Positions 1 to 53,731 of a stretch of 53,731 nucleotides of DNA are shown piece after piece. A program made the position numbers and the translations under genes. The notes under the pieces are model-generated. The model worked only from the letters and a program-made list of their open reading frames with translations. It made no database searches and was not told where the DNA came from. This DNA is from Comamonadaceae bacterium (lineage in GTDB: Bacteria > Pseudomonadota > Gammaproteobacteria > Burkholderiales > Burkholderiaceae_C): positions 1 through 53,731 of the forward strand of contig CANCLK010000013.1 of the NCBI GenBank assembly GCA_947378785.1, written 5' to 3'. Each line of letters opens with the position of its first letter. Within the stretch, counting starts at the first letter, position 1.

Positions 1-2
1 TT

Positions 3-146
3 GCAGCTTACGCGTTCATCGTTGACGCCAAAGATGAAACTGCTGCCCGGTTCTATGTTCATCACGGGTTTATAGCGTTACCCGAGCAGCCACTGTGTCT
101 GTTGATGGCGCTGGCGACGGTCAAAGGCCTGATCAAGCCAACTTAG
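3..146 (+). CDS. GNAT family N-acetyltransferase, C-terminal fragment
   Basis: The window opens inside this gene; the last 47 codons are readable and end in TAG. The peptide contains [17 protein letters not shown], the typical final acetyl-CoA-binding region of GNAT acetyltransferases, particularly the small TacT-like toxins that are usually paired with a DUF1778/RHH antitoxin. The upstream part, and any antitoxin gene, lie outside the window, so the toxin assignment is an inference from this motif alone. The gene converges on tctA and the two coding ends overlap by 14 bases. Confidence 0.7.
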
Positions 147-1632
147 GCCCCGTCAACCTCTTCGCCAAACGCGGCAACACCAGCACGGCCAGCACCACGC
201 CGACCAGCGCGAGCGACATCGGGCGCTCAAGAAAGACCATGGCACTGCCCTCGCCGATTGACATGGCGTTGCGCAGTTGGGCTTCGGCCAATGGGCCGAG
301 GATCATGCCAACCACCACGGGGGCGGTCGGGAAGTCAAAGCGCCGCATCACCACGCCCAGCAGGCCGATGGCGTAGAGCAAGAACAAATCGAAGGCGCTT
401 TGCCGCATACCGTAGACACCGACCGTCGCAAAAATCAAAATGCCTGCGTACAAGTAGGGCTTGGGGATTTTGAGCAGCTTGACCCAGAGCCCGACCATCG
501 GCAAGTTGAGCACCAGCAGCATCACGTTGCCGATGTAGAGCGAGGCGATCAAGGCCCAGACCAAGGACGATGACGAGGTGAACAGCTGCGGGCCGGGCTG
601 GATACCGTAGTTCTGAAATGCCCCCAACAAGATGGCCGTGGTGTTGGAGGTGGGAATGCCCAGCGTGAGCAGCGGAATCATGGCAGCGGTGACCGTGGCG
701 TTGTTGGCCGCCTCGGGGCCGGCCACGCCTTCAATCGCGCCTTGGTTGCCAAACTCGTCTTTTACATCGGCCTTGGCCAGTTTCTTTTCCGTGGCGTAAC
801 TCAGGAAGGTTGGAATCTCGGTGCCACCTGCCGGGATGCAACCAAAGGGCGCGCCAATGGCCGTGCCGCGTAGCCATGCCGGCCAAGAACGGCGCCAGTC
901 GCGGGCCGTCATGTGGACCTTGCTCAACTTGTTTTGCTCTTCCACCACGCGGCCTTCGTAGAGCACGGCGTAAAGGGCTTCGGCCACGGCAAACAGCCCG
1001 ACCGCCACCAACACGATTTCAATGCCGTCGAGCAGTTCTGGCACACCACCGGTGTAGCGTGCTTGGCCAGAGATTTGGTCCATGCCAATCAGGCCAGCGG
1101 CCAGACCAACGAACAATGCGGTCATGCCGCGCACGGTGCTTTTGCCGAGCACCGCGCTGACAGTGGTGAAGGCCAGCAGCATCAGCATGAAGTACTCAGG
1201 CGGGCCGAGTTTGACTGCGTACTCGGCCACCACGGGCGCGAACAACGTCACCAGCACGGTGGCGATGGTGCCGGCGACAAACGAGCCGACGGCAGCCGTG
1301 GCCAGCGCTGCGCCAGCGCGCCCGCTCTTGGCCATCTTGTTGCCCTCCATCGCCGTCACCATGCTGGCGGTTTCTCCCGGCGTGTTGAGCAAGATCGAGG
1401 TGGTCGAGCCGCCATACATGGCACCGTAATAGATGCCTGCAAAAAAGATCATTGAGGCCGTGGCTTCGACCTTGGCGGTGATCGGCAGTAGCATCGCCAC
1501 CGCCACCGCAGGGCCAATACCTGGCAGCACACCAATGGCGGTGCCCAACGCACAACCGACAAAACACCACAGCAGGTTGACCGGTGTGGCCGCAGTGGCA
1601 AAGCCCTGCATCAGTTGGTTGAAAATATCCAT
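133..1632 (-). CDS. tctA: Tripartite tricarboxylate transporter large membrane subunit TctA
   Basis: The large integral membrane subunit of a tripartite tricarboxylate transporter, which imports carboxylates delivered by a periplasmic TctC receptor using an ion gradient. The product (about 499 residues) is strongly hydrophobic throughout. It carries the conserved GVLPGIGP turn near residues 34-41 and the [13 protein letters not shown] motif near residues 74-86, both diagnostic of TctA. The ATG at 1632 is preferred because the only longer start is a TTG at 1650 and the family usually begins close to this Met. It follows tctB by 33 bases in a tctC-tctB-tctA order. The substrate cannot be read from the sequence. 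Confidence 0.93.
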
Positions 1633-1665
1633 GGCAGCGATGAGTCCCAAAAAACGATGAGACGC

Positions 1666-2211
1666 TTAGAGCCAGCCGGTGCCGGTGATGCCCGGCAGAT
1701 TGATGGCTAGAAATTGAGTGAAGGTCCAATAGACCGGCGCAGCAATCGCCAAGCCAATCAAGATGTCCTTGAGCCACATCCTCGGGCTGCGGGCGACGTT
1801 TCCTTCAGCCCCGCGCAGGCCCTGCACTGCCAGCACAAAACACAGGGTGCAGCTGAAGATGAATCCGATGGTGGTGATGAGGGCCGCGTTGGCCAAGAGG
1901 CCTGCTGAGACCCACACGAACCCGGGCCAATAAGCTTTGGCCGCACCCGTCGGCTCGTCAAGTGACCGAAAACCGCCGGTGTACGACTCCCACAGCATGA
2001 AGCCGCCGCACAGCAGCAGTGCCAGCGCCACCACCCACGGCAAGAAGTTCGGCCCAACACCCCCGTAACCCGCGTCAGACGAAATACTCAAAGCGCCGGT
2101 GGCCAAGCCCAGCGCCAACAAAACGACACCAACGCCAATGACCGTTTGAAATGGAGAAGCCGAGGTGGATGAAGGCGTGGCAGGGGAAGCAGGTGTAGTC
2201 ATCGTGAACAT
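1666..2211 (-). CDS. tctB: Tripartite tricarboxylate transporter small membrane subunit TctB
   Basis: The small membrane subunit that pairs with TctA. The protein has about 180 residues and four predicted hydrophobic segments, preceded by a Pro/Thr/Ser-rich cytoplasmic N-terminus. Size, topology and position directly before tctA identify it; TctB sequences are poorly conserved, so context carries most of the weight. The ATG at 2211 follows a purine-rich AGAG; another ATG lies nine bases downstream at 2202, and the longer reading frame would need a TTG at 2232. A palindromic repeat separates it from tctC, which may lower its transcription relative to the receptor gene. Confidence 0.88.
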   Translation of the reverse strand: MFTMTTPASPATPSSTSASPFQTVIGVGVVLLALGLATGALSISSDAGYGGVGPNFLPWVVALALLLCGGFMLWESYTGGFRSLDEPTGAAKAYWPGFVWVSAGLLANAALITTIGFIFSCTLCFVLAVQGLRGAEGNVARSPRMWLKDILIGLAIAAPVYWTFTQFLAINLPGITGTGWL

Positions 2212-2235
2212 CGCTCTATAAAAATCAAACAACTA

Positions 2236-2317
2236 CCCGTCATGGCGAGCGCAGCGTGGCCATCCATGGCTGCGAATTCGGGCTGCTGGACTGCCGCGCT
2301 TCGCTCGCAGTGACGGG
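2236..2317. repeat. Imperfect palindromic intergenic repeat between tctC and tctB
   Basis: The outer arms (2236-2256 and 2297-2317) are complementary at about 18 of 21 positions, and pairing continues imperfectly toward a GAATTC-centred loop. As RNA it would form a long hairpin between the tctC stop and the tctB start. It resembles the widespread REP-like elements that begin with GTCAT..CGAGCG in many bacterial genomes. Such elements can act as mRNA stabilisers or attenuators, which here would favour receptor over membrane subunit expression; that role is inferred. Confidence 0.75.
2238..2267 (+). repeat. 30-base direct repeat, copy 1
   Basis: This 30-base stretch, which forms most of the left arm of the palindromic element, recurs without mismatch at 2322-2351. 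Confidence 0.85.
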
Positions 2318-2321
2318 AGTG

Positions 2322-2351
2322 CGTCATGGCGAGCGCAGCGTGGCCATCCAT
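2322..2351 (+). repeat. 30-base direct repeat, copy 2 (solitary arm)
   Basis: An exact second copy of the left arm, lying only five bases beyond the palindrome and 11 bases from the tctC stop codon. It has no right arm of its own, so it looks like a partial duplication of the element. It could compete with copy 1 for pairing with the right arm. Confidence 0.85.
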
Positions 2352-2362
2352 CTTTGTGGGGC

Positions 2363-3322
2363 TCAGATCATGCCGGACTTGACCATCGTCGCGCGCAGGC
2401 TGGCGAAGTCATCGTCCACAAACTTCTCGAAAGCCGGACCAGAGAGCACCGCAGGCGTCCAGTTGTTTTTCTCAGAAGCCTCCGCCCAAGACTTGGTCTT
2501 GACGGCCTTGAGCACCAGATCTGTGAGCGCCTGACGCTGCGCCGGTGTGATGCCAGGCGCGCCATAAACGCCGCGCCAATTGCCGATCACCACATTGATG
2601 CCCAGTTCCTTGAGCGTTGGCACCGCCACGCCTTTGAGACGGGTGCCCGACGTCACGGCCAGCGCTTTCATCTTGCCGGTGGCGATGTATTCAGCGAACT
2701 CGCTGTAACCGCTACCGCCAATGGTGACGTTGCCGCCCAAGATGGCTGCCGTGGCTTCACCACCACCCCTGAATGCAACGTAGTTGATCTTCGACGGGTC
2801 AACGCCGACTTCACGGGCGATCATGGCCGCGGCAATGTGCTCAGTGGAACCCCGCGAACCACCACCCCACTTGACGCTGCCGGGGTCTTTCTTGAGTTGC
2901 GCAATGACGTCTGCCATCGACTTGAATGGCGAATTAGGCGGCAGCACAAACACGTTGTACTCGCTGGTCAGGCGGGCGATCGGCGTCGCCTGAGACAAGT
3001 TGACCGCCGGCTTGCTGGTGATCTGGCCGCCAAGCATCACGGCGCCCATGACCATCAGCGCATTGGCATCGCCCTTGCTGCCGTTGACAAATTGAGCCAA
3101 GCCCAAAGCACCTGCGGCACCGCCCCGGTTGTCAAAGATCACCGTGGCAGCAGCGCCTGAGTCCACCAAGGCTTTGCCGAGCGCCCGGCCGGTGGTGTCC
3201 CATCCGCCACCCGGGTTGGCGGGGATCATCATCTTGATGTTGACGGCGGCCAAGGCCGACAGCGGAAAGGCCCCCGTGGCGGCCAAGGCGGCTAGGGATT
3301 TAAGGAACATGTCACGGCGCAT
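2363..3322 (-). CDS. tctC: TctC periplasmic tricarboxylate-binding receptor (Bug family)
   Basis: The periplasmic receptor of the TctABC transporter. The 319-residue protein starts with a Sec-type signal peptide ending near residue 25 (ALA), then the Bug/TctC fold, with NPGGGWDTTGRALG replacing the usual PFxPGGxxD loop that contacts the carboxylate. Later blocks such as VKWGGGSRGSTEHIAA and FRGGGEATAAILGG are typical of true TctC receptors that sit beside tctBA, unlike the orphan Bug receptors elsewhere in the window. The ATG at 3322 has a strong AGGAG site about eight bases upstream. It is the first gene of the operon. Confidence 0.93.
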   Translation of the reverse strand: MRRDMFLKSLAALAATGAFPLSALAAVNIKMMIPANPGGGWDTTGRALGKALVDSGAAATVIFDNRGGAAGALGLAQFVNGSKGDANALMVMGAVMLGGQITSKPAVNLSQATPIARLTSEYNVFVLPPNSPFKSMADVIAQLKKDPGSVKWGGGSRGSTEHIAAAMIAREVGVDPSKINYVAFRGGGEATAAILGGNVTIGGSGYSEFAEYIATGKMKALAVTSGTRLKGVAVPTLKELGINVVIGNWRGVYGAPGITPAQRQALTDLVLKAVKTKSWAEASEKNNWTPAVLSGPAFEKFVDDDFASLRATMVKSGMI

Positions 3323-3421
3323 TGAAAGTCTCCTCTTTGGTAAATTTTATACAGGGCAAAGCATCATGCCCCGGAAACTGCGATTGTCATGCGCTTGCCG
3401 CTGATTCGGAAATAATGTCTC

Positions 3422-3823
3422 ATGGAAAAAATGCGCATCGACAAATGGCTGTGGGCTGCCCGCTTTTACAAAACACGCACCTTAGCGGCCGAAGAAATAG
3501 ACAAGGGCCGGGTCCAAATTAACGGCCAAGATGTGAAACCCGCGCGAGACGTCAAGGCGGGCGACACGCTGACCCTTCGCCAAGGGCCGGTGTTGCGGGC
3601 CGTGGTCGTCAAAGGCCTGAGCATGCAACGTGGGGCCGCGCCAGTGGCGCAACTGCTGTACGAAGAAACCCCAGAAAGCGTCGCCAACCGGCAACAGGCA
3701 GCCGAGCAGCGCAAGCTCAACAACGAACCGGCAGACAGCATCGAGCACGGCCGCCCGACCAAACGCGACCGTCGCAGCATGGACAAAAACTGGGGTGACC
3801 GTTGGAGCGCGTCAGCCGATTGA
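3422..3823 (+). CDS. hslR: RNA-binding S4 domain protein, Hsp15/HslR family
   Basis: A 133-residue protein whose first 70 residues form an S4 RNA-binding domain (MRIDKWLWAARFYKTRT and then GRVQINGQDVKPARDVKAGD). The lysine/arginine-rich tail is typical of Hsp15. In E. coli, Hsp15 binds free 50S subunits that carry a blocked nascent chain and takes part in ribosome rescue after heat shock. The gene is divergent from tctC (99 bases between starts) and converges on the SDR gene with a ten-base gap. It looks like a single-gene housekeeping unit unrelated to the transport genes around it. Confidence 0.9.
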   Translation: MEKMRIDKWLWAARFYKTRTLAAEEIDKGRVQINGQDVKPARDVKAGDTLTLRQGPVLRAVVVKGLSMQRGAAPVAQLLYEETPESVANRQQAAEQRKLNNEPADSIEHGRPTKRDRRSMDKNWGDRWSASAD

Positions 3824-3833
3824 ACGCTGGGGT

Positions 3834-4634
3834 TTAAACCACCATCGGCGTGGCGGCACCGTCCATGGACAAGATCACGCCTGTCACATAGCTGGCGCGG
3901 GGTGATGCCAAAAACAACACCGCATCGGCAATTTCTTCAGGCTGCGCCAGTCGCCCGAGTGGGTACTTTTGCGTGGCCTGCAGCAAAGCCTCATCAACAG
4001 AAATGGCGCTGAGTTTGGCGGCGGTGACGAGGCCGCTTTTCAGCCTGTCGGTGAAGGTGGAACCCGGATTCACAGCGTTGATGCGAACGCCTTTCGGGCC
4101 ATAAGCTGCAGCCAGGCCAGCACTGATCAACATCAGCGCCGCGTTGGCCGCCCCACCCGGCAAATGGAACGAGCTCGCCACCTTACCGCCCGCCCCCACG
4201 ATGTTGACGATGGCGCCCTGCCCGCGCTGGCCCATTTTTTTAACCACCAGATCAATCATGTGCACGTAGGTGAAAAACTTGGCATCCATGGCGTCGCGCC
4301 AGACTTGGGCATTCAGCTCGTCGGGCACAGTGCGCTGGGCTGCACCGGCAGAGTTGACCAGCACATCCACGGGGCCATACAGGGCCTCGGCCTGCGTCAA
4401 CGCGCGCTCAGCCTCGGCGGGTACTTTGAGGTCAGCGGCGAACAGGCCGATGCGTTCTTTAAAATCTGACGACTCCAACAGCAATGCCGCCAAAGCCGTA
4501 TCGAGATTGCCGGAACTCCGGGACACCAAACTGACCTTTGCGCCCTCACGCAAAAATCCTTGTGCGCAGGCCAAGCCAATCCCTTTGCTACCGCCAGTGA
4601 TGAGCACGTGTTGCCCGGAGAGTTTTAAATCCAT
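3834..4634 (-). CDS. SDR-fold protein lacking the catalytic Ser-Tyr-Lys residues
   Basis: A 266-residue Rossmann-fold protein of the short-chain dehydrogenase/reductase family. The nucleotide-binding TGGSKGIG (13-20) and structural NSAG (94-97) motifs are intact, as are the NAVNPG and C-terminal SMDGA regions. In the active site, however, the expected YxxxK is read as GGAAN (160-164), so both Tyr and Lys are missing, and the usual Ser is replaced in NIVGAGG. It therefore probably binds NAD(P) but cannot use the standard SDR mechanism. It is the last gene of the LysR-led operon, 42 bases after a Bug receptor gene. An AAAGGA site precedes the ATG. Confidence 0.85.
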   Translation of the reverse strand: MDLKLSGQHVLITGGSKGIGLACAQGFLREGAKVSLVSRSSGNLDTALAALLLESSDFKERIGLFAADLKVPAEAERALTQAEALYGPVDVLVNSAGAAQRTVPDELNAQVWRDAMDAKFFTYVHMIDLVVKKMGQRGQGAIVNIVGAGGKVASSFHLPGGAANAALMLISAGLAAAYGPKGVRINAVNPGSTFTDRLKSGLVTAAKLSAISVDEALLQATQKYPLGRLAQPEEIADAVLFLASPRASYVTGVILSMDGAATPMVV

Positions 4635-4676
4635 GATGTGTCCTTTGTGAAAAGTGTGTTGAATCGGAAGCCGAAC

Positions 4677-5714
4677 TCACTCGACCGAAATACCTGCCGC
4701 CTTGACCACTTGACCGTAGCGGGCCAGGTCACGGCGCATTTCTTCTCGGAACTGCTCGGCGCTGCCGGGGGTGGCGTCAATGCCCAAAATACGGAGTCTC
4801 TCGCGCACGGCCGGATCATTCAGCACGGCATTCAAATCGGCGTTGAGCCGGTTGGCAATGGCAGGGGGCAAGTTCGCAGGGGCGAGCAAACCAACCCATG
4901 AATTCACCACAAAATCAGGCACGCCGGCTTCAATGAAGGTAGGCACATCTGGCAGCGAAGAAGAACGCTGTGCGCTCGACACGGCCACGGCATGCAACTT
5001 GCCCGACTTGACGAAGCCATGCGCACCAGCCACCGCCGTGTAGACCAGTGGAATGGTGCCGCCAACCACATCGGTCATGGCTTGACTACCGCCTTTGTAA
5101 GGCACGTGGACCAGCTTGGCACCGGTCTTGAGTTTCAACAGTTCACCGGCAATATGCGGTGTACCGCCAGTGCCTGATGTGCCAAAAGACAAACCGCCGG
5201 GCGTACTTTTAGACACGGCGATGACATCGGCCAGACTCTTGACGGGCGCATCGGGATGGGCCACCAAGATCAAGGTTGCGTCACCGATTTTCCCAATCGA
5301 AGTGAAATCTTTCAGCGTGTCAAAGGGCAACTTGACCAACACATGCGGGGCGATCACCAGCGTGCCGTCAAAGCCCAACACCAAGGTGTAGCCATCTGGC
5401 GCTGCACTTTTAACCAAGGACGTGCCGATGGTGCCCGATGCACCCGGTTTGTTGTCGACCACCACATTTTGGCCAAGACGTTTACCCAAATATTCCGCAA
5501 CCAGACGGGCACTGGTGTCGGTGACACCCCCCGGCGTGAAAGGCACAACGAGACGAATGGGTTTATTGGGCCAACCGTCTTGTGCCTGTGCTGCAGTCGT
5601 GACGCCGCCGAGGCTTAGCACGGACACGGCGGCGATGGCGACACATGACAGCCAGGCTCTACGGCCATGGGGTGAGCACAAGGATTTCACCGACTTGGAT
5701 ACGTGAATTTTCAT
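4677..5714 (-). CDS. Bug-family (TctC) periplasmic solute-binding protein
   Basis: A 345-residue periplasmic receptor. A long signal peptide with basic N-region and hydrophobic core ends at about AAQA (41-44). It is followed by the family start WPNKPIRLVVPFTPGGVTDTSARLVAE, where the PFTPGG loop contacts the bound carboxylate, and by the FGTSGTGGTPHIAGELL and HVPYKGGSQA blocks. No TctA/TctB genes accompany it, so its membrane partner is elsewhere or it acts as an orphan receptor. Its operon with CoA-transferase and lyase genes suggests that it delivers the organic acid these enzymes degrade. AGGAGA lies seven bases upstream of the ATG. Confidence 0.92.
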   Translation of the reverse strand: MKIHVSKSVKSLCSPHGRRAWLSCVAIAAVSVLSLGGVTTAAQAQDGWPNKPIRLVVPFTPGGVTDTSARLVAEYLGKRLGQNVVVDNKPGASGTIGTSLVKSAAPDGYTLVLGFDGTLVIAPHVLVKLPFDTLKDFTSIGKIGDATLILVAHPDAPVKSLADVIAVSKSTPGGLSFGTSGTGGTPHIAGELLKLKTGAKLVHVPYKGGSQAMTDVVGGTIPLVYTAVAGAHGFVKSGKLHAVAVSSAQRSSSLPDVPTFIEAGVPDFVVNSWVGLLAPANLPPAIANRLNADLNAVLNDPAVRERLRILGIDATPGSAEQFREEMRRDLARYGQVVKAAGISVE

Positions 5715-5753
5715 GACTGTCTCCTGTTGTTTTAATCGGCGTCGGCTTAAGCT

Positions 5754-6644
5754 TCAGTTCACTTCGGCGTAGCGCTTGTCAAAATCCCAAACTTCCTGAA
5801 ATCCCATGAGCTGCGTCAGCTCATTGAACGGCATCAGTGGAACCGCTGCCCCCACCGAAGAGCCCGTATTTTTAAGCTGGCTGTACACCGTTTTCATGGC
5901 CTCCGTGGCGGCCAGCAAAGCGGTCACGGGAAAGATAGCAATTTTGTAGCCAATAGCCTCTAGTTCGGTTTGGCTGAGCACCGGCGTACGCCCACCTTCG
6001 ACCATGTTGGCGACCAGTGGCAAGTCAGTGCTGCGGCCGATTGCCTGCATCTCCTCGACGGTTTCTGGTGACTCTACAAAGAGGATGTCGGCACCCGCAC
6101 GGCCGTAAGCCTCCGCACGCCGCAGCGCTTCGTCAAGGCCCAAGGTGCTGCGTGCATCGGTGCGGGCGATGATCAAGAAATCAGCGCTGTTGCGCGAGTC
6201 ACGGGCGACCTGAATCTTACGTACCATGTCGGCCATGGGAATCACGCGCCGACCCGGCGTATGACCGCACTTTTTAGGGAACTCTTGATCTTCCAGTTGA
6301 ATGGCCGCCGCCCCAGCCGCTTCGTAACCACGCACGGTGTGGCACACATTGAGCAGGCCGCCGTAGCCGGTGTCGCCATCAGCGATCAAAGGGGCGCGCG
6401 CCATGGAGGCCATCGACTTGACGCGTCCAACCATGTCGGAATAGGTGGCAATGCCCGCATCGGGCAAGCCAAGGTGCGAAGCCACCGTGCCAAAGCCTGT
6501 CATGTACAAGGCCTCAAAACCGAAGGTGTCGGCCAAGCGCAGCGAGACCATGTCGTGAACGCCTGGCGCCACCACCAGCCCTGGCTGTTGAAGTCGCTGT
6601 AAAAATGTCGATGCGGATGAGGTGTTGGGGTTCATAGGTTTCAT
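5754..6644 (-). CDS. Isocitrate lyase / PEP mutase superfamily enzyme
   Basis: A 296-residue TIM-barrel enzyme of the isocitrate lyase/phosphoenolpyruvate mutase superfamily. It has the metal-binding region ADGDTGYG (88-95), the EDQ at 118-120 and KKCGH (124-128). The catalytic Cys in KKCGH marks lyases of the methylisocitrate lyase and 2,3-dimethylmalate lyase type rather than PEP mutases or oxaloacetate decarboxylases. These enzymes cleave C-C bonds in substituted malates or isocitrates to give pyruvate or glyoxylate. No prpC or other methylcitrate-cycle gene is nearby, so prpB itself is unlikely. A second ATG at 6635 is equally possible as the start. Confidence 0.85.
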   Translation of the reverse strand: MKPMNPNTSSASTFLQRLQQPGLVVAPGVHDMVSLRLADTFGFEALYMTGFGTVASHLGLPDAGIATYSDMVGRVKSMASMARAPLIADGDTGYGGLLNVCHTVRGYEAAGAAAIQLEDQEFPKKCGHTPGRRVIPMADMVRKIQVARDSRNSADFLIIARTDARSTLGLDEALRRAEAYGRAGADILFVESPETVEEMQAIGRSTDLPLVANMVEGGRTPVLSQTELEAIGYKIAIFPVTALLAATEAMKTVYSQLKNTGSSVGAAVPLMPFNELTQLMGFQEVWDFDKRYAEVN

Positions 6645-6714
6645 GGATAGCGTGTGTGTTGAACAATTTCAAGTATGGGCTTTGTCAATCCCTGTCAGCC
6701 TATCACCCCGTGTA

Positions 6715-7653
6715 TCAGCCAGAAAACTTTTCGCGAAGTTCGGCAACATAAGCGGGGGCAGGATGCAACGTCATGCTAGGTCCTGCCTTGGCCACTTGAC
6801 CGGGCACGTCGTGGCCCACGATCGTCGGCATCTCGCGGGCGACTTGCAGCAATCGTTCCAGCACCATGCCGGTGTCGTAGCCCATGGCGTCAAGCATGTG
6901 AACCGCGTCTTCGCTGCAGACATTGCCGCTGGCGCCGGGTGCATACGGGCAGCCACCGAGTCCACCCAGGGAGCCGTCAAAACGCTCAATACCGGCCTGC
7001 ACTGCCGCCAACATATTGGCCAGCCCCATGCCGCGCGTGTTGTGAAAATGCAGGGTGAGTTGCTGCGTCAGTTTGGCTTGCAAAGCCTCCACCAAGCGGC
7101 TCACCTGCCCCGGATGGGCCATACCCGTGGTGTCGCAAATGGTCAACCCACGCACCCCTAAGTCAGCGAAGCGCTGCGCCCACTGCAACACCTCATGCTG
7201 CGTCACCTCGCCCTCCATCGGGCAACCAAAGGCGCAGGACAAAGACACATTGATGGGGGTCTGGCCGTCAACCCGCTGGATGACTTCTGTCAACGCCGCA
7301 AAACTGTGTTCGCGGGGCATTCGCAGATTGGCCAAGTTGTGCGTCTCAGACACCGACATCACCAGATTGAGTTCGTCGGCACGCGACTCCAGCGCCCGCT
7401 CGGCACCGCGTAAGTTCGGCACCAGCACGGTGTATTCAACACCCGACGCGCGCTGGATGCGGCCCATCACTTCCTCCGCATCACGCAACATCGGAATCGC
7501 CTTGGGCGAGGTGAAAGAGGTCACCTCGATCTTGGCGTAGCCGCACTCGCTCAGCGCGTCGATCAAAGCGATCTTGCTGTCGGTTGGCACAAATTCAGGC
7601 TCGATTTGAAAGCCATCGCGTGTCGACACTTCGTTGAAGTAAATACGTTTCAT
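6715..7653 (-). CDS. Hydroxymethylglutaryl-CoA lyase family protein
   Basis: A 312-residue DRE-TIM metallolyase. It has catalytic Arg-Asp at 12-13 (TRDGFQ), metal-binding HFHN (202-205) and the HMG-CoA lyase signature GGLGGCPYAPGASGN (230-244), whose Cys235 corresponds to the catalytic Cys266 of the human enzyme. The family splits 3-hydroxy-3-methylglutaryl-CoA into acetyl-CoA and acetoacetate, and some bacterial members cleave related 3-hydroxy-acyl-CoAs such as citramalyl-CoA. The start overlaps the CoA-transferase stop as ATGA, so the pair is probably translationally coupled and works in sequence: CoA activation followed by cleavage. Confidence 0.9.
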   Translation of the reverse strand: MKRIYFNEVSTRDGFQIEPEFVPTDSKIALIDALSECGYAKIEVTSFTSPKAIPMLRDAEEVMGRIQRASGVEYTVLVPNLRGAERALESRADELNLVMSVSETHNLANLRMPREHSFAALTEVIQRVDGQTPINVSLSCAFGCPMEGEVTQHEVLQWAQRFADLGVRGLTICDTTGMAHPGQVSRLVEALQAKLTQQLTLHFHNTRGMGLANMLAAVQAGIERFDGSLGGLGGCPYAPGASGNVCSEDAVHMLDAMGYDTGMVLERLLQVAREMPTIVGHDVPGQVAKAGPSMTLHPAPAYVAELREKFSG

Positions 7654-8882
7654 TTTTCAGATCCTTCAACAATGCCGCGGTCATACAAGGCTTGAATTTG
7701 CGCGGGGGTCAAACCCACTTCACGCAACACAGCCAGGGTATCTTGCCCGGCGTTGGGCGCGTTGCGGCGGTGCGAGCCAGGCGTGCGCGAGAGCTTCGGC
7801 ACAATACCGGGCACGGCCAGCGTGCTGCCATCGTCCATCTGCACCTGCTGGATCATGCCTCGGGCTTGGTAATGCGGATCGGCAGCGATGTCCGCCACCG
7901 TGTAAATTTTGCCGGCGGGCACGGACGCAGCGTCAAGCGCCGCGAGGACTTCGTCAACGCTGTGCGTCGCCGTCCATTGACCAATGGCGGCGTCGAGTTC
8001 CGTCACGCGGAGAACCCGCCCGGTGTTGTCGGCCAGCGTGGGATCGGCGCCCAGATCAGCGCGGCCAATCACCGTCATCAGCCGCTTGAAAATGCTGTCG
8101 CCGTTGCCGGCGACCAAGGCATAAGCGCCGTCCTTGCACAGGTAAGCGTTGCTGGGCGCGATGCCTGGCAGCGCGCTACCAGCCGGCCCACGCACGGCGC
8201 CAAAGGCGCTGTATTCGGGCAGCAGGCTTTCCATGCAATTGAACACCGCCTCATACAGCGCGACGTCGATCACCTGACCCTCGCCGGTCTTGGCGCGGTG
8301 TTGCAGTGCCACCAAAATTCCGATCACACCGTGCAGCGCGGCCAGCGTGTCGCCAATACTGACACCGACGCGCACCGGCACGTGGTCGGGTTCAGCCGTC
8401 AAGTGGCGCAGTCCACCCATGGCCTCGGCCACCACGCCGAAGCCGGGGCGGTCGCGGTACGGTCCGGTTTGCCCGTAGCCACTGATGCGCAGCATGATCA
8501 GACCGGGGTTGAGTTGGTGCAAATCGTCAGGGCCGAGACCCCAAGCCTCCATCGCACCCGGCCGAAAATTTTCGATCACCACATCACACTCAGCCGCCAG
8601 TGAGCGAACAATGTCTTGCGCCTCGGGCTGTCGCAGATCAAGCGCGACCGAGCGTTTGTTGCGCGACTGCACCTGCCACCAGACGGAGGTGCCGTCCTTC
8701 AGCAAGCGCCATTTGCGCAGCGGATCGCCAGCGCCCAGGGTTTCGATCTTGATGACGTCGGCACCGAAATCCCCGAGTGTCTTGGCCGCAAAAGGGCCGG
8801 CGATCAACTGGCCGAGTTCGAGGACTTTGAGGCCACTCAGGGCAGCGGTGCCGAGGGCGGTGGGTGATGAGGTAATAGACAT
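7650..8882 (-). CDS. CaiB/BaiF family (class III) CoA-transferase
   Basis: A 410-residue class III CoA-transferase. It begins with LSGLKVLELGQLIAGPFAAKTLGDFGADVIKIE and carries SRNKRSVALDL, and the catalytic Asp is most likely D178 in the SIGDTLAALHG segment. These enzymes move CoA between carboxylic acids (formyl-CoA:oxalate, succinyl-CoA:citramalate, carnitine and others). Directly coupled to an HMG-CoA-lyase-type gene, it probably activates the acid that the lyase then cleaves. Succinyl-CoA:citramalate or itaconate CoA-transferase are reasonable candidates, but the sequence alone does not decide. Confidence 0.9.
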   Translation of the reverse strand: MSITSSPTALGTAALSGLKVLELGQLIAGPFAAKTLGDFGADVIKIETLGAGDPLRKWRLLKDGTSVWWQVQSRNKRSVALDLRQPEAQDIVRSLAAECDVVIENFRPGAMEAWGLGPDDLHQLNPGLIMLRISGYGQTGPYRDRPGFGVVAEAMGGLRHLTAEPDHVPVRVGVSIGDTLAALHGVIGILVALQHRAKTGEGQVIDVALYEAVFNCMESLLPEYSAFGAVRGPAGSALPGIAPSNAYLCKDGAYALVAGNGDSIFKRLMTVIGRADLGADPTLADNTGRVLRVTELDAAIGQWTATHSVDEVLAALDAASVPAGKIYTVADIAADPHYQARGMIQQVQMDDGSTLAVPGIVPKLSRTPGSHRRNAPNAGQDTLAVLREVGLTPAQIQALYDRGIVEGSEK

Positions 8883-8916
8883 GGACCAGAGTGTGCCCCG
8901 TGCCGGCGACCACTGT

Positions 8917-9882
8917 CTATTGCTTCTTGCTGCGCGGAGCTTTCGCCTTTTGCGAAGCCTTGAAGCGCGTAGGCCCGACGTCGGCCAGAAAACGCACGAA
9001 ATCCAAAATCCCCGGATCCGCTTCGCCCACCCGCGTCGCGACTATCATGCGGCGCTGCGCCCAGCCATCGGCGAGAGGCCGGCTGACGAGCTTCATGGAT
9101 TGCATGATCGGCAAGGCCGCCGCTTTGGGCAAGATGGCAATGCCCAAACCCGAGGCCACCAAGTGGCAGACCGCGTCGAAGCTTCGCACCTGCATGCGCA
9201 GCTTCAATGGCATGCCGGCGGCCTGCGCCGTTTGCTGCTGCCGCATCAACATGGCCGCACCGGTGTTGAGGCCGATGTAGTCTTCCGCCAAGGTGTCCGC
9301 GAAGTCGATGGGGCTGCGCGCCTTCGCCAAGCGATGCCGCGCTGGCAGCACCAGTACCAATTCGTCATGTGCAAAAAGCTGCATGTCGAGGCCATCAACG
9401 TCCGGGCCTTCCACCCAAATACCAACGTCTGCCCTGCCGTCGCGCAGCGAAGCGACCACCACCTCCGACACTTGCTCCTCAAGGTCAATGCGAACTTGCG
9501 GCTTGGCCACGCTGTACGTGGCGAGCAGCGGCGGCAAGAACTGACTGATGGCGGCGGTGCTGGCCCACAAACGAATATGCCGCGCCACGCCTTGCTGCAA
9601 GTCGCTCAGTTCAGCGCCCAGCAAACCCATTTGCTGGAGCAAGACGAGACCATGTTTGGCAAATATTTTGCCGGCGGGTGTGGCCGTCAAGCCGCGTGCA
9701 TGACGCTCAAACAAAGGCCCGCCTAGGGCGGTTTCCAGATCGCGAATGCGCCGGCTCGCTGCGGCCAAAGCCAAATGCGAGTCACGCGCCGCGGCAGTCA
9801 GGCTGCCGGTGCGCGCGCAGGCCACCGCCAGTTGGATCGACACCATGTCGAAGCGGGCTAGGTTGTAGGGATGGGTTGTCAC
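8917..9882 (-). CDS. LysR family transcriptional regulator
   Basis: A 321-residue LysR-type regulator. The N-terminal winged helix-turn-helix covers about residues 12-70 (VSIQLAVACARTGSLTAAARDS, then ASRRIRDLETALGGPLFERHARG). A periplasmic-binding-protein-like effector domain follows, and the tail is basic. It lies 34 bases upstream of the CoA-transferase gene on the same strand, so it heads that operon, and its start is divergent from the Bug-hydrolase-bioMNY operon. It could control both directions from the 80-base spacer, where a TATC-N11-GATA dyad is visible. The effector is probably an acid or acyl-CoA of the pathway. Confidence 0.9.
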   Translation of the reverse strand: MTTHPYNLARFDMVSIQLAVACARTGSLTAAARDSHLALAAASRRIRDLETALGGPLFERHARGLTATPAGKIFAKHGLVLLQQMGLLGAELSDLQQGVARHIRLWASTAAISQFLPPLLATYSVAKPQVRIDLEEQVSEVVVASLRDGRADVGIWVEGPDVDGLDMQLFAHDELVLVLPARHRLAKARSPIDFADTLAEDYIGLNTGAAMLMRQQQTAQAAGMPLKLRMQVRSFDAVCHLVASGLGIAILPKAAALPIMQSMKLVSRPLADGWAQRRMIVATRVGEADPGILDFVRFLADVGPTRFKASQKAKAPRSKKQ

Positions 9883-9926
9883 AAAATTTGAGTTTTGGGC
9901 ATTATCCCTGCCGCCATCCCCGGGTC

Positions 9927-9945
9927 TATCGAAACCGCCCTGATA
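9927..9945. promoter_or_regulatory. Candidate LysR-type operator (TATC-N11-GATA dyad)
   Basis: A perfect four-base dyad, TATC-N11-GATA, in the 80-base spacer between the divergent lysR (start 9882) and Bug (start 9963) genes. Spacing and symmetry suit a LysR-type recognition site, but the arms are short and no second copy was seen. Confidence 0.35.
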
Positions 9946-9962
9946 CGATCGACGCCACCGAT

Positions 9963-10958
9963 ATGACCGTTACTGACTCCCCCAAAACCTCCATGCTAAG
10001 ACGCCAACTCATTGCCGCAGCGGGGTGCTGCGCACTGGCGCCCAGCCTTTCACTGAGCGCCAGCTTTCCATCCAAGCCGATCAAAGTCATTGTTCCGTTT
10101 CCTGCCGGCGGCGGAACCGATGTTCTGGCCAGAGCTATCGGCCAGCGAATGAGCGCCTTGCTTGGCCAGCCCGTGATCGTGGACAACAAGCCGGGAGCCA
10201 ACGGTGTCATTGGGGCAGATGCGATTGCCAAGTCAGAAGCAGATGGTCACAGCCTGCTGCTGACCATTGCATCTCACGCCATCGCACCGGCCATCTACAA
10301 AAAATTACCGTACAGCACAGATTCAGATTTCGTCAGCGTCTCGCTGATTGCCAAATACCCTTATCTCTTCACGGTGCCCGCGAGCTTGCCGGTCAACACG
10401 TTTCAGGAATTTATCGCCTACGTCAAGGCGCACCCGGGGAAGTTGAGCTACGCATCGTCTGGCACTGGCAGCGGGCCCCACTTGGGCATGGAGCTTCTCA
10501 ACACCCTGACAGGCATGGATTTGATGCACGTACCCTACAAAGGCGCCGCACCCGCCAACAATGATCTTGCCGGAGGCCAAGTGCACGCCATGCTCAACAA
10601 CCTGCTGGCGGCAGCACCCATGATTCGGTCCAACAGAATCAAAGTGCTGGCGGTCACGAGTGCCCACCGATCTAAAGCGCTGCCAGCGGTCCCCACGGTA
10701 GCCGAGTCGGGATATCCGAGCTACGAGGTGGACGGTTGGTATGGTCTGTTTGCGCCAGCCAAAACCCCCGACACCGCCGTAGCGCTGCTGGCGGACTCGG
10801 TTACCAAGGCGCTGAAGGTACCCGAGGTCTTGAGCAGGTTAAGTGGCGACGGTGCCATTCCAGTCGGTAGCAGTCCCAAAGAGTTCTTCGATTTTTTTAA
10901 AGTCGAAAAAATCAAATGGGCCGCCGTGGCCCACAAAGCAAACGTGACGGTTGATTGA
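9963..10958 (+). CDS. Bug-family (TctC) periplasmic solute-binding protein heading a bioMNY operon
   Basis: A 331-residue Bug receptor. A signal peptide runs from MLRRQLIAAAG to about LSLSAS, followed by FPSKPIKVIVPFPAGGGTDVLARAIGQ and the later YASSGTGSGPHLGMELL and HVPYKGAAPANNDLAGG blocks. The ATG at 9963 gives a ten-residue extension; the ATG at 9993 would give a more typical signal peptide. One base separates its stop from the next ATG, and the run continues through bioMNY, so it is very probably co-transcribed with biotin uptake genes. Family members bind carboxylates, including C6 dicarboxylates in some bacteria. A dicarboxylate such as pimelate is a possible ligand here, but that is inference. 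Confidence 0.9.
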   Translation: MTVTDSPKTSMLRRQLIAAAGCCALAPSLSLSASFPSKPIKVIVPFPAGGGTDVLARAIGQRMSALLGQPVIVDNKPGANGVIGADAIAKSEADGHSLLLTIASHAIAPAIYKKLPYSTDSDFVSVSLIAKYPYLFTVPASLPVNTFQEFIAYVKAHPGKLSYASSGTGSGPHLGMELLNTLTGMDLMHVPYKGAAPANNDLAGGQVHAMLNNLLAAAPMIRSNRIKVLAVTSAHRSKALPAVPTVAESGYPSYEVDGWYGLFAPAKTPDTAVALLADSVTKALKVPEVLSRLSGDGAIPVGSSPKEFFDFFKVEKIKWAAVAHKANVTVD

Positions 10959-10959
10959 G

Positions 10960-11793
10960 ATGCCCTATTTTTCAAGCGCGCAGGGACTGCGAATCCACTA
11001 CCAGATTGACGACTTCAATGACCCTTGGCGGGATCGACCGTATTTGATTCTCCAGCACGGCAACGGACGCAGTGGAGATTTTTGGTACCGCTGGATTCCC
11101 ACGCTGGCGACACACTTCAAAGTCATCAGGCCGGACATGCGGGGTGTTGGCCGATCAGACGCGGTGACCGATGTGAACGGCCAGATTTCGCTGAATGCCT
11201 GTGTCGAGGACTTGGTCGGCCTGATCGACAGCCTCACTGACCAGCCGGTGTATTTCTGCGGAGAGTCCATGGGCGGCATATTGGGGATCCTTTTAGCGGC
11301 CATGTACCCCGCGAAGGTCCGTGCGTTGGCGTTGGTGGCCACACCGGCGTTCATCAACGAGGCCATGAAATCCCGCTACGCGCTTGGCTACGCGTCCAGG
11401 TTAGAAGCGATGCGGGCCATGGGCATCGAAAAGTGGGTGCGAGAGACCAGCGTGCTGACGAGATTCCCACCCGACTGCGACCCAGCCCTGATTGACTGGT
11501 ATGTCAACGAATTCGCCAAAGGCGTTCCCGAGGTACTGGTCCGCTATGCGGAGCTGGTCAGCTCAGCCAGTGCTGTTGACTATCTGCCTAAAATCAAATG
11601 TCCGACCTTGGCGCTATTCCCAAAGAATGGGCAGATCACGGATGACGCGCAGGTCAATCTGTTTCGCCAGCATCTGAACAAGGTTGACGTGCGTTACGTT
11701 GACAGTGAGTTCCACATGATCCACCTGACGCATGCGCTCGAATGTGCAGCAGCGGTTCGAGAATTCTTAGGGCAAGCTGAGTTGGCAGGCTGA
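10960..11793 (+). CDS. Alpha/beta-hydrolase in the bioMNY operon
   Basis: A 277-residue alpha/beta-hydrolase. HGNGRSG (33-39) forms the oxyanion loop, the nucleophile is S103 in CGESMGG, and the catalytic His is H252 or H255 in the EFHMIHLTH segment. Its overall layout resembles 3-oxoadipate enol-lactonase and BioH-like esterases, but it is not specific enough to name. It starts one base after the Bug receptor and ends 18 bases before bioM. In a biotin-uptake operon an esterase or amidase could release biotin or a pimelate-type acid from a conjugate; that is a hypothesis. The longer frame beginning with TTG at 10951 is less likely. Confidence 0.87.
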   Translation: MPYFSSAQGLRIHYQIDDFNDPWRDRPYLILQHGNGRSGDFWYRWIPTLATHFKVIRPDMRGVGRSDAVTDVNGQISLNACVEDLVGLIDSLTDQPVYFCGESMGGILGILLAAMYPAKVRALALVATPAFINEAMKSRYALGYASRLEAMRAMGIEKWVRETSVLTRFPPDCDPALIDWYVNEFAKGVPEVLVRYAELVSSASAVDYLPKIKCPTLALFPKNGQITDDAQVNLFRQHLNKVDVRYVDSEFHMIHLTHALECAAAVREFLGQAELAG

Positions 11794-11811
11794 GCACCCA
11801 CAAAAGATCCG

Positions 11812-12552
11812 ATGTCCGACGCCATGAGTCCTTTAGCCCCGTGCCCGATCCACATGGATCAAGTGCGTCTGGTACGCGGCACGACGACCGTCTTTGACGG
11901 CTTGACGCTGCGGTTGAACGAGTCACGCATCGGCTTGATTGGCGACAACGGCGCGGGCAAAAGCAGTCTCTTCAGGCTCATTTGCGGTCTGGACAAACCA
12001 GCGTCTGGAAGCGTTTCGGTCTGGGGCCAAGACGCACAAAGCAGAACCGCCGAGCGTGCTGGACGGGTCGGCATGATGTTCCAGAATCCGGACGACCAGA
12101 TCATCTTTCCGACCGTTGAGGAAGAACTCGCGTTAAGCCTCAGCCCGAACGGACTGCCCCGCAAGGTCAACTGCCAGCAAGCCCGAGAAGTGCTGACAGC
12201 ACGCGGTTTGGGGCACTGGGCTGAGCGTGCCATTGGCAGCCTCAGCCAAGGACAACGGCAGCATGTGTGCTGGCTCGCTTTGATGATCGCGTCACCCCGA
12301 TCCGTGCTGCTTGACGAGCCTTTTTCAAGCTTGGATCTGCCGGGGCGGACCATGCTCGACGTGGAAATTTTGAAGGCCAGCCAGCAAGTCATTGTGTCCA
12401 CGCATTTACTTAACCACGTGCGGGGTTTTGAGCGAGTGATCTGGCTTGACAAAGGCCAAGTCCGTGCAGATGGCAACGGCGCAAGCGTGTGTGCTGCTTA
12501 CGAAGCCGACGTGGCGGCACGTTGCCAGTCACAGCACTTGAACATCGGCTAA
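11812..12552 (+). CDS. bioM: Biotin ECF transporter ATPase BioM
   Basis: A 246-residue ABC ATPase with Walker A GDNGAGKS (44-51), Q-loop Q91, signature LSQGQ (144-148), Walker B VLLDE (165-169), D-loop and switch His in STHLL. It belongs to the CbiO/EcfA branch. With BioN and BioY immediately downstream it forms the energy-coupling module of the group I ECF biotin transporter, as described in Rhodobacter and other proteobacteria. The ECF gene order M-N-Y and spacings of 10 and 47 bases confirm the assignment. An in-frame second ATG at 11824 is an alternative start. Confidence 0.92.
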   Translation: MSDAMSPLAPCPIHMDQVRLVRGTTTVFDGLTLRLNESRIGLIGDNGAGKSSLFRLICGLDKPASGSVSVWGQDAQSRTAERAGRVGMMFQNPDDQIIFPTVEEELALSLSPNGLPRKVNCQQAREVLTARGLGHWAERAIGSLSQGQRQHVCWLALMIASPRSVLLDEPFSSLDLPGRTMLDVEILKASQQVIVSTHLLNHVRGFERVIWLDKGQVRADGNGASVCAAYEADVAARCQSQHLNIG

Positions 12553-12562
12553 AGATATTCGC

Positions 12563-13156
12563 ATGGGCAGTTTTTACAGCGACCACCGCACCTGGCTGCA
12601 TGCAGTTTCAGCATCCCTGAAACTGATTCTGCTGGCCATCTTTGGCACGGCCCTGTTCGTGTTCGACAACACTGTGGCGTTGCTTGCTTGCACTGCGCTG
12701 TGCCTGCTGTTTTTCGCATCATTGGGTCGGGCCACGCTACCGGCGCGAAAACTGCTCACCATGGTTGTTGCGGCCGGGCTGCTGATCACCGCATTTCACG
12801 CCTACCTGCAACAACCCCTGCTGGGCTTGGTCAGCGCGCTGCGTTTGCTGAGTGCCTCTCTACTGGGTATCGCGCTGATGCTGACGACCCGCGCCAACGA
12901 TCAGCTGGATGTCCTCGAAAGCTGGCTGTCACCGCTCAATCGTTTGGGCATCCGATCCAATGCGTTAGCCTTGCAATTGGCGTTGATGCTTCGCTTCACC
13001 GAGCATTTTTTCATTCAGTGGAAGCGTCTCGATGATGCGCACCGCGTGCGGACCGGAAAATCGGGCGGCTTCAAACTGTTGGCGCCCCTGACCATCCGCA
13101 TGCTGACGTCGGCTCAGCGGGTCGCAGATGCGCTCGATCTCCGGCTCCCGCCTTGA
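12563..13156 (+). CDS. bioN: Biotin ECF transporter transmembrane coupling protein BioN
   Basis: The EcfT-type transmembrane protein of the biotin transporter, 197 residues. Four hydrophobic segments are visible between about residues 13 and 110. A cytoplasmic region follows with the coupling helices, recognisable by DDAHRVRTG and the terminal QRVADALDLRLPP, the counterpart of the Ala-Arg motifs that dock on the ATPase. It is shorter than non-biotin EcfT proteins, as is usual for BioN. It starts ten bases after bioM and is followed by bioY after 47 bases. Confidence 0.92.
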   Translation: MGSFYSDHRTWLHAVSASLKLILLAIFGTALFVFDNTVALLACTALCLLFFASLGRATLPARKLLTMVVAAGLLITAFHAYLQQPLLGLVSALRLLSASLLGIALMLTTRANDQLDVLESWLSPLNRLGIRSNALALQLALMLRFTEHFFIQWKRLDDAHRVRTGKSGGFKLLAPLTIRMLTSAQRVADALDLRLPP

Positions 13157-13203
13157 GTCGGTCAATCCACTGCCTCCACACTCTTAACAACTTCATCACT
13201 TAA

Positions 13204-13779
13204 ATGACCTCCTCTCGTTCCAGCGGACTCGCCTACGTCTCTCTCTTCGCCGCCCTGGTGGCCGTTTTTGGTTTGATTCCCAAAATTGATTTGCCTTTGG
13301 GCGTGCCCATCACGCTGCAAACATTGGGCGTCATGCTGGCGGGCTGCATGCTTGGCCCCAAGAAAGCGCTACAGGCGCTGCTGCTGTTTCTGGCAGCCGT
13401 TGCTTTGGGTTTGCCCCTGCTGTCGGGCGGACGCGGCGGCTTGGGCGTGTTTGTCGCACCAGCCAGCGGTTACCTAATTGGCTTTCCCATAGGCGCTTTA
13501 GCCACGGGTCTGCTGATGGCCTATTTACCCGTCAGCTCGCCACGCCGAGCGGCGGTCAGCGCCTTTGTCGCCTCAGCTGTCGGTGGCGTCCTCACGATTC
13601 ACATCTGCGGTGTGATCGGCTTGGTCGCGCTGGCCAAGCTGAGTTGGACGCAAGCACTCTGGGGCACCTTGGTGTTTGTTCCGGGCGACTTGATCAAGTG
13701 TGTTTTGTGCGCCATCGTGGTTCACTCGGTGGCTCGCGGCTTGCCGGATTGGCGATTTGGTGGCAGAGCGTTTCGATAA
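13204..13779 (+). CDS. bioY: Biotin transporter substrate-binding subunit BioY
   Basis: The S-component that binds biotin within the membrane, 191 residues with about six hydrophobic segments. It carries the BioY hallmarks GVPITLQTLGVMLAG, LGPKKALQALLLFL, GLPLLSGGRGGLGV and APASGYLIGFP. Together with BioM and BioN it makes a complete biotin importer. The ligase gene that follows starts inside its 3' end, so the two are probably coupled. No BirA- or BioR-like operator was found in the spacer before it or before the operon. Confidence 0.95.
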   Translation: MTSSRSSGLAYVSLFAALVAVFGLIPKIDLPLGVPITLQTLGVMLAGCMLGPKKALQALLLFLAAVALGLPLLSGGRGGLGVFVAPASGYLIGFPIGALATGLLMAYLPVSSPRRAAVSAFVASAVGGVLTIHICGVIGLVALAKLSWTQALWGTLVFVPGDLIKCVLCAIVVHSVARGLPDWRFGGRAFR

Positions 13780-15244
13780 ATCAGATCCGCTGACGGATCT
13801 GGTCCACGCGCCACTGGCGCACTGGGCCAGCGTGCGCGGTGATGCCGTGGCCATCAGTGACAACCGAAACAGCCTGACGTTTACCGAGCTGAACGCGGCA
13901 GTGCAGCAACGGGCGGCAGCCCTGACTCAGGCGCAAGCACCGGCCACGGTTTTGGTCGACGACAGCGCGACATCCATCCATCAAGTGCTGGAGTTTCTGG
14001 CCATCATCAGCAGCGGTCGTTGTGCAGCCATGGCGGATCCGGATTGGCCTGCCGCCTTACGCGAGACGATGCGCGAGCAGATCAACCAACTGCCCTCTGT
14101 TCCGTCTACGCGGGCGGAACTTCAACCCACTTCGCCTTTTTACATTGGCTTCACCTCCGGCAGCACGGGCATGCCCAAAGGCTTCAGACGCCACCACCGC
14201 TCTTGGACCGAGAGTTTTCGGGTCTGCGTCGAAACGTTTGGGGCCGACGCGGCCAGAGGCATCTTGTCGCCCGGTCGCAGTTCGCACTCCTTGTTTTTGT
14301 TCGGCATGTTGCTGGGCATTTGGACTGGCGCAGGCGTCGTGGTCCAAGAACAATTTTCTGCATCGCGCACCTTGGACACTTTGCGACAAGGCCACACGCC
14401 GTGCCTGATCGCCGTGCCGAGCCAGCTGATCTTGATGATCGAGCTGGCGGCAAGGCATGGCATCGCCCCGATTGAGGCGACGCGCTTGATCATGATCAGC
14501 GGCGCACGCTGGGCTCGCCATCGGACCGCCGAGTTGCAAGCGCTATTCCCCAAAGCCCGCATCATTGAGTTCTACGGCGCCTCAGAAACCAGCTTCATCG
14601 CCTGGATGGACGCCGATATGACCACGCCGCCCCAGGTCGTCGGTCGGCCCTTTGGCAACGTCGAGATCGACATCCGGGACGCTTCAGCGGCCGGTGGTCC
14701 AGGCTTGATATTTGTGCGTAGCCCCATGCTCTTCATGGACTACATGGGTGCTGAAGCAGACGCCACGGCGGCCATCCGCGATGGCGACTGGCTGTCGGTG
14801 CGGGACATGGGCCACCTAGACGCGCAAGGCCGGCTGTGCCTGGCTGGCAGGCAAAACCGAATGATCACCACGCAAGGGAAAAACCTGTTTCCGGAGGAAT
14901 TGGAATCAGTCTTGTGCGCGCACCCCGGCATCGCTAAAGCGTCGGTGCAGGGCGTGGCAGATGCCTTGCGCGGCATGAGGGTCGTCGCGGTCGTGCAGCT
15001 AGCCTCTGGCTATGCAGGTGAACTTCATGCGGCCGAACTTTCCGTCTGGTGCCGAGAGAAGCTTGAAGCGTACAAAGCACCCAAGCGCTGCTTTGTGTGT
15101 GATGACTGGCCGCTGACGGCCAGCGGCAAGACGGATCACGCCACGCTGGCGCTGCTCTTGCAAAATCATCTCAGGGACAAAGAGAACAAGCACACCAACC
15201 CGGACACGCCATGTCACACGCCGAGACTTTCCCCGCTGCTTTGA
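13760..15244 (+). CDS. Class I adenylate-forming acyl-CoA ligase in the biotin operon
   Basis: An AMP-dependent acyl-CoA synthetase. It shows P-loop FTSGSTGMPKG (131-141 if started at the GTG of 13760), FYGASE, the hinge region GRQNRMITTQGKNLFPEELE and the catalytic lysine motif SGKTDH near the C-terminus. GTG at 13760 gives 494 residues and a 20-base overlap with bioY; an ATG at 13700 would overlap by 80 bases. The last 34 bases overlap the thiolase gene. The bioY-ligase-thiolase trio matches the Bacillus subtilis yhfU-yhfT-yhfS gene set, which is part of the biotin regulon. The acyl substrate is unknown; pimelate or a fatty acid is plausible. Confidence 0.88.
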   Translation: MAERFDKSDPLTDLVHAPLAHWASVRGDAVAISDNRNSLTFTELNAAVQQRAAALTQAQAPATVLVDDSATSIHQVLEFLAIISSGRCAAMADPDWPAALRETMREQINQLPSVPSTRAELQPTSPFYIGFTSGSTGMPKGFRRHHRSWTESFRVCVETFGADAARGILSPGRSSHSLFLFGMLLGIWTGAGVVVQEQFSASRTLDTLRQGHTPCLIAVPSQLILMIELAARHGIAPIEATRLIMISGARWARHRTAELQALFPKARIIEFYGASETSFIAWMDADMTTPPQVVGRPFGNVEIDIRDASAAGGPGLIFVRSPMLFMDYMGAEADATAAIRDGDWLSVRDMGHLDAQGRLCLAGRQNRMITTQGKNLFPEELESVLCAHPGIAKASVQGVADALRGMRVVAVVQLASGYAGELHAAELSVWCREKLEAYKAPKRCFVCDDWPLTASGKTDHATLALLLQNHLRDKENKHTNPDTPCHTPRLSPLL

Positions 15245-16395
15245 TCGCTGGCTGGGCGCGCAGCGCTGTCGCTCCACACGGTGGCGCTTTGGGTGCGCTG
15301 CAAGCGCATGACATCGCCGCGCCAGTGATTCAAACCTTGCTGAAACGCGCTGGCATCGCGCCTGAAAAAGTAGATGCGGTGGTTGTCGGCAATGCCTTGG
15401 GCGCGGGCGGAAATCCAGCGCGCCTGGTGGCCTTAGCGGCAGGCTTACCGGATCAATGTTCGGCATTTTCAATCGACACCCAGTGTTGCTCGGGACTTGA
15501 TGCGGTGTCGATGGCAGTCGGGCTGATCGCATCGGGTCAAGCCTCGGTGGTCATCGCGGGTGGAGTCGAGGCCTGGAGCCGATCGCCCATTCGGCAACAT
15601 CGCCCATTACGCGAAGGCGAAGCAGCCGTGCCCTATGAACGGCCCGCGTTTGCACCTGATCCAGCCCGTGACCCGGACATGCTGGCGTCTGCCGCGCGCT
15701 ATGCCGCGACGCACGGCTGGACACGCACAGAGCAGGACGCTTATGCGGTGCTGAGCCACGAACGCGCCTTGGCGCATCAAGCGTTGTTAGCGGATGAAAT
15801 CGTCAGCGTCGCCGGCTTGGCGCACGACTCGTATCCGCGGCGCATCAGCGACGCACTGGCCGCGCGCATGCCCACTGTGGCGACGCACGAGGATGCAGAG
15901 CGCGCAGAAGCCGATCCTCTGGACTGCTCGCTCAGCGCATTGAGCATTTCAGCCAAAGCCGATGGAGCGGGCTTCGTGCTGCTGGCCAGTCCAGAGGCTT
16001 GCCAAGCACTGGGGCTGAAGCCCAAGGCAGCTTGGATCGCCTCGGCCTCGGTTGGCTGCCCGCCTGAAACACCCTTGCTTGCAGCAGAGGTCGCAGCGTG
16101 CGCCGTGTTGTCGCGGGCCGGTTTGGCATCCGCCGACGCGCTGGCTGTGATTGAACTGCACGATGCCTTTGCGGTGCAAGGTTTGAGCTTTTGCCAAACC
16201 CTGAGCATTGATCCGCGGCGGGTGAATCGCGGTGGTGGCGGTTTGGCGCGGGGCCACCCGATTGGTGCGTCAGCCGCCATTGCTCTGGTGCGCGTGCTGG
16301 CTGAGTTGGCCCTTGAGACACCATCGGCATTTGGACTGACCGCTGTTGCCGGCGCGGGCGGTCTGGGTGCGGCCGCGATTGTGCAGCGGCTCTAG
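15211..16395 (+). CDS. Thiolase-family protein (YhfS-like) with altered second catalytic Cys
   Basis: A 394-residue thiolase-fold protein. The acyl-accepting cysteine is C92 (DTQCCSG) and the active-site His lies in GGGGLARGHPIGAS. The usual NEAFA is HDAFA, as in SCP-2-type thiolases. At the C-terminus, where biosynthetic and degradative thiolases have CxGGGxG, this protein has AGAGGLG, so the second catalytic Cys is an Ala. It may have altered or no condensing activity. It ends the bioMNY operon and converges on the nitroreductase gene with a four-base gap. The ligase-thiolase pairing suggests a CoA-ester step linked to biotin metabolism. Confidence 0.88.
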   Translation: MSHAETFPAALIAGWARSAVAPHGGALGALQAHDIAAPVIQTLLKRAGIAPEKVDAVVVGNALGAGGNPARLVALAAGLPDQCSAFSIDTQCCSGLDAVSMAVGLIASGQASVVIAGGVEAWSRSPIRQHRPLREGEAAVPYERPAFAPDPARDPDMLASAARYAATHGWTRTEQDAYAVLSHERALAHQALLADEIVSVAGLAHDSYPRRISDALAARMPTVATHEDAERAEADPLDCSLSALSISAKADGAGFVLLASPEACQALGLKPKAAWIASASVGCPPETPLLAAEVAACAVLSRAGLASADALAVIELHDAFAVQGLSFCQTLSIDPRRVNRGGGGLARGHPIGASAAIALVRVLAELALETPSAFGLTAVAGAGGLGAAAIVQRL

Positions 16396-16399
16396 GCAG

Positions 16400-17083
16400 C
16401 TAGTCGATCACCCGGAAATACTGATCCAGAGAACAACGCTCTGTCACGGTTTGATTCACCGCAGCGTCTCCATCGGCATAACCAAGGGCGATGCCACAGA
16501 CGATTTTCGAGCGCTCGTCCAAGCCCAAACTCCGACGAATCAACCCAGGATAAGACGCCATGGCCCCAATCGCACAGGTCGCCAAACCTTGCGACTGGGC
16601 GGCCAGCATCAAGCCGTACAGCGTCATGCCGAAATCCATGTAGCCGCCGCTGCCGAAGTCGCCATGGATGGTGGCGATCAACGCCACGGGGGCATCAAAA
16701 AAGCGGAAGTTCTGCTCAAACTGCTGATCCCGACCAGCCCGGTCTGCCTGGGCAACCCCGATGGAGCCGTACAGGGCTTTTGCAGCCGCTACTTGACGAC
16801 GCCTGAGCGTCATCGGCAGCGGCGTCGGGAAATAGCTGTAGTCCTCGGGCTCTTGAGCGCCACTGCGCCAGCCTTGGGTGAGGTCGGCAGTCAGCCGCTC
16901 TCTAGCTTCGCCGCGCACCAAGATGAATGAACCCGGCTGCAGGTTGGCGCCGCTCGGTGCATTACGGGCCTGCGTCAAAACCTCACCCAACAAGCTGTCA
17001 GCCACAGGCTTGGTTTGGTACGCCCGAATCGAACGACGCGCCATCGCGAGACTGGTAAACGAATCAGGTGGAGGTGCGGTCAC
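16400..17083 (-). CDS. Nitroreductase family protein
   Basis: An FMN-dependent nitroreductase-fold protein of about 227 residues. The N-terminal MARRSIRAYQTKPV and PSGANLQPGSF segments bind FMN, the central YGSIGV and FRFFDAPVALI segments line the pocket, and the C-terminal region has VCGIALGYAD. Such enzymes reduce nitro groups, quinones or flavins with NAD(P)H; the true substrate is unknown. GTG at 17083 is preferred over a TTG at 17095; the ATG of MARRSI would lose only a short leader. It is followed on the same strand, upstream, by the DUF3014 gene after about 65 bases. Confidence 0.85.
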   Translation of the reverse strand: MTAPPPDSFTSLAMARRSIRAYQTKPVADSLLGEVLTQARNAPSGANLQPGSFILVRGEARERLTADLTQGWRSGAQEPEDYSYFPTPLPMTLRRRQVAAAKALYGSIGVAQADRAGRDQQFEQNFRFFDAPVALIATIHGDFGSGGYMDFGMTLYGLMLAAQSQGLATCAIGAMASYPGLIRRSLGLDERSKIVCGIALGYADGDAAVNQTVTERCSLDQYFRVID

Positions 17084-17149
17084 AACGAATCTCAAAAAAG
17101 AAAAGCCGACTGATCAGCCGACGCACACGAACGCATGCGGTACTCGATT

Positions 17150-18022
17150 TTACTGAGTCTGCTTGGACCGCTTGATGATTTCTTGGCGGACCGCCGACAG
17201 CAGGGCCTTGAGCCGATTCTGGTTGACAGAGCCGACGCGCAGCATGATCTTCTGTCCAGACGACAGCGACTCCAGTGCCGGGTCGGCGAACTCATACCGT
17301 ACCCAAGGGCGCAGCGATGGAATAGGTCCCTTCACCTCCACCAACTGCACCGCCATCACTTGAGCTGCGCTCGGCGTGGCGAGCAAATGGTTGATCACCT
17401 GTAGCAGTCGGTCATTGAACTGGCGGTTCGGGAAACCGAGCTCTGCGTAGGTTTTCTGCAGCACCGGATACATGCGCACATACAGGTCAACAGCCCGTCC
17501 AATGTTGATGGTCTCTAGCAGCAGCACCAGCGGCGTGTAACGCAGACCGTTGTCGGCGCTGACGATGGTGGCGCCTTCATGTGTCTGCACCGTGAACCGT
17601 CCATCGGTAGGGCTGATCGGCCACGCCACTGGCGGCGCGTGTAAGCGGCCGAGGCTGTCTACCGTCGACACAAATTGGCGCGGAAAGTCGTCCAATTGAA
17701 AGAACGTTAGCGCAGCCTTGCTCCCCAAAAAATCCGTCAGCACAGAACCGATTTGGTCAGCTGCCAGCGGTAGTGCCGCCGCGGGCAGCACATTCAGAGG
17801 CAACTCGGCAGGCACAGCAGACACAGTCGGTGACCGTGGCGCAGGCGCGCCCAGAGGACCGTTTTCTGAACCCGCTATGTCTGCAATAGGCTGTACATCC
17901 ATGGGTGGCGTCAGCGGTGCTACAGGTCTAGACATGACCCACGCAAGGACCGCAACCGCCACACCGGCGGTGATAAAGGCGACCGGCCACAAAACATTTT
18001 TAGGTGTGTATTTCAATGTCAT
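17150..18022 (-). CDS. DUF3014 domain membrane-anchored protein
   Basis: A 290-residue protein of unknown function. One transmembrane helix (about 11-30) anchors it and is followed by a Pro/Ala-rich linker (35-85). The DUF3014 domain then starts near DFLGSKAALTFFQLDDFPRQFVSTVDSLGR and extends to the C-terminus. The topology places most of the protein in the periplasm. No enzyme motif is visible. It is 30 bases downstream of the SH3b gene on the same strand, so the two envelope proteins may be co-expressed. Confidence 0.8.
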   Translation of the reverse strand: MTLKYTPKNVLWPVAFITAGVAVAVLAWVMSRPVAPLTPPMDVQPIADIAGSENGPLGAPAPRSPTVSAVPAELPLNVLPAAALPLAADQIGSVLTDFLGSKAALTFFQLDDFPRQFVSTVDSLGRLHAPPVAWPISPTDGRFTVQTHEGATIVSADNGLRYTPLVLLLETINIGRAVDLYVRMYPVLQKTYAELGFPNRQFNDRLLQVINHLLATPSAAQVMAVQLVEVKGPIPSLRPWVRYEFADPALESLSSGQKIMLRVGSVNQNRLKALLSAVRQEIIKRSKQTQ

Positions 18023-18052
18023 CTCTTTTCTACAAATACAACTCCGACATGC

Positions 18053-18523
18053 TCACCAACCCCATAGCAAACCGCGTGATACCCAGCCTTTGGAGCCGCT
18101 TTCCCGTTCCACCCTGACCCACTTGTTCCGGTGCTCCAAGGTTCTTAGAAGCTCGCCGTATTCAACCTTTCCCAATATGCGGCTGTTGGTGCTGGGGGCA
18201 CTGCGAACATTCGCGACATTCGCTTTAACGACCAAGTGCGCTTTTTTGCCAACCATCGGACGGTAGACCCAACCCTTGTCATTTTCAAAATCACGGACTT
18301 GCAGCCAACGGCCTTTGCGACTGATCACTTCCAACGGATAGCCTTGGCCCAGTTCAAACAAAATCGTCGATTGGGTGCTGGCTGAAGTACGTAGATTGAC
18401 CGTGTTTCGATCCACGCTCACCATGTTCTGAGCCGATGCTGCCTGCGTAAATACGAAAAATGACACGGCCGCAAGCTGACACATTGAACGATTCAGGATA
18501 GATGAACGAGTGGTGTGCTGCAT
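18053..18523 (-). CDS. Secreted protein with two bacterial SH3 domains
   Basis: A 156-residue exported protein. The signal peptide ends at about AASA (29-32). Two SH3b repeats follow, the first from VNLRTSASTQSTILFELGQGYPLEVI to WVYRPMV and the second from ANVRSAPSTNSRILGKVEYGELLRTL to WVSRGLL. SH3b domains often bind peptidoglycan or other cell-wall peptides. The protein has no catalytic domain, so it is probably a structural or targeting module in the periplasm. A shorter start at 18484 would give a more compact signal peptide. Confidence 0.83.
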   Translation of the reverse strand: MQHTTRSSILNRSMCQLAAVSFFVFTQAASAQNMVSVDRNTVNLRTSASTQSTILFELGQGYPLEVISRKGRWLQVRDFENDKGWVYRPMVGKKAHLVVKANVANVRSAPSTNSRILGKVEYGELLRTLEHRNKWVRVERESGSKGWVSRGLLWGW

Positions 18524-18647
18524 GTGCTGGGTAAAGCTCCAAGAGGCATTGCCTCAGAATTTATTAATAATAAAGTTTCAATTAATTATCTTAGAAAACT
18601 TAAAAATAGGAGGCTGTAGTCTTATGTCGCTAATCAATCCGGACGTG

Positions 18648-18674
18648 AAAAAGCCCCGACCAGCGGGGCTTTTT
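18648..18674. terminator. Bidirectional rho-independent terminator
   Basis: A perfect GC-rich hairpin (AAGCCCCG and CGGGGCTT around a short loop) flanked by A5 on the left and T5 on the right. It lies 34 bases downstream of the phasin stop on the minus strand and can stop transcription from either direction. Confidence 0.85.
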
Positions 18675-18707
18675 GAGGCAGCCTGAGCGGCTGAACGGCC
18701 AGTCGAA

Positions 18708-19148
18708 TTACTTCTTCTTGGTCGTCTTGATAGCTGACTCAACAGCAGTTTGCACTTGCGCAGCAGCGGCTTTCATGCCTTTGCTGACTGCAGCGAAAGC
18801 TTCTGGCGCTGGATGCGCTTTTTCGATGGCCTCAACGCTGGTGTGGAACTGGGCCACACCCAATGCAGTCACTTCTTTGAGGTTCTTAGCAGCAACGGCC
18901 ATGTTCTCTTCGGCCAAGGTCTTCATGGCTTCAAAAGCAGCTTGTGGCTCTTTGATACCTTTGAATGACTCAACCGTAGCCGCCACAGAAGCTTGTGCAG
19001 CTTGCGCTTGCTTTTGAGCGAGTTCGCCCCATGCCTGCAGATTAGCCATCAATGGCTTGAGGGCATCTTGAGAAGCGGCTGGATTGAATTTAGCGGCGTT
19101 CTCTTTCATGGTTTTGGTGATGGCTTCGAAGGGGTTGTTTGTGAACAT
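18708..19148 (-). CDS. Phasin family protein
   Basis: A 146-residue, almost entirely helical protein rich in Ala, Lys and Glu with amphipathic heptads. It starts MFTNNPFEAITKTMKENAAK and ends in a lysine-rich KTTKKK tail. This matches the Burkholderiales phasins (phasin_2 type) that coat polyhydroxyalkanoate granules and control their size. The ATG at 19148 has AAGGA seven bases upstream; a longer frame lacks such a site. No pha biosynthesis gene is nearby. A TGC-rich dyad just upstream could be a PhaR site, and a strong terminator follows, so the gene looks monocistronic and highly expressed. Confidence 0.9.
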   Translation of the reverse strand: MFTNNPFEAITKTMKENAAKFNPAASQDALKPLMANLQAWGELAQKQAQAAQASVAATVESFKGIKEPQAAFEAMKTLAEENMAVAAKNLKEVTALGVAQFHTSVEAIEKAHPAPEAFAAVSKGMKAAAAQVQTAVESAIKTTKKK

Positions 19149-19166
19149 GGTGGTCCTTTTAAAAAT

Positions 19167-19183
19167 TTGTTGCAGTGCAGCAA
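19167..19183. promoter_or_regulatory. Candidate PhaR-type operator upstream of the phasin gene
   Basis: A TTG-TTGCAGTGCAG-CAA dyad containing TGC-AGT-GCA lies 19-35 bases before the phasin ATG. TGC/GCA repeats are known PhaR targets in PHA-producing bacteria, where PhaR represses phasin genes until granules form. The assignment is by resemblance only. Confidence 0.3.
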
Positions 19184-19394
19184 TTCTACGGCCGAACAAC
19201 ACAAAATAATCAGATAGAAACCGGATGAGCCTCTCTTTAGGGATGACTCACTAACGCATGCCGCAGAATTCGGCGACGCGAAGCCAACGGTTACCATGCC
19301 GTCTGCCGTTTGAAGTCAACATCGCCACTGTCACGGCCTTGTCACGCCCCATCCCTAGAATATTCCCAAAGTTTTTATAAAAAAGTACCGCGGC

Positions 19395-20753
19395 ATGCAT
19401 TTCCCCTGTCAAATTTTGTGTGGTGACCGATCAACGCGCAATGCTTTCATCGCTTCGCTCTTTTTGACCCTATGCAGTATTTCCTCGGCTCAATCTTCAG
19501 ACTTTGAGGACTCCTCAGCCAAGTACCAGACCACATACAACTGGCAAAAGCACTCTTCTTTTACATCCCCGTACGCAGGACAGAACAGCCTCAGTTCCTC
19601 AGCGGAAAAGATGTACACCTTTTCGACCACCGCTCACTGGGGCACCAGAATTTGGCAAGGCGGTGAGCTCTATTTCAATCCAGAACTGGCCTCTGGGATC
19701 CCCTTCTCAACCAATCTGGTGGGTCTTGGCGGCTTTACCAATGGCGAAATCACTCGGGCCGCAGGAAGCACACCCAAACCCTACGTCCAGCGCTTATTTG
19801 TTCGTCAAACATGGAACCAAGGCGGCGGTAGCGAAAAAATCGACGCTGATTTTAACCAGATGGCTGGGACTGTGGACAAGAACAGGTTTGTTCTAACTGT
19901 TGGTAATTTTTCAACGCTCGACGTCTTTGACGACAACACCTACGCCAAAGACCCGCGGACTCAGTTCATGAACTGGGGCAACTGGACGTATGCCGCCTTT
20001 GATTACGCGGCAGATGCGCGTGGTTTTGGCTGGGGATTCGCCGGCGAGCTTTACCAAGATGATTGGGTCTTTCGCTTTGGCCGCATGACAGGCCCGAGTG
20101 TTCCGAATGGCTTGCCAGTGGACTTTGCAATTGGCAAACATTACGGGGACCAAGCAGAGGTGGAGCATGCTCACGACCTCAACGGTCAACCCGGAAAAAT
20201 CAGGGTACTGGCGTTCAGAAACAAGGCCGTATTGGCCAGCTTCAACGACGCAACGGCTTATCTGCGCGCTAACCCGGGAACCGACCAGCAGGCCATCTTT
20301 AACGTCCGCAGCGATGAAAAGATCAAGTACGGGCTGGGTGTGAACTTGGAGCAATCGATCAACAAGGATGTCGGCTTTTTTCTCAGAGCTATGAAAACCG
20401 ATGGTCGTACTGAAACCATGGCCTTCACTGAAGTGGATGGTTCATTTTCATCTGGCTTTTTATTCAAAGGCAATCTATGGGGACGCACCAACGACACTGT
20501 CGGGCTGTCAATGATGCAGAACCAACTGTCCAGCGACCGACGCAAGTATCTTGAGGCCGGCGGCATTTCCTTTTTCATTGGCGACGGCACACTTCGCTAC
20601 AAGCCAGAGACCATTTTTGAAGGCTTTTACAGCCTAGGGCTGAGCAAAAGCATTTGGCTGACAGGCGACTATCAACGTATCCAGAATCCTGCTTACAACG
20701 CCAGTCGCGGACCCGTGAACGTTTTCGCCGTTCGCTTTCACGCTGAGTTTTAA
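19395..20753 (+). CDS. OprB-like carbohydrate-selective outer membrane porin
   Basis: A 452-residue outer-membrane beta-barrel protein of the OprB/carbohydrate porin family. An exported N-terminus (hydrophobic NAFIASLFLTLCSISSAQS) is followed by NWQKHSSFTSPYAGQNSL, WQGGELYFNPELASG, QTWNQGG and FVLTVGNFSTLDVFDDN, blocks that recur in this family. The C-terminus ends in VRFHAEF with a terminal Phe, as expected for BamA-assembled barrels. It probably lets sugars or small organic solutes across the outer membrane. No sugar-uptake gene accompanies it. It stands alone, divergent from the phasin gene and convergent with the flavoprotein gene. Confidence 0.87.
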   Translation: MHFPCQILCGDRSTRNAFIASLFLTLCSISSAQSSDFEDSSAKYQTTYNWQKHSSFTSPYAGQNSLSSSAEKMYTFSTTAHWGTRIWQGGELYFNPELASGIPFSTNLVGLGGFTNGEITRAAGSTPKPYVQRLFVRQTWNQGGGSEKIDADFNQMAGTVDKNRFVLTVGNFSTLDVFDDNTYAKDPRTQFMNWGNWTYAAFDYAADARGFGWGFAGELYQDDWVFRFGRMTGPSVPNGLPVDFAIGKHYGDQAEVEHAHDLNGQPGKIRVLAFRNKAVLASFNDATAYLRANPGTDQQAIFNVRSDEKIKYGLGVNLEQSINKDVGFFLRAMKTDGRTETMAFTEVDGSFSSGFLFKGNLWGRTNDTVGLSMMQNQLSSDRRKYLEAGGISFFIGDGTLRYKPETIFEGFYSLGLSKSIWLTGDYQRIQNPAYNASRGPVNVFAVRFHAEF

Positions 20754-20755
20754 TG

Positions 20756-22189
20756 TCACACAGCGTGGCCGGCAAGTAGGTCACGCACAACTTGTTCGCC
20801 AGCAATCTTTCCAAACACCAAGGCCCGCAGCATCGCCACAGAGTTAGGGGCCAGTTGGTAAAAATGCCCCGTGATTTCACCTGCTGCGTACAGTCCGCAG
20901 ATAGGGCCTTTGACACTCAACACTTGGGCGTTAGCGTTGGTTTTCAAACCACCAAACGTATAGACCAGAGCACCCACCAAAGGCCAGGCTAAAAATGGCG
21001 ATTGGTCAATCGGTCGCGCCCAATTTGATTTGGGTACCTGGCCGACAGGCGTACTGGTCAACCCATCTTTGACCGTAGGGTCAAAGCTGTGCTGGTCATC
21101 TGGACAGGCCGCATTGAAGGCTGCTATGGTGTCCATCAGCGCCGCCAGCGGCAGGCCCAAGGCCTGAGCCAGCGCCTCTAGCGTTGGGGCAGAAATTGGC
21201 GGCACATCAGAGCGAATGGCACGCGCGTAGTCGGCAATGTTCAACAGCTTTGCATCCAAAATTACATACGCTTGCTGCCCCGGCAATTCAAACTGCATCT
21301 GGTGCGCAAATCGTTCCCAGGTCTCGTGCATCAAGCCAGCGCCTTCGTCAAAAAACCGTTGCCCTTGAGCGTCGACAACCACCCCATAGGGGTACACCAA
21401 GACCACAGGCGCGGAGTTTTGACTGCGTGGGTCAACGGGCTCTGCGTGCCCCGTGCACCAATCACCAGCTGCTTGCGCGCCAATAGCGAGAGCCGCGCGT
21501 ATGCCCGCACCATCGTTGTAGGCCGTGCCTTGAGAAATCAGCCGGTAGTTTTCAGCCGCCGCACCCAAATGTTGTTTGCGCATGGCGGCGTTGCCCTGAA
21601 AGCCGCCGCAGGCCAACACCACCGCATCGGCATGGTGTGTTTGGGTTTGCCCTTGCGCATCGGTACCCACCACGCCCGTCACGCAAACGTCATCGCCCAG
21701 CAACTGCGTGAGCGAAAACTCGTCAACCAACGCGATCCCCAAATCACGCGCTCGCGCTAACAAGGCATTGAGCAAGGCAGCACCGCCGCCCACAGGCTGG
21801 ATGCGCGCCGGGCCTTTGGCCAAGTAATAAGGCGGGCTTTGAAACACCACACCCAGCGAGACCAACCAGTCAGCCATGGCGGGAGCTTGATCGGCCAACT
21901 GCTGAAAATAGTCGCGGTCGGCCAAACCACCAGATTCGGCGACGACCTCATCGACAAAGCCGGGAGCCACATGGTGGTCGGCTTGCAAACGGATGTTGGA
22001 AGGGCTCCAGCGAGAATTGCCACCGCTATCCGCCAAGGGCGCGGCGTCCAGCAGGGTCACCGACAAATCGACCCCGCTGGCATGGGCACTGGTCATGGCA
22101 GACACTGCGGCACACAAGCCCGCAGCACCCTGCCCCACCACAATCAAGCGGTGCACTTTTATCGCTTGTGGCTCGCCCAACCCGTTCAC
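20756..22189 (-). CDS. FAD-dependent oxidoreductase, fumarate reductase flavoprotein/TcuA-like
   Basis: A 477-residue flavoprotein. The dinucleotide-binding motif VVGQGAAGLCAA lies at about 18-29, DSGGNSRWSPSNIR follows, and the substrate/cap region contains DEGAGLMHETWERF. FGGLKTNANAQVL and GLYAAGEITGHFY near the C-terminus are typical of fumarate reductase/succinate dehydrogenase-like flavoproteins and of tricarballylate dehydrogenase TcuA. These enzymes oxidise or reduce a C-C bond next to carboxylates. Translation starts at a GTG that overlaps the TGA of the NIPSNAP gene (GTGA), so the two are coupled. It is the last gene of the minus-strand catabolic run. Confidence 0.88.
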   Translation of the reverse strand: MNGLGEPQAIKVHRLIVVGQGAAGLCAAVSAMTSAHASGVDLSVTLLDAAPLADSGGNSRWSPSNIRLQADHHVAPGFVDEVVAESGGLADRDYFQQLADQAPAMADWLVSLGVVFQSPPYYLAKGPARIQPVGGGAALLNALLARARDLGIALVDEFSLTQLLGDDVCVTGVVGTDAQGQTQTHHADAVVLACGGFQGNAAMRKQHLGAAAENYRLISQGTAYNDGAGIRAALAIGAQAAGDWCTGHAEPVDPRSQNSAPVVLVYPYGVVVDAQGQRFFDEGAGLMHETWERFAHQMQFELPGQQAYVILDAKLLNIADYARAIRSDVPPISAPTLEALAQALGLPLAALMDTIAAFNAACPDDQHSFDPTVKDGLTSTPVGQVPKSNWARPIDQSPFLAWPLVGALVYTFGGLKTNANAQVLSVKGPICGLYAAGEITGHFYQLAPNSVAMLRALVFGKIAGEQVVRDLLAGHAV

Positions 22190-22503
22190 ACCGGCGAGAA
22201 CGAAACCGACTTCAAGATCTTGGTTTCCTGCTCAGTGACAACGTCGAGCGCCCGCAGCTCTTTGAGATACAAGGGCCAGCCTGCGTCTTCTGTCATCACC
22301 TTGCGGCGCCGCTCACGCTCGGCCAGACTGTCGAAAGCCCATAGGTGAACGACTTGGTTGAGCGGCCCGATCTCGGATGTAAAGAACCCGACCAGATGCC
22401 CGAGGTATTTCTTCTGCAGCGGCAGCGCGGCACGTTCATAAAGTTCGAGGAAGTCGCCAGTGCGAAGTGGCTTGATGGTGTAGGTGCGTTGTTCAACAAT
22501 CAC
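22186..22503 (-). CDS. NIPSNAP family protein
   Basis: A 105-residue ferredoxin-like dimeric alpha/beta-barrel protein. It has the family start MIVEQRTYTIKPLRTGDFLELYE and the characteristic NQVVHLWAFDSLAERERRR block. Bacterial NIPSNAP proteins are often found in catabolic operons, with poorly defined roles; some act as small oxygenase- or isomerase-like partners. GTG at 22503 is preceded by AGGAA. Its stop overlaps the GTG start of the flavoprotein gene, so the two products are probably needed in similar amounts. Confidence 0.87.
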   Translation of the reverse strand: MIVEQRTYTIKPLRTGDFLELYERAALPLQKKYLGHLVGFFTSEIGPLNQVVHLWAFDSLAERERRRKVMTEDAGWPLYLKELRALDVVTEQETKILKSVSFSPV

Positions 22504-22582
22504 GTGGATTTCCTGTCAGTTTGTTTAGATACGGATAACTCGATTTTGATGCCGTGGCACGTTGAAGGGGCCAGCTGAATTT

Positions 22583-23551
22583 TTATTCCGGCCGAACCAA
22601 TGACGTCCATTTGTCGATGGACGTCTTGATCCATTCGCCAAAGACAGCAGGTGTCTCGACTCGCGAAACCATGGCAGCCTGTGAAAACTGGCTGACAACT
22701 GACTTGTCCATGACACTATCTGCAACAGCCTTGTTGAGCTTTGCAATGATTTCAGCCGGTGTGCCTTCGGGGGCCATCATCCCAGACCAAGATTCGAACT
22801 CATAGCCAGGCACGCCTGACTCGGCCAGCGTGGGCACATGGGGCATGGATGCAAGGCGCTTGGCGGAGGTGACGGCTAAGGCACGGACTGCGCCCGCTTG
22901 GATTTGCGGCATGATCGCGCCGACAGCGTCGAACATCATGTCGATCTGACCGGACATGAGGTCTGTCCGCCCGGCCCCCGCTTGGCTGTATGGCACATGC
23001 AGAAACTTCACACCCGTCTTGTTCTGCACCAACTCTGCCGCCAGGTGGTAGACGTTGCCGGTACCGCCTGATGCAAATGACAGTTTCCCTGGATTGGCTT
23101 TGGCATAGGCCAGCAATTCCTGCACGGAGTTGACCGGCAGATTCTTGCGAACCACCAGCACGCGAGGCTGGCTCACGAGCGGCGCAATCGGCATCAGATC
23201 CTTGGTCATGGTGTAGCCGCGCTTGGGGTAGAGGGACTCGGCGGCAGTGTGTGTCTCCGACACGAAAACCAGTGTGTAGCCATCTGGCGCTGCGCGGGCT
23301 GCCAGATTCAGACCGATCGAACCCGATGCACCTGTCCGGTATTCGAGTATGACCGGCTGACCAAGCAGCTCTGCCAGCTTGGGATTGATCGTCCGCATGA
23401 TGATGTCGGCCGGGCCTCCCGGTGCGGACGGAACGATGACCTTGATCGGGCGCGTGGGGTAGGTCGGCGTCTGCGAGCTGGCGACAGGCGCCGCTAGCAA
23501 GGTCAGCGCTGTCACGGCGCCGCAGAGCCAAGTTGATGCAAGTATCGTCAT
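22583..23551 (-). CDS. Bug-family (TctC) periplasmic solute-binding protein
   Basis: A 322-residue receptor with signal peptide to about ASS (24-26), YPTRPIKVIVPSAPGGPADIIMRTINPKLAELLGQPV at the mature N-terminus, FASGGTGNVYHLAAELV and HVPYSQAGAGRTDLMSG. The carboxylate-contact loop reads PSAPGGPAD instead of PFxPGGxxD, and HVPYSQAGAGR differs from the usual HVPYKGxxxA, so its ligand may differ from that of the neighbouring receptor genes. It lies 75 bases from another Bug gene on the same strand. Two adjacent receptors suggest either two ligands or a recent divergence. Confidence 0.9.
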   Translation of the reverse strand: MTILASTWLCGAVTALTLLAAPVASSQTPTYPTRPIKVIVPSAPGGPADIIMRTINPKLAELLGQPVILEYRTGASGSIGLNLAARAAPDGYTLVFVSETHTAAESLYPKRGYTMTKDLMPIAPLVSQPRVLVVRKNLPVNSVQELLAYAKANPGKLSFASGGTGNVYHLAAELVQNKTGVKFLHVPYSQAGAGRTDLMSGQIDMMFDAVGAIMPQIQAGAVRALAVTSAKRLASMPHVPTLAESGVPGYEFESWSGMMAPEGTPAEIIAKLNKAVADSVMDKSVVSQFSQAAMVSRVETPAVFGEWIKTSIDKWTSLVRPE

Positions 23552-23626
23552 GTTGTCTATTCGAATGATCTTGGCTGAGGGGGACTCACCGCAACGTGAC
23601 GCGATCGAAGCTGCTGGGTTTTATGC

Positions 23627-24610
23627 TCACTCGATTTTGATGCCAAGTTCGTTGATGAGTTTGCCCCAATAGGCGTTGTCGGAGGACATCTTCGAGGCCA
23701 GCATAGCGCCAGACGTGCCGGTCGGTGTCAACCCAAGCGCATGCAGGCGCGCCTGCATCGCGTCAGTTTTGACGATTTTGACCAACTCGACGTTGAGCAG
23801 ATTGACGATGTCGTCCGGTGTTCCAACAGGTGTGAATAAGCCGTGCCACGAATTTCCGATGACGCCGTTCGGGTCGAGATCGGCATTGAATTCGGTGACC
23901 GTCGGCACGTTGGGCAGGCCCGGGATCCGCTCTGAGCCGGACACCGCCAGCGCCTTGATGCGGTTGCCCAAGATCGATGGAATCGCCGTCGTCGATGCCT
24001 CAAGGTAAAGGCTTGCGACGCCGCTCATCACATCAGGCGAAGGATTGGTCTTGTAGGGAATGTGCGTGAGCTTGATACCCAGTCGCCGAGCCCATGATTC
24101 GAGCGCCACGTGCGGCTGAGAACCAACGCCGGTCGAAGCGTAGTCGATCTTTCCGGGATTGCGCTTGGCGTACTCCACCAATTCACCAAGCGTGTTGTAC
24201 GGGGTTTTGGGATGAGCCGTCAAGATGTGCGGTACGGTCAGCACTTCCACAATCGACTGGAAGTCTTTCAGCGGGGTGTACTTGGCGTTAGGGTAAAGGT
24301 GCGGCACGATGGCCATCACACCCTTGACCGTGAAGAGCAGGTTGTAGCCATCGGCAGGCATGGTGGCCGCAGACTTTGCACCGAGTAAACCGCCAGCACC
24401 GGCGCGGTTTTCAATGACCACCGGCTGACCCAGCGCCTGTCGCAACTGCTCACCCAGCAAGCGTCCCACCACGTCAGGGGAACTGCCGGGCGCATGCGGC
24501 ATGATCACCTTGATCGGTTTGTTAGGGTAGGTACCCTGAGCCCACCCCAAGGGCAGCGCCAACGATCCGGCAAGACCGGTCGCACCGGTGATAAGAGTTC
24601 TGCGCTTCAT
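23627..24610 (-). CDS. Bug-family (TctC) periplasmic solute-binding protein
   Basis: A 327-residue receptor. The signal peptide (MKRRTLITGATGLAGSLALPLGWAQG) resembles a Tat-like leader but has only KRR without the full SRRxFLK, so Sec export is as likely. The mature part starts YPNKPIKVIMPHAPGSSPDVVGRLLGEQLRQ. The carboxylate loop reads PHAPGSSPD, and the second ligand block is YASTGVGSQPHVALESW rather than the usual GSGTxxHLA. AGGAGA stands eight bases upstream of the ATG. It follows the ThDP enzyme gene by 71 bases. Confidence 0.9.
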   Translation of the reverse strand: MKRRTLITGATGLAGSLALPLGWAQGTYPNKPIKVIMPHAPGSSPDVVGRLLGEQLRQALGQPVVIENRAGAGGLLGAKSAATMPADGYNLLFTVKGVMAIVPHLYPNAKYTPLKDFQSIVEVLTVPHILTAHPKTPYNTLGELVEYAKRNPGKIDYASTGVGSQPHVALESWARRLGIKLTHIPYKTNPSPDVMSGVASLYLEASTTAIPSILGNRIKALAVSGSERIPGLPNVPTVTEFNADLDPNGVIGNSWHGLFTPVGTPDDIVNLLNVELVKIVKTDAMQARLHALGLTPTGTSGAMLASKMSSDNAYWGKLINELGIKIE

Positions 24611-24681
24611 GCTTTGTCTCCTGTAATGATCGATCTTAAAAACAGTGATGTCGCCAGTAGCCGCCCTGAGCCTAGCCCTAC

Positions 24682-26361
24682 TTACTTAGGGACCCAGGCG
24701 GTCGGCGCCATCACGTTCACATCGGTGATCACCTCGACCACCACTGGCTTGTTCATCGCCAGCGCTCGCTTTAACGCGTCCTTGATGTCACCGGGCTTCT
24801 CTACCCGGATGCTGGCGCAGCCCATGGCTTCGGCCACCTTGGCGAAGTTGAAATCTTTGCTGAACTTCCACATCTCGTCAGCATTGCCGCGCAGCTTGCC
24901 GCCGTAGTTGATGGTGAGCTGGGGCAGTTCCTGACTCAACCCACCGTTGTTGTTGACCACGACCACCAAGTTGATGCCGTAGCGAAGCGCGGTTTCGAGC
25001 TCGGGCAGGTGGTAGTACATGCCGCCGTCGCCGGTGAAGCAGATCACCGGACGGTCGGGCATCGCGACCTTGACGCCCATGGCGCCGGGCAGCCCCCAAC
25101 CGAGCGAACCAGCGCAACGAATGAAGCGTTGGCCGAGATGTTTCAGCTCGATCATTTGGCTGGTCCACATGCCAGCGTGCCCGGTGTCTGCGACAAGAAT
25201 AGCGTCGGCCGGCAGGGCCTCTTCAAGCTCCTTGCACAAACGCTCGGGACGTATCGGCATGTCGTTGGAGGCCATCTTGGCGGCGAAGGCTTCGCGCCAA
25301 GTGGCGACGAATTCTTGAACGCGGGCCACCCAAGCCTTGTGATCGACCACCTTCCCTTTGGCTTCGGCGATCATCATTGAAAGGGTGGCTTGGGCGTCAC
25401 CCAGCAGAGCAACCTTGTTGGGGTAATTCCGGCCAAGTTCATTGGCTTCAATGTCGAGCTGCATGACCTCCACGTTGGCACCCGGCACGGTCCAGTTGCC
25501 GGTGACCATGCCGCCGGCGGGGCTGCCGATAAAGAACACAAGGTCGGCCTCGTGCACTGCGCGGTTGGTGCACTCGCGTGAGTAGGTACCCACCACGCCG
25601 ATTGACAGCGGATGATTCTCCAAAATAGTGCCTTTGCCGTTCGGCGAAGTGGCAACCGGGATCTGCAGCAACTCGGCGAGTGCGACAACTTCCTTTTGGG
25701 CCTTCGAGTGCATCACCCCGCCACCGGCGACGATGACGGGCCGCTTGGCGGCGATCAGGGCGGCCACGGCGTCTTTCACGTGCTGTGCTTCAGCGCTAGG
25801 TCGGAAGGGCGGAACCGATGCAAACTGAGGCTCGCACAAGGCTTCGATATCGCCCTCACCCAAGGGCCCATCGGAGCGGCGTCCTTGAAAGCGCAGGTGC
25901 ACAGGGCCGGGGCTGCCGGTGGTGGCGTCACGGAAGGCTTGGCGGATCATGTCGGGCAGGCGCGCCACGGTATCGACGTTGTAGTTGGCCTTGGTGACGC
26001 AGTCGAACTGCCCGAAGTCCTCAACCTCTTGGTAAGCGTAGCGGTAACGCGAAGCCGGCATGGGACCGCCGGAGATAGCGATCATCGGCGAGTGCGCCAT
26101 GAAGGCGTCGCGCAGGCCTGAAGCCAAATTGGACGCACCGATGGGTTGAGCTAGGCAGACGCCGGGCGTGCCCTTGGCACGGGCATACCCGTCAGCCATG
26201 TAGGCAGCACCCTTTTCACTGTGCGCCACCACGCGGCGGATGCCCAATTCTTCCATGGCCACCAGGGCGGTAGAGATCACCTGCGGCATGTAGAACACGT
26301 GGGTGATACCGTAGCCCTTGAACATGTCCGCGAGGACTTTAGAACCCATATTTTTTGCCAT
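24682..26361 (-). CDS. Thiamine diphosphate-dependent enzyme, acetolactate synthase-like
   Basis: A 559-residue ThDP enzyme with the three-domain layout of the acetolactate synthase/benzoylformate decarboxylase superfamily. The catalytic Glu that activates ThDP is E49 in HSEKGAAYMADGYAR. The metal/ThDP-binding motif GDGG...NNNGG covers 444-474. The family includes decarboxylases, carboligases and sulfoacetaldehyde acetyltransferase; the sequence does not match a characterised branch I can name, and no small regulatory subunit (ilvH) is nearby, which argues against branched-chain biosynthesis. In this operon it probably decarboxylates or ligates a 2-oxo acid formed in the pathway. Confidence 0.87.
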   Translation of the reverse strand: MAKNMGSKVLADMFKGYGITHVFYMPQVISTALVAMEELGIRRVVAHSEKGAAYMADGYARAKGTPGVCLAQPIGASNLASGLRDAFMAHSPMIAISGGPMPASRYRYAYQEVEDFGQFDCVTKANYNVDTVARLPDMIRQAFRDATTGSPGPVHLRFQGRRSDGPLGEGDIEALCEPQFASVPPFRPSAEAQHVKDAVAALIAAKRPVIVAGGGVMHSKAQKEVVALAELLQIPVATSPNGKGTILENHPLSIGVVGTYSRECTNRAVHEADLVFFIGSPAGGMVTGNWTVPGANVEVMQLDIEANELGRNYPNKVALLGDAQATLSMMIAEAKGKVVDHKAWVARVQEFVATWREAFAAKMASNDMPIRPERLCKELEEALPADAILVADTGHAGMWTSQMIELKHLGQRFIRCAGSLGWGLPGAMGVKVAMPDRPVICFTGDGGMYYHLPELETALRYGINLVVVVNNNGGLSQELPQLTINYGGKLRGNADEMWKFSKDFNFAKVAEAMGCASIRVEKPGDIKDALKRALAMNKPVVVEVITDVNVMAPTAWVPK

Positions 26362-26430
26362 TTTTATCTCGCTTTAGATGGTTGGTTGATTAATTTTTAT
26401 GGTGTAACAGATTGGGCAGGCGGCCGCAAC

Positions 26431-27030
26431 TCAAGACTTGACCGAAGGCAGCTCCAGCCCACCAACAGGAACCGGATGGCGGATGGTGTTGAGAATAAGA
26501 GACACAAACCCGAAGTAGCCCGCCGTGCACAAAACGTCCAGCACGCTGGCTTCACCAAAGCGAGCAAGTGCGTCTGCATAGGTCGCATCGCTCACATCCT
26601 TGTCGTTTAGCAACTCATGGCAAAAGCGGTAAAGCAACGCTTCGTCGGGTGTGGCAGAGGCCGGCTCACGGCCTTCGCCTATCGCATCGATGGTGTCTTG
26701 CCGGATACCCAATTCGGCAGCGATTTTGCTGTGCGCATGCCATTCATAGCGGGCAGACCAGAAGCGCGCGACCATCATGATGACGAATTCGCGCAACGGC
26801 GGCGGCAGTGAATTTTCAAACCGGATGCTGTCGCCCAGCGCGCGCACACGCTCAGCAAGTCTCGGGTTGCGTAGCAAGGCGTTGAAGGGTCCCCGAACGC
26901 CTCCGCGTGGCCCATCGGTCAGGCTTTTGACAACAGCATGCTGCTCCGGTGTCATCGCCTCCGCGGCAATGGGTGCAAAACGGGCAGGCGACTGTGGCGC
27001 AGTCATGTGGTCTGTTGAAGTAGATTGCAT
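26431..27030 (-). CDS. Carboxymuconolactone decarboxylase family protein
   Basis: A 199-residue all-helical protein of the CMD/AhpD superfamily. The conserved core is LPPPLREFVIMMVARFWSARYEWHAHSKIAAELG. It has the EWxxH-type active site of 4-carboxymuconolactone decarboxylase-like proteins and no CxxC, so it is not a peroxiredoxin-partner (AhpD) type. Such proteins are common in ring-cleavage and related acid pathways. Its ATG follows the TAA of the Bug gene with no gap, so expression is coupled. The role within this cluster is unknown; a lactone decarboxylation or isomerisation is plausible. Confidence 0.87.
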   Translation of the reverse strand: MQSTSTDHMTAPQSPARFAPIAAEAMTPEQHAVVKSLTDGPRGGVRGPFNALLRNPRLAERVRALGDSIRFENSLPPPLREFVIMMVARFWSARYEWHAHSKIAAELGIRQDTIDAIGEGREPASATPDEALLYRFCHELLNDKDVSDATYADALARFGEASVLDVLCTAGYFGFVSLILNTIRHPVPVGGLELPSVKS

Positions 27031-28041
27031 TTATTCGGCCTTGATATTGAATTTTCGAAGAATCTCACCGTAGCGTTGAACGTCCTCTTGCACTTGCTGT
27101 GCGAACTGATCGGGCGGACTTCCGTCCGGCACATAGCCGACGACAGCACCGGCCAGTGTTTGTCTTACGGCCGTTTGCTGCAAGGCCTTGTTGACCTCGG
27201 CGTGCAGACGCTCGACCACCGGCCGCGGCGTGCCGGCTGGCGCAAAAAGTCCCATCCAAGTTCCGGCAAAAACAAAGTTTTTAACCCCCGCTTCGGCCAT
27301 CGTCGGGACGTCGGGCAGTTCCGCTAAGCGAGTAGCCCCAGTGAATGCAAGCGCCCTGAGCTTGCCGCTGCGAATAAAAGGCATGACGATGGCTGGCGGC
27401 ATGATCGCGACCTGCACTTCACCGCCGACCACCGCGTTCAGAGAAGGTGCACTGCCCTTGTACGGCACGTGCAGAAAACGCGTTCCAGCGCGCTGATTGA
27501 ACAATTCGCTCGCGATATGAATGGTGTTGCCAATCCCTGGCGAGCTGAAGGCAACCTGCTGACCTTTCTTGTCCAGGGCGATCAGCTCTTGCACTGTTTT
27601 AGCCGGCACGGCGGGGTTGACGATCATCACAAAGCCGGCACCCTGCATCAATGCAGTGACGGGTGTGAAGTCCTTGATGACGTCGTACTTCAAGTCCTTG
27701 TACATGCTGGCGTTCAGCGCGAAAGACGCGGTCACGGCCAGTAGCGTGTAGCCGTCGGGAGGCGCCTTAGACACGTACTCTGTGCCGATCACGCCGTTGG
27801 CTCCGCCGCGGTTGTCAATGATGATGGGCTGACCGAGTTGGCGCGACAAAGCCAAACTAAGGGGCCTGACAGCCACGTCCAGCGTGCCACCGGCCGGAAA
27901 CGGGATCACCATCCTGATGGGTTGCGAAGGGTACGCTGCCGGCTGGGCCTGCGCGGCCGATGGCGCGATAACCAACCCCATGACCAAGGCACCAGCACCC
28001 AGCACCATGCACCGCCGCAAGCCCTTGTCGGCGTGCATCAA
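27031..28041 (-). CDS. Bug-family (TctC) periplasmic solute-binding protein
   Basis: A 336-residue receptor with a signal peptide ending near AQA (about 31-33). The mature start YPSQPIRMVIPFPAGGTLDVAVRPLSLALSRQLGQP has a standard PFPAGGTLD carboxylate loop, followed by FSSPGIGNTIHIASELF and HVPYKGSAPSLNAVVGG. Its start overlaps the cupin stop (ATGA) and its stop abuts the CMD start, so it is locked into the middle of the operon. This makes it the best candidate for the receptor of the substrate degraded by this cluster. Confidence 0.92.
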   Translation of the reverse strand: MMHADKGLRRCMVLGAGALVMGLVIAPSAAQAQPAAYPSQPIRMVIPFPAGGTLDVAVRPLSLALSRQLGQPIIIDNRGGANGVIGTEYVSKAPPDGYTLLAVTASFALNASMYKDLKYDVIKDFTPVTALMQGAGFVMIVNPAVPAKTVQELIALDKKGQQVAFSSPGIGNTIHIASELFNQRAGTRFLHVPYKGSAPSLNAVVGGEVQVAIMPPAIVMPFIRSGKLRALAFTGATRLAELPDVPTMAEAGVKNFVFAGTWMGLFAPAGTPRPVVERLHAEVNKALQQTAVRQTLAGAVVGYVPDGSPPDQFAQQVQEDVQRYGEILRKFNIKAE

Positions 28042-28637
28042 GAGATGACCTTTTCGCCCACGCCGATACCGAACTTCCAGCCCAAGCTTTTCATTTTTTC
28101 GAGCATGCCTTCACCATAACGCTCAGCGATGGCGGCGGCAGTTTCTGGCACGCGATCCACGTCGTCGAACTCTTCGCGCTGACCTTGGATGATGACCATC
28201 AAATTGGCCTCCACATCAGAGCGGTTGATGAAACGCCGCGTCACCTTGGGCGGCATGGCGATCAGGTCCATCGGCTCCAGCATGATGGATTCTTCGCCCT
28301 TGTCGCCCCACTGAATTTCCCAGCGACCAGTCAAGGCCATGAACGTCTCATGGGTGTTGTAGTGAACATGCAGGCCCGGGCCCTGCCCCGGCGGGCAGGT
28401 GGCGATGCCCAGCCGGAAGACACCCGCATCGCCGCCCTCAACCGCTGGCGCGGGCGAGAGCTGGCCAGGCAAAGGACCGGGCGACATCATATTGCGCGTG
28501 GTCTTGGCCATGATCATCTCCAGCACTTCGGGCGGAATGCCTTTGTCTTCCAGATGCTTTTTCTTGACCGGCACAACTTCGTTAAAACGCGCAATGCGCT
28601 TTTTCATTTCTTCTTGGGTGGGGGTCCAACGGTCCAT
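28038..28637 (-). CDS. Cupin domain protein
   Basis: A 199-residue protein with a helical N-terminus (1-60) and a single cupin barrel. Metal-binding residues appear in GLHVHYNTHETFMALTGRWE (motif 1: HxH and E) and in the later AMPPKVTRRFIN segment (motif 2), where the usual His is replaced by the RRFIN context. Cupins of this type can be dioxygenases, decarboxylases or isomerases in acid catabolism. AGGAGC lies eight bases upstream of the ATG, and its stop overlaps the Bug start by four bases. It comes 34 bases after the HSL-type hydrolase gene. Confidence 0.85.
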   Translation of the reverse strand: MDRWTPTQEEMKKRIARFNEVVPVKKKHLEDKGIPPEVLEMIMAKTTRNMMSPGPLPGQLSPAPAVEGGDAGVFRLGIATCPPGQGPGLHVHYNTHETFMALTGRWEIQWGDKGEESIMLEPMDLIAMPPKVTRRFINRSDVEANLMVIIQGQREEFDDVDRVPETAAAIAERYGEGMLEKMKSLGWKFGIGVGEKVIS

Positions 28638-28671
28638 GTGAATGCTCCTAAGTTACGAGATAAAAATCGAC

Positions 28672-29583
28672 TCAGGCCACTAGGCGTGAACCGAAGAACT
28701 GGCGTGCAGCGGCACTGGCTTGTTCAAGCGCTTGCAGTGCCGGCGCCAGCAGGCCCGTCCACATGACAAAACCATGAGGCAAGCCGGGATAGGTCACCAG
28801 TTGAGGCGTCTGCCCAGAATCACGCACAAGGCGCTCCAGCGCCAGCGTGTCGGCCATCAGCGGATCGTCTTCACCTGCGCCCAGCCACATCGGTGGGAGG
28901 CCAGACAAGTCACCCAACAAGGGCACCGCCGAACCATCGGTAGAGGCACCCTCGTGCCCCAAGTACTGCTGCCACACCCATTGCGAATAGGCACGGGCAG
29001 TCGGTTTGGGGCCACCCGCATTGGTATAAAAAAGCACCAGGCCAGCGGGTGCCGGCCGCGCTTGGTCACGCAAGGCCATGGCCGCTGATAGACACAGCGT
29101 GGCGCCAGCTGACTCGCCAAACAAGACCGGCGGCGCAAGCTGCAAGCCATGGCTGGCGCCCTCCGTTCGCAGCCAGTCAATGGCCGTGAGCAATTCGTCG
29201 CGCTGAACTGGAAAGTGATGTTCTGGTGTACGCCGGTAGTCAATACCGCAGACCACGCAGCCGGTGAGCAGCGCTAGGCTGCGCATGGTGCGCGCGTGTG
29301 AGTCCAGTGAGCCAGCCCACCAACCGCCGCCCCTCACAAACACAATCACAGGCAGCGCAGCGCTCGTTTTGACAGGGTAATGAAGACGCAGGGGGATATC
29401 ACCATGCGGGCCAGAGATCATCAGGTCTTTGACTTCAGCCAAGGCCGGCAAGTCCCGGTTGAATTCGGCGAAGTAGCGATCTTGCTGCTGACGCGCCTGC
29501 TCGACAGGCAGGGTCAGCGGATCTGCGGGTGCGGCTCCGCATGCTGCGAATGCCTTCGCAGCCTGGGCATAGGTAGGGTGCAT
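28672..29583 (-). CDS. Alpha/beta-hydrolase of the hormone-sensitive lipase family
   Basis: A 303-residue esterase/lipase-like hydrolase. The nucleophile sits in FGESAGATLCL (about residue 165), the catalytic Asp probably in GAGEDDPLMADT, and the His in PGLPHGFVMW. The HSL-type oxyanion loop HGGGW is changed to RGGGW here, replacing the first His by Arg, which is unusual. It is the first gene on the minus strand of the catabolic block, divergent from the LysR gene with an 82-base spacer. It probably hydrolyses an ester or lactone at the start of the pathway. Confidence 0.87.
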   Translation of the reverse strand: MHPTYAQAAKAFAACGAAPADPLTLPVEQARQQQDRYFAEFNRDLPALAEVKDLMISGPHGDIPLRLHYPVKTSAALPVIVFVRGGGWWAGSLDSHARTMRSLALLTGCVVCGIDYRRTPEHHFPVQRDELLTAIDWLRTEGASHGLQLAPPVLFGESAGATLCLSAAMALRDQARPAPAGLVLFYTNAGGPKPTARAYSQWVWQQYLGHEGASTDGSAVPLLGDLSGLPPMWLGAGEDDPLMADTLALERLVRDSGQTPQLVTYPGLPHGFVMWTGLLAPALQALEQASAAARQFFGSRLVA

Positions 29584-29627
29584 GCTGTCTCCGTTTTTTT
29601 TCTGATTCTAAGTTTGGTCGTGCTAGC

Positions 29628-29663
29628 CGTCTATGAATTTAGACGAATATCTATAATTCGTCT
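29628..29663. promoter_or_regulatory. Two overlapping inverted repeats, candidate LysR operator
   Basis: CGTCTA-N6-TAGACG (29628-29645) and AGACGAAT-N7-ATTCGTCT (29641-29663) share a central GACG half-site, giving three phased half-sites. They lie between the divergent HSL-hydrolase and lysR genes and end two bases before the lysR ATG. That position fits autoregulation plus activation of the divergent catabolic operon, as is common for LysR-type regulators. Confidence 0.55.
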
Positions 29664-29665
29664 TT

Positions 29666-30583
29666 ATGGATAACATCGATGTGCGCCTGCTGCGGATCTT
29701 CCTGGTCCTGATGGCTGAAAAAAACGTCTCCAATGCTGCCGTGCAGCTAGGCATCAGCCAGCCTGCGGCGAGCCACGCACTGGCCCGGCTCCGCGATCTA
29801 TTTCAAGACCCGCTCCTGCTGCGCGCACGCGGGGGCATGGTGGCCAGTGACAGGGCCGCGAACTTCGAGGCCGGGGTCCGCACAATGCTCCAAGGCTACG
29901 ACGATCTCATTTACAAGGCCAAACCATTTGACCCGGCCACCTCCGTGCACACCTTTGTCTTGAGCGCGCCAGAGTATGCCGAGAGCTTGCTGCTACCGGC
30001 CATGGCGCGCAGCCTGCGCGACCAGGCACCCCACGTGCGCGTAGAAGTGCGTGCACCCGACCGCGACAGAGCGCAAGACCTGCTGGAAAGCGGCAAGATT
30101 GACATGCGCATAGCGTGGCTGCCGAAAGCGCCGCCATCGCTACGCTCCATGCACCTGTTCCAAGACCGCATCGTCTGCATCGCCGATCAGGCGCATCCGA
30201 CGATTCGCGGCAGTCTGAGCCTAGAGGATTACCTGAACGCCACGCACGTTCGGCCCTTGGGCACCGGCCGCACCACAACGGGCCGGGTCATCGACGATGC
30301 CGTCGAGCGGCTCGGACGAAAACTGAATCTCGCCTTCCTTGTGCAGAACTTTCTGACGATTCCTTTCATGATGCCGGGCACTGACATCATTGCCACCGTG
30401 CCGCTGAGACTCGCACAAATCCTGCGGCAACAGCATCCGCTGCAAATTTTGGAACCGCCGATGCGCTTACCCAAAGTGTCGTACGCAGCTTATTGGCACG
30501 AACGAAGCCAGAAAGACCCGGCGCACCGCTGGCTGCGCAGCGTGGTGTTGGAGGCCGCACGCCAGTTAGACGCTGTGGCTTGA
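29666..30583 (+). CDS. LysR family transcriptional regulator
   Basis: A 305-residue LysR-type regulator. The helix-turn-helix (residues 5-65) includes RIFLVLMAEKNVSNAAVQLGISQPAASHALARLRDLFQDPLLLRARGGM, which places it nearer the NodD/DntR/LeuO-like group than the CysB group. The effector domain follows. It sits between the minus-strand catabolic operon and the plus-strand amidohydrolase-aldolase pair and probably governs both. The inverted repeats that overlap its start are the likely operator. Confidence 0.92.
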   Translation: MDNIDVRLLRIFLVLMAEKNVSNAAVQLGISQPAASHALARLRDLFQDPLLLRARGGMVASDRAANFEAGVRTMLQGYDDLIYKAKPFDPATSVHTFVLSAPEYAESLLLPAMARSLRDQAPHVRVEVRAPDRDRAQDLLESGKIDMRIAWLPKAPPSLRSMHLFQDRIVCIADQAHPTIRGSLSLEDYLNATHVRPLGTGRTTTGRVIDDAVERLGRKLNLAFLVQNFLTIPFMMPGTDIIATVPLRLAQILRQQHPLQILEPPMRLPKVSYAAYWHERSQKDPAHRWLRSVVLEAARQLDAVA

Positions 30584-30631
30584 GTATTGATTGCCATCAG
30601 TAGATTGACTTTCTGCGGAACGATACGGCCA

Positions 30632-30661
30632 TTGACAATCTCCAAAAACTTAAGCTATAAG
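30632..30661 (+). promoter_or_regulatory. Sigma70-type promoter for the amidohydrolase-aldolase pair
   Basis: TTGACA (30632-30637), an 18-base spacer and TATAAG (30656-30661). It lies 45 bases before the preferred ATG at 30706 and about 50 bases after the lysR stop, so the amidohydrolase and aldolase genes probably have their own promoter. Confidence 0.5.
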
Positions 30662-30705
30662 AAATTTTGTGAATAAAAAAAGTGGATCACCCCCGTACCC
30701 AATCA

Positions 30706-31593
30706 ATGAGCAACAACACCCCTACCCCACCCAGCTGCGCTGCACACGACACGCACCCCAAAAAACCAAACATCCTCGTACCCGCCCACGCGTGCGACGT
30801 TCATGCCCATGTGTGTGGGCCACAAGAGCAATATCCGCTGATTGCCAATCGCTTGTACACACCGCCGATTGCCTCGTTGAAAGACTATCGACACATGCTT
30901 GACACGCTAGGCATTGAACGTGCGGTGCTGGTGCAGCCCAGCATTTACGGCACCGACAACCGTGCCATGCTGGACGCTCTGAAGCAAGACACGCAGCGAT
31001 TGCGCGGAGTGGCGGTGGTACCGTTTGATCTGTCCATGGCAGAACTCGAAAGCCTGCACAGCCAAGGCGTGCGAGGGGTGCGCTGCAACATCGTCGACCT
31101 GAAGGAAGACAAGGGCGTGCTGCCCATGGCCGGCCTGAAAGCCTTGTCGAAAAAAATTAAACCCTTGGGTTGGCACATTGAGTTCTTGATGCATGTCAAC
31201 GAGTTCCCTGACCTCGACGTGCAACTGGCAGAATTATCTGTCCCGCTCGTGTTTGGTCACCTGGGTTATGTGCCCACCATGACCGCCAAGGCACCCGGTT
31301 TTGAAGGCTTGTTGCGCTTGGCAAAAGACGGGCAAGCGTGGATCAAACTCACCGCACCTTACCGACTGACCGGCGAAGAGTTCCCCTACCCAAGCACCTT
31401 GACCACGGCAGAACGCCTGATGGCCGAGGTACCGCAACGCTTGCTATGGGGCAGTGATTGGCCCCATGTTTTCATCCGCAGCGGCATGCCCAATGACGGA
31501 GACTTGTTCAACCTGTTTGCCCAGTGGGTCAACAACCCTCAGCTGCTGCAAGACATTTTGGTCACGCACCCTGCTGCCCTGTACGACTTTTAA
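30706..31593 (+). CDS. Amidohydrolase family protein, 2-pyrone-4,6-dicarboxylate hydrolase-like
   Basis: A metal-dependent-hydrolase-fold (amidohydrolase 2) protein of about 295 residues. It has the HAHVCGP start of the barrel, VFGHLGY and the closing WGSDWPH motif. The family includes 2-pyrone-4,6-dicarboxylate lactonase LigI, which opens a lactone in protocatechuate 4,5-cleavage, and related lactonases. Exact substrate not determinable. ATG at 30706 is chosen; a GTG at 30682 would add eight residues. It is followed after ten bases by an aldolase, a natural next step after lactone opening. Confidence 0.85.
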   Translation: MSNNTPTPPSCAAHDTHPKKPNILVPAHACDVHAHVCGPQEQYPLIANRLYTPPIASLKDYRHMLDTLGIERAVLVQPSIYGTDNRAMLDALKQDTQRLRGVAVVPFDLSMAELESLHSQGVRGVRCNIVDLKEDKGVLPMAGLKALSKKIKPLGWHIEFLMHVNEFPDLDVQLAELSVPLVFGHLGYVPTMTAKAPGFEGLLRLAKDGQAWIKLTAPYRLTGEEFPYPSTLTTAERLMAEVPQRLLWGSDWPHVFIRSGMPNDGDLFNLFAQWVNNPQLLQDILVTHPAALYDF

Positions 31594-31603
31594 GAAGCAC
31601 ACC

Positions 31604-32308
31604 ATGAACTTACTCAAACAACGCTTTCGAGACCAACAACCCGTCATCGCCGTGAACGTGGGGGGGCGTAATACTGACGTGATGGCCGCCTTGGCCAGTG
31701 CAGGCGCACATGCCGCCTTCATCGATTGCGAGCGCACCGGCATTGGTCTGGATGTTGCGACTGACTTGATCCGCGCCGCCAAAGTGGTGGGTCTGACGTC
31801 ACTGGTACGCAGCTGGTCTAAGGACCCCGCGGTGTTGGTTCAGTTCTTGGATAGACAGGTTGACGGCTTGGTGGTGCCCCACATCAACTGCGCACAAGAT
31901 GCGGTTGATGCAGTAGAACTGGTGCGCTATGCCTGCGGCGACAAAGCACCCGAAAAAATCGTCATCGTGCAGATTGAAACCCGCGAAGCCATTGAAAACT
32001 TGGACGACATCATGGCTGTACCCGGGGTGGACGCCTACCTGATTGGACCCAACGACTTGGCTTACAGCCTGATGGGCCAGCGCAGCGCCAGAACACCCGA
32101 GGTGTTGGCCGCAGTAGACGGCATTGCCAAGCGCCTCAAAGCAGCGGGGAAGCCTTTTGGCTTGCCAAGCAAGCTCGACGACTTGCCCGACTTTGTGGCA
32201 TCGGGTGCCAGCCTGCTGTATTACCCCATTGAATGGCTGCTCACCAGTGCATTGAAAGACCTGACAGCAAGGCTTGACGCACTGAAGCCGCCGATCAATC
32301 GAGCTTGA
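31604..32308 (+). CDS. HpcH/HpaI aldolase/citrate lyase family protein
   Basis: A 234-residue class II (metal-dependent) pyruvate-type aldolase of the HpcH/HpaI family. It carries the LVRSW strand (Arg contacting the pyruvate carboxylate), the metal-binding QIETREAIENLDDI (Glu) and GPNDLAYSLMG (Asp). Members cleave 4-hydroxy-2-oxo acids into pyruvate and an aldehyde or oxo acid. With the upstream lactonase-like gene it resembles the end of a meta-cleavage-type pathway. Its 3' end overlaps the convergent Bug gene by 14 bases. It is slightly shorter than the usual 250-265 residues. Confidence 0.88.
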   Translation: MNLLKQRFRDQQPVIAVNVGGRNTDVMAALASAGAHAAFIDCERTGIGLDVATDLIRAAKVVGLTSLVRSWSKDPAVLVQFLDRQVDGLVVPHINCAQDAVDAVELVRYACGDKAPEKIVIVQIETREAIENLDDIMAVPGVDAYLIGPNDLAYSLMGQRSARTPEVLAAVDGIAKRLKAAGKPFGLPSKLDDLPDFVASGASLLYYPIEWLLTSALKDLTARLDALKPPINRA

Positions 32309-33278
32309 TACCCTTGTCTTTGATCAAAGCCGCCCAGCGCTGCAAATCGTCTTTGATCAAGGCCGAAAACTGCTGAGGACTGCTGCCCACCGCCTCCACA
32401 CCCATGGTGGCAAAGCTCTTTTTCACCGCATCGTCTTGAAGCGCCTCGTTGGCGGCTTTGTTGAGCTTTTCGAGCACATCAGCGGGGGTGCCTTTCGGTG
32501 CCACCAAGCCTGTGAAATTGGTGATCACAAAGCCCTGCAATCCCGACTCTGCAAAAGTAGGCACATTGGCCAAAGACTTCCAACGTGCAGCAGATGAGAC
32601 TGCAAGCGCTGTCACTTTGCCTTGCTCTATGTAGTTGGATGATGAGCTGACTTGGTCAAACAAAATATCAACGCGTCCCGCCATGATGTCGAGCAAGGCC
32701 GGGCCGGCACCTTTGTAGGGAACATGTAAAAAACTGGTGCCGGTGACGCTTTGAAAAAACTCGCCGACCAAATGGTTTGAGGTGCCACTGCCCGCCGAAG
32801 CCATTGTCAAACCACCGGTTTTTTGCTTAGCCAAGCGTAGCAAGTCAGCCATGCTCTTGGCCCCCAAACCCGGGCGTGTGATCAACACAAATGGCACGGA
32901 CGCCAAATGACTGATAGGTGCCATACCCGTCAACGGATCGTACGGCCAGTCGGCATACAAATTGGGCGCCACACTGAGTGAGCTGTTCGAGCCCATCATC
33001 ACGGTGTAACCATCGGCCGCTGATCGCATGGCGGCATCTGCACCAATTTTTCCACCAGCACCGGTTTTATTTTCGACGAACACCGTTTGGTTCAAATTCT
33101 TGGTCATGGCCGCACTGATGACCCGTGCGGTGACATCCACATTTCCACCGGGGGCAAACGGCACCACGATACGAATCGGCTTATTAGGAAATGTTTGTGC
33201 CTGAACTCCCCACATGCAGAGAGAAGCCGAGCAGGCCAAAACGCTTTGAACAACACGTAAAAATAATTTCATAAACAT
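32295..33278 (-). CDS. Bug-family (TctC) periplasmic solute-binding protein
   Basis: A 327-residue receptor with a signal peptide ending at about VQA (25-27). The mature start FPNKPIRIVVPFAPGGNVDVTARVISAAMTKNL has a standard PFAPGG loop, followed by MASAGSGTSNHLVGEFF and HVPYKGAGPALLDIMAGR. It faces the aldolase gene, with overlapping 3' ends. It is the seventh receptor of the family in the window and closes the catabolic block. ATG at 33272 is an alternative start. Confidence 0.91.
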   Translation of the reverse strand: MFMKLFLRVVQSVLACSASLCMWGVQAQTFPNKPIRIVVPFAPGGNVDVTARVISAAMTKNLNQTVFVENKTGAGGKIGADAAMRSAADGYTVMMGSNSSLSVAPNLYADWPYDPLTGMAPISHLASVPFVLITRPGLGAKSMADLLRLAKQKTGGLTMASAGSGTSNHLVGEFFQSVTGTSFLHVPYKGAGPALLDIMAGRVDILFDQVSSSSNYIEQGKVTALAVSSAARWKSLANVPTFAESGLQGFVITNFTGLVAPKGTPADVLEKLNKAANEALQDDAVKKSFATMGVEAVGSSPQQFSALIKDDLQRWAALIKDKGIKLD

Positions 33279-33757
33279 CCCATTCAGTCAGGTTTGGTGA
33301 CGCATGACCGCATTGTCAATTCGGGCTCGTTGTTGGCCAACAGAGATGCGCCCGGATTCACGCGACAGGATCCTATCGTACTGGCATTACCCCAAGTCAC
33401 CAGATTCGTTGCCAGCCCTGCTCGACATCTAAAGATGCGACACGACCAAATGGAATCCAAAGCCGAAGTATTCCGAGCCATGTCGCCCATGATGCCAACT
33501 TTCGAAGTCAAACAAAGACTTGTCGGGGGCATCGGGTTCAATGAAGATATCCAGTCCAACCAAACGGGCAAGTCTGCTCAAGAGCATTTCAAATAGGCAA
33601 GAAAGTTGGAGCATGAGAGCCTTTGGGTGATGAATGCCCAGCTTCCGCTCTTCAACCAATGAAGCATTGAGCAATGTCAATGCATGAGCAGATAGATAAG
33701 GTCCCCGAGGTGTGAAATACAGGGGATGAACAACACCAACAAGAAACAAAAAACAAA
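33279..33757. other. Gene-free stretch between a Bug gene and tRNA-Ser
   Basis: About 480 bases with no supported gene. Short open frames exist on both strands (33294-33596 plus, 33429-33749 minus), but neither has a ribosome binding site, a recognisable domain or codon use like its neighbours. No inverted repeat or direct repeat of the tRNA end was found. It separates the accessory catabolic block from the core genes and may hold the promoter of the Bug gene and decayed sequence. Confidence 0.5.
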
Positions 33758-33790
33758 AAACCCTTGTAAATCAAAGACTTACAAGGGTTT
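33758..33790 (-). terminator. Rho-independent terminator of the tRNA-Ser transcript
   Basis: A perfect 12-base stem, AAACCCTTGTAA/TTACAAGGGTTT, with a nine-base loop. On the minus strand it is followed by a T-rich run (33741-33760 is A-rich on the plus strand). It begins eight bases after the mature tRNA end. Confidence 0.8.
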
Positions 33791-33798
33791 ATGTGCTT

Positions 33799-33891
33799 TG
33801 GCGGAATCGGAGAGATTCGAACTCTCGATAAGGCTCTACACCCTATACTCCCTTAGCAGGGGAGCACCTTCGGCCACTCGGTCACGATTCC
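33799..33891 (-). tRNA. tRNA-Ser (anticodon GCU)
   Basis: A 93-base class II tRNA with acceptor stem GGAATCG/CGATTCC, discriminator G and encoded CCA. The anticodon loop CTGCTAA gives GCU, reading AGC/AGU codons. The long variable arm and the T-arm GAGTTCGAATCTC confirm serine identity. It lies 39 bases after the lysC stop, has its own likely promoter overlapping the lysC end and a strong terminator downstream. Confidence 0.95.
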
Positions 33892-33905
33892 TGATAACAG
33901 CGCGA

Positions 33906-33934
33906 ATTATCTCACGACTTTGACGTTCTTTCAG
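33906..33934 (-). promoter_or_regulatory. Likely promoter of the tRNA-Ser gene
   Basis: On the minus strand, CTGAAA (33934-33929), a 17-base spacer and GATAAT (33911-33906), placed about 14 bases before the tRNA 5' end. The -35 element overlaps the lysC stop codon. Confidence 0.45.
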
Positions 33935-35196
33935 ACAGGTTGGTCAAGGTCAAACGCCTTGTGGAGGGCTCGCACCGCCAGCTCCATGTATTTTTCGTCA
34001 ATCACGACGGAGGTCTTGATCTCACTGGTTGAGATCATCTGGATGTTGATGCCCTCTTCACTCAGCACGCGGAACATTTTGCTGGCAACGCCCACGTGGC
34101 TGCGCATGCCGATGCCAACGATGCTGACCTTGCAGATCTTGGTGTCGCTGATGACCTCTTGTGCGCCCAGTTTGGGCAAGACCTTGACGTTGAGTAGCTC
34201 AACCGTCTTGGCGCAGTCATTGCGGTTCACGGTGAAGCTGAAGTCGGTTTTTCCGTCACGGCTGATGTTCTGGATGATGACATCCACTTCGATATTGGCA
34301 TCGGCCACAGCGCCCAAAATTTGGTAAGCAATGCCAGGGGTGTCGGGCACACCGAGCACGGAGATTTTGGCTTCGTCGCGGTTGAATGCGATGCCCGATA
34401 CGATGGCTTGTTCCATTTTTTCGTCTTCCTCAAAACTGATCAAAGTGCCGGACTTGGCTTCTTCGTTGATGTCAATGTCCCAGTCGGTGAAGCTGGACAG
34501 CACGCGCAGCGGCACCTTGTATTTACCAGCGAATTCGACTGAACGAATTTGCAAGACCTTGGAGCCCATGGAGGCCATCTCGAGCATTTCTTCAAAGCTC
34601 ACGGTAGCCAAGCGCCGCGCTTCGGGCACCACACGCGGGTCGGTGGTGTAAACACCATCAACGTCGGTGTAGATCAGGCATTCGTGCGCCTTCAAGGCGG
34701 CCGCAATGGCCACCGCCGAGGTGTCAGAGCCGCCACGGCCGAGCGTGGTGACGTTGCCGCCTTCGTCGACACCCTGAAAGCCGGTGATGATCACGACCTT
34801 GCCTGCGTCAAGATCAGCGCGCACGCGCTTGTCATCAATCGATTCAATACGGGCCTTGGTGAAAGCGCTATTGGTCTTGATGGTGACTTGCCAGCCGGCA
34901 TAACTCACGGCGGGCATGCCCTCGGCCTGCAAAGCGATGGCCAGTAAAGCACTTGAAGCTTGCTCGCCGGTAGCGGCCAGAGCATCGAGCTCACGTGCAT
35001 AAGCGTCGTCTTGCTTAGAAGGCGAAAGCTCTTTGGCCAAACCGAGCAAGCGATTGGTTTCCCCGCTCATGGCGCTCGGCACCACCACGATCTGGTGGCC
35101 GGCGCGGGCCCATTTGGCCACGCGTTTGGCGACATTTCGGATGCGCTCGGTCGAGCCCATCGATGTGCCGCCGTATTTATGAACGATCAAAGCCAT
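33931..35196 (-). CDS. lysC: Aspartate kinase
   Basis: Aspartokinase phosphorylates aspartate as the first step toward lysine, threonine, methionine and diaminopimelate. The 421-residue protein begins MALIVHKYGGTSMGS (catalytic Lys and ATP-binding loop), has TLGRGGSDTSAVAIAAAL in the kinase domain and two C-terminal ACT domains (from about 265) for feedback control. This size and layout match the single-function, ACT-regulated LysC of beta- and alphaproteobacteria, without a homoserine dehydrogenase part. It precedes the tRNA-Ser gene on the same strand and follows tilS after 71 bases. Confidence 0.95.
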   Translation of the reverse strand: MALIVHKYGGTSMGSTERIRNVAKRVAKWARAGHQIVVVPSAMSGETNRLLGLAKELSPSKQDDAYARELDALAATGEQASSALLAIALQAEGMPAVSYAGWQVTIKTNSAFTKARIESIDDKRVRADLDAGKVVIITGFQGVDEGGNVTTLGRGGSDTSAVAIAAALKAHECLIYTDVDGVYTTDPRVVPEARRLATVSFEEMLEMASMGSKVLQIRSVEFAGKYKVPLRVLSSFTDWDIDINEEAKSGTLISFEEDEKMEQAIVSGIAFNRDEAKISVLGVPDTPGIAYQILGAVADANIEVDVIIQNISRDGKTDFSFTVNRNDCAKTVELLNVKVLPKLGAQEVISDTKICKVSIVGIGMRSHVGVASKMFRVLSEEGINIQMISTSEIKTSVVIDEKYMELAVRALHKAFDLDQPV

Positions 35197-35267
35197 TGCA
35201 GAAAGTCAGTCAAAAAAAGTGGCAAAGGGATTAAAAAGATACGCCGGTCGCCCGGCAAAGCCCATGA

Positions 35268-36278
35268 TTATATCGGGCACAACCACTGCAAATGGCTGAC
35301 AGCACGCAGCACGTGGCCGTTAGCCACCTTCAAATGAATGCGGTGGCCGCGGGTGGTGCAGGCAGCCACTTGGTCAAGCAATTGCGCAAGTTGCGCAGCA
35401 CTGGGCCGGGCTTGATGGCACACCAACAACCAGTGACGCAGCACGTTCGCCTGACGTGGCCGCGACAGCGCCTGCAGCGCTTTGATCGCTGGCGGACTAC
35501 CCACTAGCTGTAAGTCTTGCACAGCAACCTCATCTAACAACACCTGCGCTTGAGCCGCATGGCTGGCACTGCGCGCGAAGGTTTGTCGAAACTGCGGAAA
35601 CGCGTCGTTCAACGCGGGTAACAACCTAGCGCGAATGCGGTTGCGGGTGTAGCGTTCGTCGGTGTTGCTTGGGTCGTCTACGAAGGCGAGCCCTTCTTGC
35701 ATCAGCCAGTCACGCAGACTGGCGCCGGGTACCTCTAGCAATGGACGACAAAACTGCACGCCATCGCGTTCAAAAATGGCCGGCATAGCCGACAAGCCAG
35801 CCAAGCCAGCACCGCGGCTCAAGGCCAGCAAGATGGTTTCGACTTGATCATCTGCATGCTGACCCAGCAGCACTTGAGTCACGTCGAGCAAGCGTGCCGC
35901 ATCTGCCAGCGCGGTGTAGCGCACCTTGCGGGCGGCGTCTTCGGGGCTCTCGCCGGGGTCGTGCTTGGCGTTGACCTTGATGACTTGCAGCGGCACGTTC
36001 AACTGTGCGCAAACAGTCCGGCAATTGGTTTCAAATTGATCAGCTGCAGCTTGTAAGCCGTGGTGCACATGAATCGCCCTGACCTGCCCTGACCAGAGTG
36101 CGCAGGCGGCGTGCAAAAGTGCTGTGGAGTCGGCACCACCGCTGTACGCAACCGCCAAGGGCGGCGCCACAACAGAAGCAGCTGAGCCGGCGAAGGCCGC
36201 CAGCGCCACTTGCGCTGGGTTGAGCAAAGCAGATGTTGGGTTAACGGGCTTCGGCTTTGGTGTCGGTGAAACGGCCAT
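35268..36278 (-). CDS. tilS: tRNA(Ile)-lysidine synthase
   Basis: TilS attaches lysine to C34 of the CAU-anticodon tRNA-Ile, changing its codon reading from AUG to AUA. The 336-residue protein has the PP-loop ATPase motif SGGADS (46-51), [28 protein letters not shown] and the [15 protein letters not shown] block, all typical of TilS. It is shorter than the E. coli enzyme (about 430) because it has little of the C-terminal domain, as is common in Comamonadaceae. Its ATG lies 38 bases inside the 3' end of accA, suggesting translational coupling. Confidence 0.93.
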
Positions 36279-37218
36279 AGCTTTGCAGACGATCGTAGCG
36301 GCGGTCTAGCAGTTCCTTGACCTTCAGGTCGCTGACCTGGCGGAAGGCGTCATTCAAGGCGCGCTTCAAAAAGGCCGCCATTTGCTTGTGGTCGCGGTGC
36401 GCGCCACCGACAGGTTCATTGACGATTTTGTCGATCACGCCCAAGGCCTTGAGCCGATGTGCCGTGATGCCAAGAGCCTCAGCGGCGACTTCGGCTTTGT
36501 CAGATGTTTTCCAGAGAATCGAGGCGCAGCCTTCCGGGCTGATGACCGAGTAGATGGAGTACTGAAGCATGATGACTTGGTCGGCCACCGAAATGGCCAA
36601 TGCGCCACCGGAACCGCCCTCACCAATGATGGTGGTGATGATGGGCACTTCGAGTTGCGCCATCTCAAAGATGTTGCGGCCAATGGCTTCAGACTGGCCG
36701 CGTTCTTCAGCATCAATACCGGGGTAAGCGCCGGGCGTGTCAACAAAGGTGAACACCGGCAACTTGAATTTTTCCGCAGTTTTCATCAGACGCAAGGCCT
36801 TGCGATAACCCTCCGGCTTGCTCATGCCGAAATTACGCAGACCGCGCTCTTTGGTGTCGCGGCCTTTTTGCTGACCGAGCACCATGCAAGCATGACCGTT
36901 GAAACGGGCCAGACCACCGACGATGCTGAGGTCGTCAGAAAAGTGACGGTCGCCATGCATTTCAACAAAGTCCGTGAAAATTTCGTTGACATAGTCCAGC
37001 GTGTACGGACGCTCTGCGTGGCGCGCGATCTTGGTGATCTGCCACGGCGTGAGGTCGCTGTAGATGTCTTTGGTCAGCTGCTGGCTCTTCTTGGCGAGTT
37101 GGTCGATTTCGTCAGAAATATCGACCGCTGATTCACTTTGCACATAGCGCAACTCTTCGATTTTTCCTTCGAGGTCTGCAATGGGTTGCTCGAAATCGAG
37201 AAAGGTTTTTTTAGGCAT
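36241..37218 (-). CDS. accA: Acetyl-CoA carboxylase carboxyltransferase subunit alpha
   Basis: The alpha subunit of the carboxyltransferase that, with AccD, moves carboxyl from biotin to acetyl-CoA to form malonyl-CoA for fatty acid synthesis. The 325-residue protein has the typical start [22 protein letters not shown], then [26 protein letters not shown] and [18 protein letters not shown] lies seven bases before the ATG. It is followed by tilS with overlap and preceded by an AlkA-like gene. Its reaction depends on biotinylated AccB, a functional though not local link to the bioMNY operon. Confidence 0.96.
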
Positions 37219-37286
37219 GACCTTGCTCCTTTATAAGTTGGGGTTCCATTAGCGGGCACGGGGCCGGCACATTCAATAGCGACACA

Positions 37287-37970
37287 TCAGTACGCGACGG
37301 GCAAGGGGTCGAGCGAGCGCCAAATATACCAAGTTGCCACGGTACAGTAAGGAGCCCAAGCACCAGCCACCTCGCGGGCGTCGCTGCGGCTGACAGATTC
37401 GCCAGAAAAATAACTCTTGCTGATACCGTTGATCAGGCCCACATCGTCGAGCGGCAACACATTGGGTCGCATCAGATGAAAGATCAGGAACATCTCAGCG
37501 GTCCAGCGACCAATGCCACGAATTGCAATCAACTCGGCGATGATGGCCTCGTCGTCCATCGCCTCCCAGTTCTTGACATGCACCGAGCCCGCATCAAAGT
37601 GCAGCGCCAGATCGACCAAGTATTCGACCTTTCGAGTGCTCAGCCCTGCGGCCCGCATGTCATCTATTTTGAGCTTGAGCACATTCGCCGGCGTCATTTT
37701 TTTGGGCAGCACTTCAAAGCGATGCCAGACGCTTTGCGCCGCCTTCACAGAAATTTGCTGACCGACAATGCTGCGCGCCAAGGTGCCGAAAGCGTCACCA
37801 CGCGACTGAAGACCCACCTCACCAAACTGGGGAATCAGCCGCTTCATCACGCGGTCTTTTTTGACCAAGTGCTTGCAGGCCTCTGCCCAGTACGCCGGCA
37901 CCGTCATGGCGGGCACGTCAGTGTGGGCGACTTCAACGACGCCCGGACCGGTTTTTGCCAAAATTTTCAC
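37287..37970 (-). CDS. DNA-3-methyladenine glycosylase, AlkA-like HhH-GPD family
   Basis: A 227-residue base-excision glycosylase. The N-terminal half has [22 protein letters not shown], the helix-hairpin-helix lies in [18 protein letters not shown], and the catalytic Asp is in [14 protein letters not shown]. It removes alkylated purines such as 3-methyladenine, and there is no iron-sulfur cluster motif, so it is the AlkA rather than the Nth/MutY branch. The GTG start overlaps the cysS stop as GTGA, indicating coupled translation. Confidence 0.9.
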
Positions 37971-39358
37971 GCCTTGACCTCCCAGGTGGTGCCGCTTGAT
38001 GCGTCTTTTAGAACAATGCCACGCTCAAGCAAGCTTTGGCGGATGCGGTCAGCACCGGCAAAGTCTTTGGCCAGTTTAGCGGCCGCGCGGTCGGCAATCA
38101 GACCTTGGATGGTTGCATCGTCCAGTGCCGCGCCAGCTTTCAAAAAAGCTGCTGGCGAGCCTTGCAACAAGCCCAGGCAGCCGCCCAATGCCTTGAGTAC
38201 ACCCGAGAGCTGAGTCGAGCCCGTACGGTTGATTTCACCGACCAAATCAAACAGCACAGCGATCGCTTCCGGCGTTCCAAAGTCTTCGTCCATGGCGGCT
38301 TTGAAGCGCGCTGAATAGGGCTCCGTCCAATTGATCTCCACGGTCGCAGGCGCGACCAAATCCAAAGCGGTGTAAAGGCGCTTGAGCGAGCTGCGTGCGT
38401 CGTCCAAGTGGATGTCACTGTAATTCAGGGCGCTGCGGTAGTGCGCGCGGATGATGAAAAAGCGCACGGTCTCGGCGTCGTACTGCGCCAGCACATCGCG
38501 GATGGTGAAAAAGTTACCGAGCGATTTCGACATCTTCTCGTTGTCGACACGGACAAAACCGTTGTGCACCCAGAAGCGCGCCAGCGGTTTGCCATTGGCG
38601 CCTTCGCTTTGGGCAATTTCGTTTTCGTGGTGCGGAAACTGCAAATCAGCACCGCCACCGTGAATGTCAAAGCTCTCGCCCAGCGTTTGGCAGCTCATGG
38701 CCGAGCACTCAATATGCCAGCCGGGCCGGCCTTTGCCGTAGGGAAAACCCAAAGCAGTTGCATCCCATTTGGCGTCTTCGGGTTCGCTCTCTTTGGCTGA
38801 CTTCCAAAGCACAAAATCGAGCGGATCTTGCTTGCCGTCGAGCACGGCAACACGCTCGCCCGCACGCAGTTCATCCAATGACTTACCGGACAACTTGCCG
38901 TAACCCGGAAACTTGCGCACGGCATAGTTGACGTCGCCGCTGCTGGCCTGATAAGCCAAGCCTTTGGCTTCAAGCTGGGAAATCATTGCCAACATGTGTG
39001 GCACGTACTCGGTGGCGCGGGGTTCCAGCGTGGGCGGTTCGATGCCGAGGGCGCCAATATCTTGATGCATGGCAACAATCATCTCGTCGGTCAAGGCGCG
39101 AATGGTGATGTTGCGCTCAACGGCGCGCTTGATGATCTTGTCGTCTATGTCCGTGATATTGCGCACATAGGTGACTTGGTAGCCACTGGCACGCAGCCAG
39201 CGCTGCACCACGTCAAAGGCCATCATCATGCGCGCATGGCCAATATGACACAGGTCATAAATCGTCATGCCGCATACATACATACGGACGTGACCCGGCA
39301 CCAGCGGCAAAAATTCTTCTACGTCACGCGACAGCGTGTTGTAAATGCGAAGGCTCAT
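37967..39358 (-). CDS. cysS: Cysteinyl-tRNA synthetase
   Basis: CysRS charges tRNA-Cys. The 463-residue protein contains [21 protein letters not shown] with the HIGH motif (38-41) and the first zinc-binding Cys, then [29 protein letters not shown] and KMSKSLGN. Length and motifs are full and normal. Divergent from the TPR gene, with 133 bases between the starts. It leads a cysS-alkA pair. Confidence 0.96.
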
Positions 39359-39491
39359 GGATGGGTAAAAAACTGGGAGGGTGTGGGATGGGCGAGTGCA
39401 GACTATACCTGCCCGCTACAATCTTTTTTCAGTATAGGCGAGCCGTTCTACCCGCAGGCAAAGAGATACGAGCGCCACCGAACACCAAACA

Positions 39492-40103
39492 ATGCAAACT
39501 TCCGTGTACACCTTTCAAAAAGCCACTTCCATCGTCTTGATGTGGAGCGCGCTGACCGGCGCCATTTCCCCCTTGGCGGTACGCGCCCAAAACTACGGTA
39601 TGCCCCTTGGGGTTCCCGCCGTTAACTACGGCACGCCCTTGGCTTTGAACGTCGACGAGTACACCAAAGTCACCAAGCTGGTGGCCGCCAAGCAGCTCCA
39701 AGAAGCTCTGGCCAAGGCTGAGGAGTATCTGGAGAAGAAGCCAAAAGATCCGCAAATGCGCTTCATCAAGGGCGTGGTCCTCACCGAGATGGGCAAGTCC
39801 GCTGACGCTATGAGCCTCTTCACAACGCTCACGCAGGACTACCCCGAACTGCCCGAGCCGTACAACAATTTAGCCGTTTTGTACGCGGCAGAAGACCAGT
39901 TTGAACAGGCTCGCATTGCCCTTGAAATGGCCATTCGCACAAATCCGAGTTACGCCACAGCCCACGAAAATATGGGTGACGTGTACCTCAAGCTGGCCAG
40001 CCAGTCCTACAGCAAAGCGCTTCAAATCGAACCGAATAAAACGACTGTTCAACCCAAACTGGCCCTGATTCGCACACTGTTTGGCACGGCAGCCAAGCCA
40101 TGA
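39492..40103 (+). CDS. Exported tetratricopeptide repeat protein
   Basis: A 203-residue periplasmic or envelope protein. The signal peptide ends at about AVRA (28-31). Helical TPR-type repeats follow: [32 protein letters not shown], the block around [24 protein letters not shown], and [42 protein letters not shown]. Such repeats mediate protein-protein contacts. It is followed by two cyclophilin genes, so a role in envelope protein folding or quality control is possible, but no partner can be named. Confidence 0.85.
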
Positions 40104-40153
40104 CCCGTCAACCTCTGCGGACAAAATCGTATGCTTCAAGGAACACCATTCAG

Positions 40154-40852
40154 ATGAACTCACCGTCCACGTCGATTCAGCGCCGTGCCCTGCCAACCTT
40201 GGCCTTGGTTTGCCTGTTGACGGCGAGCGGATGGTCGACCTCTTGGGCGGACGCTGCGCCGCGCGTGAAGTTCAGCACCAGCGAAGGTGATTTTGTGGTC
40301 GAGGTCTACCCTGACAAAGCGCCCAAAACGGTTGAGAATTTTTTGCAATACGTCAAGGACAAGCACTACGACGGGACGATCTTTCACCGGGTTATCAGCA
40401 ACTTCATGGTGCAAGGTGGTGGCTATGACGTGCGCTATGCCGAAAAACCGGGCCGCCCTCCCGTTCGGCATGAAGGCCAAGAAGCTCTCGCCAAAGGCGG
40501 TGACAAAAATACAGTCGGCACCTTGGCCATGGCCCGAACCAATGATCCGCATTCAGCCACCGCCCAGTTCTTCATCAACGTCAAAGACAACGACTTTCTG
40601 AACCCGACACTGATTCCGCCAGGCGATCCGGTGCCGCGCTTTGAATACCAAGGCCAAGTCTATGAAAACACCCCGCGCGCCAAGCTTTTGAACGCAACCC
40701 AACTCTTTGGCTACACCGTCTTTGGCAAGGTTGTCAGCGGGATGGATGTTGTCACCAAAATCAAGTCTGTGCCCACCGGCGCGGGTGGACCGTTCACTAG
40801 CGATGTTCCCAAAACACCAATTCTTATAAAATCTGCATCTTTGATTAAATAA
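40154..40852 (+). CDS. Periplasmic peptidyl-prolyl cis-trans isomerase (cyclophilin)
   Basis: A cyclophilin of about 232 residues with a signal peptide ending near SWA (30-32 from this ATG). The cyclophilin core contains [40 protein letters not shown] and [15 protein letters not shown], with the catalytic Arg in FHRV. It isomerises prolyl bonds in periplasmic proteins. Start choice: ATG at 40100 overlaps the TPR stop (ATGA), but ATG at 40154 has AAGGAA upstream and gives a normal signal peptide. Only eight bases separate it from a cytoplasmic paralogue. Confidence 0.9.
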
Positions 40853-40860
40853 ATCCCATC

Positions 40861-41370
40861 ATGAGCAACCCAAAAGTCGAACTCCACATTGCCGATTACG
40901 GCGTCATCACCCTCGAACTTGAGCAAGACAAGGCCCCTAAGTCGGTCGCCAACTTTCTGTCTTACGTCAACAAGGGCCATTACACCAACACGGTTTTCCA
41001 CCGCGTCATTCCTGGCTTCATGGTTCAGGGCGGCGGTTTCGAAGTCGGCATGAAGCAAAAGCCAACCCATGGTGAGATTGAAAACGAAGCCACCAACGGT
41101 CTGAAAAACAACCACTACACGGTCGCGATGGCACGCACCAGCGCACCGCACTCAGCCAGCTCGCAGTTTTTCATCAACGTGTCGGACAACGACTTTTTGA
41201 ACCACACGGCACCGAGCCCTTCGGGCTGGGGCTATGCCGTGTTTGCCAAAGTCGTCTCCGGCAGCGAGATCATTGACAAAATCGCCGCGGTCAAAACCGG
41301 CCGCAAGGGCTTCCATGACGACGTGCCGGAAACCGACGTGATCATCGAAAAAGCCGTGGCGCTGGCTTGA
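40861..41370 (+). CDS. ppiB: Cytoplasmic peptidyl-prolyl cis-trans isomerase B
   Basis: A 169-residue cyclophilin without a signal peptide. Core blocks are FHRVIPGFMVQGGGFE, MARTSAPHSASSQFFINVSDNDFL and GYAVFAKVVSGSEIID, closely similar to the preceding exported cyclophilin, so the pair looks like a tandem duplication that split between periplasm and cytoplasm. Its 3' end is followed by lpxH after 66 bases, an arrangement (ppiB-lpxH) also seen in E. coli and many proteobacteria. Confidence 0.94.
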   Translation: MSNPKVELHIADYGVITLELEQDKAPKSVANFLSYVNKGHYTNTVFHRVIPGFMVQGGGFEVGMKQKPTHGEIENEATNGLKNNHYTVAMARTSAPHSASSQFFINVSDNDFLNHTAPSPSGWGYAVFAKVVSGSEIIDKIAAVKTGRKGFHDDVPETDVIIEKAVALA

Positions 41371-41436
41371 TCAACCTGACAGCCTTGCGAGGCAGGTGCT
41401 GCACTCTGCACGACCGCTAGGACTTCATCGCAAAAC

Positions 41437-42219
41437 ATGACCGTGCCCCAGATTGCTGAGCTGCAAGCTCCCGCTGCCTGGGGCACGGTCGATTTCATTT
41501 CAGACCTGCACCTGACGGCTGAAGAACCCACGACCTTCGCAGCTTGGCAGCGATACATGGAAACGACGCCGGCAGATGCCGTCTTTATCTTGGGCGACCT
41601 GTTTGAAGTTTGGGTCGGCGATGACGCGGTGAGCCGAGATTTCTCTCAAGGTGCGAACTTTGAAGACCGCTGCGTGCAGGTGATGGCGGCGGCTTCTAGC
41701 AGGCTGGCTCTTTTCTTCATGCACGGCAACCGAGACTTTCTGGTCGGTCAGCAGTTGATGGATCAGTGCCATGCCGCGCTTCTCGCAGACCCCACAGTCT
41801 TGCACTTTGCGGATCAACGTTTTTTACTGTCACACGGAGATGCGCTGTGCTTAGCAGACACCGAATACCTGCAGTTTCGCGAGCAAGTTCGCAGCGCTGC
41901 TTGGCAAACCACGTTTCTGGCCCTGCCGCTGGCGGAACGGCAAAGCATCGCCCGCGGACTGCGTGCGCAAAGTGAGGCGCGCAAGCAATCGGGGCAAACT
42001 TATGCCGATGTCGATACTGAAGCCGCTAAGCAGTGGCTCAATGCAGCTGCCGCCAGCACGCTGATTCACGGCCACACCCACCAGCCAGGCCAGCATGAGC
42101 TTGGCTACAACCTACGCCGGGTGGTGCTGAGCGACTGGGACTTGACCGCCACGCCGCCAAGGGCCGAAGTCATACGACTGACCCATTCCGGTTTACAGCG
42201 CATGCCGTTAAGCGTCTAG
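41437..42219 (+). CDS. lpxH: UDP-2,3-diacylglucosamine diphosphatase
   Basis: LpxH hydrolyses UDP-2,3-diacylglucosamine to lipid X in lipid A synthesis at the inner membrane. The 260-residue calcineurin-like phosphoesterase has DFISDLHLTAEE, ILGDLFEVWVGDD, HGNRDFLVGQQ and HGHTHQPGQHEL, the full set of metal-binding motifs. The short N-terminal extension before FISDLHL is a little longer than in E. coli. It follows ppiB as in other proteobacteria and precedes the MtfA-like gene by 18 bases. Confidence 0.94.
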   Translation: MTVPQIAELQAPAAWGTVDFISDLHLTAEEPTTFAAWQRYMETTPADAVFILGDLFEVWVGDDAVSRDFSQGANFEDRCVQVMAAASSRLALFFMHGNRDFLVGQQLMDQCHAALLADPTVLHFADQRFLLSHGDALCLADTEYLQFREQVRSAAWQTTFLALPLAERQSIARGLRAQSEARKQSGQTYADVDTEAAKQWLNAAAASTLIHGHTHQPGQHELGYNLRRVVLSDWDLTATPPRAEVIRLTHSGLQRMPLSV

Positions 42220-42237
42220 CTACCGTAAGCAGACCCT

Positions 42238-43026
42238 ATGCTGAGATGGCTGCGCCAACACCTGCATCAATGGGAATTACACAAGCGACAGAGTCAAGCC
42301 ATCCCGGACGCCATGTGGCTGCGCACTCTGAGTGATTACCCATTTTTGACGGCTGACCCAGCCAACGACCCAGAACAATTGCGCACGATGGTCGACGAGT
42401 TTTTGGCCGATAAAGAATTCAGCGGTGCGCACGGGTTGCAGGTCAGTGACCCCATGGCGGTGGCGATTGCGGCGCAGGCTTGCTTGCCAGTGCTGCACTT
42501 GGGCCTGCATTGGTACGACGACTTCAAAGGCATCGTGGTGCACCCCGGCACCATGCTGGCGCGCCGCGAAGTCGTGGACGACGTCGGCGTGGTGCACCGT
42601 TACAACGAAGAGTTGAGCGGCGAAGCCATGCCACACGGCCCGGTCACGCTCAGCTGGGCAGACGTCGCCGCTTCAGGCGACTCAGCCCAAGCGGGCTATA
42701 ACGTTGTGATTCATGAGTTTGTGCACAAGATCGACATGCGCAATGGACCGGCAGACGGCTGCCCGCAACTTCCGTCCAGAGTCCTATGGGAAAGCTGGCG
42801 CGTCACCATGCAGGCCAGCTATGCGCGCTTTCAGGACAAAGTGACGATGGCTGAGCGCTTCGGCGCCGAGCCCCCTTGGCTCGACGCTTACGCAGCGACC
42901 GCCCCGGCTGAATTTTTCGCCGTGGCATCCGAGGCTTATTTCGTTAACCGAGGCCGTTTTGCGCAAGAGTTCCCGGAACTGATGCCGCTGTTTGCGCAGT
43001 TCTTCAACGCTTCAGCAGCGCCTTGA
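42238..43026 (+). CDS. Zinc-dependent peptidase of the MtfA (M90) family
   Basis: A 262-residue MtfA-like protein. It has the gluzincin motif HEFVHKID (HExxH) and the downstream EFFAVASEAYF that supplies the third zinc ligand. E. coli MtfA binds the Mlc repressor and thereby influences glucose PTS expression, and it has weak aminopeptidase activity. Burkholderiales lack a typical glucose PTS, so the physiological target here may be different. The 3' end overlaps the convergent DUF349 gene by 23 bases. Confidence 0.9.
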   Translation: MLRWLRQHLHQWELHKRQSQAIPDAMWLRTLSDYPFLTADPANDPEQLRTMVDEFLADKEFSGAHGLQVSDPMAVAIAAQACLPVLHLGLHWYDDFKGIVVHPGTMLARREVVDDVGVVHRYNEELSGEAMPHGPVTLSWADVAASGDSAQAGYNVVIHEFVHKIDMRNGPADGCPQLPSRVLWESWRVTMQASYARFQDKVTMAERFGAEPPWLDAYAATAPAEFFAVASEAYFVNRGRFAQEFPELMPLFAQFFNASAAP

Positions 43027-45793
43027 GGACGTTCTGCACGCGGCGTGTTTGCGCCGCATCGTACGGGCTGGCAAATACTTTGGCCATGTCTTCAGCCCAC
43101 GTTTCATGCGGGGCCGGTGCATTGCGACGCGTCAACAACTGCAACTGCAGCATGCGACGGGCGCTGATGTGCTCTGCAGGGGTTGGCAGTTCCGTCGCGA
43201 TCTCCATGCGCAACAAAGCTTCGGCTGAGTCGCCGGCAGCAGGCGCTGTGAGCGCCTGAACCCAACGTGTGCGCACAGCGGCGGGGACCTGCTTGCCGAG
43301 ATCTTGCCCCGTAGGCAGCTGCTCTGGGTCGCGCTTTTCCCATGCTGAAATCAAGTGGGTCAAGACCTCGCCATGAGCCTGTTCAGCGAGCTTTTTGAGG
43401 GCTGAATTAGCCGTCTCAAAGGCTTCACGCTGAGCCCGGAAGGCAGCATCGCCCAAACGCGGACCGCGCTCTTCAAATGCTGGTCGGTCGCTAAAACGAT
43501 CGCCGCGATCACCCCGACCACCGCGCTCTTCACGGAGTGGCTCAAATTTATTTTCCATACCGGTGCGTGGACGTGCATCTTTGCCGCCTGCGCGTGGGTC
43601 TTTCCGATCACCGAACTTGCCTCCGCGACCAGCCGGAACCGGCTCGGCCTTTCGATTGCCGGGACGGTCATCGCCGCGCATGGCCACCACGGGCTTAGGC
43701 GCAGCTTTGACAACGACCGGCGCTGGAGCGGGTTCAGCCTCGGCTTCGACTGAAGGCTCTGCGGCGGCAGTGTCATCCATGGCTTCTGACTGGACGGCTG
43801 CAACGGTTTCAGCGACTTCGGCCGCCTCTGCGGTCACCGGCGTTTCGGCAGAAGCTGCAACAACCGCAGTGGCGACTGCAGCGACAGGAGCGGCCACCGG
43901 CACTTGCCCACGAACCACCGCCTCAAGCGCCTTGGCCGCTGCGTGAATTTTTTGCGCGTCGCCACTGGCTGTAGCTTCAGCCACGGCCTTCGATGCCTCG
44001 ACCACCATGCGGTCAAACTCGCCCAAGGCACCAGCGGCTTTTTCGCGATCCGCGGTTTTGCGCTGGAAAGCGTCGTCAATGGGTTTGCGGAAAGCGTCCC
44101 AGAGCTTTTGCTCTTGCTTGCGCTCGATCGGCACTTGCTGAGCTTCATGCTGCCAGCGCTGCTGCACGGCTTTGACGGCGTCAATGCGCAGTTGTGGCTC
44201 GGCACCCAAGACCTGCGCCTCTTCAATCATGGCGCGGCGACGGGCCAGACTGTCGTTGCGGGCGGTGGTCAGCGGTGCATCGGCCGCGTCCATCGCCGCT
44301 TTCCAGACAGGCTGGATGTCGGCAAAGGTTTTTTCGCTCAGGTGCCCGGCTTCGCGCCATTTCGTGACAAAGCCATTCAGGCTGCGGATGTGATGCTTCC
44401 AGTCGGTGTTGGTCTTGTTGGCCTCAGCCCAAGCCAGCACTTCATCGATCAAGACCCGGCGCTGGGCCTTGGTGGCTTCAGTCTGCTCTTTGGTTTTTTC
44501 CAGCCAGGCTTCAACCACTTTGTGGGACTCGTTGCAAGCATCGTCAAAACGCTTCCACAGCGCGTGATTGGGTGTGCCGCCTTGGTCACTGGTTTTCCAT
44601 TGCTCACGCATGGCGCGCAAGGCTTCTTGCTGCTTGCGACCGCCCATCGGCTTGGCCACCAGCGCTTCAGCTTTCTCGACCAAGTCCTCGCGGATCTGGT
44701 CAGCCCGCCAGCGCTGCCAGCCTTCCAGTTCACCCGCAGCGGTCAATGCGGCATGCGAAGCCGCTTCAAGCGCGCTGTCTATATGACGGATGTTTTCCTT
44801 CAGGGCGTTGCGCAAATCTGCGGCGGCTTTGGGCGTTGACTTGCCATGGCCTTCAGCCACTTCAGTCTCAAGCTTCGTCAGTGCTTCTTGCACGGCAGCA
44901 GCGGCCTTGGACCGCAAGTCAGCCAGCACGGCGGGGTCGAGTTTGACCTTGGGTGCGCGCGCAGGTTTGTCGCCAGCCGGCGGGACCGCATCATGGGTAA
45001 CCCCACGCGCCGAACGCAATTCATCAGCCCAAACGGGCACTGCCGGCAGCGGTGCCGCAGGGTCTTCAGAAGCCGCCACAGCAATCGACAAAGCACCCTG
45101 AAAAGCCTCCCACATGGCCAGAAACTGAGCGCGTGATGCCTCTAAAAGAGGTGGGAACTTGGCATCAACACTGGCCCAGACCGGGTCTTGGGTGAGTTCA
45201 TTGGCCTGCTGCTGCCAGTGCGCGACATCGGCACGCAAGGTCTCCCAAACCGTCTGCGCGTCACGCCAAGGTTTGGTCGAGAGCACTTCGGTCCGTTGAG
45301 CAATCAGCACTGCGGCTTCGCGCTGCACCTGCGCACGGTGCTGCAAGTCTTCAATGGTTTTCACGCGATCGGCAAGTTGCACTTTCAGGCTGGCCAAGGG
45401 CTCGCGAGAAAGTGGCGCACCTGCCTTGGCGGCGTCACGCTGCCAAGCCAGGGCATCGGCCAAATTAAGCTTCGGCAGACCCAGCAACGCCTGCGCTTTG
45501 TCAGCCCATTCAGCGGCCACAGCTTCCTGGCCCTTGGCACGTTTGACGTCGTCGAGCTTTTCTTTCAGGAGTTTGGCAGCGCCTTTGTCACGGTTCGACA
45601 GCTCCTTGTAGACATCAGCCATCTGGTCCGCACCGGGGTTCGTCACCAGCCATTCGCGAATGCGGGCAGACCGTTCGCCCGAGGTCGGTGCACTCAAGGC
45701 GCCGCCGGTCAGTACGTCCATCGAATGGGTGTCAGCAGCCTTAGTCTGGGGCGATTTGGCGGCGGAAGAGTCGGCTTTTGCAGAGTTGGACAT
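43004..45793 (-). CDS. DUF349 repeat protein with Arg/Gly-rich tail
   Basis: A 929-residue protein of unknown function. The N-terminal two-thirds is helical and contains several DUF349-type units with recurring Trp and charged residues (WRDAQTVWETLRADVAHWQ, LWKRFDDACNESHKVVEAW, QKLWDAFRKPIDDAFQRK). An Ala/Val/Glu-rich linker follows. A low-complexity stretch rich in Arg, Gly and Asp (GRGGKFGDRK, REERGGRGDRGDRFSDR) resembles RGG RNA-binding segments, and a final helical region closes the protein. The ATG at 45793 is preferred over a longer frame from 45919, which lacks a ribosome binding site. An RNA- or ribosome-related role is possible but not shown. Confidence 0.82.
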   Translation of the reverse strand: MSNSAKADSSAAKSPQTKAADTHSMDVLTGGALSAPTSGERSARIREWLVTNPGADQMADVYKELSNRDKGAAKLLKEKLDDVKRAKGQEAVAAEWADKAQALLGLPKLNLADALAWQRDAAKAGAPLSREPLASLKVQLADRVKTIEDLQHRAQVQREAAVLIAQRTEVLSTKPWRDAQTVWETLRADVAHWQQQANELTQDPVWASVDAKFPPLLEASRAQFLAMWEAFQGALSIAVAASEDPAAPLPAVPVWADELRSARGVTHDAVPPAGDKPARAPKVKLDPAVLADLRSKAAAAVQEALTKLETEVAEGHGKSTPKAAADLRNALKENIRHIDSALEAASHAALTAAGELEGWQRWRADQIREDLVEKAEALVAKPMGGRKQQEALRAMREQWKTSDQGGTPNHALWKRFDDACNESHKVVEAWLEKTKEQTEATKAQRRVLIDEVLAWAEANKTNTDWKHHIRSLNGFVTKWREAGHLSEKTFADIQPVWKAAMDAADAPLTTARNDSLARRRAMIEEAQVLGAEPQLRIDAVKAVQQRWQHEAQQVPIERKQEQKLWDAFRKPIDDAFQRKTADREKAAGALGEFDRMVVEASKAVAEATASGDAQKIHAAAKALEAVVRGQVPVAAPVAAVATAVVAASAETPVTAEAAEVAETVAAVQSEAMDDTAAAEPSVEAEAEPAPAPVVVKAAPKPVVAMRGDDRPGNRKAEPVPAGRGGKFGDRKDPRAGGKDARPRTGMENKFEPLREERGGRGDRGDRFSDRPAFEERGPRLGDAAFRAQREAFETANSALKKLAEQAHGEVLTHLISAWEKRDPEQLPTGQDLGKQVPAAVRTRWVQALTAPAAGDSAEALLRMEIATELPTPAEHISARRMLQLQLLTRRNAPAPHETWAEDMAKVFASPYDAAQTRRVQNVLKALLKR

Positions 45794-46201
45794 GGTGAAA
45801 AGGTTTGATAAATAGGAGTGAAGCGCGGCGCTGACTGGCTCGTCAAATGTCGTTTCAGCAGCAGGCGTATGAGGAAACCAGAGGGTAAAGAGCGGGCAAA
45901 AAAGACTCAAACAGCCCACAAAATGGAGTACTGGAGGGCCAAAGTCTGCGCGCAGGTAAAAGCTTCAGGAATAAAGCGTTGGCGCTATTTTCGCTGTTTT
46001 TTGGCATGCCCCCCTAAAACAGCTGACAGGACTTGACCACGCCGACCAAAACTCAGTGCAAGGTTGTTCGCTCATCTTTCCACTTTCACTGACAAGACAG
46101 ACCCAATAACGGCACGTCAACGCAAGCCAAATCATCCATAGCCTGCGGTTTTAAACAGTCTTCATAGAAACCAAAAAGAATAAAGAATCAATTTCTTATG
46201 A
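45794..46201. other. Long intergenic stretch between the DUF349 and transglycosylase genes
   Basis: About 400 bases upstream of the DUF349 start with no supported gene. The open frame on the minus strand that reaches in from 45919 is only an extension of the DUF349 frame. Base composition falls toward AT-rich near 46150-46200, just before the promoter of the next gene. Nothing else was recognised. Confidence 0.5.
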
Positions 46202-46231
46202 TTGACAGGTTATTTGCCAACCTCCTAGAAT
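46202..46231 (+). promoter_or_regulatory. Sigma70-type promoter of the lytic transglycosylase gene
   Basis: A perfect TTGACA (46202-46207), 18-base spacer and TAGAAT (46226-46231). The expected transcript starts near 46238 and has an untranslated leader of about 140 bases before the ATG at 46381. Confidence 0.6.
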
Positions 46232-46287
46232 CCGCCCGACTCTGCTTAAAACGCAGCGTCAATTCAAAGCTGCAGCCTACAGCCCGT

Positions 46288-46329
46288 CCAACAAGACACC
46301 TCCTCAAGCAAAACCGCTTGGCTTGTTGG
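46288..46329 (+). other. Leader hairpin with anti-Shine-Dalgarno bulge
   Basis: CCAACAAG (46288-46295) pairs exactly with CTTGTTGG (46322-46329), and an inner stem forms between CAAGC (46305-46309) and GCTTG (46316-46320). The unpaired ACACCTCCT between the two stems contains CTCCT, which is complementary to the AGGAG at 46372-46376, the likely ribosome binding site of the gene. This allows a regulated accessibility of the start, but it is only a structural prediction. Confidence 0.45.
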
Positions 46330-46380
46330 TGACTCAATCCTAGCAACTGGCCACTAGCCAGAAGCGTCGAAAGGAGTTCT

Positions 46381-47217
46381 ATGACATTGGTATACAAGTC
46401 GAGCCTGCAACAATGCTTCGTCAATGCACGAAGCAGTGTCCGTAATGTCGTTAGAGACATTGCCGAAGGATTTTTTAACATCAGCCACAACAGCTTTGCC
46501 ATGCTGGGTTTGGCCTTGGTGTTCGTGATGATCACCCTGACCGCCCGGCCAGACCTGCGTGAAGCTGGCGAGAGCCGGCTGATGGCGTTGCTGTTAGCCC
46601 GGCAAGAAGCCACCATCGGCTTCACCGAGATCGGCGCTGTCGATCGCGCCACTGCGGCCAACCCAAAGGACTTGCCGACAAAGCAGGCCGCTGTGGCTTA
46701 TTGGCTGAGCAAAAAATATGGCGTTGCACCTGAGCCGCTGAGCGTTTTGGTGGCGCACGCCTTCGCAATTGGTGAAAAGTCCAAGTTGGACCCGACCTTG
46801 ATTCTGGCCATCATGGCCATTGAATCAGGCTTCAACCCATTTGCTCAAAGCCCTGTGGGTGCCCAAGGCCTGATGCAGGTGATGACCGGTATTCACCACG
46901 ACAAATATGCCCTTTTCGGCGGTAAGTTCGCGGCATTTGACCCGGTGACCAACCTTCGCGTTGGCGTCAAGGTGCTAGAGGAATGCATCTCACGAGCCGG
47001 CTCGGTTGAGGGTGGCCTGAAGTTCTATGTCGGTGCAGCCAACTTGGAAGACGATGGCGGTTATGCCGGCAAAGTCATGGCTGAGCACGCTCGACTGCAA
47101 GCTGTGGCCAACGGTAAACGCCCGGCGTTTGAAAGCCAGACAGCGCCGGTCGGTATTCCGGTCTCATTCCCATTGCCGCCTGTCCCTGCCAACCCACACG
47201 CGGCGCACGGCATATAA
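46381..47217 (+). CDS. Membrane-anchored lytic transglycosylase (SLT domain)
   Basis: A 278-residue protein. One transmembrane helix (about 39-54) anchors it, and the periplasmic part holds an SLT lysozyme-like domain. The catalytic Glu is E148 in LAIMAIESGFNPFAQSPVGAQGLMQVM, followed by FDPVTNLRVGVKVLEECI and the AAN segment that replaces the more usual YNxG. Lytic transglycosylases cleave peptidoglycan glycan strands with formation of 1,6-anhydro-MurNAc. AAGGAG lies five bases before the ATG. The Pro-rich C-terminus (PVSFPLPPVPANPH) is probably disordered. Confidence 0.9.
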   Translation: MTLVYKSSLQQCFVNARSSVRNVVRDIAEGFFNISHNSFAMLGLALVFVMITLTARPDLREAGESRLMALLLARQEATIGFTEIGAVDRATAANPKDLPTKQAAVAYWLSKKYGVAPEPLSVLVAHAFAIGEKSKLDPTLILAIMAIESGFNPFAQSPVGAQGLMQVMTGIHHDKYALFGGKFAAFDPVTNLRVGVKVLEECISRAGSVEGGLKFYVGAANLEDDGGYAGKVMAEHARLQAVANGKRPAFESQTAPVGIPVSFPLPPVPANPHAAHGI

Positions 47218-47450
47218 AGCGTTGTCTTGTTCGGCAGCTGAACTGAAGCCGTCAGCTACACTTATCCGGTGCGCAACTGGCGATAGGCTGGGCATGCTGT
47301 AAAAGCTGCCTTTGCTGACGTGGGACACCACTGGGAAGCGCGCCGCTCTGAGGTCATTTAACCAAGAGCGTTCAGCCGTTCGCCTGGGCAGCCCTTGCAC
47401 CTCTTCCATCTTGGGCCATGAGGTCAAGGACCACCGTCTCTAGGACTGCC
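47218..47450 (+). other. Leader region upstream of glyA with paired segments
   Basis: This 233-base spacer holds no gene. GCTGCC (47305-47310) can pair with GGCAGC (47387-47392), and GCTGACG (47314-47320) with CGTTCAGC (47369-47376) with one bulge, giving an extended stem about 60-90 bases before the glyA ATG. It does not match a glycine, THF or SAH riboswitch that I can recognise. The minus-strand open frame here has no domain. Confidence 0.35.
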
Positions 47451-48695
47451 ATGTACCACCGCAATATTCTGGTTGAACAAACTGACCCCGAACTCTGGGC
47501 TGCCATTCAGGCTGAGAACGCCCGCCAAGAACACCACATCGAGCTGATCGCCAGCGAAAACTACGCTTCGCCCGCCGTCATGGCCGCGCAAGGCTCGCAG
47601 CTGACGAATAAATACGCCGAAGGCTACCCAGGTCGCCGTTACTACGGCGGCTGCGAACACGTCGACGTCGCCGAGCAACTGGCGATTGACCGGATCAAAC
47701 TGATTTTTGGCGCGGACGCTGCCAACGTGCAACCGCATTGCGGCGCTTCTGCGAACGAAGCGGTTTTCTTGGCTTTCCTCAAGCCTGGCGACACCATCAT
47801 GGGCATGAGCTTGGCCGAAGGCGGTCACCTGACCCACGGCATGCCGCTCAACATCAGCGGTAAATGGTTCAACGTCGTGAGCTACGGACTCAACGCCAAA
47901 GAAGAAATCGACTACGACGCGATGGAGCGCAAGGCACATGAGTCCAAGCCGAAGCTGATCATTGCTGGCGCTTCAGCCTATTCGCTAGGCATCGACTTTG
48001 CCCGCTTCGCCAAAGTCGCCAAAGACGTTGGTGCGATTTTCTTGGTCGACATGGCTCACTACGCGGGCTTGATCGCCGCGGGCGTTTACCCGAATCCGGT
48101 GCCTTACGCAGACGTCGTGACATCGACCACCCACAAGAGCTTGCGTGGCCCGCGTGGCGGCATCATCTTGATGAAGGCTGAGCACGAAAAAGCCATCAAC
48201 AGCGCCATCTTCCCCGGCCTGCAGGGCGGACCGCTGATGCACGTCATTGCCGCCAAGGCCGTGGCCTTCAAAGAAGCCATGGCGCCTGAGTTCAAGGTCT
48301 ACCAGCAACAAGTCATCACCAACGCCCGCATCGTCGCGGAAACGCTGATTGAACGCGGCTTGCGCATCGTCAGTGGCCGCACTGAAAGCCACGTCATGCT
48401 GGTCGACCTACGCGCCAAAGGCATCACCGGCAAAGAAGCCGAAGCAGTTCTGGGCAGCGCCCACATGACGATCAACAAGAACGCTATTCCGAACGATCCG
48501 GAAAAGCCGATGGTCACCAGCGGCGTGCGCATCGGCACACCGGCCATGACGACGCGCGGGTTCAAAGACGAAGAGGCGCGCATGACGGCCAACCTGATCG
48601 CCGACGTGCTGGACAACCCGCGAGATGCCGCCAACATCGACGCGGTTCGCGCCAAGGTTCACGCCTTGACCAGCCGCTTTCCAGTCTACGGCTAA
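47451..48695 (+). CDS. glyA: Serine hydroxymethyltransferase
   Basis: SHMT interconverts serine and glycine with transfer of a one-carbon unit to tetrahydrofolate. The 414-residue protein has [41 protein letters not shown] and the PLP-lysine region [13 protein letters not shown]. The ATG at 47451 gives the family-typical [16 protein letters not shown]; an upstream in-frame ATG at 47418 adds an unlikely 11 residues. nrdR follows after 20 bases, an arrangement (glyA-nrdR) common in betaproteobacteria. Confidence 0.96.
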
Positions 48696-48715
48696 GACGC
48701 TACGAGGACCGCTCG

Positions 48716-49165
48716 GTGAAGTGCCCGTTTTGTGGAAATTTAGACACTCAGGTCGTCGAGACCCGGGTCTCTGAAGATGCAGATTTCATACGCCGCCGCC
48801 GTCAGTGCAGCGCCTGTGAAAAACGTTTCACCACGTATGAGCGCCCCGATGTGAACTTCCCGGCCATCGTCAAAAAAGATGGTCGGCGCATTGAGTACAA
48901 GCGCGGCAAAATCCTCGACTCCATGAACTTGGCCTTACGCAAGCGCCCGGTTAGCACTGAGCAGGTGGATTCGGCGATAGAACGAATTGAGGAAAAACTG
49001 CTCAATTTGGGGCTTCGCGAGGTGCCGTCCACCCGCTTAGGCGAGCTGGTCATGCGCGAGCTCAAGAAGCTCGACAAAGTGGCCTATGTGCGCTTTGCCA
49101 GCGTGTACCGCAGCTTTGAGGATATTGACGAGTTCAAAACGCTGGTGGACGAAGTCCGGCGCTGA
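48716..49165 (+). CDS. nrdR: Transcriptional repressor NrdR
   Basis: NrdR represses ribonucleotide reductase genes in response to ATP/dATP. The 149-residue protein has the N-terminal zinc ribbon ([17 protein letters not shown] and [17 protein letters not shown]) and the ATP-cone domain starting near residue 49 ([19 protein letters not shown]). It starts with GTG. It is 20 bases from glyA and converges on the pilE-like gene with a 20-base gap. Confidence 0.95.
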
Positions 49166-49185
49166 CCCTCTCTTTGTTTCCTATT

Positions 49186-49677
49186 TCACCGCCAGCAGTC
49201 AGCCACACTGAGATCGCTGCCAATCAGTCCCTTTAATCCAGTTTGGTTGATGGTCAGGCTGCCACATTTGTCGCCGGCCATCGCACCGACCGGCTCCGCT
49301 TTGAGTTCGTACGAATTGACCGTTGCCGTTTCCAACATCAGTTGGTAACGTCGATCTGACTCAAAGGGAATTCCTTGCAAGCGCAGCGGTAGATCGGGCT
49401 TCTTTCCGGGTGCTTCAGCCGAGCCATCGTAGCGCCCTTGTGCACTGTAATAGCGTTCCATGAAGTGCTGCGCCTCCAGCAAGACGGCGACCGCTTCCGC
49501 CCGGTGACCACGCTGGACGTACTGCGTGTAGCTGGGAAGTGCAATCGCCGACACGATGCCAGTGATCACCAACACCACCAACAACTCGATCAGACTGAAG
49601 CCGATCGAAAACCTAGGCGCACCGTGACGGAGATTGCCGCCACTGACAGAAAAAGGGGGCGTTGTGACGCAAAACAT
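49186..49677 (-). CDS. Type IV pilin-like protein (PilE type)
   Basis: A prepilin of 163 residues if started at the ATG of 49677. The leader is long (about 25 residues) and ends in Gly before FSLIELLVVLVITGIVSAIALPSYTQYV, with Glu at position 5 of the mature protein, as PilD requires. The globular part has two cysteines near the C-terminus (GDKCGSL and VADCWR), the typical D-region disulfide. It belongs with PilE-like minor pilins found at the end of fimT-pilVWX clusters. The TGA of pilX lies 18 bases upstream. Confidence 0.88.
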   Translation of the reverse strand: MFCVTTPPFSVSGGNLRHGAPRFSIGFSLIELLVVLVITGIVSAIALPSYTQYVQRGHRAEAVAVLLEAQHFMERYYSAQGRYDGSAEAPGKKPDLPLRLQGIPFESDRRYQLMLETATVNSYELKAEPVGAMAGDKCGSLTINQTGLKGLIGSDLSVADCWR

Positions 49678-49691
49678 GAGGCGTAGTCCAG

Positions 49692-50372
49692 TCAAAAAAC
49701 AGGCGGGTTAAGAATGCGGCGCCACGTACGGTCTGCCAGCGTCGCGGTTGAATCATGGGGGCCGGTGACGGGGTCCGCCACGACAGAACGCTGAATGCTG
49801 ACCAGCGTTTGCAGCCAGACCACCGAACCCGCGACCGTGAAACCGCGGGCGTCTGCAGCGTAGTCCGAGCTAAAGCCACGAGCCGTGATGACGTAGACAA
49901 AACCGCTGTCCATCGTTTGTTTATCCACCACGCAGTCGGGCATCTTGCCCGGCTTGAAAGCGCTCTCAGAGGACACCACGAATACCTCAGGCACGCTCAC
50001 CCGCGCGGCGGAGGAACCGCCCGACCAAGTACCCCGATTTTGCCAAGCTGGCGTGGTCAATCCAGAGGCGGCCAACAGGTTTGATTCTTTCAGCACATCC
50101 ACTCTGGATACGTCAGCCAAAGTCAACTGCGACTCGCAGTAACGCAACGCAGCCTCGGCATATTCCTGTGCCAGCACCTGCATCCGCAAGTTGTTGCTGA
50201 CCCGCTCGTTGGAGCTGGCATTGCGCAGCGTTGCTGCCGATGTCAAGGCAATGACCCCGAGCATGATGAGGACGATGATGAGCGATGCACCACTTTGTAA
50301 GGAACCTCGTCTGCGCTGGATTACAAAGTTGATCGTCCGAAAAAGAAAGAGAAAGAGAAAGGAATTTTTCAT
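49692..50372 (-). CDS. pilX: Minor pilus assembly protein PilX
   Basis: PilX is a minor pilin-like protein for type IV pilus assembly. The product starts KNSFLFLFLFRTINF and has SGASLIIVLIMLGVIALTSAATLRNASSNERVSNNLRMQ, the hydrophobic helix of PilX, which lacks the Glu5 of ordinary prepilins. TTG at 50381 overlaps the pilW stop (TTGA), but the ATG nine bases later is preferred. In most Burkholderiales, pilY1 follows pilX; here the PilE-like gene follows within 20 bases. Confidence 0.87.
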   Translation of the reverse strand: MKNSFLFLFLFRTINFVIQRRRGSLQSGASLIIVLIMLGVIALTSAATLRNASSNERVSNNLRMQVLAQEYAEAALRYCESQLTLADVSRVDVLKESNLLAASGLTTPAWQNRGTWSGGSSAARVSVPEVFVVSSESAFKPGKMPDCVVDKQTMDSGFVYVITARGFSSDYAADARGFTVAGSVVWLQTLVSIQRSVVADPVTGPHDSTATLADRTWRRILNPPVF

Positions 50373-50377
50373 GTCTC

Positions 50378-51169
50378 TCAAAACGGTATTTTGTTGCGCA
50401 ACGCTGTGGTGCCGAAGTAGGCTCGGTACAGATGTCCGTCTGTGGACTCTGTGGGCTCTAAGTCGCAGTCAACATACCGCTTGAGCGCAGGGTCTTCAGC
50501 GGTGATCACGGCCTCTGCGCTGCTGATAAGTAAACACACGCGCACGCTCAGCACATGGCTGAAGTCTTGCACCGCTGAGGCGTTCACATACCGCACCAAC
50601 TTTCGCGGGTTGGCGCTGTCGGCCTCGCCGTACCAGAACTGCAAACGCTCGACGTTGTCCACCAACGGTGCGGCGTTCCCCTTTGGACCGGTGCACTGCA
50701 AGGCGCCGCCGTTGGCCCGATAGCGGTTGTGGGTGAGACCCGATTCAGCATCCTTAAAACTGTTTCCCAGACAGTCTGAGGGTCGCCCGCCAGTGACCAC
50801 CGAGTTGAACAGGTCAGCCTCGTAAGTGATTTCGATGGCTGGCGAGTTGACACTGCCGCCGCATTGTGCCGGCGCATTGTCAGCGGCAGATTTGAAACCG
50901 TTGTCGCAGCCAAAAACTGCTCGCCCGTTGTACGTTTTGGTCAGCAGCGATGTTTCTGAAGCCAGGTTGACGGGTCGCGCATAGCCGGCCATGCGCAAGT
51001 CGTTCGACAAAATACGCAAACCAATCTGTGCGTCTTCGTCCATCTGCGCCAATGCCGACTGCAGCCGTCCGGTCTGCCCTGTGGTGAGATACGTTGCGAG
51101 CACTGCACCAACGACCACCAAGCCAATGACCAGCGCCACCAAAATTTCAATCAGCGCCGCACCGCGCAT
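50378..51169 (-). CDS. pilW: Minor pilus assembly protein PilW
   Basis: A minor pilin of about 263 residues. From the ATG at 51169 the leader is MRG, giving mature AALIEILVALVIGLVVVGAVLATYL with Glu at position 5. That start overlaps the pilV stop (TGATG), which supports it over a longer frame from 51235. The C-terminal part is Cys-containing and globular (CVCLLIS-like and YVDCDLEPTES segments), as in PilW. Part of the fimT-pilV-pilW-pilX-pilE order. Confidence 0.88.
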   Translation of the reverse strand: MRGAALIEILVALVIGLVVVGAVLATYLTTGQTGRLQSALAQMDEDAQIGLRILSNDLRMAGYARPVNLASETSLLTKTYNGRAVFGCDNGFKSAADNAPAQCGGSVNSPAIEITYEADLFNSVVTGGRPSDCLGNSFKDAESGLTHNRYRANGGALQCTGPKGNAAPLVDNVERLQFWYGEADSANPRKLVRYVNASAVQDFSHVLSVRVCLLISSAEAVITAEDPALKRYVDCDLEPTESTDGHLYRAYFGTTALRNKIPF

Positions 51170-51768
51170 CACAGGTTGATCCTGAAATAACTGCAGCGAA
51201 TGCTCCGGTCGCTGACCGACAGTCCGCTCGGGCATTCCGTGGCGCGTGCAGGCGTTTCATCCTTGCTGGCTGCCAAGGGGCCACGCCAGGCGATCCACAC
51301 ATCGGCCGCGACAGCGCTGGCGTGTCGCAATACAAACACCGAGCCTTCGGGCAATAAACGACGGGTTTGAAAACGCCACTGAGCCATATCCAAAACGGCT
51401 AACTCGCGGGTACTACAGACACTGAAGGCGGTATTACACCGCTGCTCGGGGGGACTGACACTCGCAGCCTGCCCCGAAAAACTGGTGGTGTAGTCGTAGT
51501 CGCCAGCCCAAAAGCCTTCAGCAGCCACCCCACTCTTTGCCGCCCGACCCTTGTTCGCTCGCATGCGCTCGCCAATGTCGCTGGCCAAGTGCGTCGCGAC
51601 CGCACGGTACTGGCTCATCTTGGTGTAGCGCAAGGCGGCTGCATTGAGACTGGCCAGCGCAAGCAGCGCCACGGCCGACAGCGCAATCGACACCAATACC
51701 TCGATCAACATGAAACCCCTAGGCTGGGTCGGGCTCGGCCACCGCCTAACGATGGTTGTCAGCTGCAT
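51169..51768 (-). CDS. pilV: Minor pilus assembly protein PilV
   Basis: A 199-residue type IV minor pilin. The prepilin site lies in QPRG/FMLIEVLVSIALSAVALLALASLNAAALRYTK, with Glu at position 5 of the mature form, and the PilV/PilI-like pattern of the first helix is clear. Several cysteines occur in the globular part. Its start overlaps the fimT 3' end by ten bases, and its stop overlaps pilW by one base, so the group is translated as a coupled series. Confidence 0.88.
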   Translation of the reverse strand: MQLTTIVRRWPSPTQPRGFMLIEVLVSIALSAVALLALASLNAAALRYTKMSQYRAVATHLASDIGERMRANKGRAAKSGVAAEGFWAGDYDYTTSFSGQAASVSPPEQRCNTAFSVCSTRELAVLDMAQWRFQTRRLLPEGSVFVLRHASAVAADVWIAWRGPLAASKDETPARATECPSGLSVSDRSIRCSYFRINL

Positions 51769-52310
51769 GAATCAGCTCCGGCCGGCCCCAACCGCGCACG
51801 GCCTTGCAAGGAAATACAAAGCGCCCGGATGCTGTCCGCCGGCACGCTGCCAGCCGGTGTGAAGACGATCGTCTGCGCCGCAGATTTAGCACTGCCTGTG
51901 GCTTGGTAAGCAATGCTGTGGCCAGTCGAAACATTGCTGAGGATCGCCGCCAAGGAGGGCAACGCTGATTGAACCCGCAACAGCTCTTCTGGCGGACCAT
52001 CGTTGGCATCATCAACCTGGCCATTGCCATTGCCGTCGGCAAACACGAGCCAACCATCAGCCCAGGCCGTACCATCGCGGGTGCATGAAGTGCTATTGGA
52101 GGACTGGCACACCAGCACGGGCCTGGTGCGTTTGAGCGCTTCGGAGCGCGCATAGCGCAAATCACCCAGCAAAGCCTCAGCGGCTAGCAGCACGGAACGC
52201 TTGACCCACAAACTCCTAAAACTGGGTGCCGCCAACGATGTCACCACAGCCACCATCGCCAACACCAGCATGAGTTCCACCAGCGTTAAACCAATTGCGC
52301 GACGAGTCAT
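51759..52310 (-). CDS. fimT: Pseudopilin FimT/GspH family
   Basis: A 183-residue pseudopilin. The leader MTRRAIG is followed by LTLVELMLVLAMVAVVTSLAAPSFRSLW, with Glu at position 5, and then the GspH/FimT domain ending in a C-terminal Cys pair (ALCISLQGR and GADSCS). It is the first gene of the minor pilin operon. FimT can bind DNA in some naturally competent bacteria, so a role in DNA uptake is possible; the pilus assembly role is better supported. Confidence 0.9.
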   Translation of the reverse strand: MTRRAIGLTLVELMLVLAMVAVVTSLAAPSFRSLWVKRSVLLAAEALLGDLRYARSEALKRTRPVLVCQSSNSTSCTRDGTAWADGWLVFADGNGNGQVDDANDGPPEELLRVQSALPSLAAILSNVSTGHSIAYQATGSAKSAAQTIVFTPAGSVPADSIRALCISLQGRARLGPAGADSCS

Positions 52311-52411
52311 CCAACAAATAGTAACTACTTTTATTGTGTAATCTAAAAATTTATTGATTATTTATAACTACTTATTTCATTGGAGCGCAGAACGGTAAAC
52401 TCGCCAACGTG

Positions 52412-53497
52412 ATGAAACTCGCCCTTCAGCTTGCCCTCCAAGCGCAAAACCAGACCGCGCCCAACCCGGCGGTGGGCTGCGTACTTGTGTCGGCCCAAGG
52501 TGACGTGATTGGCCAAGGACAGACCCAAGCGGCCGGTAGCGCCCATGCAGAAGTGATGGCTTTGCGCGATGCCGCCAGTCGAGGCCATACCGTGTCAGGT
52601 GCCACCGCCTATGTCACGCTGGAGCCGTGTTCACACCAAGGCCGGACCGGCCCCTGTTGCGATGCATTGATAGCCGCCGGCATTGCCAAAGTGGTCGCGT
52701 CGATTGCCGACCCGAATCCGCTGGTGTCGGGTCAAGGCTTTGAACGTCTACGGGCGGCCGGCATCCCTGTTGAGGTCGGTCCCGGCGCTCAGGCCTCACG
52801 CGAATTGAACATTGGGTTCTTCAGCCGCATGCTGCGCCAAACGCCTTGGGTGCGGATGAAGATGGCGGCTTCTCTAGACGGCACCACCGCGTTGGCCAAC
52901 GGGCAAAGTCAGTGGATCACTTCGATCGAGGCAAGGACAGACGGTCATGCTTGGCGCGCCCGCGCATCGGCGGTGCTCACCGGCATTGGCACCTTGCTGC
53001 AAGACGATCCCAGCTTGGATGTGCGACTGGTCGAGACACCCCGACAGCCGCATCGCATCATCATCGACAGCCAACTTCAAACGCCGCTTGATGCGCGGAT
53101 TTTCAACCCCGACGGCCAAGTCTGGATTTACACCGCCAGCACCGATGAGGCCAAGACCCAAGCACTGGAAAACCGTGGTGCGAGTGTCACCAGCCTACCG
53201 GGCGCGGGCGGCAAGGTCGACTTAGCCGCCGTCATGCATGACCTCGGCCGGCGCCAAATCAATGAACTGCATGTCGAGGCCGGCTTCAAGCTCAATGGTT
53301 CTTTGGCGCGCGAAGGCTTGGTCGATGAATTTCTTGTTTACCTCGCGCCCAAGCTGCTCGGTCCAGGTCAAGGCATGCTGGCACTGCCGGCGCTGCAAAC
53401 CCTGACGGGTGTGGTGCCGCTGGAATTCATCTCTGCAGACCGGGTCGGCCCCGATCTGCGCTTGGTCGCCCGGATTGAAGGACGCGGGACTTTTTAG
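52412..53497 (+). CDS. ribD: Bifunctional riboflavin biosynthesis deaminase/reductase RibD
   Basis: RibD deaminates and then reduces the pyrimidine intermediate in riboflavin synthesis. The 361-residue protein has the zinc deaminase motifs HAEVMALRDA and EPCSHQGRTGPCCDALI near residues 45-85, then the reductase domain from about 140 (RQTPWVRMKMAASLDGTTALANGQSQWI), with VLTGIGTLLQDDPSLDVR. ATG at 52412 is directly preceded by a GTG at 52409 that is equally possible. No FMN riboswitch is visible in the 98-base spacer upstream. ribE follows after 85 bases. Confidence 0.93.
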   Translation: MKLALQLALQAQNQTAPNPAVGCVLVSAQGDVIGQGQTQAAGSAHAEVMALRDAASRGHTVSGATAYVTLEPCSHQGRTGPCCDALIAAGIAKVVASIADPNPLVSGQGFERLRAAGIPVEVGPGAQASRELNIGFFSRMLRQTPWVRMKMAASLDGTTALANGQSQWITSIEARTDGHAWRARASAVLTGIGTLLQDDPSLDVRLVETPRQPHRIIIDSQLQTPLDARIFNPDGQVWIYTASTDEAKTQALENRGASVTSLPGAGGKVDLAAVMHDLGRRQINELHVEAGFKLNGSLAREGLVDEFLVYLAPKLLGPGQGMLALPALQTLTGVVPLEFISADRVGPDLRLVARIEGRGTF

Positions 53498-53582
53498 CTT
53501 TATTTGGCCTACTTGGCCCAATGATTTAGGGCCTTCGCGACAAAGCTTCACGATAGTGGCCATTTCCCTGCGAAAATACCGT

Positions 53583-53731
53583 ATGTTTACCGGAATCATC
53601 ACCGGCGTGGGGCGCATCGTCGCTATCCATAGCCTGGGCAGCTCTTTGGACCATGGCAAGCGACTCACCATCGAAACGCCATCGGCTTACCTGAACGACG
53701 TCGGTCTCGGCGACAGCATTGCGCTCAACGG
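53583..53731 (+). CDS. ribE: Riboflavin synthase alpha chain, N-terminal fragment
   Basis: The first 49 codons of riboflavin synthase, cut by the window end. MFTGIITGVGRI is the invariant start of the family, followed by GKRLTIETPSAYLNDVGLGDSIALN. It follows ribD in the order ribD-ribE common in Burkholderiales. It catalyses the dismutation of two 6,7-dimethyl-8-ribityllumazine molecules to riboflavin. Confidence 0.95.
   Translation, partial: MFTGIITGVGRIVAIHSLGSSLDHGKRLTIETPSAYLNDVGLGDSIALN

Follow-up and report, generated by a model that had tools for sequence, protein, structure and literature searches.

A conserved BioMNY–CoA ligase–thiolase-like module and a patchily distributed Bug–hydrolase pair in a probable composite operon of Comamonadaceae

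Does the seven-gene run at positions 9963–16395 of the window (the whole 53,731-nucleotide stretch, contig CANCLK010000013.1 of a Comamonadaceae bacterium) encode a single route for scavenging biotin-related compounds, or does it join units with separate roles? The ORF coordinates reproduced all genes and spacings described in a sequence-only reading of this DNA: seven plus-strand genes separated by gaps of 1 (Bug to hydrolase), 18 (hydrolase to bioM), 10 (bioM to bioN) and 47 bases (bioN to bioY), followed by overlaps of 20 (bioY/ligase) and 34 bases (ligase/thiolase). All seven Pfam identities in the run were above the Pfam cut-offs (Table 1). We consider it likely that the run is a composite operon, made of a conserved core for the uptake of biotin vitamers and a separate Bug–hydrolase pair.

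Table 1. Features of the gene run and its flanks, in window coordinates
Feature	Position	Strand	Model matches and remarks
HMG-CoA-lyase-like gene	6715..7653	-	PF00682 152.8 bits; NF004283 above cut-off; same operon as CaiB-type CoA-transferase
CaiB-type CoA-transferase	7650..8882	-	PF02515 422.6 bits; separate adjoining operon
LysR-type regulator	8917..9882	-	PF00126/PF03466; heads the divergent operon of CoA-transferase and HMGL-like genes and faces the run of seven genes
Intergenic block, presumed divergent promoters	9883..9962	.	Matching block before bioM in relatives without the pair
Bug (TctC-family) periplasmic receptor	9963..10958	+	PF03401 249 bits, cut-off 27; first of extra pair
Alpha/beta-hydrolase	10960..11793	+	Abhydrolase_1 PF00561 87 bits; nearest models PcaD-type, far below cut-off; second of extra pair
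bioM, ECF transporter ATPase	11812..12552	+	ABC_tran PF00005 85.1 bits
bioN, ECF transmembrane coupling protein (CbiQ family)	12563..13156	+	CbiQ PF02361 45.5 bits
bioY, biotin-specific S component	13204..13779	+	BioY PF02632 125 bits, cut-off 25
Adenylate-forming CoA ligase (YhfT-like)	13760..15244	+	PF00501/PF13193; NF005797 294 bits, cut-off 518; GTG start within bioY
Thiolase-superfamily protein (YhfS-like)	15211..16395	+	Thiolase_N/C PF00108/PF02803; without CxG catalytic Cys
Nitroreductase-family gene	16400..17095	-	PF00881; frequent neighbour of the module

The ECF biotin transporter set is complete, with the BioY S component, the T component and the ATPase in one run at the gaps of 10 and 47 bases, and BioY structure 4DVE was the sole PDB match better than E 0.3 for the bioY product (E 2.4e-21). 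BioMNY of the Rhodobacter capsulatus type likewise has its A, T and S genes together and a BioY-family S component (PMC3246461), but here ligase and thiolase-like genes follow the transporter and, in a few strains, the Bug–hydrolase pair precedes it. The claim that a ligase and a thiolase come after a BioMNY-type biotin transporter was borne out, with NF005797 (ligase) and NF005212 (thiolase; 201 bits, cut-off 498) as the best equivalog-type NCBIfam matches, both below their cut-offs. We take these two models to represent Bacillus YhfT and YhfS. The BirA regulon of B. subtilis and S. aureus also includes BioY, an acyl-CoA ligase and a thiolase-family protein (PMC6391492, PMC7235819, PMC11089781), whereas the set in the window is joined to bioMN, has a nitroreductase nearby and does not reach the NCBIfam cut-offs. 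The accessible parts of the literature searched contain no description of a module with the nitroreductase and show no function for YhfT or YhfS.

Across a family sample of 399 genomes, from which 47 BioY places were fetched, ligase and thiolase accompany bioY in 31 of the 47, and a nitroreductase lies within 7 kb in 29 of these 31. Counted by genome, BioY with a close thiolase occurred in 32, BioY only in 12, thiolase only in 1 and neither in 354 (Fisher p = 3.7e-36, a value that overstates the case because the genomes are related). The bioM-bioN-bioY-CoA ligase-thiolase-like set is a conserved module that recurs far beyond chance.

The window's own genome and 9 of 10 BioY-bearing genus-mates gave no match above cut-off for bioB, bioF or bioD; all three were above cut-off in the other BioY-bearing genus-mate and in five of five BioY-less ones, and in G471 they lie together on one contig. 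The window genome is 85% complete and each single absence is therefore weak; judged from gene content, its host is likely a biotin auxotroph. No bioF or bioD was found above cut-off in 26 of the 31 family carriers of ligase and thiolase, and a hand tally gave bioF plus bioD in 5, only bioB in 18 and none of the three in 8; two of the 31 (G142 and G355) had bioF matches of 263–269 bits, below the cut-off of 426. Since bioD was found in 3 of 11 BioY-bearing genomes without ligase and thiolase versus 5 of 31 with them, loss of bioF and bioD accompanies BioY generally and not the enzyme pair in particular. The 18 carriers with bioB and no bioF or bioD above cut-off resemble bioB-only bacteria that use desthiobiotin (PMC9561691), whereas in the window's clade bioB is mostly missing as well. 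The accessible main text of that source mentions neither thiolase nor acyl-CoA.

These patterns bear on the suggestion that the locus captures pimelate, which fared poorly: bioF, the consumer of pimeloyl thioesters, scored above cut-off neither here nor in those 26 carriers. In this family the ligase and thiolase are retained alongside BioY even where bioF has been lost, which makes pimelate activation unlikely, and we set it low, bioF not having been found above cut-off in most carriers. It is very improbable that the two enzymes provide pimeloyl-CoA for biotin synthesis; in S. aureus, yhfT-yhfS and bioY are BirA-controlled from separate promoters and next to the synthesis operon (PMC6391492, PMC7235819), but bioF and bioD exceed the cut-off in just five of the 31 family carriers of the two enzymes.

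Both genes of the Bug–hydrolase pair adjoin bioM in the window and in three of seven close relatives with readable upstream DNA (G463, G467 and G468). The pair is absent beside bioM in G450, G465, G469 and G470 (four of nine close-clade genomes, with a fifth partly visible), and in G471 a Bug gene is seen beside the LysR-CaiB-HMGL operon before the contig ends. The hydrolase was found in none of the 47 fetched family BioY places; at E ≤ 1e-40, four of 87 genus genomes have it, and each of the four also has BioY. Two more of the 399 family genomes, G130 and G221 of another genus, carry the hydrolase at more than 90% identity and have no BioY match. Their pair, 90–94% identical, ends a sugar-acid type gene run with no bioMNY beside it, preceded by L-idonate-dehydrogenase-like, PfkB, second Bug, GntR and SMP-30-like genes. 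We therefore rejected the idea that bioMNY operons regularly include Bug and hydrolase, the pair being beside bioM in few close relatives only.

In the PDB, the Bug product matched entry 5OEI, the adipate-to-azelate receptor AdpC, at E 5e-61; however, 2DVZ (BugE), a terephthalate receptor and Bug27 outscored it (names partly from PMC5812351). Receptors for different acids match about equally, and the nearest solved structures do not point to one ligand. No TctA or TctB membrane partner was found among the 12 window genes scanned (6.7–18 kb), and in this the receptor is like other orphan members of the TctC family, of which Comamonadaceae, Acidovorax and Variovorax among them, have many (PMC5812351), but it differs from them in being paired with a hydrolase. 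That hydrolase was rejected as a PcaD enol-lactonase (TIGR02427, 90.7 bits, cut-off 255.85) and as a BioH esterase (TIGR01738, 49.7 bits, cut-off 206.95). An in-frame ATG at window position 9993, inside the Bug gene, agrees with the start in locus L140.

If all seven genes formed one route, Bug would capture a conjugate or an acid related to biotin, which the hydrolase would then release and the ligase and thiolase would process beside biotin import. The genes are co-directional and closely spaced or overlapping, the pair is retained next to bioM in the window and three relatives, BioY is present in every genus genome with the hydrolase, and AdpC, the orphan Bug matched here, binds adipate to azelate (PMC5812351). 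We nevertheless regard the route as improbable: the pair is missing from four close-clade genomes and the hydrolase from all 47 fetched family BioY places, no bioF above cut-off would use pimelate, and other receptors outscore AdpC. The proposal that Bug and hydrolase extend the module into one route was undercut by this lack of conservation next to bioMNY, and the different gene run around the pair in the other genus weakens it further. A seven-gene scavenging route is unlikely because the run looks like a shared core plus a separate pair in few close relatives; functional unity of the pair with bioMNY is unsupported, while their co-transcription is plausible.

An intergenic block of about 80 bases is common to both forms of the locus. 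In carriers Bug follows it directly, and in three non-carriers 43–54 bases lie between the block and bioM. A promoter scan of the block gave 2 sites versus 1.4 expected, no more than chance. Upstream of 29 family loci, the promoter-like TAGAAT occurred in 16 and CAACTTCG in 5, and k-mer counts gave no clear regulator site.

LysR regulators often serve both flanking sides, and LysR faces Bug across these 80 bases, so that the pair might belong to the divergent LysR-CaiB-HMGL operon instead of being foreign; it adjoins that operon in all four clade genomes showing it whole, as does Bug in G471. CaiB-type CoA-transferase matches at E ≤ 1e-150 occur in 63 of 87 genus genomes, and 12 of 17 fetched genus loci with CaiB and no bioMNY alongside have LysR-CaiB-HMGL. 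However, 11 of these 12 have another Bug downstream (31–39% identity; in one the contig ends), none has the hydrolase at E ≤ 1e-40, and in G130 and G221 the 13–20 kb read contain the pair but no LysR-CaiB-HMGL genes. We therefore think this membership doubtful.

Judged from its patchy distribution, the pair probably arrived by transfer. Synonymous divergence was 0.72–0.84 for Bug, 0.76–1.06 for the hydrolase and 1.20–1.92 for CysM, which was the yardstick because the PilT-like gene of L140 was found at E ≤ 1e-120 only in G130. The lower values for the pair might have indicated recent transfer, but we dropped this explanation as the within-clade control shows that CysM is simply faster: clade-to-G130 over within-clade synonymous ratios were 2.4 (Bug), 2.5 (hydrolase) and 3.0 (CysM). 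The corresponding amino-acid-changing ratios were 1.8, 1.8 and 6.6, differences that constraint could explain too. Pair carriers do not group together in the core-gene tree, and the pair may therefore be an old feature of the clade that was lost several times; a useful connection with biotin uptake would then be conceivable. The two gene trees disagree on the order of gain and loss, and the unsettled nodes of the core-gene tree have bootstrap values of 52–97 and FastTree local supports of 0.97–1.00.

Adenylation motifs of the ligase are conserved across 43 sequences. In the thiolase-like protein, the nucleophilic cysteine of CxS is present in 43 of 43 sequences, NEAF is replaced by HDAF (40/43) or HEAF (3/43), the GHP histidine is present in all 42 with sequence there, and alanine occupies the position of the CxG cysteine (Cys378 of Z. 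ramigera) in 42 of 42; the aligned PDB thiolases 8jg3 and 4wyr have cysteine at this position. The resulting Cys-His-His residue set is that of malonyl-using condensing enzymes. SCP2-thiolases similarly show HD-F for NEAF and lack the CxG cysteine, but they keep a cysteine in HDCF (PMC7682436). With HDAF or HEAF instead, the window protein and its relatives have no cysteine at either known place of the second catalytic cysteine.

One tentative possibility, which we hold to be rather unlikely, is a biotin-sparing acyl metabolism, in which, under biotin shortage and with weak acetyl-CoA carboxylase, ligase and thiolase would activate acyl chains and extend them with no need for malonyl-CoA. Such a role would account for biotin-linked control in S. 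aureus and, without invoking a biotin-like substrate, for the association with BioY, and the ligase motifs are intact, but the thiolase lacks the CxG cysteine, the base in thiolase condensation (PMC3406046). Moreover, in two genomes (loci L082 and L085) the enzyme pair is kept with bioY although neither bioM nor bioN turned up within 2.5 kb, which points to the substrate of the S component. More speculatively, ligase, thiolase-like enzyme with its Cys-His-His residues, and nitroreductase might restore the side chain of biotin vitamers in which it has been shortened (e.g. bisnorbiotin), once BioMNY has imported them; this could represent a pathway of biotin-vitamer salvage beside de novo synthesis and desthiobiotin use, although we give both suggestions a low chance.

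In the composite operon that we favor, BioMNY would import biotin and, in relatives keeping bioB, perhaps desthiobiotin; the ligase would join a small acid, biotin-related or not, to CoA, and the thiolase-like enzyme would alter the carbon chain of the resulting ester. Bug and hydrolase would be a separate uptake-and-hydrolysis pair for an acid or lactone; some members of the clade have it between the LysR-facing block and bioM, where it would probably share a transcript with bioMNY and not a pathway. A tempting functional reading of the operon is thereby weakened, and the locus illustrates how a separate gene pair can sit behind an existing intergenic block, ahead of a transporter operon. The question is sharpened to the role of the ligase and thiolase accompanying BioY, which is approachable with a small set of biotin analogues.

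The coordinates and spacings that the sequence-only reading had claimed for the seven plus-strand genes were confirmed in the window sequence, and Pfam and NCBIfam searches concur with its gene names. The ligase gene begins with a GTG at 13760, 20 bases within bioY, and the thiolase-like gene begins 34 bases within the ligase gene. Against the PDB, the solved BioY 4DVE was the sole match to the window's BioY with an E-value better than 0.3. The genome is 3.1 Mb in size, 85% complete and 6.5% contaminated, and the named contigs closest to the window's belong to Comamonadaceae MAGs, one of them labelled Polaromonas.

With 'family' and 'genus' taken as the groupings of the genome search, BioY was found above the cut-off in 44 of the 399 family genomes, and at 51 places when weak matches were included. 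We fetched 47 of these places, all but the window's own and the three with the weakest matches (in G394, G129 and G032); each relative of the window's clade was entered once where the named locus was also the searched genome (L032-L039). At 31 of the 47, a ligase within 3 kb and a thiolase within 4.5 kb are encoded on the same strand as bioY and, by coordinates, immediately downstream of it, and in 29 of these 31 bioM and bioN lie at most 2.5 kb away. Of the 399 genomes, 33 contain a close thiolase homologue (E ≤ 1e-85), and 32 of these, all except G068, also have BioY. The nitroreductase-family gene beyond the thiolase is a frequent neighbour of this module: a homologue lies within 7 kb at 29 of the 31 places (in the same orientation at 17, in the opposite one at 12), and at L070, one of the two places without it, the contig stops ~600 bases past the thiolase. 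No nitroreductase was found at the other 15 BioY-match places, which are without ligase and thiolase, and at the sixteenth remaining place, L099, none of the 12 window proteins matched. Among 29 upstream regions, TAGAAT, a possible promoter site, is present in 16, and CAACTTCG-like words, a possible regulator site, lie upstream of bioM in five (L062, L066, L069, L073 and L077).

The Bug receptor and hydrolase are distributed differently from this core. A LysR-CaiB-HMGL operon lies upstream of bioM on the opposite strand in all eight readable genomes of the window's clade (window counted); in G471 it is on another contig than bioM. CaiB matches occur in 63 of the 87 genus genomes, and the best NCBIfam match of the transferase, under its cut-off, is succinate-glutarate CoA-transferase. 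The window, G463, G467 and G468 carry both Bug and hydrolase in the stretch from LysR to bioM; in G471 Bug is present and the contig then breaks off. The hydrolase was detected at E ≤ 1e-40 in four of the 87 genus genomes (BioY in 11) and at E ≤ 1e-35 in five of the 399 family genomes: the window's own, two from a different genus (G130 and G221, 93% identity) and G055 and G254 (33-34%). The proposal that all seven genes form one scavenging route for a biotin-related acid such as pimelate, or for a conjugate, is unlikely in that form, since the pair is patchy in the clade (missing from the LysR-bioM gap in G450, G465, G469 and G470) and also occurs in G130 and G221, where a BioY search gave no match. 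A Bug near BioY is in itself unremarkable, because two family BioY places have another Bug nearby (L055, 41%, divergent from bioM; L084, 35%).

In G130 and G221, Bug and hydrolase end a run that also holds an SMP-30/gluconolactonase-like gene (PF08450), a GntR regulator, another Bug, a PfkB kinase resembling KDG kinase (191 bits, NCBIfam cut-off 400) and a Zn-dehydrogenase resembling L-idonate 5-dehydrogenase (358 bits, cut-off 469); the gene listing covers all of the G130 stretch but its far end. G221 has in addition a GDSL hydrolase gene within the run and a mandelate-racemase/muconate-type gene close by. Because the NCBIfam names there score below cut-off, the run is only putatively of sugar-acid type, and Bug and hydrolase may have a role in sugar acids.

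Coordinates of the features discussed
Feature	Location	Strand
CaiB-type CoA-transferase and HMGL-like genes, with LysR	window 6715-8882	-
Thiolase-like protein	window 15211-16395	+
Nitroreductase-family gene	window 16400-17095	-
Putative sugar-acid-type run with two Bug receptors and an alpha/beta-hydrolase (G130)	L140 9073-15681	
The same type of run in G221	L141 2610-10586	
HigB-like toxin and HTH genes (G450)	L036 7168-7969	
bioD, bioF and bioB together	G471:C22 8911-11849	

The ~80 bases before Bug match the initial part of the LysR-bioM spacer in G465, G469 and G470, where another 43-54 bases follow up to bioM. In the four carriers Bug begins directly after this block and the hydrolase stop lies 18 bases ahead of bioM. 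This arrangement suggests that the pair probably uses whichever promoter, itself presumed, had served bioM, and the pair would be co-transcribed with bioMNY. In G450 the gap that carries Bug and hydrolase in other strains is occupied by two other genes. One encodes a HigB-like toxin (PF05015, 62.8 bits), and the other is an HTH gene whose PF01381 match, at 22.8 bits, falls slightly below the cut-off of 23.

The pair may have arrived by transfer, a reading that its patchy distribution favours. Mean synonymous divergence between the clade and g130 and within the clade was 0.77 and 0.32 for Bug, 0.91 and 0.36 for the hydrolase and 1.58 and 0.52 for CysM, the single yardstick gene. With the resulting ratios of 2.4, 2.5 and 3.0, synonymous sites give no sign of recent transfer relative to this one yardstick; the ratios for amino-acid changes were 1.8, 1.8 and 6.6.

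We searched for bioB, bioF and bioD in 70 selected genomes, with hand-picked rather than random controls, and counted above-cut-off matches by hand. None of the three was above cut-off in the window's own, 85% complete genome. All three were present in one of ten other BioY-bearing genus-mates (G471) and in five of five BioY-less ones; the G471 genes lie together on one contig, which may be genuine or foreign, given that its BioY-bearing genus-mates yielded no above-cut-off match. Of the 31 family genomes that carry both enzyme genes of the module, five have all three biotin-synthesis genes, 18 bioB only and eight none (bioF matches in G142 and G355 reach 263-269 bits, below the cut-off of 426), and most of these carriers are without any found consumer of pimeloyl-CoA. 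Bacteria with bioB only are able to grow on desthiobiotin, according to PMC9561691. Twelve BioY-less family genomes outside the genus yielded bioD in six and bioF in three, plus three bioF matches just under cut-off. Even without ligase and thiolase, only three of 11 BioY-bearing family genomes have bioD, so early-pathway loss accompanies BioY generally.

The adenylation motifs of the ligase are intact. We aligned 43 thiolase-like sequences (the window's, 11 from named-contig loci and 31 from family loci, one sequence being cut off), and alignments to two PDB thiolases placed the motif residues clearly. The nucleophile cysteine and the next cysteine are invariant in all 43, the GHP histidine is retained in 42 of 42, the NEAF motif is replaced throughout (HDAF in 40, HEAF in three), and the CxG cysteine is alanine in 42 of 42. 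Thiolases use the CxG cysteine as the condensation base (PMC3406046), and SCP2-thiolases may employ the cysteine of HDCF in its place (PMC7682436); the protein here has neither. Thiolase-fold proteins with altered motifs are described as capable of different chemistry (PMC12329534). Any substrates proposed for the ligase and the thiolase-like enzyme are putative. The core module, from bioM to the thiolase-like gene, is an already known type of system, and its two enzymes are the part that calls for explanation.
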